A DNA stretch of 42,502 bases, taken from the NCBI RefSeq assembly GCF_900182795.1, contig NZ_FXTX01000014.1, forward strand, positions 1 through 42,502. The letters run 5' to 3'. Of this stretch, positions 1 through 42,502 are shown in pieces. The DNA comes from Venenivibrio stagnispumantis (GTDB taxonomy: Bacteria; Aquificota; Aquificia; Aquificales; Hydrogenothermaceae). The position numbers were made by a program, and so were the translations under genes. Numbering within the stretch: position 1 is the first letter of the stretch; each line of letters opens with the position of its first letter. The notes below the pieces were generated by a model. It did not search any database, was not told the origin of the DNA, and saw only the letters and a program-made list of their open reading frames with translations.

Positions 1-34
1 TATAGAAAATTTTTAAAATTGGTGTCATTTATTT

Positions 35-66
35 ACCTCCCAATGTTTTTTGGGAGGTTTATTTTT
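35..66 (+). terminator. Rho-independent terminator
   Basis: A 9-bp perfect stem (ACCTCCCAA at 35-43 against TTGGGAGGT at 50-58) with a 6-nt loop is followed by a T-rich run on the + strand. It probably ends a + strand gene lying left of the window. It also lies just past the 3' end of a decayed transposase on the minus strand, so it could instead be an insertion-sequence end structure. Confidence 0.6.
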
Positions 67-82
67 AACATATTTTTATTTT

Positions 83-420
83 TCACTCAAGGTATATGTC
101 AATATATGTTTTAGCTCTTCTACTTTCTTTATTAATTTCTCTTTTCCATGAAAGCTTGTACGTATCTGAATATCCAAAGCCGGTTCCATCTGCTATTATG
201 CAATAAAACTCTTTATTTTTTTAGCCCTTTCATTATATCTTTTGCTATTCTTTCTATGAGTTCATTTAAGTCTTCAATTTAAAGTTTCTTTATTCTCTAA
301 TGTATAGTAGAGAAATCGGGGAATTTGATTGAATATATATCTAAATACTATTTTTAAGATTCTATTATTAGAAACCTTTCTTTTCATCTTTGTAATATCT
401 AACTTTTACCAGTTTTTTAA
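83..420 (-). pseudogene. Decayed insertion-sequence transposase fragment
   Basis: No intact frame exists, but translating the minus strand piecewise gives recognisable transposase text. From about 317 downwards one frame reads DFSTIH-stop-RIKKL-stop-IEDLNELIERIAKDI, ending in KGLKK. Both internal stops are one base away from plausible sense codons. Another frame continues with EFYCIIADGTGFGYSDTY and KLSWKR. The PDFSTIHYR-like segment followed by an IADGTGFG block is typical of IS4/IS5-type DDE transposases, where the D of DGTG is the first catalytic residue. Only the middle of the protein is represented; the N-terminal part and the later catalytic D and E are not seen. I infer an old, inactive IS copy with at least two nonsense changes and frameshifts. 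Confidence 0.6.
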
Positions 421-519
421 CTTTGGTAAACAATGATTAGATAAATTGAATAATATCATACATTTTTCTTTTAATCTACATAAAATATTAAAAATCTAAA
501 AATTAAGAGGTGAAATTTT

Positions 520-660
520 ATGATAGATTATATAATTGGATTAGTTTTATTAATTTTTGCAATTTATATACTGTATAGGATTTTTAAAAAAAATATTCAA
601 AAAGGTAAATGTGCAAACTGTTCTTTATATAGCTCCTGCCAAAAATCGTATAAATCTTAG
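520..660 (+). CDS. FeoB-associated-type Cys-rich mini membrane protein (46 aa)
   Basis: A 46-residue protein starts MIDYIIGLVLLIFAIYILYR, a single N-terminal membrane helix. A basic stretch and a Cys-rich tail follow (CANCSLYSSC, residues 31-40; spacing C-x2-C-x5-C). This architecture matches the FeoB-associated Cys-rich membrane protein family (PF12669), small proteins usually encoded beside the ferrous-iron transporter FeoB. A clear ribosome-binding site (AAGAGGTG) lies about 8 nt before the ATG, which supports a real gene despite its size. No feo gene is visible here; one could lie outside the window. A weak AT hairpin (652-668) overlaps the stop codon. Confidence 0.65.
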   Translation: MIDYIIGLVLLIFAIYILYRIFKKNIQKGKCANCSLYSSCQKSYKS

Positions 661-725
661 AAAGATTTAAATATTAATTTTCTTTTTTAAAGTCATATTC
701 AAAATTTTTTATAGTGATTGAAAAT

Positions 726-2732
726 TTATCTTGCAAATGGTAATAGATAATGGGCATTTAAAATATTTATCATTACATATATTGTTTTGTATGTTTTACC
801 GGTATCTCTATTGTAATCTTCATAAAAACTTGCCATTAATGACCAACATTTTCTATCCCATATAAAACTAAATCTTTTTTGCTGGACATAACCATATTTT
901 AGGTTATTTAATATATAGCCATTGAAAGTATAATTTTTATAATTGATAGACATAGAATTAGCAATCTGATTTGTTCCAATGCCTTCTGTATCTGCTTTGT
1001 CATAAGAATGGGAAATAGAATAAGTTATATGACTTCCAATTGGAAATGATACGGAAGTTATAGACCTTAAAAAGCTATTTTTATTTATATCATAATAAGT
1101 TGTATTATTTGCAGAATATTTATCTATATTAAAAAATATGGAGTTTTTCAATGGCTTGATATTTCCTTTATACTCATTTAATCCAACTAAATATTTATCT
1201 AAAAATGTGTATCCGGAAGCTATTTGCCATCTGAAAAAATTATTATTATCAAATGTTAATATGTTATTTAATGCTATATCTAAATCTTTTTGTGAAAAGA
1301 TATTATCTTCCCTGTCAAATTGCGGTAAATTATCTTGATTTACTTTTGATATATAACTGAAAGTTATTTCCGGAATTATACTATATATAAATTTACTATA
1401 ATCTCTTGTAAATATAGTTTTAACAGAATCTTTAACAGAAAATAGATTTCTAATAGTATCAGATTTATTGCTATTTCTTACACCTAAATAAAATGTTGTT
1501 CTTGGAGATATTTCAAAAGAATTTATTAAGCTACCAAAAACAGTTGTATTTGTTAATCTTAAAATATTATCTGACCTAAATGCAGACTCTCCCTTCTCTC
1601 TATAAAAATTAATATTTGTAGATAAAAAATCTATATAAAAAGGTGTATCAAATAATTTTCTTTCTTTATAGTATAATCTAACTTCCGGCAATTCTTGTAA
1701 TGTTTGTTCTTGATTTGGAACTGTTAAATCATATAAATAATCAAAATTAAATTCTATATCAAAATTTTCAGTTGAGTAATTAGTAAATAGATAACTTCTT
1801 GTATAAGATAGATATTTTAAATGAGAACTATTATAAATATCTTCAAAGAAATATGTATCACTTGGTTTATCTATTTTTAAATACCATTTTAAGTTATCAA
1901 AAGAATAAATTGAATCTAATTTTAAACGGTATCTATTTGTAATCGGTGTTATACTTCTATTGCTCCACCAATCTCTCTTCCCACTTTCTCTAAAAAAATA
2001 TAAATCAGCATTTATATAACCATTTTCCAATACTCTTCTATATTCTGTATCTAATCCTTCTCCTTGTTTATTTCTATAATCGTATGTAAATGTTAAATCT
2101 GAGGTTCTGTTTATTACATAAAAAAATGGTATCTTGGCTATAAATGGGTTATAAGTATCCTGTCCTATGGTTGGTATTAAAAATCCGGTTTTTCTATCTA
2201 TCGTAGGATAAGAAAAATAAGGAGTATATATTATAGGTATTTTACAAAAATTAAAGGTTGTATGGTAAGTTTTTGCCTCATCATTTTCTTTTATAACTCC
2301 TGATTTTGCTTTTACATACCAATCATATTGGTTAAATTCGCAGGAAGAAAATTCTCCATTTTGGAAATAATATTCATCTTTTTCTTTTCTTAAAACTTTC
2401 CCTCTTGTGTAATATTTATTATCTACTACTCCTTCAAAATTATATATTTCTCCGGTGTCATTTTCTATATCCCACCAGCCATTTGTTCCTTTTAACTGAA
2501 AATTTTTAGTTTTTATATAAACAGGTTTATTTATGTATATTTTTTTATTTTCAGTATCATAGATTACTTCATCGCTTTGTAGTATTTTATCTATATATTG
2601 TATTTCTACATTACCGGATGCTGTGATTACACCATTTTTATCTCTTTCCATTTTATCTGCTGTTATATTAACAGGTTCTTTTGCATAAGCAAAACTCATT
2701 AAAGCAGATAAAGCCAATAAAAATCTCTTCAA
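726..2732 (-). CDS. lptD: LPS-assembly outer-membrane protein LptD
   Basis: LptD is the outer-membrane beta-barrel that, with a plug lipoprotein, inserts lipopolysaccharide into the outer leaflet. The 668-aa protein has a Sec signal peptide (residues 1-17, ending FAYA) and an LptA/OstA-like periplasmic jellyroll around residues 20-115 (ITADKMERDKNGVITASGNV is characteristic). A long region rich in alternating aromatic/polar strands follows, typical of the barrel. Cysteines near residues 130 and 162 may form the family's disulfide. The start is TTG, preceded by GAGG at 5 nt. It is last in a minus-strand run after queA, 41 nt away. It pairs functionally with lpxB, the LptF/LptG permease and the heptose kinase elsewhere in the window. 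Confidence 0.9.
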   Translation of the reverse strand: MKRFLLALSALMSFAYAKEPVNITADKMERDKNGVITASGNVEIQYIDKILQSDEVIYDTENKKIYINKPVYIKTKNFQLKGTNGWWDIENDTGEIYNFEGVVDNKYYTRGKVLRKEKDEYYFQNGEFSSCEFNQYDWYVKAKSGVIKENDEAKTYHTTFNFCKIPIIYTPYFSYPTIDRKTGFLIPTIGQDTYNPFIAKIPFFYVINRTSDLTFTYDYRNKQGEGLDTEYRRVLENGYINADLYFFRESGKRDWWSNRSITPITNRYRLKLDSIYSFDNLKWYLKIDKPSDTYFFEDIYNSSHLKYLSYTRSYLFTNYSTENFDIEFNFDYLYDLTVPNQEQTLQELPEVRLYYKERKLFDTPFYIDFLSTNINFYREKGESAFRSDNILRLTNTTVFGSLINSFEISPRTTFYLGVRNSNKSDTIRNLFSVKDSVKTIFTRDYSKFIYSIIPEITFSYISKVNQDNLPQFDREDNIFSQKDLDIALNNILTFDNNNFFRWQIASGYTFLDKYLVGLNEYKGNIKPLKNSIFFNIDKYSANNTTYYDINKNSFLRSITSVSFPIGSHITYSISHSYDKADTEGIGTNQIANSMSINYKNYTFNGYILNNLKYGYVQQKRFSFIWDRKCWSLMASFYEDYNRDTGKTYKTIYVMINILNAHYLLPFAR

Positions 2733-2773
2733 TTCTACCTCTTTTTATCCGGATTTTACAGATAAAAATTTTA

Positions 2774-3784
2774 TCATAATATCAACATTGCATCGCCGTA
2801 GCTAAAAAATCTGTATTTTTCTTTTATTGCCTCATTATAGGCTTTTAAAATAAAATCTTTTCCGGCAAATGCAGATACAAGCAATAAAAGTGTAGATTTT
2901 GGAAGATGAAAATTGGTTATTAATTTATCTACTAATTTAAATTTGTATGGTGGATATATAAATATGTTGGTGTAATCCTGAGTTTTTCCCGTATTTGCAT
3001 AACTTTCTAAGGTTCTTACAACTGTTGTTCCTACTGCAAAGATATTTTTATTATTTTCTTTTGTTTCTTTTATTAATTTTATTGTTTCTTCCGGTATTTG
3101 ATAAAATTCTTCATGCATTTTATGCTTTGTTATATCTTCCGTTGTTATTGGTTTAAATGTTCCAATTCCTACATGAAGGGTTATAAATCCTATTTTTACA
3201 CCTTTTTGTTTTAATTTGCTAATTAACTCCTCTGTAAAATGTAATCCGGCAGTAGGTGCTGCAACTGCTCCTTCTTTTGAAGCAAATACAGTTTGATACA
3301 TCTGTTTATCTTTTTCTTCATCTTCTCTATCTATATAAGGTGGAAGTGGAATATGTCCGTATTTTTTAATTGCTTTTTTTATATCTTCTGTATTTAATTT
3401 TATTATTGCAGTTTCTTCTTTCCTTTCAATTAACTCTATAAAAAAATCCTGCGAGATATAAACTTTACTTCCTATTTTTAATCTTCTTACATTTTTTATT
3501 AAAGCTTCCCAGACATCTTCTTTTAAAGGTCTTAATAAGAATATTTCTATCTTTGCTCCGGTTTCTTTTGTTCCTATTAATCTTGCCGGTATAACCTTTG
3601 TATCATTAAAAATCAGTAAATCTCCCTCATTAATATAATCAATAATCTGGTAAAAGATTTTATGTTCTATCTTTTGGTTTTCTCTGTGTAAAACCATTAA
3701 TCTGCAATGGTCTCTTGGCTCTACCGGATATTTTGCTATTAGCTCCTGTGGAAGCTCAAAATTATATTCTGATAATCTATTCAT
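2774..3784 (-). CDS. queA: S-adenosylmethionine:tRNA ribosyltransferase-isomerase QueA
   Basis: QueA transfers and isomerises the ribosyl group of S-adenosylmethionine onto 7-aminomethyl-7-deazaguanine in tRNA, giving epoxyqueuosine at the wobble position. The 336-aa length is normal. Diagnostic segments are present: FNDTKVIPARLIG near residue 58, AAPTAGLHFTEELI near residue 175, and ITLHVGIGTFKPI just after. The ATG overlaps the stop of the upstream DUF2905 gene by 4 nt (ATGA), implying translational coupling. No other queuosine genes are in the window. Confidence 0.95.
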   Translation of the reverse strand: MNRLSEYNFELPQELIAKYPVEPRDHCRLMVLHRENQKIEHKIFYQIIDYINEGDLLIFNDTKVIPARLIGTKETGAKIEIFLLRPLKEDVWEALIKNVRRLKIGSKVYISQDFFIELIERKEETAIIKLNTEDIKKAIKKYGHIPLPPYIDREDEEKDKQMYQTVFASKEGAVAAPTAGLHFTEELISKLKQKGVKIGFITLHVGIGTFKPITTEDITKHKMHEEFYQIPEETIKLIKETKENNKNIFAVGTTVVRTLESYANTGKTQDYTNIFIYPPYKFKLVDKLITNFHLPKSTLLLLVSAFAGKDFILKAYNEAIKEKYRFFSYGDAMLIL

Positions 3785-4005
3785 CTTAAAAACTTCCCTA
3801 TGATGTAGAATATAACAGATAATAAAATACTAAGTAATATTGATGTTGTTATTGGAAAATAAAATCTAAAATTTTCTTTTTCTATATAAATATCCCCCGG
3901 TAATCTTCCAATACTAAATGGAAGTTTTTCAAAAAAAGTAAGCATTAATCCTACAATAACAAGCATAAATCCTACGAATATTAATATTTTGCCAAACTCT
4001 CCCAT
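3781..4005 (-). CDS. DUF2905 family small membrane protein
   Basis: About 74 residues with two predicted membrane helices (roughly residues 5-25 and 52-72). The connecting loop FSIGRLPGDIYIEKENFRFY matches the DUF2905 family (PF11146), whose function is unknown. An ATG at 4005 has GAGG five bases upstream, so it is preferred over the GTG at 4011, which overlaps that ribosome-binding site. The gene sits between rluD (7 nt upstream) and queA (4-nt overlap). The same position beside queA or other tRNA/rRNA-modification genes is common for this family. Confidence 0.85.
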   Translation of the reverse strand: MGEFGKILIFVGFMLVIVGLMLTFFEKLPFSIGRLPGDIYIEKENFRFYFPITTSILLSILLSVIFYIIGKFLR

Positions 4006-4012
4006 CTTCACC

Positions 4013-4978
4013 TCATTCTGTTTGTAGTTTATTTAATATCTCGGGAATTGGCTCCGGCAATTCTTCTAAAGATATTTCTATATATTCATTTGTCCTTGGA
4101 TGTTTAAAACCTATTTTATAAGCAACTAAAGCATGATACCATAGATTTTCCGATATTTGCTTTGCTATTTCTGATTTTAAGCTTGACTTTTTAAATCCAT
4201 ACACAAAATCATTTAAAAGTGGATGTCCTATACTGCTAAAATGGACTCTTATTTGGTGAGTTCTTCCGGTATGGAGTTTTATATCTACTAAGCTAAGATT
4301 ATGTTTTTCCCAATATTTTTCAAGCCAGTATTCTGTAAGAGCATCTCTTAAATTTGTGGATACTGTCCCCATCTTTTGCCTATCATATATAGACCTTCCT
4401 ATGGGTAAATCTATTAATCCATAATCTTTTGGTTTCCCAACAACTAAGGCTTTATATCTTTTATCTATATGTCTATCTTTAAACTGATTTTGTAGTTCTT
4501 TATGGGCAAATTCTGATTTTGCAACAATTAATAAGCCGGCTGTGTCTTTATCAAGTCTGTGAACTATACCGGCTCTTTCTTTTCCTCCTATGTAGGATAC
4601 ATTTTTAAAATGATATAACAATGCATTCACAAGAGTGCCTGATGTATGTCCAACAGAAGGATGGACAACCATTCCTGCCGGTTTAAAAACAACGGCAATA
4701 TCTTCATCTTCATAATATATATCAAGAGGAATATTTTCTGGTTCAACCTTTATCTCTTCCGGTGGCGGTATAATTAATTTAACTTCTTGATTTTCTTTTA
4801 TCTTTAGAGATGGTTTATTTACTTTGTTATCATTTAAATAAACATAGCCCTCTTTTATCAATTTTTGATAATAAGCTCTGGAATACTCCGGATATACAGA
4901 TGCCAAAAATATATCTAATCTTTTTCCTTCATTTTCTTTATCTACTTTAAATAATAAACTTTCTAAGGTTTCCATCAT
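4013..4978 (-). CDS. rluD: RluD-type ribosomal pseudouridine synthase
   Basis: A 321-aa RluA-family pseudouridine synthase with an N-terminal S4 RNA-binding domain (about residues 13-75) and the catalytic domain after it. The catalytic motif HRLDKDTAGLL places the nucleophilic Asp at residue 143. The long form with an S4 domain is what RluD (23S rRNA helix 69) and RluC share; I favour RluD from the RVDVFLA-like start and overall length. Two tandem ATGs begin the frame and no strong ribosome-binding site is seen. A second, smaller family member is at 29813-30619. Confidence 0.85.
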   Translation of the reverse strand: MMETLESLLFKVDKENEGKRLDIFLASVYPEYSRAYYQKLIKEGYVYLNDNKVNKPSLKIKENQEVKLIIPPPEEIKVEPENIPLDIYYEDEDIAVVFKPAGMVVHPSVGHTSGTLVNALLYHFKNVSYIGGKERAGIVHRLDKDTAGLLIVAKSEFAHKELQNQFKDRHIDKRYKALVVGKPKDYGLIDLPIGRSIYDRQKMGTVSTNLRDALTEYWLEKYWEKHNLSLVDIKLHTGRTHQIRVHFSSIGHPLLNDFVYGFKKSSLKSEIAKQISENLWYHALVAYKIGFKHPRTNEYIEISLEELPEPIPEILNKLQTE

Positions 4979-5014
4979 TTTAGAGAATAAAATTTAGCCA
5001 GATATATAATTTTT

Positions 5015-6049
5015 TCAACTTCTTATAGAAAGCTCTTTTACTACATCAACAAGATATTTTACTTTTGAAACTTTCATATCAGGTGATAAACCATGTCCGA
5101 GATTAAATATATGTCCTGAATCTTTTCCCCATTTATCTAATATTTTTTTTGCTTCATTTTTAATAACTTCTTCATTTGCATATAATACAATCGGGTCTAA
5201 ATTACCTTGAACTGCCTTATCAGTTTTTTGTTTTACAACGGATATATCTATCATCCAATCAACGCTATAAACATCTGCTCCGGAATCTATCATATAATCT
5301 AAAAATCCTGCAACTCCTTTTGTAAAATGAATTACCGGCTGATAATCTCTTTTTAAATTTTTTATTATCTTTTTTATAGGTGGGAGTGCAAATTTATTAT
5401 AATCATCAGGGGTTAGATATCCTGCCCAGCTATCAAAAATTTGCACTGCATCTGCACCGGATTCTATCTGAAAATTAAGATATTCTATAAGCATATCTGC
5501 AAGTTTATCAAGAAGTTCCTGAAATTCTGTTGGATTTTCATACATAAAAATTTTTGTCTTTTTAAACTCTTTGGAAGTTTTGCCTTCAATCATATATGCT
5601 GCAAGGGTAAAAGGTGCTCCACAAAATCCTATGGTAGGTATTTCTCTATTTAAAGCCTGATTTATACCTTTTATTATCTCGCCTACATAATAAACATCTT
5701 CTTTTTTAAATGGCTTTAATTTTTTTATATCTTCTTTTGTTCTGATAGGATTATTAAATACCGGTCCCTCTCCTTCTCTAAAATCAAAATCCATACCTAT
5801 GGATTCAAGTGGTGTAAGTATATCTGAAAATATAATTGTAGCATCTATATCAAGTATCTTCTTAGGTAAGATAGAAGCCTGAACTGCTAAATCAACATTT
5901 TTATAAAATGCTTTAAAATTACCGGCTTTTTCTCTTAAAGCTCTGTATTCTGGCATATATCTTCCGGCTTGTCTCATAAGCCATATAGGTGTCCTTTCTA
6001 TATCTTCTTTATAACAGGCTCTTAAAAATAAATCATTCTTAACTTTCAT
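5015..6049 (-). CDS. hemE: Uroporphyrinogen decarboxylase HemE
   Basis: HemE decarboxylates the four acetate side chains of uroporphyrinogen III to give coproporphyrinogen III in haem synthesis. Near the N-terminus the substrate-binding signature RQAGRYMPEYR is intact, and GFCGAPFTLAAYMIEG follows at about residue 140. I place the start at the ATG at 6049, where GAGG stands 5 nt upstream; the GTG at 6055 overlaps that site. The result is 344 aa, normal for the family. It is the first gene of the hemE-rluD-DUF2905-queA-lptD run and has its own extended -10 promoter. Confidence 0.95.
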   Translation of the reverse strand: MKVKNDLFLRACYKEDIERTPIWLMRQAGRYMPEYRALREKAGNFKAFYKNVDLAVQASILPKKILDIDATIIFSDILTPLESIGMDFDFREGEGPVFNNPIRTKEDIKKLKPFKKEDVYYVGEIIKGINQALNREIPTIGFCGAPFTLAAYMIEGKTSKEFKKTKIFMYENPTEFQELLDKLADMLIEYLNFQIESGADAVQIFDSWAGYLTPDDYNKFALPPIKKIIKNLKRDYQPVIHFTKGVAGFLDYMIDSGADVYSVDWMIDISVVKQKTDKAVQGNLDPIVLYANEEVIKNEAKKILDKWGKDSGHIFNLGHGLSPDMKVSKVKYLVDVVKELSIRS

Positions 6050-6083
6050 AATCACCTCAATCTATTAAGATACCACTTAAAAA

Positions 6084-6092
6084 ATTATATCA
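6084..6092 (-). promoter_or_regulatory. Extended -10 promoter of hemE
   Basis: On the minus strand TGATATAAT (TATAAT at 6084-6089 with an upstream TGn) lies about 35 nt before the hemE start. No good -35 hexamer is visible, as is common with extended -10 elements. Confidence 0.45.
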
Positions 6093-6168
6093 TGAAGCGA
6101 GTATTAATAAATATTTTATTGTTCATACCATTCAGTTTTTAACTTATTTTCTAAATTTTTATTTTCTT

Positions 6169-6315
6169 TTATTGTTCCAAATGGGATTCAACAAGTTTTT
6201 TAGCTTTCTCTTTTTTCTCCAACTCTTTAATAATTTTTTCTATCTGCTTTAAAGTAAGGGATGTTTTTAATCTTAATTCACCTTTATCTTCTGTCTCAAT
6301 AATTACTTTACCCAT
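6169..6315 (-). CDS. Small charged hypothetical protein (48 aa)
   Basis: A 48-residue frame begins MGKVIIETEDKGELRLKTS and ends KKLVESHLEQ. It is preceded by a strong ribosome-binding site (GGAAGGTG) 5 nt before the ATG. The protein is lysine/glutamate-rich: a predicted short beta hairpin followed by a helix of about 28 residues. I do not recognise a family. It lies alone in the 378-nt divergent region between hemE and proB, on the hemE strand, with 119 nt to hemE. The good initiation site and typical codon use argue for a real small gene. Confidence 0.5.
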   Translation of the reverse strand: MGKVIIETEDKGELRLKTSLTLKQIEKIIKELEKKEKAKKLVESHLEQ

Positions 6316-6421
6316 CTTAACACCTTCCAAAATTTAATTTTTACCTTTTCTATTAAAATTTTTAGTTTTATAGAAAGTATAAATCCTTAATTAAAAATAT
6401 GCAAGCAAAAGATTAAAATAT

Positions 6422-6433
6422 TATAATATTCAT
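6422..6433 (+). promoter_or_regulatory. -10 element immediately before proB
   Basis: A perfect TATAAT (6422-6427) ends 6 nt before the proB ATG (6434). No Shine-Dalgarno-like sequence is present in between. If this is the active promoter, transcription would begin at or next to the start codon and the mRNA would be leaderless. No convincing -35 box is seen. Confidence 0.4.
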
Positions 6434-7540
6434 ATGGAAAGAATAGATTATATAAAATCAGCAAAAAGGATTGTTTTGAAGATAGGCTCCGGTATATTGG
6501 AAAAAGAAGATGATATTGATATAGAATTTATTCAAAATCTTGCAAATCAAATAAAAAATTTAGATAAAGAATTTATTATAGTATCTTCCGGTGCAGTTTT
6601 AGCAGGGGTAAAAAAACTAAAATTAAAATATAGACCAAAAGATATTACAGAAAAACAAGCAGTTGCAGCAGTAGGACAGGCATATCTTATGCAGATTTAT
6701 GACAATATTTTTTCAAAAAATAATCTAATAGTAGGTCAGATACTTCTCACTACAGAAGGTTTAAGAGAAAGAAAAAGATATATATATGCAAGAAATACCT
6801 TAAATAAATTGATAGATATGAATGTTATACCTATTATAAATGAAAATGATACAATTGCAGTAGAAGAGATAGTTTTCGGAGATAATGATTTTTTAGCTGC
6901 CCATGTATCTGTTCTCGCCCAGGCAGATTTATTAATAATATTATCAACAGCCGGTGGTTTATATACAGATGACCCATCAAATCCGGATTCTAAGCTCATA
7001 GAAGAAATAAAAGATATAGAAGAAGCTCTAAGCTATGCAAAAAGTTCAAAATCAAAATTCGGAACCGGTGGAATGAGAAGCAAATTAGAAGCCTCTAAAA
7101 TTGCAACATCTCACTCAATTCCAGTAATAATTGCTCCCAAGAAAGAAGATATAATAAAATCTATTTTTGAAGGAGAAAAAGTAGGAACATTTATATATCC
7201 TGCAAAAAACAAAAAATTAAAAGAGAAAAAAAGCTGGCTATCTCTTTTATCTGCTCCAAAAGGAAAAATCATAATAGATAAAGGTGCAGAAAATGCATTA
7301 AAAAATAAAAAAAGCCTCCTTCCTGCCGGAATAAAAGAAGTAGAAGGAATATTTTATCCAAAAGATGTAGTTGCAATTGCATCGGAAGATGGAAAAATAA
7401 TAGGCAAAGGTATTGTAGAAATTGGTTATAAAGATTTGAAAAAAATAAAAGGATTAAAAACAAGCTACATAGAAAAATTATTAAATAAAAAAATATCAGA
7501 AGTTATTCATATAGATAATATGGTTTTATTTGATGAATAA
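6434..7540 (+). CDS. proB: Glutamate 5-kinase ProB with PUA domain
   Basis: ProB phosphorylates glutamate to gamma-glutamyl phosphate, the first step of proline synthesis. The 368-aa protein has an amino-acid-kinase domain (residues about 8-255) and a C-terminal PUA domain (about 275-355), the standard long form. Visible motifs are KIGSGILE near residue 16, VSSGAVLAGVKKL near 50, INENDTIAVEEIVFGDND near 135 and GTGGMRSKLEASKIA near 213. It heads a two-gene + strand unit with nfi, whose start overlaps its end. Confidence 0.95.
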   Translation: MERIDYIKSAKRIVLKIGSGILEKEDDIDIEFIQNLANQIKNLDKEFIIVSSGAVLAGVKKLKLKYRPKDITEKQAVAAVGQAYLMQIYDNIFSKNNLIVGQILLTTEGLRERKRYIYARNTLNKLIDMNVIPIINENDTIAVEEIVFGDNDFLAAHVSVLAQADLLIILSTAGGLYTDDPSNPDSKLIEEIKDIEEALSYAKSSKSKFGTGGMRSKLEASKIATSHSIPVIIAPKKEDIIKSIFEGEKVGTFIYPAKNKKLKEKKSWLSLLSAPKGKIIIDKGAENALKNKKSLLPAGIKEVEGIFYPKDVVAIASEDGKIIGKGIVEIGYKDLKKIKGLKTSYIEKLLNKKISEVIHIDNMVLFDE

Positions 7541-8198
7541 TCTACAAGAACTTGAAAAAATACAATATGAGCTTGCAAAAAAATTAAATCTTAATGATAA
7601 AATTGATATTAACAATATAAAAACCGTTGCCGGAATAGATACAACATTTTTAAATCCTTGGGAAAATCCTACAAAAGCTATATCTTCCATAATTGTTTTA
7701 GATTTTGAAACTATGGATATAATAGAAGAAGTTTTTGGAGAAAAAGAGATAGATTTTCCTTATATCCCTACATTTTTAGCATTTAGAGAACTTCCATCTA
7801 TAATGGAAGCATATCAAAAATTAAAAACAAAACCGGATATTTTTATATTAGATGGTCAAGGAATAATGCATCCGAGGAAAATGGGTATTGCTTCCCATTT
7901 TGGAGTAATTACCGATAGCGTTTCTATTGGCTGTGGTAAAACAAGATTAATCGGTAATTTTAAAGAACCGGAAAATAAACCTATGGCTTATTCAGAAGTT
8001 TATATAAAAAATCAGCTTGTAGGATATGCATTAAGGGTAAAGAAAAATACAAATCCTATCTATATTTCCCCCGGAAATAATATTTCTGTAGAAAGCTCTT
8101 TAAAAGTTATAATAAAATGTATAAGAAATTATAAATTACCAGAACCTGTTAGATTAGCCCATAATAAACTTAAAGATTATCTAAGACTTCTATCTTAA
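7533..8198 (+). CDS. nfi: Endonuclease V (deoxyinosine 3' endonuclease)
   Basis: Endonuclease V nicks DNA (or RNA) one base 3' of deaminated adenine, a lesion favoured by heat. The 221-aa protein shows the family signatures: VAGIDTTF (first acidic metal ligand), FPYIPTFLAFRELP (glutamate ligand), DGQGIMHPRKMGIASHFG (second acidic region) and GCGKTRLIG. The ATG at 7533 overlaps the proB stop (ATGAATAA); a TTG one codon earlier is the alternative. The 3' end overlaps the convergent CorC-type gene by 29 nt, so the two transcripts are complementary there. Confidence 0.93.
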   Translation: MNNLQELEKIQYELAKKLNLNDKIDINNIKTVAGIDTTFLNPWENPTKAISSIIVLDFETMDIIEEVFGEKEIDFPYIPTFLAFRELPSIMEAYQKLKTKPDIFILDGQGIMHPRKMGIASHFGVITDSVSIGCGKTRLIGNFKEPENKPMAYSEVYIKNQLVGYALRVKKNTNPIYISPGNNISVESSLKVIIKCIRNYKLPEPVRLAHNKLKDYLRLLS

Positions 8199-9417
8199 TC
8201 TCTTTTATTCTTCTTTTTTCTATCTGTAGGATTGTAAATTTATAATTGTTTATAACAATTACTTCATTTCTTCTTGCCATTCTTCCAAGATGATAAATAA
8301 TCATTCCACCCAAGGTTTCATAAGGACCAGAAGGAAATCTATCCTGCAAAATTGTTTCTACTTCTTTTATCTCTATTCTTCCATCAAATACAATATATTT
8401 ATCAGTTTGTTCTTTTATCAGATTCTGTTCTTTCTTTGTAGTTTTATCTTTTATCTGTCCCACTATCTCGGCAAGAACATCATTTATTGTAATAATACCA
8501 ATTGTTACACCTCTTTCATCAACAACGACTGCCATATGGTCTTTATAATGTTTAAATCCTTTTAAAACATTTGGAAGATTTGTAAATTCCGGTATATATC
8601 TTATACCTTTTAGATATTTAACTATATTATCGGAAGGATTTGCATTTATAACATCATAAGCCCTTATGACACCTATTATATTATCGACCCTCTTTCTATA
8701 TATAGGAATTCTTGAAAATCCTGTTTCTTTAAATATCTCTATAGCATCTGCAACTTTTTTGTCATCAGAAATCATAATAACATCAATTAAAGGAATAACA
8801 ATCTCTCCAAGTCTTCTATTTTTAAATATAATTACATTAGATATTATCTTTTTTTCAATATTTGGTATATCTTCACTTTCAGATAAAATCATATCTAATA
8901 TTTCTTCCCGTGTATATATCCTTTCAAAAGGAGCTTTAATATTAAATATTTTGTAGATGATTTTTGTTAATATATTTGCAAATATTAGGAATATCTTAAA
9001 TATCTTTCTGAAAAACTCTAAGAATGGAACTATAAAAAATATTAATTTTTCTGCATAATGTTGGAATATACTTTTTGGGATAATCTCACCAAAAATAAGA
9101 GTAAAAATAATTAAACTTTCTGCAAGAATTTCTTCTTTTGAATGAATAAATGGCACAAAATTTGCTAAATCATATAAAAAGCTAACAAATACGGTAGTAG
9201 CAATAACAATACTTAATGTGGTTCCGATTAAAGCAGTCCCAACATATTCTGTAAAATGTTTTTCAAGGAGATTATAAATCTTTTCTGCTTTTTTATCTCC
9301 TTCTTTTGCCTGATATTTTAATTTAGATTTATTTACAGAAAATAAAGCTATCTCAGAACCGGAAAATAAACCTTCTAAAAATATAAAAAATGCTACGGTA
9401 ATTATATAACTAATCAA
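8170..9417 (-). CDS. CorC/HlyC (CNNM-CBS) family membrane protein, copy 1
   Basis: A 415-aa protein with an N-terminal DUF21/CNNM membrane domain (FLEGLFSGSEIALFS, several helices to about residue 165). A CBS-domain pair (about 190-310) and a C-terminal CorC_HlyC domain (about 325-415) follow. Family members are implicated in magnesium or cobalt efflux/homeostasis; the old 'hemolysin' label is unsupported. I choose the TTG at 9417 because AGGAG stands 7 nt upstream, inside the end of the preceding gene. The upstream TTG at 9441 lies before that site. It is paired with a paralogue just upstream, 1 nt away. Confidence 0.88.
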   Translation of the reverse strand: MISYIITVAFFIFLEGLFSGSEIALFSVNKSKLKYQAKEGDKKAEKIYNLLEKHFTEYVGTALIGTTLSIVIATTVFVSFLYDLANFVPFIHSKEEILAESLIIFTLIFGEIIPKSIFQHYAEKLIFFIVPFLEFFRKIFKIFLIFANILTKIIYKIFNIKAPFERIYTREEILDMILSESEDIPNIEKKIISNVIIFKNRRLGEIVIPLIDVIMISDDKKVADAIEIFKETGFSRIPIYRKRVDNIIGVIRAYDVINANPSDNIVKYLKGIRYIPEFTNLPNVLKGFKHYKDHMAVVVDERGVTIGIITINDVLAEIVGQIKDKTTKKEQNLIKEQTDKYIVFDGRIEIKEVETILQDRFPSGPYETLGGMIIYHLGRMARRNEVIVINNYKFTILQIEKRRIKEIKIEVLDNL

Positions 9418-9418
9418 T

Positions 9419-10681
9419 TTACGTCTCCTCTTTCTTCTCAATTAAAACGGTAACTATTCTGTTTATATCCATTTCTAATATGGTAAATTCAAAATCTTGA
9501 TATCTGAATTTTTCTCCTTCTTCTGGAAATTTTTTAAGCTGGTCTAAAATAAAGCCGGCTAATGTATCATAATCGTAATCTTCCGGAAGTTGTAGATTTA
9601 TATGTTCTTTTAATATCTCTATATCTATTTTTCCGGATACTTTCCATTTATTTTCATCAATTTTTTCAATGGATGGTTCTTCTACTTCAAACTCCTCAGG
9701 TATATCTCCAACTATATATTCCAAAATATCCTGAAATGTTATAAGTCCTACCACCGTTCCGTGTTCATCTACAACTATTGCTATTTTTATTTTGTTTTCT
9801 TCAAAACTTTTTATAACATCTAAAAGTGTAGCAAATTCCGGAACAAATATAGCCTCTCTTATGAAATCCTGTATTTTTTTATCTTTTCCATCAAAGATAT
9901 AAGGTAGTATATCTTTTATATATAAAATACCAACAATTTTATCTAAGTTTTCTTCATAAACCGGAATTTTACTATAATCATGGTCTTTTAGTTCAGATAA
10001 AGCTTCTTCTATTGTTAAATTTTTTTCAAGGGCGAAAATATCTCTTCTTGGGGTCATAATTTCTACGGCTGTTTTCTGGTGAAGTTCCAAAGCAGATTCT
10101 ATTATTTCAAGTTCTTCTTCTGAAAATACTTTATTTTCTACTCCTAAATGGATTATACTTTTAATATCTTCTTCTGATATTTTTTTACTTTCGGTAGGAA
10201 TATCTACACCAAACTTTTTAAGTATCTTTTCTACAAATTTTTGTATTATAAATCTAAATGGAGTAAATATAATATAAAAAAGATAAAATATTCTAACTGT
10301 TTTAAATGCATATTTTTCAGGAAAATTAGCTCCAATAGTTTTTGGTGTTATTTCTCCAAAAGTAAGTAAAAGAATAGTAGATAATAAAACACCTATGAAT
10401 AGATATTTTTCTCCAAAATTTTCAATAATAAAAGAAGCTGTAATTGCAGATATTGATATATTTACAATCTCATTTCCTATTAAAAATGTTATAACAAGCT
10501 CTTTTGGCTTTGAGCGGATTTTATCTATTAAAATAGCAAGTTTATTTCCTTTTTTTGCCAATCTTTTTATTTTTAACCAATCAAGAGAGAAAAAAGAAGA
10601 TTCTATTCCGGCAAAAAATGCCGCTAAGATTAAAAGGATAAAAATTGTTATTATATATATATATGTTTCATTAAATAAAAT
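9419..10681 (-). CDS. CorC/HlyC family membrane protein, copy 2, with non-standard start
   Basis: A paralogue of the gene just downstream: DUF21 membrane domain, CBS pair (MTPRRDIFALEKNLTIEE) and CorC_HlyC domain. The first conventional start, a TTG at 10561, would remove the first membrane helix and the conserved FFAGIESSFFS motif. Both are encoded in frame upstream of it. Between the in-frame TAA just before the ribosome-binding site and 10561 there is no ATG, GTG or TTG. An ATT at 10681 lies 9 nt after GGGAGG (10696-10691) and would give about 420 aa. Alternatively a TTG at 10686 is one TA repeat unit out of frame. Both are discussed as a finding. Confidence 0.8.
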   Translation of the reverse strand: MLFNETYIYIITIFILLILAAFFAGIESSFFSLDWLKIKRLAKKGNKLAILIDKIRSKPKELVITFLIGNEIVNISISAITASFIIENFGEKYLFIGVLLSTILLLTFGEITPKTIGANFPEKYAFKTVRIFYLFYIIFTPFRFIIQKFVEKILKKFGVDIPTESKKISEEDIKSIIHLGVENKVFSEEELEIIESALELHQKTAVEIMTPRRDIFALEKNLTIEEALSELKDHDYSKIPVYEENLDKIVGILYIKDILPYIFDGKDKKIQDFIREAIFVPEFATLLDVIKSFEENKIKIAIVVDEHGTVVGLITFQDILEYIVGDIPEEFEVEEPSIEKIDENKWKVSGKIDIEILKEHINLQLPEDYDYDTLAGFILDQLKKFPEEGEKFRYQDFEFTILEMDINRIVTVLIEKKEET

Positions 10682-11588
10682 GGCAATAAACCTCCCTGTT
10701 ATTTATAAATTTTATATCCGGTTCTTTTTTACAAATTTCTGTTCTATTTGGACATTTTCCATAAAATATACAGCTTCCTTCCGGTGTTTCTATCTCTTCT
10801 ATATATTTTATTTTTTTTCTTTTTCTTGGTGTTTCCGGTGGTAAGCTTTCAAGTAATAGCTTTGTATAAGGATGCATAGGGTTATCTATAATATCTTCTG
10901 TCCTTCCTTTTTCCATTATTTTACCTTTATATAAAACTATTATTTTATCTGATATAGCAGAAACAACATTTAAATCGTGAGATATAAATAAAAAACTTAC
11001 ATTTCTATTTTCTTTCAGATTTTTAAGTAATTTAACTATACCGGTAGCAACTGATATATCAAGTGCTGATGTTGGCTCATCTGCAACTATTAAAGATGGA
11101 TTTAATATTATTGCTCTGGCTATTGCTACTCTTTGCCTTTGTCCTCCGGATAGTTCAGATGGGTATCTATTTAAAAAACTCTCATCAAGCCCTGCATCTG
11201 TTATTGCTTTTATAATTTTTTCTTTTCTGTCTTTCTCTTTATGCACAATAAGTGGCTCTTCTAAAATATCATATACCTTATATCTTGGATTTAAGGAGTT
11301 TCTTGGGTCTTGAAATATTATTGATGTTTCTCTTCTAAACTCTTTTTCTTTTATCTGATTTATATCTTTTCCTTTAAAATATATCTTTCCTTCATCTGAT
11401 TTTATCAGTTTTAAAATAAGTTTTCCTATGGTAGATTTTCCACTTCCGGATTCTCCGACTAATCCAACAACCTCTCCTTGATTTATCTCAAAAGATACAT
11501 TATCAACAGCCTTAAAATACTCTTTTTTTAAGAATCTCTTTTTAACCAAATATTTTTTTGATAAATTTTCTACTTTTAATATCTTCAT
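10671..11588 (-). CDS. Oligopeptide/dipeptide-type ABC transporter ATPase (OppF/DppF-like)
   Basis: A 305-aa ABC ATPase with Walker A GESGSGKST at residues 45-53, signature LSGGQRQRVAIARA, Walker B LIVADEPTSALD and an H-loop (FISHDLN). The C-terminal oligopeptide-transporter tail carries four cysteines (CIFYGKCPNRTEIC and a later YCHFI), as in OppD/OppF where a cluster may form. No permease, binding protein or partner ATPase is encoded next to it. Either it works with subunits encoded elsewhere or it is a stranded gene. The end overlaps the following CorC-type reading frame by 11 nt. Confidence 0.88.
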   Translation of the reverse strand: MKILKVENLSKKYLVKKRFLKKEYFKAVDNVSFEINQGEVVGLVGESGSGKSTIGKLILKLIKSDEGKIYFKGKDINQIKEKEFRRETSIIFQDPRNSLNPRYKVYDILEEPLIVHKEKDRKEKIIKAITDAGLDESFLNRYPSELSGGQRQRVAIARAIILNPSLIVADEPTSALDISVATGIVKLLKNLKENRNVSFLFISHDLNVVSAISDKIIVLYKGKIMEKGRTEDIIDNPMHPYTKLLLESLPPETPRKRKKIKYIEEIETPEGSCIFYGKCPNRTEICKKEPDIKFINNREVYCHFI

Positions 11589-11595
11589 TTTTTCC

Positions 11596-12528
11596 TCAAA
11601 AATGTATAGAATCTTTATTCAGTAAAATCATTATAAACCTATCAACACCAAGAGACGCTCCGCTACATTCAGGCAAATTTTTTATTGCATCTAAAAATTC
11701 ATCATCAATTTTATATTTTATACCTGTTTCTTTTTCCTTTTTTATAATATCATTTTTCAATATATCATAAACATATTGATAATCAGTAGCTTCATAATAA
11801 CCATTTACAAGTTCTATTCCATCTATATATGCTTCAAATCTTTTAGCTTTATTATTTTCTACCTTAGATAATAACCCAAGTTGTTTTGGATAATCATATA
11901 TAAAAGTAGGCTTATCTACTCCAAGAAAAGGCTCAACATAAAATGCATATATTCTAAAAAACAGCTCTTCCCAATCATCACTACCTTTAAAATTTTCTTT
12001 TTCTTTTAAAAATTTATTCATACTATTTATATTATCCAAATATACATTCGTATATCTATAAAAAGCTTCTTCCACCGTAATTTTTTCCCAATCTGTTAAA
12101 TCAAAAATCTTTCCTTTATAATCTATTTTTGGTTTTTTATTTATATTAATTGCCGTATAGATAAAAAGATTTTTTGTATCTTCCATTAAATCATTTAGGT
12201 TATATCCTACTCTATACCATTCAAGCATTGTAAATTCTATTTTGTGTTTATAAGAGCCTTCATAATTTCTAAAAACTTTTGTTATCTGAAAAATATCTTT
12301 TTTAATTTTAGAAAGTATTTTTTTCATCTGGATTTCTGGTGAAGTATGAAGAAATGCCTGAATTGGTTCTTTTTTTTCGTTATAAATAGTAAGTTCTACC
12401 GGATATATATTGCTGTCTAAATTTGGATAATATTGAATAATATCTGTGAAAACTTCTAAGGAATCTGTATTTATAAAATAATTTCTTATGGATTGTATAA
12501 TTTTTGCTTTTTTCTGCAGATAATCCAT
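11596..12528 (-). CDS. epmA: EpmA-like elongation factor P lysine ligase (PoxA/GenX)
   Basis: A 310-aa class II lysyl-tRNA-synthetase-like protein without the anticodon-binding domain, the hallmark of EpmA. Class II motifs are present: HTSPEIQMKKIL, FRNYEGSYKHKIEFTMLEWYR (motif 2) and GASLGVDRFIMILL (motif 3). EpmA attaches (R)-beta-lysine to a lysine of elongation factor P so that polyproline stretches are translated. The aminomutase partner epmB and efp are not in the window. The ATG lies only about 12 nt beyond the rpmA terminator hairpin and has no evident ribosome-binding site, so expression may depend on read-through or an internal promoter. Confidence 0.85.
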   Translation of the reverse strand: MDYLQKKAKIIQSIRNYFINTDSLEVFTDIIQYYPNLDSNIYPVELTIYNEKKEPIQAFLHTSPEIQMKKILSKIKKDIFQITKVFRNYEGSYKHKIEFTMLEWYRVGYNLNDLMEDTKNLFIYTAININKKPKIDYKGKIFDLTDWEKITVEEAFYRYTNVYLDNINSMNKFLKEKENFKGSDDWEELFFRIYAFYVEPFLGVDKPTFIYDYPKQLGLLSKVENNKAKRFEAYIDGIELVNGYYEATDYQYVYDILKNDIIKKEKETGIKYKIDDEFLDAIKNLPECSGASLGVDRFIMILLNKDSIHF

Positions 12529-12540
12529 TTTTTAAGAAAA

Positions 12541-12558
12541 AATGCCCTTTCGGGCATT
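12541..12558 (-). terminator. Rho-independent terminator of rplU-rpmA
   Basis: AATGCCC and GGGCATT form a 7-bp stem closed by a GAAA tetraloop when read on the minus strand. TTTTCTT follows. It starts 5 nt after the rpmA stop codon and lies just before epmA. Confidence 0.85.
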
Positions 12559-12562
12559 CTTT

Positions 12563-12820
12563 TTATTGAGCAACAGGGTATACGCTAACTACTTTTTTCC
12601 CTTTTGATGTTTCAAATTTAACTTGACCATCTATTAATGCAAAAAGAGTGTAATCTTTTCCCATTCCTACATTTTTTCCGGGATATATTTTTGTTCCTCT
12701 TTGTCTTACAAGAATATTTCCGGCTCTAACTATTTGACCATCGTATCTTTTTACTCCCAGACGCTTAGATATACTATCGCGACCATTACGGGTTGAACCA
12801 CCACTTGCCTTAGATGCCAT
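12563..12820 (-). CDS. rpmA: 50S ribosomal protein L27
   Basis: An 85-aa bL27 protein with the normal basic N-terminus [16 protein letters not shown], which reaches toward the peptidyl-transferase centre. The core [20 protein letters not shown] follows. The N-terminus starts directly without the cleavable extension seen in Firmicutes. It follows rplU by 13 nt in the usual rplU-rpmA order, with a ribosome-binding site AAGGAGG before the ATG, and ends at a strong terminator. Confidence 0.97.
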
Positions 12821-12833
12821 CTTTTATTCCTCC

Positions 12834-13124
12834 TTAACTAATTTCTTCAATTTTAATTAATGTATAAGGTTGTCTATGTCCGTTTAATTTATCATAATGT
12901 TTCTTTCTTTTAAAATGAAATACTAAAACTTTTTTATGTTTATCATGTTTTAATACCTGAGCTTTAACTTTTCCTTCTGTTTTTATATTTCCATTTTCAT
13001 CTTTAACAAAGATAGCCGGTAATTCTATGCTATCTCCCACATTTGCACATAATTTTTCAACTTTTAATAATGTTCCCTTTTCTACTTTATATTGCTTTCC
13101 ACCGGTTTTTATAACAGCATACAT
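12834..13124 (-). CDS. rplU: 50S ribosomal protein L21
   Basis: A 96-aa bL21 protein with the family start MYAVIKTGGKQYKVEKG and the C-terminal KRKKHYDKLNGHRQPYTLIKI. It is first in the rplU-rpmA pair. The ATG is preceded by AAGGAGGA at a suitable distance and by an extended -10 promoter about 40 nt upstream. The often-linked GTPase gene obgE does not follow; epmA does. Confidence 0.97.
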   Translation of the reverse strand: MYAVIKTGGKQYKVEKGTLLKVEKLCANVGDSIELPAIFVKDENGNIKTEGKVKAQVLKHDKHKKVLVFHFKRKKHYDKLNGHRQPYTLIKIEEIS

Positions 13125-13162
13125 CTACTTCATTCCTCCTTCTTCTAAAAATACAGAAAAAT

Positions 13163-13171
13163 ATTATAACA
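13163..13171 (-). promoter_or_regulatory. Extended -10 promoter of rplU-rpmA
   Basis: On the minus strand TGTTATAAT (TATAAT at 13163-13168 preceded by TGn) lies about 40 nt before the rplU ATG. It sits in the short spacer next to the tmRNA gene. The -35 region is poor. Confidence 0.5.
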
Positions 13172-13221
13172 TAAATTTTTTGATTTAGAGAGAAAATTAT
13201 TGAGAATTTGAGAATTATAAG

Positions 13222-13566
13222 TGGAGGCGGGGGGAATCGAACCCCCGTCCGACAGCATCCCAGCAGTTGGGCATCTACATGCTTAGCCTGTGAGAAAGTT
13301 TCGCCTATAAACCGGCACAGGCACCGGTTTATAGACTATCCTCTTAAAATTTCCCGAAAGCCTTAAGAGGAGCTCGGCTTTCAGTAGCCTGTATCTCTTA
13401 CGCCCTTCTACAGCCTACAGGCAAGCCATAGAGGACGTCGCTGCGTTAATTAAGCAGCGAGTGCGAGTTCGCGTTCGGGAATTGTTTGTTTTTGGTTTTT
13501 TACGGAGTCGCCTTCTCCGGCATGCTTCCCGCAGCCTAATGCTGCCGTCGAACCCGAATCGCCCCC
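13222..13566 (-). ncRNA. ssrA: Transfer-messenger RNA (tmRNA)
   Basis: The minus-strand transcript starts GGGGGCGATTCGGGTTCGAC and ends with a T-loop GGTTCGATTCC and CGCCTCC, which pairs with the 5' GGGGGCG to form the tRNA-like acceptor stem. The CCA end is not encoded in full (ACT follows). The tag frame ends at the TAA at 13450-13452. It encodes about 15-17 residues ending PERELALAA, with AAC as the likeliest resume codon (NQKQTIPERELALAA). tmRNA with SmpB rescues stalled ribosomes and marks the products for proteolysis. The gene is far richer in GC than its surroundings, typical of structural RNA in a thermophile. Confidence 0.95.
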
Positions 13567-13577
13567 ATATTCAATTG

Positions 13578-14108
13578 CTATGATAATATATTCCTGATAA
13601 TTAAATTTGCAATAACTCCATCAAAAAATCCAATTAATGCTCCAACAATAACATCTACCGGAAAATGTGCTCCCATATATATCCTTCCGTAAGATATTAT
13701 TAACGCATTTATCAGTAAAATTATGACAATATATATTGGTAAAAAAAATAAAGATACAGCAAAAATAGTAAAAGCATAAGCAGTATCTGCTGATGGAAAA
13801 CTTTTGAGAGAAACCGGCTCAAGCAGATTTACATTTTCAAGTAAAGAAGAAGGTCTTTTATGTTTAAAAGTATATTTTATAGAAGGCATTAAAATACCGG
13901 TAATTAATAAGCCAATAAATAAAGCATAAATACTCTTTATATTTGAAAAATACCAAAATATAAAGATATAAATCGGCAAAGAATAACTTTTTCCCATATA
14001 GTAGTAATATTTATAAAATTTATCAAGAAAAGAAAATCTTTTATTATTAATCAGATAAAATAGCTTTACATTCCATTTTATTCTTGTTTCCCAATCGTTT
14101 GGTATCAT
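13578..14108 (-). CDS. PAP2-superfamily membrane phosphatase
   Basis: A 176-aa integral membrane protein with about five helices and the three PAP2 phosphatase motifs: K-x6-RP (KYTFKHKRP), the central motif as PSADTA, and GRIYMGAHFPVD (R-x5-H-x3-D). In most relatives the middle motif is PSGH; here the His is replaced by Asp. The nucleophilic His of the third motif remains. Likely substrates are lipid phosphates such as undecaprenyl pyrophosphate or phosphatidylglycerol phosphate, but this cannot be assigned. The ATG overlaps the PHP gene's stop (TAATG), suggesting coupling. Confidence 0.85.
   Translation of the reverse strand: MIPNDWETRIKWNVKLFYLINNKRFSFLDKFYKYYYYMGKSYSLPIYIFIFWYFSNIKSIYALFIGLLITGILMPSIKYTFKHKRPSSLLENVNLLEPVSLKSFPSADTAYAFTIFAVSLFFLPIYIVIILLINALIISYGRIYMGAHFPVDVIVGALIGFFDGVIANLIIRNILS
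13583..13612 (-). promoter_or_regulatory. Candidate ssrA promoter
   Basis: TTGCAA (13607-13612) and TATTAT (13583-13588) are spaced 18 nt on the minus strand, inside the 3' end of the PAP2 gene. The predicted start is about 10 nt before the mature tmRNA 5' end, leaving a short leader for RNase P. Confidence 0.4.
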
Positions 14109-15172
14109 TAAACCACCTTAAAAAAGTTAGTTATTCCGATTAATCTAAATCCAAAATAATATCCAAATAATTTAAAATCATACTCATAAAGCTCTAAATG
14201 ATAATCTCCTTTTTCTTTTGCTTTATATTTAAAATAATCTTTCTCTGTAATTAAAACCGGTATATTATCTTTTTTTAAGATTGCTACTTTTTTCTTTTTA
14301 TTAAATTCAAAATATATATTACTATCTAAGGGTATTTCTTCACCGAGGATATATATTTTATTATCTTTTTCTGCCCAGATATTGAAAAAATTTTGTTTTA
14401 AAGATATATACAGATTGCCATTTTTTAAAGCATTTAGTAGCTGGTCTTTATTTTCTATCGGATGCGTAGAATAAACAATATTTATAAGCCATTTAAATCC
14501 GGATTTATATGAAGGTATCATTAAACCATGGGTTCTTTCTTGATAAACTACTTTTATATGTAAATCAGTTCCACCTATTATTTTTAAACCTTTTGCCCTG
14601 TTAAAATAAAGCTCTATCCATTTATCTGCCGGAATTAAGCTATTCCATTTATGGATTATATTTCTTGTTATCGGAAATATTAATAAATTTTTAATTAAAG
14701 AAAGCCCTGTAATTAATTTATTCCAAACAACAATATCTTTAATATTTATAATCTCATATAGATAATCCTTTTTAAATTCTCCCTTCCATCTATAATGCTC
14801 AAACTCAAAATTGTTAGGGTGAGATATTACCGGTATTTTATTTCCAAGAAGAAGTAATCTTCCATCTTCTGTGTTTCTTTCTTCTCCGGCAAAGATTTTT
14901 TCATCTTCAAAATATTTATAATCTGAGTTATTATGGTCTGTAATTAAAACAAAATCTATCTGATTTATCTCCATCGCTTTTTTTATATCAGAAGGTTTTC
15001 CAAGAGAATCAAAAGAAAATTGAGTGTGAATATGGGATATTACTTTATATGTATAAATACTTGGTTTTTCAAAAGCTTCACACTCAATATTATGTAGATT
15101 TAGTTTTTTAACCGGTTTAAATTCAAAATATGCTATATATAGTAGTAATAAAACTAAAATTATCCAAATTAT
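14108..15172 (-). CDS. Membrane-anchored PHP-domain metallohydrolase, non-standard start
   Basis: The frame encodes an N-terminal membrane helix (IIWIILVLLLLYIAYF) and then a PHP domain: HIHTQFSFDSLG (metal-binding motif I), FVLITDHNN (motif II), a Glu in FAGEERN and ISHPNN further on. PHP proteins are phosphoesterases, often for nucleotides or sugar phosphates; no substrate can be assigned. The first ATG, at 14974, would delete the helix and motif I. Upstream of it there is no ATG, GTG or TTG back to an in-frame TGA. An ATA (15172) or ATT (15169) follows GAGG at 7 or 10 nt, giving about 354 aa. The gene is coupled to the PAP2 phosphatase. Confidence 0.75.
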   Translation of the reverse strand: MIWIILVLLLLYIAYFEFKPVKKLNLHNIECEAFEKPSIYTYKVISHIHTQFSFDSLGKPSDIKKAMEINQIDFVLITDHNNSDYKYFEDEKIFAGEERNTEDGRLLLLGNKIPVISHPNNFEFEHYRWKGEFKKDYLYEIINIKDIVVWNKLITGLSLIKNLLIFPITRNIIHKWNSLIPADKWIELYFNRAKGLKIIGGTDLHIKVVYQERTHGLMIPSYKSGFKWLINIVYSTHPIENKDQLLNALKNGNLYISLKQNFFNIWAEKDNKIYILGEEIPLDSNIYFEFNKKKKVAILKKDNIPVLITEKDYFKYKAKEKGDYHLELYEYDFKLFGYYFGFRLIGITNFFKVV

Positions 15173-16305
15173 TTTGCTACCTCTGCTTCTTGGTTTTCCG
15201 GTTCTTCTTGTCCGGAAGGTATTCCTTCAACAAGCTCTCTGATTAAATCTTTTACATGGACTAATCTTTTTATTCTGTATCCATTAGAACCGCTGAAAAA
15301 TAAGCCTGTTTCATATCTTCCAAGATATGCATCTCCTAATCTATCAGCTATACAATATCCTACTTTTTTTGCTTCTTCTCCGTGATTGCAAGGGACTACG
15401 CAGTTAGATATACATTTAACTTCTGGAGCTGTTCCTCTTTCTATATCTTTTATTAATTTTGTTACTATTCCTCTTGCAGGATAACCTACCGGAGATTTAA
15501 GTAAAACTATATCTTCTTTTTTTGCATTGATTATAACTTTTTTAAATTCCATAGATGCATCGCATTCATAAGTGCCTACAAATCTTGTTCCCATCTGAAC
15601 GCCAGCTGCTCCTTGTGATATATACCATTCTATATCTTCTTTGCTCCATATTCCACCGGCTACTATTATAGGAAAATTTCCCCATAAATCTCTTTCTTTC
15701 ATTACTTCAACAAATAGATTTTCAAGCTGATATTCAGGTTTAAAACAATCTTCATAAGGTATTCCTTGATGCCCACCGGATAATGGCCCTTCAAGAACTA
15801 CCGCATCCGGTAATCTATTATATTTCTTTTTCCAATGCTTGCATATTACTCTTAATGCCCTTGCTGAAGAAACTATTGGAACAAGTGCAGCATCGCTTCC
15901 TTCTGCATACTCAGGCAATCTAAGTGGAAGCCCTGCACCGGAAATTATTATATTTGCTCCGGCTTCAATAGAATCTCTTACAACCCTGCCATAATCTGTT
16001 ATGGCACATAATATATTTACACCTATTACAGCTTTTTCTCCACCGGCTATATCTTTTGCATCTCTTATAATCTGCTGTAAAGCCTGTTTATTATGAATAT
16101 TTAAACTTCCTACCGGTCTTCCATCTTTTAATCTTACATAATTAGGATGTCTATATCCGGTTCCTACCGAAGAAACTACACCAAGACAGCCATTTTTTGA
16201 AACATTTCCGGCAAGATTTTCCCAAGATATTCCTACTCCCATTCCACCCTGTATTATCGGATATTGTATTTCATATTTTCCTATTCTTAATGATGGTAAT
16301 CCCAT
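15169..16305 (-). CDS. Nitronate monooxygenase-family flavoprotein
   Basis: A 378-aa TIM-barrel FMN protein of the nitronate monooxygenase / 2-nitropropane dioxygenase family. It begins with IQGGMGVGISWENLAG, has the central GPLSGGHQG and VAGGIWS segments and the phosphate-binding GAAGVQMGTRF. A C-terminal Cys-containing region (CISNCVVPCNHG, YCIADRLGDAYLG) is typical of a bacterial subgroup whose physiological substrate is not established. FabK-type enoyl-ACP reductases share the fold but are shorter. The ATG is preceded by AGGAG. Its stop overlaps the likely start of the PHP gene. Confidence 0.85.
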   Translation of the reverse strand: MGLPSLRIGKYEIQYPIIQGGMGVGISWENLAGNVSKNGCLGVVSSVGTGYRHPNYVRLKDGRPVGSLNIHNKQALQQIIRDAKDIAGGEKAVIGVNILCAITDYGRVVRDSIEAGANIIISGAGLPLRLPEYAEGSDAALVPIVSSARALRVICKHWKKKYNRLPDAVVLEGPLSGGHQGIPYEDCFKPEYQLENLFVEVMKERDLWGNFPIIVAGGIWSKEDIEWYISQGAAGVQMGTRFVGTYECDASMEFKKVIINAKKEDIVLLKSPVGYPARGIVTKLIKDIERGTAPEVKCISNCVVPCNHGEEAKKVGYCIADRLGDAYLGRYETGLFFSGSNGYRIKRLVHVKDLIRELVEGIPSGQEEPENQEAEVAK

Positions 16306-16317
16306 TTTTAATTACTC

Positions 16318-16704
16318 CTAATTTATTTGCGGTAAACAATTTTTTGCTTTCAAAATATTTAATATCTGATTATATAAATATGGCTCTCCTTGAGAAAATG
16401 CAAGGTTATCTATCACAAATTTATCTTTTATTTTTGAACCTTTTGCTATAAAATCTGCTGTAAAAACTCCTTCTCTTCTCTTATGCTCATAAGCCACTAA
16501 TCCAATTACTCCAATATCATTTTTATTTATTTTATATACTATATCCATTCCAAGAACATTTTTAACTGCAAAATTTGTAAGAATATACTCTTCTACTGCT
16601 TGTTTTATTCTTAAAGACTCATCTTCTACAATCTGCTCTAATTTTTCTTCTTCTTTTTTCTCATTATTATCATCATCTTTTTTCCGGAATTTAATAACAG
16701 CCAT
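16318..16704 (-). CDS. Conserved-looking hypothetical protein (128 aa)
   Basis: The first 30 residues are very charged (MAVIKFRKKDDDNNEKKEEE), then a compact alpha/beta part runs to the end (residues 40-128). I do not recognise a family; no membrane segment or catalytic motif is seen. It lies 12 nt upstream of the nitronate monooxygenase-like gene, with GAGG about 7 nt before its ATG, so the two are probably cotranscribed. It is the first gene after the terminator of the preceding cassette. Confidence 0.7.
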   Translation of the reverse strand: MAVIKFRKKDDDNNEKKEEEKLEQIVEDESLRIKQAVEEYILTNFAVKNVLGMDIVYKINKNDIGVIGLVAYEHKRREGVFTADFIAKGSKIKDKFVIDNLAFSQGEPYLYNQILNILKAKNCLPQIN

Positions 16705-16872
16705 AAATTACCTCACACAAAAACAAAAAAACTTTTTAATATTTTAGCATAGATTTAGATAAAACTTGGAAGCTTAAAAAATAACTTCAATAAAAAGATA
16801 AAATAGAATAAAAAAAGATAAAATAAAATCCATTTTTTAACTTTACCTCTAAAATTATTGAGAAAGCAGAAA

Positions 16873-16891
16873 AACGCCCATAAAGGGCGTT
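16873..16891 (-). terminator. Terminator of the glycine-zipper/nuclease-like cassette
   Basis: AACGCCC (16873-16879) pairs with GGGCGTT (16885-16891) around a 5-nt loop. Read on the minus strand, the stem is followed by TTTCTG after GCGTT, a short U-run. It begins 8 nt after the stop of the 333-aa gene. Confidence 0.8.
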
Positions 16892-16899
16892 CTTGCAAC

Positions 16900-17901
16900 T
16901 TATTCTAAGTTTCCAAGTACTAATTTATGTTCCTGTAATTTTCTTCCAAAATCCTTATTAATAACTCCGTTGCTTTTAATAATTTCAAGTTTTCCAAGTT
17001 GTGCTCCTATGCTTAACACTTTGAAAGCTTTTCTTATTTCTTCCATTGCTACCATATCATAATCAAAAGCATTATAACCATATCTTCTAATAATATCATT
17101 TACTCTATTAATTTCTCTATCTACTATCATACTAAGGTTATACATTAAATTAGAATATTCTTTTATCAAACTTGATAGTTTATTATAAAATCTAACTCCT
17201 TCTCTTCGTGCTTCAAAAACTTTTTCCGCTTTTGCAAGTTCTTGCTTTGCATCTTCAAGTTTGCCTTTCATTTTTTCATCCATTATAAATCCACCGATTA
17301 AAATGGCCGGAGCAAAAGTAATTCCACCTAAAACAATAGAGCCTAAAGCCATTCCTCCACCACCTGCTGCTAATGAACCTCCTCCTAAAAATGCCAAAAA
17401 TGCATTGGTTGCTGCTGCTCCGCTTAAAGCACTAAGAGCTGTTCCTGTTGATGCTACTCCTATACTCATAACAAGATTTGTAATTAATACATTTGAAGCA
17501 ACTCCGGCTGCTACTCCTGAAGCTAAAGATGTTCCAATACCGGTTAATATATCTTTTAATTCCATTATTTCTGTTTTCACTCTTCCTAAGTTTAAATTAA
17601 CATCGCTTTTTAATTCATTTTTTCTTATAGAACCTTCAATATTTTTTATACTTGAGATTAAGTTATACAAATGTGGAAGTTTTATTCCATAAACTTCTTT
17701 CATAATAATTTTCGCATTATCGGCTGCTGATTGAACTTCATCCTTAGCTCTTAAAAACTTTCTTTTTGTTTTTTTATCATTTTCCTTAATGTAATTTGCA
17801 ATTTCCTTAATTTCCTCATTTTTTTCCAATGCATCAAGACCTTTTTTTACACCTGCTCCTGCAGCTAAAGCGGCTCCTGCTAAAAGTAAAAATGGCAACA
17901 T
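16900..17901 (-). CDS. Glycine-zipper membrane protein of unknown function
   Basis: A 333-aa protein with a hydrophobic N-terminus (residues 1-18), a charged helical region (20-75), a long Gly/Ala-rich hydrophobic core (about 119-206) and a helical C-terminal half. The core contains ASTGTALSALSGAAATNAFL and FLGGGSLAAGGGGMALG, a repeated GxxxG-type pattern expected to pack membrane helices or insert into a bilayer. I have an impression of similar uncharacterised bacterial proteins with the STGTA-SGAAATNA-LGGGSLAAGG pattern, but no known function. AGGAGG precedes the ATG. It follows the 450-aa gene by 22 nt and ends at a strong terminator, so the pair forms one transcription unit. Confidence 0.8.
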   Translation of the reverse strand: MLPFLLLAGAALAAGAGVKKGLDALEKNEEIKEIANYIKENDKKTKRKFLRAKDEVQSAADNAKIIMKEVYGIKLPHLYNLISSIKNIEGSIRKNELKSDVNLNLGRVKTEIMELKDILTGIGTSLASGVAAGVASNVLITNLVMSIGVASTGTALSALSGAAATNAFLAFLGGGSLAAGGGGMALGSIVLGGITFAPAILIGGFIMDEKMKGKLEDAKQELAKAEKVFEARREGVRFYNKLSSLIKEYSNLMYNLSMIVDREINRVNDIIRRYGYNAFDYDMVAMEEIRKAFKVLSIGAQLGKLEIIKSNGVINKDFGRKLQEHKLVLGNLE

Positions 17902-17923
17902 AACACATACCTCCTAAATTTTT

Positions 17924-19276
17924 TTATAAAATTAAAGGTTTATCACTATAAAATCTTCTTTCAAATTCATCATTATCTATTTTTCTTAAATTAAATAAAT
18001 CACAAAACATATCAAGATATTTTTCATCATCAGTTTGTATATAGTTTTTCAAAATTTTATTTCCTTCTTTAATTAACTCCTCTATATAAGATAAATGGAG
18101 TAATAAAAGATCTACTCTACTTCTTAACTCGTTTTTAAAAATTTCTAAAGCTAAAAATGCCTCTTTTGTTTGTTGCTCTTTAATTTTATTTACTCTTATT
18201 AAATTTTCAAGATATCCAAAGGATAAATGACCAAAAGCATACCCAAGCAACCCACCTAAAACTGCACCTACAGGACCTGCAACAACAGCTCCAACTCCTG
18301 CATAGTATAATGAATTTAATGATTCAGTTGCTGTTTTAGCCACTCTAATTGAGCCTTCCGTAGCTGTAATTTCTCCTTTTAATACCAAATGTAATGATTC
18401 TATTCCGGTAATAATTGTTTTAGATATAGCTCCTACAACAGGAGTATTATTCAATCCTTTACCAAGAATATAAGATAACGAAGATATAGCTCCGGTTTTT
18501 CCGGCAGATTTTAATGCCTTAGATACGCTTTCTTTATCTATACTTTTCTTAACAATAGTTTCAGTTGCAAGTGTTAAGGCAAAAGCTGTTCCTGCTGCGA
18601 ATAAAGTAAGTTCTCCACCTTCTCTCAAATATAATTTTAGCTTTTCATTTCTTACAAATTTTTCTGTATTTTCTGTAACATAAAGGACTTCATTATAAGA
18701 AGTTCCTCCGGACTTAACTCCTTTATAAGATATTTCTTTATCCAAAGTTTCTAAAAGTTCCTTATATTTTCCTTGATATATATTTCCTGATAAATATCTT
18801 TTTTCATAAAGTTCTTTAATTCTATCTATATGTTCCGGATTTGTTATTCTTCTCATTCCGGAGTAATCATCTCTAAAAAATTCTTTTGCAGGATACATAT
18901 GAGAAGATGAAGATTTTAACTGGAAATAAGTTAATGCTTTATTTATAACATCAATACCTTCTAAATCTTTTGGAGCAATTACTATATCAGCAGGATGAGT
19001 TCCATTCCCTTTAATTGAAGAAGTGACATAACTTCTAAAATTTTCTCCTTTTAATGCTGCATCTTGGTTGAATTTATAACTTTCCAAATACTCATAAATA
19101 AAACCTTGTCTTTGAGAGATATCTTGATTTATTCTTCTTAAAGATTCTCTTAATAAATTATCTAAATCTAATAACCCTTGTCTTGTTGATTCCGGAATAT
19201 TATTAAGTTCTAATAGAGAAATTGCAGAAGTAATAGACGGTATAGTGAAATCAAGATTGTTCTTTGTGTTTCTCAT
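17924..19276 (-). CDS. Putative nuclease-like N-domain plus membrane-insertion region, unknown function
   Basis: A 450-aa protein. I choose the ATG at 19276 because GGAG stands 8 nt upstream; a TTG at 19294 lies before that site. Residues 55-145 read RQGFIYEYLESYKFNQDAAL, then HPADIVI and YFQLKSSSS. Glu62, Asp97 and Gln119-x-Lys121 are spaced like the E...D...(D/E/Q)xK active site of restriction-endonuclease-like folds (QxK occurs in Mrr-type enzymes). DDYSGMRRITNPEHI follows. Two hydrophobic Gly/Ala-rich stretches (about 223-241 and 324-349) suggest membrane association, and the C-terminus is helical. The nuclease assignment is inference from motif spacing only. The partner gene also has a glycine-zipper core. 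Confidence 0.7.
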   Translation of the reverse strand: MRNTKNNLDFTIPSITSAISLLELNNIPESTRQGLLDLDNLLRESLRRINQDISQRQGFIYEYLESYKFNQDAALKGENFRSYVTSSIKGNGTHPADIVIAPKDLEGIDVINKALTYFQLKSSSSHMYPAKEFFRDDYSGMRRITNPEHIDRIKELYEKRYLSGNIYQGKYKELLETLDKEISYKGVKSGGTSYNEVLYVTENTEKFVRNEKLKLYLREGGELTLFAAGTAFALTLATETIVKKSIDKESVSKALKSAGKTGAISSLSYILGKGLNNTPVVGAISKTIITGIESLHLVLKGEITATEGSIRVAKTATESLNSLYYAGVGAVVAGPVGAVLGGLLGYAFGHLSFGYLENLIRVNKIKEQQTKEAFLALEIFKNELRSRVDLLLLHLSYIEELIKEGNKILKNYIQTDDEKYLDMFCDLFNLRKIDNDEFERRFYSDKPLIL

Positions 19277-19519
19277 GATAAACTTCTCCTGCAAAAATTA
19301 ATTTAAATTCATATTATTTTTGTGCTATAATACCAATACCGAAGAATAATGAGAGTTAATTTTTTAAACAAAGAATTTTTTAATTTCCTGTATTATCTTT
19401 TTCATACATCAAATTTATTAATATTATTTCATATCGGTTTTGGTATAAATATTTTTTATTCAATTAATATTTTTCTTATAATTTTAGGACATTTTTTATA
19501 GAAAATCAAATATTATTTT

Positions 19520-20014
19520 CTACAATTCTTCCTTTTTGGTTGTGTATAAATTATAAAAAAGGAATAAAAGCAAGATTATATTAAAAAGATTGATGGCAGA
19601 AGAGATTGAATGGATAGTTTTGAATTTTTCTTTTATTTGCTCGGCTTCCGGTTCTTTTTTCTCATCTAAAAGTTGATAATATTGGCTATTTAATGTTTGT
19701 CCTATTGGCAATATAGCTTTATGAAGTGCCATAGATGATATGATATAAATTGATATTCCAATTACAAAATATTTTAATTTCCTAAGTATTTCTTTATTTT
19801 TTGTAGATAAAATTGCAATAATTGTGTATATCACAATTCCAAGTATCCAACCAATTCCAAAATAATAAGGAAATATAATATTTGTTATTTCTCCGGCTAA
19901 TCTGTGATTAAAATGTGAAAAAAGTAAAGGAGCAACGATAAATGTAAAAAATACCGATGCCCCTATCAAAAATCCCAATATTAAAAAGATTAAAAAATAT
20001 AAATATCTATCCAA
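19520..20014 (-). CDS. DUF4149 family membrane protein
   Basis: A 164-aa protein with four predicted membrane helices (about residues 5-32, 42-68, 80-100, 138-158). The conserved start GASVFFTFIVAPLLFSHF and the HSISSAINLFNI segment belong to the DUF4149 family, whose function is unknown. It overlaps the end of ndk by 8 nt and is probably the last gene of the ndk transcript. The 243 nt downstream, up to the accessory cassette, hold no convincing gene. Confidence 0.8.
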   Translation of the reverse strand: MDRYLYFLIFLILGFLIGASVFFTFIVAPLLFSHFNHRLAGEITNIIFPYYFGIGWILGIVIYTIIAILSTKNKEILRKLKYFVIGISIYIISSMALHKAILPIGQTLNSQYYQLLDEKKEPEAEQIKEKFKTIHSISSAINLFNIILLLFLFYNLYTTKKEEL

Positions 20015-20429
20015 TTAACTCAAGCCCACTAAAGAAAAATGGAATTTCATAATTTGCAGATTCTACCGAATCAGAGCCATGGACTGCATTTTCTCCGACA
20101 TTAGAACCATATAATTTTCTCAATGTTCCTTCTTCTGCTTTTGCAGGGTCTGTAGCTCCCATAATAGCTCTAACTCTTGCTATTGCATTTTCTCCTTCCC
20201 AAACCATAGCTACAATTGGTCCGGAAGACATAAACTCACAAAGTTCATCATAAAAAGGTCTTTCTTTATGAACAATATAAAACTGTCCTGCCTGTTCTTT
20301 TGTAAGTTTTAATTTTTTCAATGCTACCAATTTAAAACCTTCATCTTCAAATCTTGCAATAATTTTACCTACAACATTTTTTCTTACAGCATCAGGTTTT
20401 GCTAAAACAAGAGTTCTTTCTACTGCCAT
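20007..20429 (-). CDS. ndk: Nucleoside diphosphate kinase
   Basis: Ndk balances nucleoside triphosphates by phosphate transfer through a histidine. The 140-aa protein starts with ERTLVLAKPDAVRKN and has the active-site block NAVHGSDSVESA, in which the His is the phosphate carrier. It also has the usual PFYDELCEFMSSGPIVAMV and RAIMGATDPAKA. GGAG precedes the ATG, and a well-formed promoter lies immediately upstream. Confidence 0.97.
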   Translation of the reverse strand: MAVERTLVLAKPDAVRKNVVGKIIARFEDEGFKLVALKKLKLTKEQAGQFYIVHKERPFYDELCEFMSSGPIVAMVWEGENAIARVRAIMGATDPAKAEEGTLRKLYGSNVGENAVHGSDSVESANYEIPFFFSGLELIG

Positions 20430-20464
20430 TATCTCCTCCGGATATTAGTTTTTTTTACATTTTA

Positions 20465-20493
20465 ATTATAAACTAATCTAAAATATAAAGCAA
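20465..20493 (-). promoter_or_regulatory. Sigma-70-type promoter of ndk
   Basis: TTGCTT (20488-20493) and TATAAT (20465-20470), both on the minus strand, are separated by exactly 17 nt. They lie about 36 nt before the ndk start codon. Confidence 0.65.
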
Positions 20494-20497
20494 ATAT

Positions 20498-20905
20498 TTA
20501 TCTTTCTAAGAAATCTTTTAAAATTTTTCCGTGGTCAAATACAAGTTTTTCAAAAGGTATCTCTTCTAATTTATATATAGAAGCCTTTTTTGCATCATCT
20601 TTGCCCTTTGGTTCTCCGTAAGCTTTACAGATATAAACGATAGAAACAGTATGAAATCTTGGGTCTCTATCAGGTTTAGAATAAACGCCGTGTAATTTAG
20701 TTATTATTACATCTAAATCTGTTTCTTCTTTCATCTCTCTAATCAATGCTTCTTCTGTTGTTTCTCCTATATCAACAAATCCTCCCGGCAAAGCCAATCC
20801 ATAAGGTGGATTTTTTCTTTCTATCAAAACTATTCCTTTAAAATTTTCATCTTTATCAAATATTTTTATTATTCCATCAACAGCCACAAATGGAGTTTTT
20901 ATCAT
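20498..20905 (-). CDS. Nudix hydrolase (ADP-ribose pyrophosphatase-like)
   Basis: A 135-aa Nudix protein with a complete box: [20 protein letters not shown] followed by ETDL, which fits G-x5-E-x7-REUxEExGU. Such enzymes cleave nucleoside diphosphates linked to another moiety. Small size and the ALPGG context suggest an ADP-ribose or nucleotide-housekeeping type, but the substrate cannot be fixed. Its ATG overlaps the lpxB stop by 4 nt, indicating cotranslation with lpxB. Confidence 0.88.
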
Positions 20906-22071
20906 TTTCCTTCCTCCAAGATATTTTTTATAATTTTTGCTGTTTTTTGTAATGCTCCCTTTTCTCCAAGTTTATTTTTTAATTCTTTTAGCTCTTTTTT
21001 TGTTTCTTGATAAAGATTTTCATCAGTTATATATTTTTCTGTATATTTTACAATATTTTCTATATTGCAATCATTTTGGATTAATTCTTTTATTATCTCT
21101 TTTCCGGCTATTATATTTGGAAGTCCTATATATTTTATAGAAACAAGCATTTTCCCTATAAAATAAGTAATTGGACTAACTTTGTATATTATTATAAATG
21201 GATTTCCTATAATTGCAGCTTCAAGGGTAGCTGTTCCAGAAGTTATTATACTAAATTTTGAATGTTTCATAACTTCATAGGAAGCGTATGGGAAATAAGG
21301 TATTTTCTCATTTTTTATATTTGTGATTACTGATAACGGTAAATCTTGATAATTTTTAACTTTTTCTAAAACTTTATCTATCATATTGGCAGTTGCCGGT
21401 ATTATAAAATGCAAATTTTTATATTTTTGATTTAATATTTTTGCTGAATCTAAAATTATAGGAAGTAGATTTTTTATCTCATTTTCCCTGCTACCGGCAA
21501 GTAATCCAATTAAAATTTTATCTTTATCTATATTTAGCTTTTCTTTAAAACTTTCTTCTGTTTCCTGATATTCTACTATATCAAGAAGTGGATGTCCTAC
21601 ATAAATATATTTAAAATCCTGATTTACAAAATCTTTATAATAATTTTCTTCAAATGGAAGTATTGAGATTAAAATATCTGTATATTTTACTATTTTATGA
21701 ATTCTTTTATATCCCCATGCCCATATTTGTGGAGATATAAAATATACCGTTTTAATATTTAACTTTTTTGCTTCTTCAAGAAGTTTAATATTAAATCCGG
21801 GGAAATCTACAACAATTAATAAATCAATATTATTTTTTAATTCTTCTACTGCTTTTTTAAATGTGTTTTTTATATGAAAATATTTTGAGATTGCTTCTGT
21901 TATTCCTACTACCGATATATTCTCTATTCCTTCTACGGATTTGCATCCGGCCTGTCTCATTTTAGGGCCGGTTATTCCTACCCATTCATATTCTGGAAGT
22001 AATTTTATAATCTCCGATGCATAATTATCTCCGGAAATCTCCCCTACCGATATAAATATTCTTTTTTTCAT
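20902..22071 (-). CDS. lpxB: Lipid-A-disaccharide synthase LpxB
   Basis: LpxB joins UDP-2,3-diacylglucosamine and lipid X to make the disaccharide core of lipid A. The 389-aa GT-B-type glycosyltransferase begins [20 protein letters not shown] and carries [47 protein letters not shown] and [21 protein letters not shown], all diagnostic. It follows tonB by 1 nt and overlaps the Nudix gene. Together with lptD and the LptF/LptG permease it shows a lipid-A-based outer membrane. Confidence 0.95.
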
Positions 22072-22072
22072 T

Positions 22073-22813
22073 TTATTCTACTGCAAAATTTATTGTAATG
22101 GTTGCCCATTGGGTTTTATTTTCTGGAATTTTATTAAATTTCCATCTTTTTAGATAATTTATTATCTGATTGTTTAGTTCAACATCTGATGTTATAGTTA
22201 AAAGTTCAACTTTTTCAACATTTCCATCAGGATTTATCCATAATTTAGCCCTTACAGACGGCTGAATAATAGATGTTTTTATCTTGGGTGGCGGTGGTCT
22301 GTATATAACTTCTCTACCGGTAGCCGTTCCTTCTACATTTTTTCCTATATTTGATAATTTTTCTCCAAAAGATAGTTCTGTTTTCTTTATAGCAGTTGAC
22401 TCTTCTACTTTTGATTTTTTATCATTTGCAAGTATTTTTGCAAGTAATGGTGATTCTTCCTCTTCTATTTTTTCATTTTTTGCTTCTACTTCTATTTTTT
22501 TATTGGAAGCTAATCTATTTTTTGTTTCAGGTTTTTGTGTTTTTTCTGATTTTTCTTCTTTTGCTATATTTTTCTGAGCTATCTCTTTTTTATCTATCTT
22601 TTTTTCTTCTATAACTTTTTTTATTTTTATTTCTTCTTCAATTTTTTGTTTTTCCTCTTTTATCTCTTCTACAGTTATAATTATAGGCTTTTCTTGTATT
22701 TGATTTTGAAAATATTTAAAAGGAAAGAAAAACAGTATTAAAAATAAAAAAACATGTATATTTAAAGATACAAGAACACCAACCAATAAGTTTTTATCCT
22801 CTGTATAAACCAT
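22073..22813 (-). CDS. tonB: TonB-family energy-transducing protein
   Basis: A 246-aa protein with one N-terminal membrane helix (about residues 10-33), a long Lys/Glu-rich linker (40-165) instead of the classic Pro repeats, and a C-terminal TonB domain (about 172-246; YRPPPPKIKTS then VRAKLWINPDGNVEKVELL). TonB passes proton-motive energy from ExbB/ExbD to outer-membrane receptors. exbB/exbD are not in the window. The ATG stands 36 nt past a terminator hairpin with no obvious ribosome-binding site. lpxB follows immediately. Confidence 0.85.
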   Translation of the reverse strand: MVYTEDKNLLVGVLVSLNIHVFLFLILFFFPFKYFQNQIQEKPIIITVEEIKEEKQKIEEEIKIKKVIEEKKIDKKEIAQKNIAKEEKSEKTQKPETKNRLASNKKIEVEAKNEKIEEEESPLLAKILANDKKSKVEESTAIKKTELSFGEKLSNIGKNVEGTATGREVIYRPPPPKIKTSIIQPSVRAKLWINPDGNVEKVELLTITSDVELNNQIINYLKRWKFNKIPENKTQWATITINFAVE

Positions 22814-22849
22814 ATATATATTTTATATTAAAAATAGAAAAATTAAACT

Positions 22850-22873
22850 CCCTATTCCTAAAAAGGAATAGGG
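22850..22873 (-). terminator. Terminator between the LptF/LptG permease unit and tonB
   Basis: CCCTATTCC (22850-22858) and GGAATAGGG (22865-22873) form a 9-bp stem with a 6-nt loop. On the minus strand the stem is followed by AGTTTAATTTTTC. It lies 14 nt after the stop of the 38-aa ORF. Confidence 0.75.
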
Positions 22874-22887
22874 CAGAATTTCTTTAA

Positions 22888-23004
22888 TTAATGATGGTGA
22901 TGTGCCGGTTCCATTTTCATTTCTTGGTTTTTAACCGGTGCTTCTACTTCAACTTCTCCGGCATTTTTAAATTTGATATATAAATAATAATAATTGATTT
23001 TCAT
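22888..23004 (-). CDS. Mini-ORF with His-rich C-terminus (38 aa)
   Basis: A 38-residue frame starts MKINYYYLYIKFKNAGEV and ends EMKMEPAHHHH. It lies 12 nt after the stop of the LptF/LptG-family gene, in the same frame, and is followed by a strong terminator. That placement suggests it is the end of something once translated. It has no clear ribosome-binding site. It could be a genuine metal-binding small protein made by reinitiation, or the tail of a decayed His-rich protein. I do not recognise a family. Confidence 0.3.
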   Translation of the reverse strand: MKINYYYLYIKFKNAGEVEVEAPVKNQEMKMEPAHHHH

Positions 23005-23016
23005 CAATTTTTCAAA

Positions 23017-24036
23017 TTACTCTTTTTTAATTGCATAAATTAATATTGATGAGAAAAATCCGATAAGAATAATAAAATATATTAATGGTGAAAATCCAGA
23101 TTTCTCAATAAGTTTCACAAAATAAAAATTTATAATCATATATGCTATTCCTATTGATACAGCAGTAGCTATAAGTGTTTGATTTTTTGAATATAATTTT
23201 ATTCCAAGTAAAAATCCAGAAACACCGAAAAACAAAAATGGCACAAAGAAGAAAAATCTATCTGATAAAATAGCTAAGCTTTTATTAAAATTCTCATTTT
23301 TTTCCTGAATATTTCTAAATAAATCAGTTAAAGGGGCATCTTCAATAGCTATCTGTTTTAGATATTCTACATCTAAATTAAATCTATATTCATTAAAATG
23401 TAAAAAGCTAAAACTATTTTCAGAAGGAAGTTGAAGATATCCATCTTTTAGGATTAGATAGTTTCCTATAAATTCTCCATATTTTGCAGTTATAAGATAG
23501 CCATTATTTTTGTTGTATATAAATATATCTTTAAATGATTTATCTTTTTTTTCATTTACATATATGGTTATTTTTTCATCTACTTTAAAAAAGTTTTTCT
23601 CTTTTACAGAATCTAAAAAATATGCTTTTACATTTGTTGTTAAAAATTTTGCCCTTTCTCTATTTGCATAAGGAACTAAAAAAGTTGAGATAAATAAAGC
23701 TATTATTACAAATATTATTGATAAATAAAAAATTGGTTTTGAAATTCTAAGTTGGGATATTCCGGATGAATATATAGCATAAATCTCATTACTTTCTCTT
23801 AGTATTGCTCCGGTTAATATTGAAGATATAAAAAAAGCAAACAATATCAGATATTTAATAAAAGAAAGTTCCATCAAAATCAAAAGTTGAAAAAAATCAA
23901 ATATATTCATAAAATAAATAACTTTTGGAAGATGAAGCATTTGGGAAGATATTATTACAAGGGAAAAAATAGCAACAAGTATGAAAAATATTTTAATAAA
24001 TCTTTTTATTAGTATTTTATCAATTAGTTTCATCAT
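23017..24036 (-). CDS. LptF/LptG-family LPS export permease (YjgP/YjgQ)
   Basis: A 339-aa permease with three N-terminal helices, a periplasmic domain (about residues 135-250) and three C-terminal helices, the YjgP/YjgQ layout. The conserved ILTGAILRESNEIYAIYSSGISQLRI segment between helices 2 and 3 is characteristic. With the ATPase LptB, LptF and LptG extract lipopolysaccharide from the inner membrane. I cannot say which of the two this is, and the partner gene is not nearby. It overlaps the mraY stop by 4 nt (ATGA). Confidence 0.88.
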   Translation of the reverse strand: MMKLIDKILIKRFIKIFFILVAIFSLVIISSQMLHLPKVIYFMNIFDFFQLLILMELSFIKYLILFAFFISSILTGAILRESNEIYAIYSSGISQLRISKPIFYLSIIFVIIALFISTFLVPYANRERAKFLTTNVKAYFLDSVKEKNFFKVDEKITIYVNEKKDKSFKDIFIYNKNNGYLITAKYGEFIGNYLILKDGYLQLPSENSFSFLHFNEYRFNLDVEYLKQIAIEDAPLTDLFRNIQEKNENFNKSLAILSDRFFFFVPFLFFGVSGFLLGIKLYSKNQTLIATAVSIGIAYMIINFYFVKLIEKSGFSPLIYFIILIGFFSSILIYAIKKE

Positions 24037-25100
24037 CTTATTTTAAGTGTAGATATGGCAATTATTGCTAAGATTATAGATATTATCCATACCCTTACAA
24101 CTATTTTTGGCTCCGGAATACCTGCTAACTCAAAATGATGGTGTATAGGTGCCATCTTAAATAATCTCTTTCCACCGGTTAATCTGTAATATCCAACCTG
24201 TAATATAACAGATATTGTTTCAATAACAAAAATACCTCCCACAAGTGCAAGAACAAGCTCTTGTTTTGTAATCACAGATACAAGTCCAAGAACTGCTCCT
24301 ATGGATAATGCTCCTGCATCTCCCATAAACATCTCTGCTGGAAATGAGTTAAACCATAAAAATCCAAGCCCTGCTCCAAGCAATGCCATCAAAAAAACGG
24401 TTAATTCTCCGCTTCCTTCTACATAAGGAACTATAAGATATTTAGATAATACAGCATTACCGGCAATAAAAGCAAATACTGCAAATGTAGATACGGATAT
24501 AAGAGAAGGACCTATTGCAAGTCCATCAAGCCCATCAGTTAGATTTACTGCATTGGAAGCTCCTACAATAATAAATATTATAAGCGGAATATAAAGATAA
24601 CCTAAATCTATATGAATATTTTTAAAAAATGGCATATATAAAGTTGTATTAAACTTAGGATAATAATAAAGGATAAAAGCTACGATAGAAGCAGTTATAA
24701 TTTGAAATAAAAATTTAGTTTTGGAACTAAGTCCTTTTTTATCTATTATTTTTTTATAATCATCTATTGCTCCTATCATTCCAAAAGAAAGAAATGTAAA
24801 TAAAGAAAGCCATATATATATATTATCTAATCTACACCATAATAAAGATGTTAGGCTTACAACCAACAATATTAAAACTCCACCCATAGTAGGTGTATGT
24901 TTTTTCATCTGATGCCAATCTGGTGTATCCTGCCTTACATAACCGCCTTCTTTTTTTTGAAAGGCTTTTAATTTATTTATTACATAAGGGCCAATAATTA
25001 AAGATATAAAAAATGCTGTAATTAATGCATAAAATCCACGAAAAGTTATATATTTGAATATATTTAATCCGAGTAATTCATAAAATATATGATAAAACAT
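24033..25100 (-). CDS. mraY: Phospho-N-acetylmuramoyl-pentapeptide transferase MraY
   Basis: MraY makes lipid I by moving phospho-MurNAc-pentapeptide to undecaprenyl phosphate at the cytoplasmic membrane. The 355-aa, ten-helix protein has the catalytic aspartate motif MIGAIDDYKK, NLTDGLDGLAIGPSL, MGDAGALSIGAVLG and the MAPIHHHFELAG loop. Unusually for this gene it is not inside a dcw cell-wall cluster: its neighbours are a SPOUT methyltransferase and an LPS permease. Aquificales commonly scatter such clusters. AAGGGG stands upstream of the ATG. Confidence 0.97.
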   Translation of the reverse strand: MFYHIFYELLGLNIFKYITFRGFYALITAFFISLIIGPYVINKLKAFQKKEGGYVRQDTPDWHQMKKHTPTMGGVLILLVVSLTSLLWCRLDNIYIWLSLFTFLSFGMIGAIDDYKKIIDKKGLSSKTKFLFQIITASIVAFILYYYPKFNTTLYMPFFKNIHIDLGYLYIPLIIFIIVGASNAVNLTDGLDGLAIGPSLISVSTFAVFAFIAGNAVLSKYLIVPYVEGSGELTVFLMALLGAGLGFLWFNSFPAEMFMGDAGALSIGAVLGLVSVITKQELVLALVGGIFVIETISVILQVGYYRLTGGKRLFKMAPIHHHFELAGIPEPKIVVRVWIISIILAIIAISTLKIR

Positions 25101-25117
25101 ATCTTTATCTAACCCCT

Positions 25118-25687
25118 TTATCTATTTGGTGAAAATAATCTATCAAGGATTATAGCTGCTGCATTTCTAACTGAAAGATGGTTATAATCACCAGCTCCAA
25201 GTATTGGTTCTAACACATAATCACAACTTTTTACAAGTTCTTCCGGCATTCCCCAACCTGTTCCAAGTAATATTAAAAATGGATTTTCTTTTTTCTCTAT
25301 AATCTCTTTCATATCTTTATAAGAGATAGTATTTTCATATCTTTTTGCAGATGTTGCTATTAAAACCGGATATTTATTGAAATTCTTTTGAATATCTTCT
25401 ATCACTTCTGTTAAAGATGATGATAGTTTTACTATGCTACCTGCTTGGGAGCGTTTTGGATTAAATGATGCTCCAAAACCTTCTGTCCAGTATTTTATCT
25501 GCTCCTTTATTATATATTGTTGTGCTTCAAATGGTTGAACTATATAATAAGCTCCAAGTTCATAAGTTCTTGCCGGTCTTGCTATATCGTGAAAATCAAG
25601 GGTTGTAAAAGAGGTGCATATCCATTTTTTATCTTTATTTACTGCCGGATAATGTAAAACAGATAAAAAAACATGGCTATTTTTCAT
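25118..25687 (-). CDS. SPOUT-type RNA methyltransferase (PF09936-like)
   Basis: A 189-aa protein matching the SAM-dependent RNA methyltransferase family PF09936 (Thermotoga TM1570-like). It begins with VFLSVLHYPAVNKDKKWICT, has LDFHDIARPARTYELGAYYI in the first half and the knotted-site segment PFLILLGTGWGMPEELVKSC near residue 145. GAGDYNHLSVRNAAAIILDRL closes the protein. In some bacteria this domain is fused to TrmD, so a tRNA target is plausible but unproven. It starts 1 nt after cimA and precedes mraY by 17 nt. Confidence 0.82.
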   Translation of the reverse strand: MKNSHVFLSVLHYPAVNKDKKWICTSFTTLDFHDIARPARTYELGAYYIVQPFEAQQYIIKEQIKYWTEGFGASFNPKRSQAGSIVKLSSSLTEVIEDIQKNFNKYPVLIATSAKRYENTISYKDMKEIIEKKENPFLILLGTGWGMPEELVKSCDYVLEPILGAGDYNHLSVRNAAAIILDRLFSPNR

Positions 25688-25688
25688 T

Positions 25689-27263
25689 CTATACTCCGTC
25701 TTTTATCAATTTGTAAATAAGGCTATCAACTACAGCTTGCCATGAAGCTTCTATAATATTATCAGAAACTCCCACTGTTCCCCATTTTTTTTCTTTATCT
25801 CTGCTTTCTATTAAAACCCTTATTTTTGCAGCTGTTCCACCGGTTTCATTTACTATTCTAACTTTATAATCTATAAGCTCTACTTCTGCAAGAGAAGGAT
25901 ATTTATTTATTAATGCTTTCTTTAATGCTCTATCAAGGGCATTTACAGGACCATTTCCCAAGGATGCTGTATGTTCATAATCATTATCAATTTTTATTCT
26001 AACGGTTGCTTCAGAAATTGGAGATTTATCTGTATATCTTCTTGCAATTAAAACTCTGTAAGCATCTAAATCAAAATAATTTTTTATACCTTCTAAATGT
26101 TTTCTTATAAGTATTTCAAGGGAAGCTTCTGCCGCTTCAAAATGGTATCCTTCATTTTCAAGTCTTTTTATCTCCTGAACTATTTTTGCAATTCTTTCAT
26201 CTTTTTCATCTATCTCTATTCCAAGCTCTCTGGCTTTGTATATAATATTGCTTTTTCCGGCCAAATCAGAAACAAGTATTTTTCTTTTATTTCCAACTTC
26301 TTCTGGTAATATATGTTCATAACTTCTTGGTGTTTTTAATACTGCCGAAGCGTGAACTCCACCTTTATGGGCAAATGCACTATCTCCAACATAAGGCATA
26401 TTTTTTGGAACGGGCATATTAACAATATCTGCTACAAAATTAGATACTTCTTTTAATTTTTTAATATTTTCTCTTGTAACTGTTTCATATCCAAGTTTTA
26501 AAGATAAATTAGGTATAATTGAACAAAGATTTGCATTTCCACATCTTTCACCAAATCCGTTTATAGTGCCATGCACCTGAACTGCTCCATTTAAAACTGC
26601 TACTATTGAGTTCCATACTGCTGTGTCTGAATCATTATGGGCGTGAATACCAAGTTTTGATTTTATACCGGCTTCTTTTACAGCTTTAAATATATTTTCT
26701 ACTTCATTTGGTAATGTTCCACCATTTGTATCGCACAGAACAAGGAAATCTGCTCCGGCTTCCTCTGCAACTTTTAAAACTTTTATTGCATACTCCGGAT
26801 TTGCTTTATATCCATCAAAAAAATGCTCTGCATCAAATATAACTTCATCTGTATATTTTTTAAGATATAAGATACTGTCATAAATCATTTCTAAATTTTT
26901 TTCAAGGGTTGTTTTTAAAGCTTCTGTAACATGCAAATCCCAGCTTTTACCGAATATGGTTATAGCCGGTGTTTCGGCTTTGATTAAATCCTGAATTTGA
27001 GGGTCATTTTCTACTTTAAGAGAAGCTCTTCTTGCCATTCCAAATGCTGTTAATTTCGTATTTTTTAAATTTAATTTTTTTGCTTCTTGGAAAAATTCCA
27101 TATCTTTTGGATTAGAGCTTGGCCATCCACCTTCTATATAATGAACTCCAAAATCTGCAAGCTTTTCTGCTATTCTTAATTTATCTTCAACAGAAACGGT
27201 TATACCTTCTGCCTGTGTTCCATCTCTCAATGTTGTATCGTATATTAATACCTTCTTTTCCAT
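25689..27263 (-). CDS. cimA: (R)-citramalate synthase CimA
   Basis: CimA condenses acetyl-CoA and pyruvate to citramalate, the first step of the threonine-independent isoleucine route. The 524-aa protein begins [19 protein letters not shown] (HMGL-like TIM barrel, metal-binding D), contains [15 protein letters not shown] and [16 protein letters not shown], and has a C-terminal LeuA-type dimer/allosteric domain (about residues 400-524). The [18 protein letters not shown] stretch is typical of the citramalate group rather than isopropylmalate synthase. AAGGAG precedes the ATG; hisF is 12 nt upstream. Confidence 0.92.
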
Positions 27264-27275
27264 AGTTTATCTCCT

Positions 27276-28034
27276 TTATAATCTAACATTTATTTCTTTT
27301 TCTTTTAGATATAATTTTAAATCAGGTATTTCAAGCTCTCTGAAATGAAATAAAGAAGCTGCAAGACAGGCATCTGCTTTTCCTTCTGTAAATGCCTGAT
27401 AAAAATGCTCTTTATTACCTGCACCACCGGAAGCTATCACAGGAATTTTTACTGCTTCACTTACTGCTTTTGTAAGTTCTATATCATAACCGGATTTTGT
27501 TCCATCTTTATCCATAGATGTAAGCAGTATTTCTCCTGCTCCGAGGGATTCTACTGCTTTTGCCCATTCTACAGCATCTAAATCTGTTTCCGTTCTTCCA
27601 CCATTTATATATACTTTCCATTTATTATCTGCAACTTTTTTTGCATCTATTGCTACTATAATTGTTGATGAGCCAAATCTAAGGGCTGCACTTTCTACCA
27701 AGGAAGGCTGTTTAACAGCAGCAGTATTGATAGATACTTTATCTGCTCCATTTTCAAGTAATTTTCTAATATCTTCTAATGACCTTACACCACCACCGAC
27801 CGTTAAAGGCATAAAAACAGTTTCTGCAGTATGTTTGACAACATCAAGAATAATATCCCTATCTTCTGCAGATGCCGTAATATCAAGGAATACTATTTCA
27901 TCGGCACCTTGCTCTTGATATAAAGATGCTATCTCTACCGGATCTCCTGCATCAATAAGATTTAAAAAATTTACACCTTTTACAACTCTTCCTTTATTAA
28001 CATCTAAACAAGGTATTATTCTTTTTGCTAACAA
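27276..28034 (-). CDS. hisF: Imidazole glycerol phosphate synthase cyclase subunit HisF
   Basis: HisF closes the imidazole ring in histidine synthesis using ammonia delivered by HisH. The 252-aa (beta/alpha)8 barrel has both catalytic aspartates in context: [19 protein letters not shown] (Asp11) and [16 protein letters not shown] (near residue 130). The phosphate-binding LTVGGGVRS and PVIASGGAG loops are also present. The start is TTG, with GAGG 6-7 nt before it. No other his gene is in the window. Confidence 0.96.
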
Positions 28035-28068
28035 TTACAAACCTCAATAAAGATTTAAGATAAATATT

Positions 28069-28395
28069 TTATGGTAGATTTTCTATCTCTTCAACATTTA
28101 TCTCTTTTAAATTTTCCCTAAAACTATTATCTATTTCTACTCCTTCTTTTGATAATGCAAAGCTTAATTTTTGATAAATTTTTTCACCATGTTTATCTAA
28201 ATCAGTAAGAATTATGCATTTTTTGTAATTTTCTGCTATATAATCAATGATATCATAAAATTTTTGACCTTGGATTACAAAGATATTTTTGATACTATAT
28301 TTATTTAATTTTTCTTTATCTTTTTTACCTTCAACAATAATAATACTTTCTTCAGAAGCCTTTTTTAATCTTTCTTTCCAATCTTCAAAATCCAT
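28069..28395 (-). CDS. Small Toprim-domain protein
   Basis: A 108-aa protein that is essentially one Toprim domain: the glutamate motif SIIIVEGKKDKEKL at residues 17-30 and the DxD motif CIILTDLDKHGEKIYQKL near residue 60. Toprim domains coordinate Mg2+ in primases, topoisomerases and nucleases; small stand-alone versions resemble the N-terminus of RNase M5 or archaeal primase-like proteins. The substrate cannot be assigned. The gene overlaps the upstream receiver-like gene by 1 nt and leads toward hisF. Confidence 0.75.
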   Translation of the reverse strand: MDFEDWKERLKKASEESIIIVEGKKDKEKLNKYSIKNIFVIQGQKFYDIIDYIAENYKKCIILTDLDKHGEKIYQKLSFALSKEGVEIDNSFRENLKEINVEEIENLP

Positions 28396-28880
28396 TAATC
28401 TTTTTTTCCAATTCCTAAAAGTTTCTTTATAAATTCAATAATTCTTGCAATAATTGATTTCGCTGTTTCTTTATCAATTTTTTCTTCAATTAATCTTTCC
28501 TTAACATATTCTTCACCTTTTCTCTCTTTTAATATCTCCGTAATGTAAAAGAATACTTCAAGAGGGTTGAATGGTTTTTCTATAACAGTATCTGCCCCAA
28601 GTCTCGTAAAATATTCCTTTTCTTGGTCTGTTAAAGATGAAGATAATATAATAAAAGGAATATCTTTATTTAGTTGCTTTCTTAAATATACTAAAATCTC
28701 AACAGCTGGTCTATTTCCTATTTTTCTTTCGGATACAACCGCATCAATCTCTTCATTCAGGAGAATATTTTTAGCCTCATCTATATTATGAATATTTATA
28801 ATTTTAGAACCGCTAAGCTGAGCAACCTCATTTAAAACTTCTGCAGTTGCAGAATCTTCATCCAATACCAATATTTTCAT
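28395..28880 (-). CDS. Receiver-like protein with Glu at the phosphorylation site
   Basis: A 161-aa protein with a CheY-like receiver (about residues 1-120) and a helical C-terminal tail ending in a Lys-rich amphipathic helix. The acidic pair (LDED at the start), Ser in FIILSSS and Lys in VIEKPFNPLE are all present. Where receivers carry the phospho-accepting Asp, this protein reads DAVVSERKIGNRPA, placing Glu51 there. Glu often mimics phospho-Asp, so this is probably a constitutively 'on' or unphosphorylatable receiver. No DNA-binding domain or kinase is adjacent. The ATG at 28880 is preferred because GGGG lies 8 nt upstream. Confidence 0.8.
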   Translation of the reverse strand: MKILVLDEDSATAEVLNEVAQLSGSKIINIHNIDEAKNILLNEEIDAVVSERKIGNRPAVEILVYLRKQLNKDIPFIILSSSLTDQEKEYFTRLGADTVIEKPFNPLEVFFYITEILKERKGEEYVKERLIEEKIDKETAKSIIARIIEFIKKLLGIGKKD

Positions 28881-28895
28881 AGCACTCACCCCTAT

Positions 28896-29729
28896 TTATA
28901 CAAATTCTATTTTTGGTAAATTCTCAATTAATCCTTTTTCGTATGCTTCTTTTAAAAATATCTCTATGGCTTTTTTCCCTCTTTCTCCGTAATCTACCGT
29001 TAAATCATTTACATACATTCCTATAAATTTATCTGCCTTTTCTTTATTCATACCTCTTGCAAATTTTAATGCATAATCTACTGCTTCTTCCCTATGAGTT
29101 AATGAATATTTTATACTTTCTTTTAATATTTCGGAAATTTCTTTCATAACTTTTTCACCAAGATCTTTTCTTATAACATTGCCACCAAGCGGTAATGGTA
29201 ATCCATCAGTTTTTTCATACCACCATTTTCCAAGGTCTATAACTTCTTTTAAACCTTCATCTTTATAAGTTAATTGTCCTTCGTGTATAATTAGCCCTGC
29301 ATCTACTTTTCCTTCTTTTACTGCATCTATAATTTTATCAAAAGGCATTACTTCATAATTAAAATCTTTTGTCCCTAAGAATAAAGACAATGCGAGAAAG
29401 GCAGAAGTCAATAAACCGGGAACCGCTATCTTTTTATTTATTAAATCTTCCGGTTTTATATCTTCTTTTGATACAACGATAGGACCATAATTATCCCCCA
29501 TACTTGCACCACTTGATAATAAAGCATATTTATCTGCTACCAATGGAAATGCATGGATTGATATTGCAGAAACTTCATAACGTCCTTTTAATGCTTCTTT
29601 ATTTAATGTTTCTATATCTGAAAGAACATCTATAAATTCATAACCTTTGGTATCTATCTTTTTTGTATTAATAGCATAAAACATAAATGCATCATCAGAA
29701 TCCGGACTATGGGCTATATGTATTTTCAT
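28896..29729 (-). CDS. mqnD: 1,4-dihydroxy-6-naphthoate synthase-like protein MqnD
   Basis: A 277-aa periplasmic-binding-protein-like enzyme of the MqnA/MqnD family of the futalosine menaquinone pathway. It begins IAHSPDSDDAFMFYAI and carries GLIIHEGQLTYKDEGL, the segment with the catalytic His of MqnD; KWWYEKTDGLPLPLGGNVI follows. MqnD opens cyclic dehypoxanthine futalosine to dihydroxynaphthoate. The sister enzyme MqnA is the main alternative. It has its own well-formed promoter and is followed by the receiver-like and Toprim genes. Confidence 0.82.
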   Translation of the reverse strand: MKIHIAHSPDSDDAFMFYAINTKKIDTKGYEFIDVLSDIETLNKEALKGRYEVSAISIHAFPLVADKYALLSSGASMGDNYGPIVVSKEDIKPEDLINKKIAVPGLLTSAFLALSLFLGTKDFNYEVMPFDKIIDAVKEGKVDAGLIIHEGQLTYKDEGLKEVIDLGKWWYEKTDGLPLPLGGNVIRKDLGEKVMKEISEILKESIKYSLTHREEAVDYALKFARGMNKEKADKFIGMYVNDLTVDYGERGKKAIEIFLKEAYEKGLIENLPKIEFV

Positions 29730-29767
29730 CTCTTCTCCTTATAAAAATATATAATTTTTACAGATTT

Positions 29768-29796
29768 ATTATAAATTCTTTTAAGGGTGATTTCAA
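29768..29796 (-). promoter_or_regulatory. Sigma-70-type promoter of mqnD
   Basis: TTGAAA (29791-29796) and TATAAT (29768-29773) on the minus strand are separated by exactly 17 nt, about 38 nt before the mqnD ATG. The -35 box is part of a 7-bp inverted repeat (29791-29808, TTTCAAT and ATTGAAA around 4 nt), which could be an operator or chance. Confidence 0.65.
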
Positions 29797-29812
29797 TAAA
29801 GATTGAAATTAA

Positions 29813-30619
29813 TTAAATTTTCTTTAATAGGTACTCAAAATCGTGAGGTATAGGTGCAGTTATGGATATTTTTTTATCAGTGTATGGATGGGTAAATAAT
29901 AATTTAAATGCGTGAAGCATCTGTCTTTTTATATTTTTAATTAGATTGTTTTCAACTTTTTTTACTCCATAAATTTTATCTCCAACTATTGGATGTCTTA
30001 TTGAGGCAAGATGTTTTCTTATTTGGTGTTTTCTTCCGGTTTCTATATTTATTTCAAAATAAGAAAATCCATTTCCTTTTTTTATTAATTTAACATGGGA
30101 AACTGCTTCTTTTCCATCTATTGGCTCTCTTATTGTTATATTGCTGAATGTTGCCTCATTATGGGATATTGCTAAATAAATTTTAGTAATATCTTTTTTT
30201 TGCCATAACTCTTTAAATCTTTCATAAATTCCAAAATTTTTTGCAAAAAGTAAAATTCCGGAACTTTCTTTATCTAATCTATGGATAGCTTTTATATTTT
30301 TATTATTTTTTTGATTTCTAAGTATATCTTCAATAGAGTTTTTTTCATTTTCAGAAATTATATTAGCCGGTTTATTTACTGCAATTATATAGTTATCTTC
30401 ATATAATATACCTACTTTTACAGGCAAATTTGTTTGAGTTTCTATAATCTCAACAATATCGCCATATTTTAATGTATGTGTAGCTATCCATACTCTTTTA
30501 TTGTTTACAAAAACATTTCTTGAATCTATTATCTCTTTTGCTTTATTTTTTGATATTTTCAATTTTTCTGCAACAAAATCTTTTAATGTTATTTCTTTAT
30601 CTGCTCTTAATTTTTTCAA
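29813..30619 (-). CDS. RluA-family pseudouridine synthase (second copy)
   Basis: A 268-aa pseudouridine synthase with an N-terminal S4-like domain (about residues 12-60) and the catalytic motif IHRLDKESSGILLFAK with Asp in RLD. ETGRKHQIRKHLASIRHPIVGD is the conserved later motif. It is shorter than the RluD-like protein at 4013-4978, and its RNA target (23S rRNA or tRNA) cannot be assigned. The start is TTG, preceded by AAGGAG at 5 nt. The upstream DUF4416 gene ends 1 nt before it. Confidence 0.88.
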   Translation of the reverse strand: MKKLRADKEITLKDFVAEKLKISKNKAKEIIDSRNVFVNNKRVWIATHTLKYGDIVEIIETQTNLPVKVGILYEDNYIIAVNKPANIISENEKNSIEDILRNQKNNKNIKAIHRLDKESSGILLFAKNFGIYERFKELWQKKDITKIYLAISHNEATFSNITIREPIDGKEAVSHVKLIKKGNGFSYFEINIETGRKHQIRKHLASIRHPIVGDKIYGVKKVENNLIKNIKRQMLHAFKLLFTHPYTDKKISITAPIPHDFEYLLKKI

Positions 30620-30620
30620 A

Positions 30621-31127
30621 TTAACTCCTTTTTGATAGATAAATTTTTCTTACTTCATTGAAAAAATCAATATTTTCTTTATAATCAAGATATGTCCATA
30701 ATAGAGGATGAAAACTGCCATGATGATAAAGAAGCTCTATTTCTGCAAATACACCTTCTCCAAGATATATTCGGCTTCCTTTATCTTTTGAGCTTGCAAC
30801 TACTACCTGAAACATATCAAGATATATAGGGTCTATATTTACTGTTCTGTTTGAGTTTATCCTGTATTTATCTTCAAGTTTCATACTATATTTTTTTAGT
30901 TCAATTAATTTATCCTTTTCTATTAGGTTATCAATAGCTACAAATTTTTTATGAAGTCCTTCCCCCATTTCTTTTTCATAATATTTGTAATAATCTTTTA
31001 TGCCTATATATTTTTCAAAAATAATATCTCCCCAATCTCTTTTTATCTCTTCTTCTGCTTTTTTGAGATATTCTTCATCTTTATACATTAATGCGAATAA
31101 TAATAAAGCTTTAATGTTTCTTTTCAC
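30621..31127 (-). CDS. DUF4416 family protein
   Basis: About 168 residues matching the DUF4416 family: DYYKYYEKEMGEGLHKKF, NRTVNIDPIYLDMFQVVVAS, SRIYLGEGVFAEIELLYHHG and PLLWTYLDYK are the conserved blocks. Function unknown. Family members begin with a short basic stretch and a strand such as IKALLLFALMYKDEE, so I place the start at the GTG at 31127. In-frame ATGs at 31148 and 31157 and a TTG at 31166 would run further into the truncated moaC. The overlap with moaC (17 nt with this start) suggests a deletion brought the genes together. Confidence 0.75.
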   Translation of the reverse strand: MKRNIKALLLFALMYKDEEYLKKAEEEIKRDWGDIIFEKYIGIKDYYKYYEKEMGEGLHKKFVAIDNLIEKDKLIELKKYSMKLEDKYRINSNRTVNIDPIYLDMFQVVVASSKDKGSRIYLGEGVFAEIELLYHHGSFHPLLWTYLDYKENIDFFNEVRKIYLSKRS

Positions 31128-31398
31128 CTCTTGCAAAAGATTTAACATATATACCATCTTCTTCAAGTTTTACTTCTACATAAGCTTGGTCTATTAAGAT
31201 AGGATGACAAAATGGAAGTATTTCCGGAGTTTTCTTTGCTCCTAGAATTCCTGCCATTTCAGTAGCAGTGATAACATCTCCTTTTGGAATTTGCTTATTT
31301 TTTATCACATCTATGGTTTCTTTTGAAAGATATATCTTTCCTTCTGCCTGAGCTGTTCTTATTGTTTCAAATTTTAAAGAAACATCTGCCATTTTCAT
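31111..31398 (-). pseudogene. moaC: Truncated MoaC (cyclic pyranopterin monophosphate synthase)
   Basis: MoaC makes cyclic pyranopterin monophosphate in molybdenum-cofactor synthesis. The 95-aa frame matches its N-terminal part: MADVSLKFETIRTAQAEG, PKGDVITATEMAGILGAKKT and LPFCHPILIDQAYVEV. Normal MoaC is about 155-160 aa. This one stops right after IYVKSFARGEKKH, where relatives continue KTGVEMEALTAVS and later carry catalytic Lys and Asp residues near a GGKSG ending. None of that part is found in any frame downstream, where DUF4416 begins. A good start (AGGAG 8 nt before the ATG at 31398) remains. I infer a 3' deletion; activity is unlikely. Confidence 0.75.
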
Positions 31399-31413
31399 CC
31401 TTATCACTCCTTT

Positions 31414-31590
31414 TTATACAATTAATTTAAATTCACCGGTTTCTTTATCATAATTATAAATTTCTCCGGTTTCTATTATATAATACCAACCATAAATTTT
31501 TAATTTTCCTTCTATATATCTATCTCTTATAAAAGGGTAAGTTAATAAATTTTTTATCTGCTCTATTATATTTAATTGTTCTGTAATCAT
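31414..31590 (-). pseudogene. C-terminal part of interrupted beta-carbonic anhydrase
   Basis: Immediately after the TAA that ends the 147-aa carbonic-anhydrase frame, the same reading frame continues with ATG for another 58 residues: MITEQLNIIEQIKNLLTYPF, then a GWYYIIETGEIYNYD segment. This is the expected C-terminal region of a bacterial beta-carbonic anhydrase (LTYPF and the GWYYxIETGE hairpin are characteristic). No ribosome-binding site precedes the ATG, so independent translation would need reinitiation at TAAATG. Together the two parts make a normal 205-residue enzyme. Confidence 0.75.
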
Positions 31591-32034
31591 TTATAATTTA
31601 TATGGATTATCTTTACAAATTTGCAAAGCTTTTTCTTTTGCCGGATTTATCAATTCTATCCATTTTTTTACATGAGGAATATTTTTAAGCTCTTCCTCTG
31701 TTTTATAAACAGAAGCACAACCTCCACAATTTGAATGTCCACATATTACAATATTTTCAACATTTAACACTAAAACTGCATACTCTATTGCAGATGTAGT
31801 TGCAACATAATCATTTGTATCTCTATATGGAGGAACCAAGTTAGCAATATTTCTTACGGTAAATAATTCACCGGGTAATGTTTTTGTTATAAGATTTGGT
31901 ATAATACGGGAATCAGCACATCCTATAAATAAAGTATGTGGATTTTGTTTATCTTTTAACTTTTGAAAAATCTCTTTATGTGTTTCATAATCTTCATTTT
32001 TAAATCTATAAATTCCTTCAAATATTTTATCCAT
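31591..32034 (-). CDS. Beta-carbonic anhydrase, N-terminal part, ended by an in-frame stop
   Basis: A 147-aa frame with all zinc-site residues of a beta-carbonic anhydrase: Cys39-Ala-Asp41-Ser-Arg43 (LFIGCADSR), His100 and Cys103 (VICGHSNCGGC). It interconverts CO2 and bicarbonate, useful to an autotroph. The frame ends KDNPYKL-TAA, but the same frame continues after the stop with the missing C-terminal 58 residues, which contribute to the dimer core. A single nonsense change therefore splits the gene. The product may be inactive unless the stop is suppressed or both halves assemble. It begins 1 nt after hpt. Confidence 0.8.
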   Translation of the reverse strand: MDKIFEGIYRFKNEDYETHKEIFQKLKDKQNPHTLFIGCADSRIIPNLITKTLPGELFTVRNIANLVPPYRDTNDYVATTSAIEYAVLVLNVENIVICGHSNCGGCASVYKTEEELKNIPHVKKWIELINPAKEKALQICKDNPYKL

Positions 32035-32562
32035 CTACACCACCATATATATATCTTTTAATGTTCTTCCTTCTTCTGCCCAATCTAATCCATATCCTAC
32101 AACAAATTTATCCGGTATAACAAAACCGGTATAATCAGCCTCATAATCTACTTCTCTTCTTTCTTTTTTATCAAGCAATACTGCCGTTTTTAATTTCCTT
32201 GGATTTCTAAGTGATAATGCTTCTACCAAAGCTTTAAGTGTTCTTCCCGTATCTATAATATCATCTATTAAAAGCACATTTCTATCTTTTATATCTTCTG
32301 ACATCTCTTTTATAAATATCACTTCTCCAAAACTTTCCATTTCTGTTTTATAAGAAGAAACTTGCATAAAATCTATATAAACTTTACCTTTTAGCTCCCT
32401 TACCAAATCCGAAAAAAAGATAAAAGCTCCTTTTAAAATACAAACTGCTAAAATCTCTTCTCCTTCAAAATCCTGATTAATTTTTTCTGCTATCTCTTTA
32501 ACTTTTTCTTTTATCTGAGCTTCCGGAATCAATAACTCTAAATTTCTGCCTCTTATCTGCAT
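32035..32562 (-). CDS. hpt: Hypoxanthine phosphoribosyltransferase
   Basis: A 175-aa purine-salvage phosphoribosyltransferase that converts hypoxanthine or guanine plus PRPP to IMP or GMP. The PRPP motif NVLLIDDIIDTGRTLKAL is intact; VCILKGAFIFFSDLVREL and FVVGYGLDWAEEGRTL, which contacts the base and magnesium, are typical of bacterial Hpt. The ATG is preceded by AGGAG about 6 nt away. It is the first gene of a run with the carbonic anhydrase and moaC remnants. Confidence 0.94.
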   Translation of the reverse strand: MQIRGRNLELLIPEAQIKEKVKEIAEKINQDFEGEEILAVCILKGAFIFFSDLVRELKGKVYIDFMQVSSYKTEMESFGEVIFIKEMSEDIKDRNVLLIDDIIDTGRTLKALVEALSLRNPRKLKTAVLLDKKERREVDYEADYTGFVIPDKFVVGYGLDWAEEGRTLKDIYMVV

Positions 32563-32591
32563 CTTATAACTCCTATGTAATTAAATTTAAA

Positions 32592-32924
32592 TTAGAAACA
32601 TATTTTTTCCAACTCTTTTTTTAGGAAAGGTATATCCTCATTAACTGTCAACCAGATAATTTCGTAATCTACTCCAAAATAGTCATGTATTAATTTATCT
32701 CTCATTCCTGCTATCTCTTTCCATGGAATATTTTTATTTTTCTCTTTTATTTCTTCCGGTAGCTTTTTAACTGCTTCTCCAATAATTTCTAAACTTCGTA
32801 TAAAAGCTCTTCTTAAATCTTCATTTTTCTCAAATTCTGAAAAACTTAAATTTTTGCTTCTATTTATTAGATAAGTGCACTCTTCCAATATATCGTTTAT
32901 ATAATCTTGATAGTATTTTTTCAT
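32592..32924 (-). CDS. hepT: HepT-like HEPN toxin/ribonuclease
   Basis: A 110-aa HEPN-domain protein (DUF86). The catalytic motif R-x4-H is seen in GMRDKLIHDYFGVDYEIIW, with the aromatic residues after it typical of HepT. HepT cleaves or otherwise inactivates RNA and is silenced by the partner nucleotidyltransferase MntA, which adds AMP to it. Its ATG overlaps the mntA stop by 4 nt, the standard arrangement. Confidence 0.88.
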   Translation of the reverse strand: MKKYYQDYINDILEECTYLINRSKNLSFSEFEKNEDLRRAFIRSLEIIGEAVKKLPEEIKEKNKNIPWKEIAGMRDKLIHDYFGVDYEIIWLTVNEDIPFLKKELEKICF

Positions 32925-33214
32925 AATGAAATTGCCTCTTTTAGAACTTGTTTTTTTATATAAGGTTTTAGTGATTTTTTCATTACTAAATCAACTTTTA
33001 TTCCCAGCAGGTCTGATAGGTATTTTTCAAGTTTTATAAATTGAATTAAAGTAATTGGCTCTTTTAACTCAATTAATATATCTATATCGCTTTCTTTTGT
33101 CTGTGTCCCTCTGACATAAGAACCAAATATAGCCATACTTTTTATATGATATTTTTCTTCCAATTCTTTTTTATGCTCTTCTATGATTTTCTTTATTTTT
33201 TCTAAATTTTGCAT
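32921..33214 (-). CDS. mntA: MntA-like minimal nucleotidyltransferase antitoxin
   Basis: A 97-aa minimal nucleotidyltransferase with the pol-beta-type site AIFGSYVRGTQTKESDIDI (GSxxRG and the SDxDxxV aspartates) followed by the third acidic position in KVDLVMKKSL. In HepT/MntA pairs it is the antitoxin, AMPylating the HEPN protein. It precedes hepT in the operon and overlaps the end of a GNAT acetyltransferase gene by 13 nt, so the module is embedded in a longer transcript. Confidence 0.88.
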   Translation of the reverse strand: MQNLEKIKKIIEEHKKELEEKYHIKSMAIFGSYVRGTQTKESDIDILIELKEPITLIQFIKLEKYLSDLLGIKVDLVMKKSLKPYIKKQVLKEAISL

Positions 33215-33621
33215 ATAATCTCCTTTTTCATCAATAGAGCATTTATATTATTCTCATAATAATCCTTTCTTATATTATAAACCTCAAATCCAAATTTTTT
33301 ATATAAATTTATGGCTTTTTGATTATTTTCTGCTACCTCTAAGTATATATATTTTACATTATTGCTTTTACAAAAGTTGATGATGTAATTCATAATCTCT
33401 TTTCCTATCCCTTTTTGCTGATATTCCGGTTTAACTGATATAATAAGAATCTCTGCTGTATCAAATATTATATTTAGCTCAAATACGGCTACTATTTTAT
33501 CTTTTATTTTCAATATTTTTTTGATTGCATTTTTGGAAAATTGATAATCTCTATTTAATGCTTCTTTTATTATCTGTTTTACCGGCTCTATATCTTTTTC
33601 TGTCAAATCTTCAATTATCAT
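33202..33621 (-). CDS. GNAT-family N-acetyltransferase (RimI-like)
   Basis: A 139-aa GNAT protein: the acetyl-CoA-binding loop is VKPEYQQKGIGKEIMNYII (Q-x2-G-x-G), followed by YIYLEVAENNQKAINLYKKFGFEVYNIRKDYYE. This is close to RimI, the acetylase of ribosomal protein S18 Ala1; other N-terminal acetylases look similar, so the substrate is not certain. It is flanked by the thioredoxin-like remnant (3 nt upstream) and mntA (overlapping). Confidence 0.85.
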   Translation of the reverse strand: MIIEDLTEKDIEPVKQIIKEALNRDYQFSKNAIKKILKIKDKIVAVFELNIIFDTAEILIISVKPEYQQKGIGKEIMNYIINFCKSNNVKYIYLEVAENNQKAINLYKKFGFEVYNIRKDYYENNINALLMKKEIICKI

Positions 33622-33624
33622 CTA

Positions 33625-33873
33625 TTATTTTTTTAAACTTTCTCTTAAAAATTTTACAAGATTTTCTTCTGTAACAGCCCCATAGATTATATTTATCTTT
33701 TTACCATTTTTTACAATATAAGTAGTAGGTGTTCCAAATATTGGAAAGATTACCTGATTTTTTGGATTATTGGCATAGATTGGAAAATCTTTATCTTGAA
33801 AATTATTTTCTTTACCATCTATTGCAAATGCTATATTTATAAAATATATTAAAAATAAAAATAATCTTTTCAT
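33625..33873 (-). CDS. Exported thioredoxin-like remnant without CxxC
   Basis: An 82-aa protein with a signal peptide (MKRLFLFLIYFINIAFA) joined after about 10 residues to what looks like the C-terminal half of a TlpA/thioredoxin-like protein: DFPIYANNPKNQVIFPIF, then GTPTTYIVKNGKKINIIYG (cis-Pro loop and the following strands) and a last helix. The N-terminal half with the CxxC redox site is missing, while the frame stays open. I infer an internal in-frame deletion; redox activity is impossible. Whether the short product has any role is unknown. Confidence 0.6.
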   Translation of the reverse strand: MKRLFLFLIYFINIAFAIDGKENNFQDKDFPIYANNPKNQVIFPIFGTPTTYIVKNGKKINIIYGAVTEENLVKFLRESLKK

Positions 33874-33874
33874 T

Positions 33875-34276
33875 TCAGACCTTATTTTGAACTCTTAAAA
33901 TTTTTCCAAATAAAGATAATGAAAAAATTATATCTTTTTTAACTTTTGTTTTTCTTTTTTCTTTTGCATCTGTGAGGATAAATTCTTCTTTTTCTTCTCC
34001 GAGATATTTAAACATTCCCCATTTATTTTTTTCTCTGAATAATATAAAATCTCCTTTTGTTAAAACAACCGGTGGAACTTTGGCTATAAGTATCCATAAA
34101 TTTTTGATATTTACCCAAAAACAATTTTCTTTAAAATTTTCTATATTTTCTACCAATATAAGCGGTGTTTCTATATCTTCTATGGGTTTTATCTTTCCTT
34201 TATCTTCTGTAATTTGATAAGCTTTTAGAAATATTTTTAGTATTTCAGCCGGCTTTTCTTGTTGGGATTGTTGCAT
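33875..34276 (-). CDS. Hypothetical protein with beta-rich, S24/S26-like C-terminal part
   Basis: A 133-aa protein. Residues 70-133 (VLTKGDFILFREKNKWGMFK, then ILTDAKEKRK and LFGKILRVQNK) are a run of short strands that loosely recall the S24/S26 peptidase-like fold (KGD, then a GKI/GRV strand). No catalytic Ser/Lys pair is evident, so I assign no function. It overlaps the upstream 82-aa gene by 32 nt and precedes the thioredoxin-like remnant by 1 nt. Confidence 0.65.
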   Translation of the reverse strand: MQQSQQEKPAEILKIFLKAYQITEDKGKIKPIEDIETPLILVENIENFKENCFWVNIKNLWILIAKVPPVVLTKGDFILFREKNKWGMFKYLGEEKEEFILTDAKEKRKTKVKKDIIFSLSLFGKILRVQNKV

Positions 34277-34493
34277 TTCTACTTTGCTCTTTTAAGATAT
34301 TGATAGATTGGACTACCATAAAAAATGCATGTTCTAAATTTATAAGTGCCGCTTCAAAATCTTTATCTTGAGTATTAAATCTTAGCTCTCTTACTTCTCT
34401 ATATAGTTGGTCTACATTTGTGCCAAGTTGGAATGCAAGGGTAAAAACTCTTGCTATTAAATCATCTAATTTTTTTCTTTCTTTATTTGTCAT
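34245..34493 (-). CDS. Small helical hypothetical protein (82 aa)
   Basis: An all-helical-looking protein beginning MTNKERKKLDDLIARVFTLA and ending NATIPTRKAG. There are no membrane segments, Cys pairs or recognised domain. It lies 11 nt downstream of purQ and overlaps the next gene by 32 nt, so all belong to one transcript. I do not recognise a family; the amphipathic helices suggest a dimeric or coiled-coil protein. Confidence 0.65.
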   Translation of the reverse strand: MTNKERKKLDDLIARVFTLAFQLGTNVDQLYREVRELRFNTQDKDFEAALINLEHAFFMVVQSINILKEQSRNATIPTRKAG

Positions 34494-34504
34494 TTTTTCC
34501 TCTT

Positions 34505-35185
34505 TTAGCTTATTATTGATTTTAATATTTTAACTCCATCTTCACTGCCAAGTAATATTTCACTTGCTCTTTCCGGATGCGGCATCAATCCGAAAACATT
34601 TTTATTTTTGTTGGTTATTCCGGCTATATTTTGCAATGAGCCATTAGGATTGCTATCTTCTGTTATATTTCCATTTTCATCACAATATCTTAATATTATC
34701 TGTCCGTTTTTCTCCATCTCTTCTAAAGTTTCTTCATCACAAAAATAATTTCCATCATGATGGGCAATAGGTATCTGTAATATTTCTCCTTTTTTTGTTA
34801 ATTTTGTAAATGGTGTATCATTATTTTCAACTTTTAGATACTGTTTTTTACAGATAAATCTGCCGTGATTGTTAGGTAGTAATGCCCCCGGTAATAAATG
34901 GCTTTCTGTTAATATCTGAAATCCGTTGCATATTCCTATTACTAATTTTCCTTTTTCTGCAAATTCTTTTATAGCATTTGTAAGAGGTGTATGTGAAGCT
35001 ATTGCTCCCGGTCTTAAATAATCTCCGAAAGAAAATCCCCCCGGAATTACTACACAATCAAATTTAGATAAATCAGTTTCTCTATAATCTACAAACTGGG
35101 CATCTTTTTTTAATATCTGGGTAATAACATAATACATATCATAATCACAATTAGAACCGGGATATACAGCTATTGCAAATCTCAA
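34505..35185 (-). CDS. purQ: Phosphoribosylformylglycinamidine synthase subunit PurQ
   Basis: PurQ is the glutaminase subunit of FGAM synthase and supplies ammonia for the fourth purine step. The 226-aa class I amidotransferase shows GGFSFGDYLRPGAIAS, the nucleophile elbow IGICNGFQIL with Cys, and the His/Glu pair in LMPHPERASE. The start is TTG. It follows purS by 1 nt, the usual purS-purQ order; the large subunit purL is not in the window. Confidence 0.96.
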   Translation of the reverse strand: MRFAIAVYPGSNCDYDMYYVITQILKKDAQFVDYRETDLSKFDCVVIPGGFSFGDYLRPGAIASHTPLTNAIKEFAEKGKLVIGICNGFQILTESHLLPGALLPNNHGRFICKKQYLKVENNDTPFTKLTKKGEILQIPIAHHDGNYFCDEETLEEMEKNGQIILRYCDENGNITEDSNPNGSLQNIAGITNKNKNVFGLMPHPERASEILLGSEDGVKILKSIIS

Positions 35186-35186
35186 C

Positions 35187-35435
35187 TTACCTTACCTCTA
35201 CAACTTCTATTTCATAATCTTCTATCAAATCATTAACAAGGGCTTTTTTTGCCATCTCTTTTGCTTCTTCTAAGGCTTTATCTTTTTCTTTATCTTCAAT
35301 ATATACTTCTATATATTTTCCTACTTTTACATCCTTTACATCATTAAATCCAAGGGATTTTAAACTTTCTGCAACAGCTCTACCTTGAGGGTCTAAAACT
35401 CCTTTTCTTGGTTTGATGAAAAACTTTATAAGCAT
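35187..35435 (-). CDS. purS: Phosphoribosylformylglycinamidine synthase subunit PurS
   Basis: An 82-aa PurS protein, which bridges PurL and PurQ in the three-part FGAM synthase. The start KFFIKPRKGVLDPQGRAVAE, then the SLGFNDVKDVKVGKYIEV strand-helix pattern and the final DYEIEVVEV, are diagnostic. It precedes purQ by 1 nt and follows the heptose kinase gene after a 45-nt spacer. Confidence 0.95.
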   Translation of the reverse strand: MLIKFFIKPRKGVLDPQGRAVAESLKSLGFNDVKDVKVGKYIEVYIEDKEKDKALEEAKEMAKKALVNDLIEDYEIEVVEVR

Positions 35436-35480
35436 TTTTCTTCTCCTTCCAAAATCTTAAAAATATTATAACATTATAGT

Positions 35481-36434
35481 TTAACTGAAAAGAGAGGTTA
35501 ATATATCTTCTGTAACTGTTGCCGTTCCTATTTCTCCTACAACATAACCGGCAGCATAATTTGCAATTATTGCACTTTCTTCCCAACTTGCTCCGATTGA
35601 TTTAGCCATTGATAGGACAGATATTACTGTATCTCCTGCTCCGGTCACATCATAAACTTTTTTAGCTTTTGCAGGAATTTTTATTACTTTATCTTTTTCA
35701 AAAAGAGCCATACCTTCACTACTTAAAGTTATAAGAACTCTTTGAAGATTTAGATTTTCCATTATTTTTTTTGCTACATTTTCTAAACTTTCTTCTTTGT
35801 CTGCTTTAACAAGTTCATAGGCTTCTTTTCTATTTGGTGTTAATATTGTTGTATTTTTATAAAGCATAAAGTTAGAAGGTTTTGGGTCTACAAATATCAT
35901 CTTTCCGGAAGATACTAATAAATCCATAATATTTTGGGTAATTACACCTTTTCCGTAATCAGATACAATAATACTATCTACCTTATCTAAAACATTTTTT
36001 ATATTTTTTATTATCTCTTCTTCTATTTCCTTAGAAAGTTTAGCTTTATTTTCTCTGTCTATTCTAAGTAATTGCTGGCTTACTGCTATAATTCTTGTTT
36101 TTTCTATTGTTGGTCTTTCTTTATCTTCTACAAGGGCATATTTTATATTTTTTTCTTCAAGCAGATTTTTTAATATTTTTGCATTTTCATCTTTGCCGAC
36201 AACACCAATTAAAATAGCTTCTGCATTTAATGATGCTATATTATTGGCAACATTAGAAGCTCCGCCAAGATTATAATTTTCTTTAATTACTTCAACAACC
36301 GGAACAGGTGCTTCCGGAGAAATTCTTTCCACATTTCCCCAAAGATATTTATCTAAAATAATATCTCCTATCACAAGGATTTTTGCTTTTTTCAGATTAG
36401 ATATTATCTCAAGGGCTCTTTCTTTTTGTATCAT
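35481..36434 (-). CDS. rfaE1: D-glycero-beta-D-manno-heptose-7-phosphate kinase (HldE kinase domain)
   Basis: A 317-aa PfkB-family sugar kinase of the RfaE/HldE type. It begins with ILVIGDIILDKYLWGNVERI, has SPEAPVPVVEVIKENYNLGG (the substrate region of heptose kinases), and the C-terminal PfkB signature VYDVTGAGDTVISVLSM. It phosphorylates heptose 7-phosphate for ADP-heptose, the inner-core sugar of lipopolysaccharide. Only the kinase domain is present; the adenylyltransferase of bifunctional HldE must be encoded elsewhere. It overlaps the argC stop by 4 nt. Confidence 0.88.
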   Translation of the reverse strand: MIQKERALEIISNLKKAKILVIGDIILDKYLWGNVERISPEAPVPVVEVIKENYNLGGASNVANNIASLNAEAILIGVVGKDENAKILKNLLEEKNIKYALVEDKERPTIEKTRIIAVSQQLLRIDRENKAKLSKEIEEEIIKNIKNVLDKVDSIIVSDYGKGVITQNIMDLLVSSGKMIFVDPKPSNFMLYKNTTILTPNRKEAYELVKADKEESLENVAKKIMENLNLQRVLITLSSEGMALFEKDKVIKIPAKAKKVYDVTGAGDTVISVLSMAKSIGASWEESAIIANYAAGYVVGEIGTATVTEDILTSLFS

Positions 36435-37447
36435 GGCCAGATAGAATAATTAATTAATCCTTCTGTTTCATCTATATTAAGGATTATATTCATATTTTGG
36501 ATTGCTTGGGAAGATGCACCTTTACCAAGATTATCTATTGCTGATATAATTGTGATTAATCCGGTTTTTTTATCTTCCGTTATGTAAATATCACAAAAAT
36601 TTGTTCCTGCAACTTCTTTAATTCTTGGCGGTTTATCGCTTATTCTTATAAATGGTTCATTTTTATATTTTTCTTTAAATATTTGAATAATTTCATCTTT
36701 TGAAAGATTTATTTTTATATTTATTGTTGATAGCATTCCTCTTGATACTGGAATAATATGAGGAATAAATCTTATATTAATATTTTTCTTTGATAAATCT
36801 GACAAAATAAACTCAATTTCCGGTGTATGTCTATGCTTTTCAACAGAATAAGCATAAGCATTTGAAAATGCTTCCGGATATAAAAAATCTTCTTTTAAAT
36901 GTCTTCCTGCTCCGGATATTCCTGATAATGAATTGATAATTATTATATCTTCTATTTTATCTACAACCGGATACAAAGCAAGGATTATAGATGTTGGATA
37001 ACAACCTGGATTTGCAATAATAGTAGCTTTTTTTATATCTTCTCTATAAATTTCCGGCAGTCCATAAACTGCCTCATTAAGCAAATCATCATAAGGATGT
37101 TCAAAATTATAATAATCCAGATATACTGATTTATCTTTTATTCTGTAAGCAGCAGATAAATCTATTACTATTTTGCCTTTATCTTTTAAAGATTTTGTAA
37201 TATGCAAAGATGCGTCATGAGGAAGACATAAAAAATATATATCGGATTTTTCTAAATCTATATCTTCTGTAAAAATTAAATCTTGGTATTTAGATTTATA
37301 TAAGAAGGGAAAGACATCTTTTAATGCCTTTCCTTTATATTGTCTTGATGTTATCTGATTTACATTAACATATCTGTGATTTGATAATATTCTTAATAAT
37401 TCTATGCCTGTATATCCGGAAGCTCCGATAACAGCAACATTTTTCAT
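36431..37447 (-). CDS. argC: N-acetyl-gamma-glutamyl-phosphate reductase ArgC
   Basis: ArgC reduces N-acetylglutamyl phosphate to the semialdehyde in arginine synthesis. The 338-aa protein has the nucleotide-binding start VAVIGASGYTGIELLRIL, the catalytic Cys in IIANPGCYPTSIIL, SGISGAGRH and a KHRHTPEIEF segment containing the catalytic His. It lies 8 nt downstream of rpsI, apparently cotranscribed with the ribosomal genes. Confidence 0.96.
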   Translation of the reverse strand: MKNVAVIGASGYTGIELLRILSNHRYVNVNQITSRQYKGKALKDVFPFLYKSKYQDLIFTEDIDLEKSDIYFLCLPHDASLHITKSLKDKGKIVIDLSAAYRIKDKSVYLDYYNFEHPYDDLLNEAVYGLPEIYREDIKKATIIANPGCYPTSIILALYPVVDKIEDIIIINSLSGISGAGRHLKEDFLYPEAFSNAYAYSVEKHRHTPEIEFILSDLSKKNINIRFIPHIIPVSRGMLSTINIKINLSKDEIIQIFKEKYKNEPFIRISDKPPRIKEVAGTNFCDIYITEDKKTGLITIISAIDNLGKGASSQAIQNMNIILNIDETEGLINYSIWP

Positions 37448-37455
37448 AATAAATA

Positions 37456-37890
37456 TTAACGTTTAGACCATCTGTATTTCGCTCTTGCACCCATTTGAGC
37501 GTATTTTTTACGTTCTTTAACTCTTGCATCTCTTGTCATTAATCCTGCAGATTTTAGAGGAGTTCTAAATGCAGGATTATAAGCTTCAAGGGCTTTCGCT
37601 ATTCCATACATAACCGCCTCTGCTTGAGCCGGTTTTCCACTGCCTTCTACTGTTGCATATACATCAAATTTTCCAAGAGTTTCAGTTACTACAAAAGGTT
37701 GATTTATTTTTTCAATAAGAATATCTCTTTCAAAATAATCTTTTGCATTCCATTCTTTACCTGATGAAGATTTAACAAATATTCTTCCTTCTCCAGGTAA
37801 TATCCATACTCTTGCAACTGCTTCTTTTCTTCTACCGGTTCCGTATTTTGCTACCTTAGGGTCTATTTTGATTGCTTTTTCTGTAGCCAA
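37456..37890 (-). CDS. rpsI: 30S ribosomal protein S9
   Basis: A 144-aa uS9 protein with KYGTGRRKEAVARVWILPG at the start of the domain and the conserved C-terminus KKYAQMGARAKYRWSKR, which reaches the P-site tRNA. An N-terminal extension of about 13 residues precedes the core. The start is TTG behind a strong AGGAGG. It follows rplM by 12 nt in the universal rplM-rpsI order. Confidence 0.97.
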   Translation of the reverse strand: MATEKAIKIDPKVAKYGTGRRKEAVARVWILPGEGRIFVKSSSGKEWNAKDYFERDILIEKINQPFVVTETLGKFDVYATVEGSGKPAQAEAVMYGIAKALEAYNPAFRTPLKSAGLMTRDARVKERKKYAQMGARAKYRWSKR

Positions 37891-37902
37891 AGTTTAACCT
37901 CC

Positions 37903-38355
37903 TTATATAGCTTTCCATAATTTAGCTAAATCTTCAAGTGGCTTCGGATTTTGTGCTTGATGAGGATGTTCCGAGCCAGTATATATCTTTAATCTTTTCA
38001 TAAATCTTTTTTGCAATTTATTCTTAGGAAGCATTCTTTCAACAGCCAATGCTAACACTTCTTCTGGCTTGTTTTGGAGCATCCATTCAAGAGTTCTTAC
38101 TTTCAATCCACCTGGTCTATTTGTATGGAATTTATATTCTTTATCTGTTAATTTTTTTCCGGTTACAGTTATTTTATCTGCGTTTAAAACGATAACAAAA
38201 TCTCCACAATCTACATCTTTTTGGAATACAGGTTTATGTTTTCCTCTTAAAACATTTGCTATTAGAGATGCCAATCTTCCAAGGTTTTTTCCGGTTGCAT
38301 CAATTACATACCAATCTCTCTTAACATCTTCTTTGCGAAGATAGAATGTTTTCAT
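37903..38355 (-). CDS. rplM: 50S ribosomal protein L13
   Basis: A 150-aa uL13 protein: WYVIDATGKNLGRLASLIAN, then LRGKHKPVFQKDVDCGDFVI and AVERMLPKNKLQKRFMKRL are the family blocks. It is the first gene of rplM-rpsI-argC-rfaE1-purS-purQ, with GGAG before the ATG and a consensus-like promoter about 50 nt upstream. Confidence 0.97.
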   Translation of the reverse strand: MKTFYLRKEDVKRDWYVIDATGKNLGRLASLIANVLRGKHKPVFQKDVDCGDFVIVLNADKITVTGKKLTDKEYKFHTNRPGGLKVRTLEWMLQNKPEEVLALAVERMLPKNKLQKRFMKRLKIYTGSEHPHQAQNPKPLEDLAKLWKAI

Positions 38356-38405
38356 CTTCTTTCACTCCTTTCAGATTTTATTTACAACAAATTAAGCAAA
38401 ACAGT

Positions 38406-38434
38406 ATTATACATTAAAAATATAAAAAAATCAA
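38406..38434 (-). promoter_or_regulatory. Sigma-70-type promoter of rplM-rpsI
   Basis: TTGATT (38429-38434) and TATAAT (38406-38411) on the minus strand have a 17-nt spacer, about 50 nt before the rplM ATG. It occupies the 82-nt gap after hpf. Confidence 0.65.
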
Positions 38435-38437
38435 TTA

Positions 38438-39001
38438 TTAAACATTTGAAGCAATTAAGCCATAATTTCCGGCTTTCTTTCTGTAAATAACATTAATTTC
38501 CCCTGTTTCTGCATTTCTAAATGGCAAGAAAAATGTTCCCATTTCTTCAAGAAGCAATCTTGCATCTTCCACAGTCATAGGTTTTTCAACCGGTAAAGGC
38601 TCTAAGGTTATTAATGGTCTTTCTATGGATGGTGTTTCTGCAGTATGTTCTTTTAATGATTCAAGCTTAGCTGCTCTTCTTTTTTCTTCTACCCTTCTGC
38701 TTTTTAATCTAATTAATTGTCTTTCTACTTCATCCATAGCAAAATCTATTGCAGAATACAAATCATTACTTTCTTCCCATGCGTGGATAACACCACCACC
38801 GGGTGTATTAAAATAGATATCTATATCTACTCTATTTCTATGTCTGTGTTTTTCAAAATCATACACTACCCTAACTCTAACAGAATCTTCAGATACATCT
38901 AAATCTTTGATGTATCTTTTAATTCTTTCAAGCCTATGTTCTGTGTAAGCTTTGATAAAATCTGTTACATCAATGTTTTTTCCAACGTGTTCAATCTGCA
39001 T
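38438..39001 (-). CDS. hpf: Ribosome hibernation promoting factor, long form
   Basis: A 187-aa long-form HPF. The N-terminal S30AE domain (residues 1-105) begins MQIEHVGKNIDVTDFIKAYT and binds the 30S subunit. The C-terminal domain (about 130-187; EKPMTVEDARLLLEEMGTFF, then FRNAETGEINVIYRKKAG) dimerises and thus pairs ribosomes into inactive 100S particles. It lies 14 nt downstream of rpoN, a common and conserved rpoN-hpf linkage. GGAGG precedes the ATG. Confidence 0.95.
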   Translation of the reverse strand: MQIEHVGKNIDVTDFIKAYTEHRLERIKRYIKDLDVSEDSVRVRVVYDFEKHRHRNRVDIDIYFNTPGGGVIHAWEESNDLYSAIDFAMDEVERQLIRLKSRRVEEKRRAAKLESLKEHTAETPSIERPLITLEPLPVEKPMTVEDARLLLEEMGTFFLPFRNAETGEINVIYRKKAGNYGLIASNV

Positions 39002-39015
39002 TTTCTTGCCTCCTT

Positions 39016-40332
39016 TTATGTAATAACCTTTCTTTTTCTTGAATCCGGTATATTCATTTCTTCTCTATATTTTGCAACTGTTCTTCTTGCTACTTTTATT
39101 CCTTTTTCTTGTAATATCTGGGCTATCTGTGTATCACTTAAAGGATTAGATTTATCTTCTTCTTCTATTAATTTTTGAATTAAATATTTTACACTTTCTG
39201 GTGAAATATTTCCACTTTCTGTATTTAGTTTTGTTGAGAAAAATGCTTTAAGTGGCAAAAATCCTTGTGGTGTTTGTGCATATTTAGATGAAACAATTCT
39301 GCTAATTGTTGATTCATGTAAATCCATCTCTTTTGCTACATCTTTTAATGTAAGTGGTTTTATATGTTCTTTTCCGTATTTTAAAAAATCTTTTTGATGA
39401 TTAACAAGAATTTTTGCAAGTTTGTATAATTCTTCTCTTCTTTGTTGTAGCCCTTTAACTATTCCTATTGCTTGTTGTAATTTTGTATATAAAAATTGTT
39501 TTGTTTGGGGATTAATATTTTTATTATTTAAAGCTTTTTTATAAGAATTTACAAATTTTAGTTTTGGAATATTTTTTTCATTTATTACTATCTCAAATTC
39601 TTCCGGATTGCCATCTGTTGGTGTTCTTTCATATATAAATATATCCGGCTCTACATATATAGTGTTTTCAGATGAAAAATTTGATAATGGATAAGGATTA
39701 AGTAATTTAATTAATTGGATTTTTTCTTCTATTTTTTCATCTTTATATTTCTTTTTAAGATAATCAATATCTGTAATATGTTCTAAATCTTGGTTTATAA
39801 TATCTTTTATTATCTGGTCTTCGCCAAATCTCTCTTCATATTGAACAATCAATGCCTCTTTTATATTAAGTGATGCTATACCGGCTGGCTCTAATCTTGT
39901 TATTCTTTTTCTTATATTTTCTACTATTTCTTCATCTACTTTAAATTTCTCTGCAATCTCTTTAATTGGGGTATCTAAAAATCCTTTTTCGTTGAGATTT
40001 CCTACTATTTCATAAGCTATCTCTTTTTCATTATCATCAAATTCTAAATCTATTTGAGAAGAGATAAAATCTAAAAAAGATGGTTGATAAGCTATTCTGT
40101 TTAAAGGATTATCTTTTTCTTCATCATCTTCATAATAATCATATTTTGGCTCATAATCAATATCATTTTTTATAATATTAATCTCTTCTTCTAAAAATGG
40201 ATTTTCTTCAAGCTCATTTCTAATTAGTTCTTCTATTTCAACTTTTTGAAGGGTTAAAATTGTTATCTGTTGTTTTAAACTTAATGTAAGGGTTAATTTA
40301 TTTTTTAATTTTAGTGATAATGTGTTTTTCAT
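39016..40332 (-). CDS. rpoN: RNA polymerase sigma-54 factor RpoN
   Basis: Sigma-54 recognises -24/-12 promoters and needs AAA+ activators. The 438-aa protein has the N-terminal activator region ([20 protein letters not shown], residues about 10-50), a short acidic region II, the core-binding domain, the HTH ([20 protein letters not shown] near 330) and the RpoN box [12 protein letters not shown] near the end. It overlaps the pyrF stop by 4 nt and precedes hpf. No activator gene is in the window. Confidence 0.96.
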
Positions 40333-41015
40333 ACCCTCATCCTGTTAATTATCTCTTCTATTATTTTATTTTTATTTTCAGCTTTTAATATAGGTCTTCC
40401 TACTACTATTATATCTGCTCCATTTTTTACTGCTTCTTCCGGTGTTGCTATTCTCTGTTGGTCATCCATTTTATTATTATCAAATCTTATACCGGGGACA
40501 ACTGCTATAAAATCTTTATTTATATTTTCTTTTAAAAATCTAACTTCATGGGCAGATGAAACAACTCCATCTATTCCTATATCAATTGCTGTTTTTGCCA
40601 AGTTAAAAGCAAGCTCTTTTAAAGAATATTCTGTCTTTATATAATTTTTATATTCTTCATTATGGCTTGTTAAGATGGTTACAGCTATAACTTTTAGATT
40701 TGAGTTTTGTTTTGCTTCGTATGCTTTTTCAAGCATTTCTTTACCACCAAGAGAGTGGATAGTAAGGTAATCTATATTTAGCTCCTTAGCCGATAAAACT
40801 CCATTATATACTGTGTTTGGAATATCATGAAGTTTTAAATCTAAGAATATCTCAAATCCAAGATTTTTTATATAATCAATCAAGCCATAACCACCTTTTA
40901 TAAATAAGTTGTATCCTATTTTTATAATAATATCTTTATGCTCTATCTCTTTTATTACTTTTTTTGCTTCTTCTAAATCATTAATATCAACAGCAAATGC
41001 TAATTTTTTCTCCAC
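40329..41015 (-). CDS. pyrF: Orotidine 5'-phosphate decarboxylase PyrF
   Basis: PyrF makes UMP from OMP. The 228-aa barrel carries the catalytic Asp-Lys-Asp set in [20 protein letters not shown] and the phosphate loop [28 protein letters not shown] is the other signature. The start is GTG with AAGGAGAG upstream. It heads the pyrF-rpoN-hpf transcript, which has its own promoter. Confidence 0.96.
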
Positions 41016-41050
41016 TTTCTCTCCTTATGCAAAATTTATGCCAAAAAAAT

Positions 41051-41079
41051 ATTTTATCCTCATTTTAAATTTAAGGCAA
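41051..41079 (-). promoter_or_regulatory. Sigma-70-type promoter of pyrF-rpoN-hpf
   Basis: TTGCCT (41074-41079) and TAAAAT (41051-41056) on the minus strand are 17 nt apart, about 36 nt before the pyrF GTG. The divergent higA-like gene has a possible -10 (TATGAT, 41092-41097) on + in the same 129-nt gap. Confidence 0.5.
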
Positions 41080-41144
41080 CTTTTATTAAGCTATGATAAA
41101 CTTATTATGAATTTACCTTTTAAAGATAATAAAAAGGTTTTGTG

Positions 41145-41498
41145 ATGAATATAAAAGAATTCAAAGAAGCTTTAAAAAATAAGCAGTATATAGAAGCTGT
41201 TCCTATTGTTGAGCTTAAAAGAGAACCTACACATCCAGGAGAAATTCTTGAAGAAGAATTTATGAAGCCTTTAGGGCTTTCCCAATCAAAACTTGCTAAA
41301 GAACTTGGAGTTAGTATAAGGGCTATTAATGAGATAATAAATAAAAAAAGAGGAATAACTCCTGAAATGGCTATTAGACTTTCTCAAAGGTTTGGAACAA
41401 CTGCAGAATTCTGGCTTGGATTACAAATAGATTATGATTTATGGAAAGCATACAATAAACCAAGTAGAAAATTTAAAAATAAATCTGTTAATTATTGA
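41145..41498 (+). CDS. higA: HigA/VapI-family antitoxin-like regulator
   Basis: A 117-aa HTH protein. PTHPGEILEEEFMKPLGLSQ, then KLAKELGVSIRAINEIINKKRG is the XRE-type helix-turn-helix. RFGTTAEFWLGLQIDYDLWKAY is the C-terminal signature of HigA antitoxins. The ATG at 41145 has AAGG 7 nt before it; a GTG three bases earlier is possible. HigA normally follows its toxin HigB, but the 126 nt upstream encode no RelE-like protein and dapF-like follows, so it appears orphaned. It may regulate itself or neighbours. Confidence 0.85.
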   Translation: MNIKEFKEALKNKQYIEAVPIVELKREPTHPGEILEEEFMKPLGLSQSKLAKELGVSIRAINEIINKKRGITPEMAIRLSQRFGTTAEFWLGLQIDYDLWKAYNKPSRKFKNKSVNY

Positions 41499-41519
41499 TA
41501 TTTATAGCAGGAGGTTTGT

Positions 41520-42374
41520 ATGGAAAAATATTTTTTTGTAAAATCACACGGGCTTGGGAATGATTATATAGTTATGGATGGAGAAAAAATAGATTTTGAG
41601 ATTACTCCGGATTTTATAAAAAAAATATGTGATGTTCATTATGGTGTAGGTTCAGACGGATTACTTTTAAGATATTCTTCAAAAGTTGCTGATGCTAAGA
41701 TAAGAATATTTAATCCTGATGGTTCAGAAGCAGAAAAAAGCGGAAATGGACTTAGAATATTTGCTAAATTTTTATATGATTATGGATATGTAAAAAAAGA
41801 TAGATTTTATATAGAAACAAAAACAGATATAGTAGAAGCATTTATAGAAAAATCTGAAAATAATAAAGCAAAAATAATAACCATAGATATGGGAAAAGCT
41901 AATTTTAAATCAAAAGAAATTCCGGTTAATATTGATAAAGAAGAATGCCTTGGAGAAAAGGTTATTTTTAAGGATAAAGAGTTTGAAATAAATTGCGTAT
42001 CTGTAGGAAATCCCCATTGTGTAATTATAAGAGAGAATTTAGATGAAAATGAGATAAAAGAATACGGAGCTATTATAGAAAATGCACCAATTTTCCCAAA
42101 CAGAATAAATGTCCAATTTGCAAAACCAATAGATAGAAATAATGTCAAGATTTTAATGTGGGAAAGAGGAGCAGGTTTTACATACGCTTCCGGAAGTTCT
42201 TCCTGTGCGGTTGCTTCTGTCTTGTATAAAAAAGGTTTAATAAATAAAGATGTAAATATTCACATGCCCGGTGGAACTTTAAAAATATCAATATCAGAAG
42301 ATTGGAAAATAAAAATGACCGGAGAAGTTAAAGAAATATGCACCGGATATTTAAGTGATGAATTTTTTTATTAA
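41520..42374 (+). CDS. dapF: DapF-family epimerase homologue lacking both catalytic cysteines
   Basis: A 284-aa protein of the diaminopimelate epimerase fold: KSHGLGNDYIVMDG at the start, VHYGVGSDGLLL, FNPDGSEAEKSGNGLRIF and WERGAGFTYASGSSSCAVAS. Classical DapF uses two cysteines, in CGNG and ACGTG. Here both are Ser: Ser74 in KSGNGLR and Ser224 in ASGSSSC (Cys229 is the later non-catalytic position). It may be a paralogous subfamily with a different substrate or a base-pair variant mechanism, so the dapF label is provisional. It has a strong AGGAGG and lies 21 nt after the HigA-like gene. Confidence 0.8.
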   Translation: MEKYFFVKSHGLGNDYIVMDGEKIDFEITPDFIKKICDVHYGVGSDGLLLRYSSKVADAKIRIFNPDGSEAEKSGNGLRIFAKFLYDYGYVKKDRFYIETKTDIVEAFIEKSENNKAKIITIDMGKANFKSKEIPVNIDKEECLGEKVIFKDKEFEINCVSVGNPHCVIIRENLDENEIKEYGAIIENAPIFPNRINVQFAKPIDRNNVKILMWERGAGFTYASGSSSCAVASVLYKKGLINKDVNIHMPGGTLKISISEDWKIKMTGEVKEICTGYLSDEFFY

Positions 42375-42502
42375 AAATTTTATAAGTTTGTTTGAATATG
42401 TTTAGTAATACCAAAACCATTATAAAATTACCCCAATAAAGCATTTTTAATATAAGGGAAAAATGTAAGATTTTTTAACTTTTCCATAGAAAATGTGTTC
42501 AA
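42375..42502. other. Non-coding right end
   Basis: AT-rich sequence after the dapF-like gene. I see no reading frame with a start and ribosome-binding site, no hairpin terminator and no repeat. Confidence 0.5.

Follow-up and report, generated by a model that had tools for sequence, protein, structure and literature searches.

The window, a stretch of 42,502 nucleotides from Venenivibrio stagnispumantis, contains a two-gene locus that is probably a self-contained antiviral system and a deeply diverged relative of the PADLOC phage-defence candidate PDC-M09. The 450-aa product of gene B (P0001) would be a nuclease of the PD-(D/E)XK type that is anchored in the membrane, and the 333-aa product of gene A (P0002) is its likely glycine-zipper partner. 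Gene A belongs to the PDC-M09A family, and gene B is related to PDC-M09B at the level of sequence profiles. Relatives of the two genes occur as pairs in mobile and defence-related contexts.

The locus and its surroundings

Gene B (17924..19276, minus strand) has an ATG start and is preceded by the Shine-Dalgarno sequence AGGAG at 19286-19290. Gene A (16900..17901, minus strand) also has an ATG start and follows on the same strand after a spacer of 22 nt (17902..17923), which contains its own Shine-Dalgarno sequence AGGAGG (17910-17915). The spacing suggests that B and A are co-transcribed. On the 3’ side of gene A is an intrinsic-terminator-like hairpin of 10 pairs followed by a T-run (16870..16894, minus strand); two such sites were found, compared with 0.7 expected in shuffles. 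The earlier note had described the two open reading frames, their coordinates and spacing, a terminator of their own and unrelated housekeeping flanks, all of which agree with this layout.

Downstream of the pair lie a nitronate-monooxygenase-like gene and a conserved gene of 128 aa, and upstream of it lie a DUF4149-like gene and ndk; all names were read from the sequence. These flanks resemble housekeeping genes and the window is not a defence island. The GC3 of the pair (13-15%) is equal to that of the neighbouring genes. In an empty-site comparison for horizontal insertion, relatives differed in the genes that lie upstream of the conserved flanking gene of 128 aa. The window also has a tmRNA gene with the tag ATESRAPLKAFGKF (13219-13566, minus strand), which is its sole Rfam match.

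Relationship of the two proteins to PDC-M09

P0002 matches two PADLOC PDC-M09A models, PDLC04407 (E=4.8e-24) and PDLC04406 (E=6.9e-22), while a Pfam search with it gave no match. The glycine-zipper core at residues 119-206 (ASTGTALSALSGAAATNAFLAFLGGGSLAAGGGGMALG...VLGG; 17284..17547, minus strand) has columns that are invariant across sets of 7 and 16 homologues. The earlier note had placed the core at these residues, and hydropathy gives nearly the same glycine-zipper and hydrophobic stretch (~118-209). The core common to A homologues of the same phylum and of Bacillota is ASTGTA(I/L)xxLSGAAxxNAxLAxxGGG(S/A)xxAGGxGxxxGxxVLGG, with coiled-coil regions on both sides. Credible homologues (E<=1e-10) were found in 6 genomes in a 136-genome search of the phylum. 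Sequence matches in the PDB, such as viral fusion proteins aligned to the Gly-rich core and coiled coil of A, are compositional only and were taken as chance. A tblastn search of P0001 and P0002 against phages and plasmids gave no match.

The relationship of gene B is more distant. P0001 had no B match in Pfam or PADLOC and did not match any PDC-M09B model up to E=10; as a single sequence it was not significant against PDC-M09B. A search of 61 genomes from its family and order found no other relative, so the distribution is patchy. Matches elsewhere in the order, at residues ~113-172, are methionyl-tRNA synthetases and were rejected as chance. The nearest relatives came from a 399-genome sample of Bacillota and are G306 (E=6e-26) and G233 (E=9e-21), followed by weaker matches in G207 and G433; these E-values are per genome, and the genomes are samples. 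The G207 protein, which is in the same clade as P0001, matches PDC-M09B directly at 5.5e-16 across both the nuclease and membrane parts. The weaker relatives are therefore independently confirmed.

A profile of the three closest sequences (P0001, G306 and G233) was compared by hhalign with a profile of nine PDC-M09B proteins, which resulted in a prob of 97.3, a score of 91.9 and an E of 1.7e-11 for this one comparison. The best of 60 column-shuffled controls scored 39.9 and the reversed profile scored 27.7. Most of the signal is in the C-terminal half of B (prob 96.3, E=1.5e-9 alone). The N-terminal half alone is weak (prob 32.6, E=5e-4), and its alignment falls on the motif discussed below. 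An HMM of the B family built without P0001, G306 and G233 detects the G233 copy at 5e-28. The family HMM detects P0001 at 8e-16 when G306 and G233 are included and only at E=0.005 when they are not. The clade-II copy in G233 is truncated at the N-terminus, lies next to an apparent RNase P RNA gene and is not accompanied by A. At the profile level, P0001 thus appears to be a distant PDC-M09B homologue linked through its Bacillota relatives. The Gly/Ala-rich C-terminal region that aligns with the PDC-M09B C-terminus (~residues 220-360; 18197..18619, minus strand) is a predicted membrane region, in which hydropathy marks one clear hydrophobic stretch (~325-349) and a weak one (~220-300).

The putative nuclease motif of gene B (18914..19108, minus strand) consists of QGFIYEYLESYKFN (Glu62, Glu65 and Asn70), Asp97 and Gln119-Leu-Lys121. 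The earlier note had read Glu62, Asp97, Gln119 and Lys121 correctly, but its generic E...D...QxK pattern is insufficient as a sign of a nuclease. This pattern occurs in 87% of P0001 shuffles and in 31 of the 42 open reading frames of the window and is so common that it is no evidence on its own. A stricter family motif, drawn up with the homologues already in view, is present in 0.07% of shuffles and in a single one of the 42 open reading frames. All full-length B proteins keep GxxxExxE(4-5)N...D...QxK; therefore, Glu62, Asp97 and Gln119/Lys121 belong to a motif of the family. The PDC-M09B proteins of plasmids and phages have the common motif HGxIAExxExxxxN...D...QxKF, to which QGFIYEYLESYKFN...D97...QLK corresponds in P0001. 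The conserved Glu, Asp and (E/Q)xK are invariant across PDC-M09B and are kept in P0001, G306, G207 and G433.

PD-(D/E)XK nucleases have conserved Glu, Asp and (E/Q)xK catalytic residues in an alpha-beta-beta-beta-alpha-beta core. The order and spacing of Glu, Asp and Gln-x-Lys in B are like those of this superfamily, but B differs in having no Pfam or PDB sequence match and no confident fold. AlphaFold with 7 sequences resulted in a pLDDT of 39.6 for P0001, and the canonical relative P0003 reached 55.6. In the low-confidence model of P0003, both Glu residues and the Asn sit on one helix, a short hairpin comes between Asp120 and Gln129-x-Lys131, and another helix follows. This helix-hairpin-helix may correspond to what a PD-(D/E)XK core would show. 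Foldseek gave no match at E<=0.001, and PDB sequence searches gave only compositional matches.

One locus (L068, 4320-7426) encodes a protein with a PDC-M09B C-terminus (5e-16) and an N-terminus that looks HNH-like by eye and has no call in Pfam, followed by a long A-like gene. It reads like a swap of nuclease modules, with an HNH-like domain in place of the PD-(D/E)XK-like N-terminus. Retention of the membrane half next to an HNH-like domain is as expected if the N-terminal end of B is a nuclease. Another locus (L061, 4069-5679) encodes a QxK-motif protein with a Gly-zipper membrane segment, a weak PDC-M72B match and a near-threshold Pfam match to C19orf12. This protein is perhaps from a further family of membrane-tethered nucleases.

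The A tree and the B tree each split in two with 100/100 support. One part is canonical PDC-M09 and the other is a second deep clade, which holds P0002 in the A tree and P0001 in the B tree. P0001, P0002 and the B protein of G285 are long branches, so the exact branching within the second group is uncertain. The split does not rest on these long branches alone, since both trees place G207, G433, G222 and G306 together on one side of it.

The window pair and PDC-M09 therefore have much in common: two adjacent genes on one strand, an A of the same family, a B with a G..E..E..N / D / QxK motif and, after it, a membrane C-terminus rich in Gly and Ala, and mobile and defence contexts among relatives. 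However, the window genes fall in the second deep clade and their order is different. In the window B is followed by A after a 22-nt gap, whereas in the canonical pairs examined A precedes B and the genes mostly overlap or lie within a few bases. Because the PADLOC B models do not recognise P0001, the pair was named a divergent PDC-M09-like subtype and not PDC-M09. None of the papers searched described PDC-M09 or showed an activity for it.

Pairing and genomic contexts of relatives

The earlier note had made its reading depend on the co-occurrence of homologues, which is now supported by both sets of loci. In the 399 Bacillota genomes A was found (E<=1e-10) in 15 genomes at 16 loci, and B adjoins A at 8 of these (G462, G233:C4, G207:C19, G433, G306, G222, G440 and G285), in either gene order. 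All 8 plasmid loci that were opened have A followed by B. Plasmids from several phyla carry such pairs. PDC-M09B is matched in 60 plasmid records, of which 46 are from Klebsiella. Six viral contigs (L033 and L062-L066) also have A and B, and the neighbours in L033, L063, L064, L065 and L066 are phage-like by inspection. In L033, a contig identified by way of A, the A-like gene is directly followed by a 514-aa PDC-M09B (PADLOC 1e-151), and the pair is inserted among phage tail genes.

The A and B pairs adjoin DUF262, dynamin, McrBC-type, AAA_13 and ter genes, although neighbour names that lack a family match are readings by inspection. A Lactococcus plasmid pair is flanked on each side by a dynamin gene and has a DUF262 gene close by, a Leptolyngbya pair adjoins a McrBC-type restriction gene, and two Klebsiella plasmids (L044 and L045) have a PDC-M09 pair within ~4 kb of a tellurite-resistance (ter) operon. 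The clade-II operons in G207, G433 and G222 are accompanied by a TerB gene. The clade-II operons of L059, L060 and L113 contain TerB, B, A and a small CxxCxxCC zinc/iron-chelating protein (PF03692), which is possibly a four-gene form.

The A gene is also found with other partners. In the phylum of the window A usually occurs without B, and A genes other than that of the window are mostly next to genes for small coiled-coil partners. L112 has A without B, with TerB and PDC-M40B. In L031, where B is likewise missing, the companions of A are BnzB (1e-48) and TerB, and a cytosine methyltransferase and a Vsr-like gene adjoin them. Bunzi is described as a BnzA/BnzB, TerB-containing system (Millman et al. 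2022, as cited in PMC10952713). The likeness to Bunzi consists of this A-type glycine-zipper protein beside BnzB and TerB genes and of the TerB genes with clade-II operons. The window differs in that it has no TerB or BnzB gene, and B was unrelated to BnzB in the searches made. Neither P0001 nor P0002 had a BnzB or TerB match, and by inspection the adjacent genes are not TerB. A second A-like gene of G024, encoding 344 aa (L029, G024:C1:1433214-1433714), adjoins a BnzB homologue (6.5e-67); judged from these matches, it is a Bunzi system in the family of the window.

Several A genes are next to CRISPR or restriction genes. The A homologue of L120 (7512-8447 of G024:C1:608000-626000), from the same family as the window, is directly downstream of a type III-D operon, Cas10-Cas5-Cas7-Cas7-Csx1, and is accompanied by coiled-coil genes of 124 and 142 aa. 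It is possibly a membrane ancillary protein of type III CRISPR. The ancillary genes of type III-D systems include Csx1 (CARF-HEPN) and its neighbours. The window differs from these systems, since there is no cas gene in its 42 kb and no CARF domain in P0001 or P0002. In L116 (G207:C52), among CRISPR-like repeats, a PDC-M09A-like gene (5888-6766) has Cas1/Cas2 on one side and two CARF-HEPN genes on the other. A is beside a truncated Csx1 in G040 and beside a type II restriction-modification pair in G062.

Possible mode of action

The contexts agree with the part of the earlier note that proposed an effector and partner pair with a nuclease-like N-terminus and a link to defence, because A is of the PDC-M09A family and homologous pairs are carried by prophage-like contigs and plasmids and have restriction, CRISPR, Bunzi and ter genes as neighbours. 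In the favoured reading B would be a PD-(D/E)XK-type nuclease that uses Glu62, Asp97 and Gln119-x-Lys121, with its Gly/Ala-rich C-terminal domain as a membrane tether. A, a coiled-coil protein, would be embedded in the membrane by its glycine-zipper core and would hold B or sense for it. The two proteins may assemble at the inner membrane through their glycine-zipper segments. Phage entry or a disturbance of the membrane would then rearrange A and free B, and the released B would cleave nucleic acid. Its target would be the DNA of the entering phage or, in an abortive response, all DNA.

With A constant while its partners change, A itself may be the membrane-damaging effector. In that case the triggered glycine-zipper core would form a pore or disrupt the membrane, and B would be a sensor or switch that detects or processes phage nucleic acid. 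Csx1, TerB/BnzB or small coiled-coil proteins would take this role at other loci. The range of partners (nuclease B, TerB with BnzB, type III-D CRISPR/Csx1 with coiled-coil proteins, or small coiled-coil proteins only) is consistent with a killer A, as is the core being the best conserved part of A. However, the motif residues of B are invariant in its family and its N-terminus is apparently exchanged for an HNH-like domain, which suggests that cutting matters and favours the N-terminus of B as the effector. The nuclease-effector reading is therefore ranked first, and a pore-forming A is second and rather unlikely.

It is improbable that the genes are a toxin-antitoxin-like stability pair, in which B would be a toxin that damages DNA or the membrane, A would keep it in check, and the two would persist as an addiction module. 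The tight spacing of the two genes and their presence on plasmids and phages would fit such a role, but both proteins are large and membrane-like, there is no small labile antitoxin, the gene order varies and A is often alone. Even less probable is a housekeeping module of the lineage for membrane stress or DNA maintenance that resembles defence genes by chance. Its location among housekeeping genes and its native base composition are in favour of this, but the pair is absent from the other searched genomes of the family and A matches a defence candidate at 5e-24. The inter-bacterial role also proposed in the earlier note was rejected as very improbable: a nuclease with Gly-rich hydrophobic segments does resemble polymorphic toxin architecture and a T7SS LXG toxin is ~4 kb from one plasmid pair, but no secretion signal, trafficking domain, immunity gene or secretion cluster was seen in the window or beside the other pairs examined, and the presence in phages and with CRISPR and restriction genes points elsewhere.

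The pair with the favoured nuclease reading extends the defence candidate PDC-M09 to a deep second clade that is missed by current detection models. The membrane subunit A of PDC-M09 is met again next to Bunzi and type III CRISPR genes. A tentative wider proposal is that the PDC-M09A-type glycine-zipper protein serves bacterial immunity as a general membrane module that can be plugged into PDC-M09-like pairs, into Bunzi-type TerB systems and, as an effector next to Csx1, into type III-D CRISPR. The window pair would then be a separate subtype that has a divergent PD-(D/E)XK membrane nuclease. If this is true, several immune systems would be served by one membrane module.
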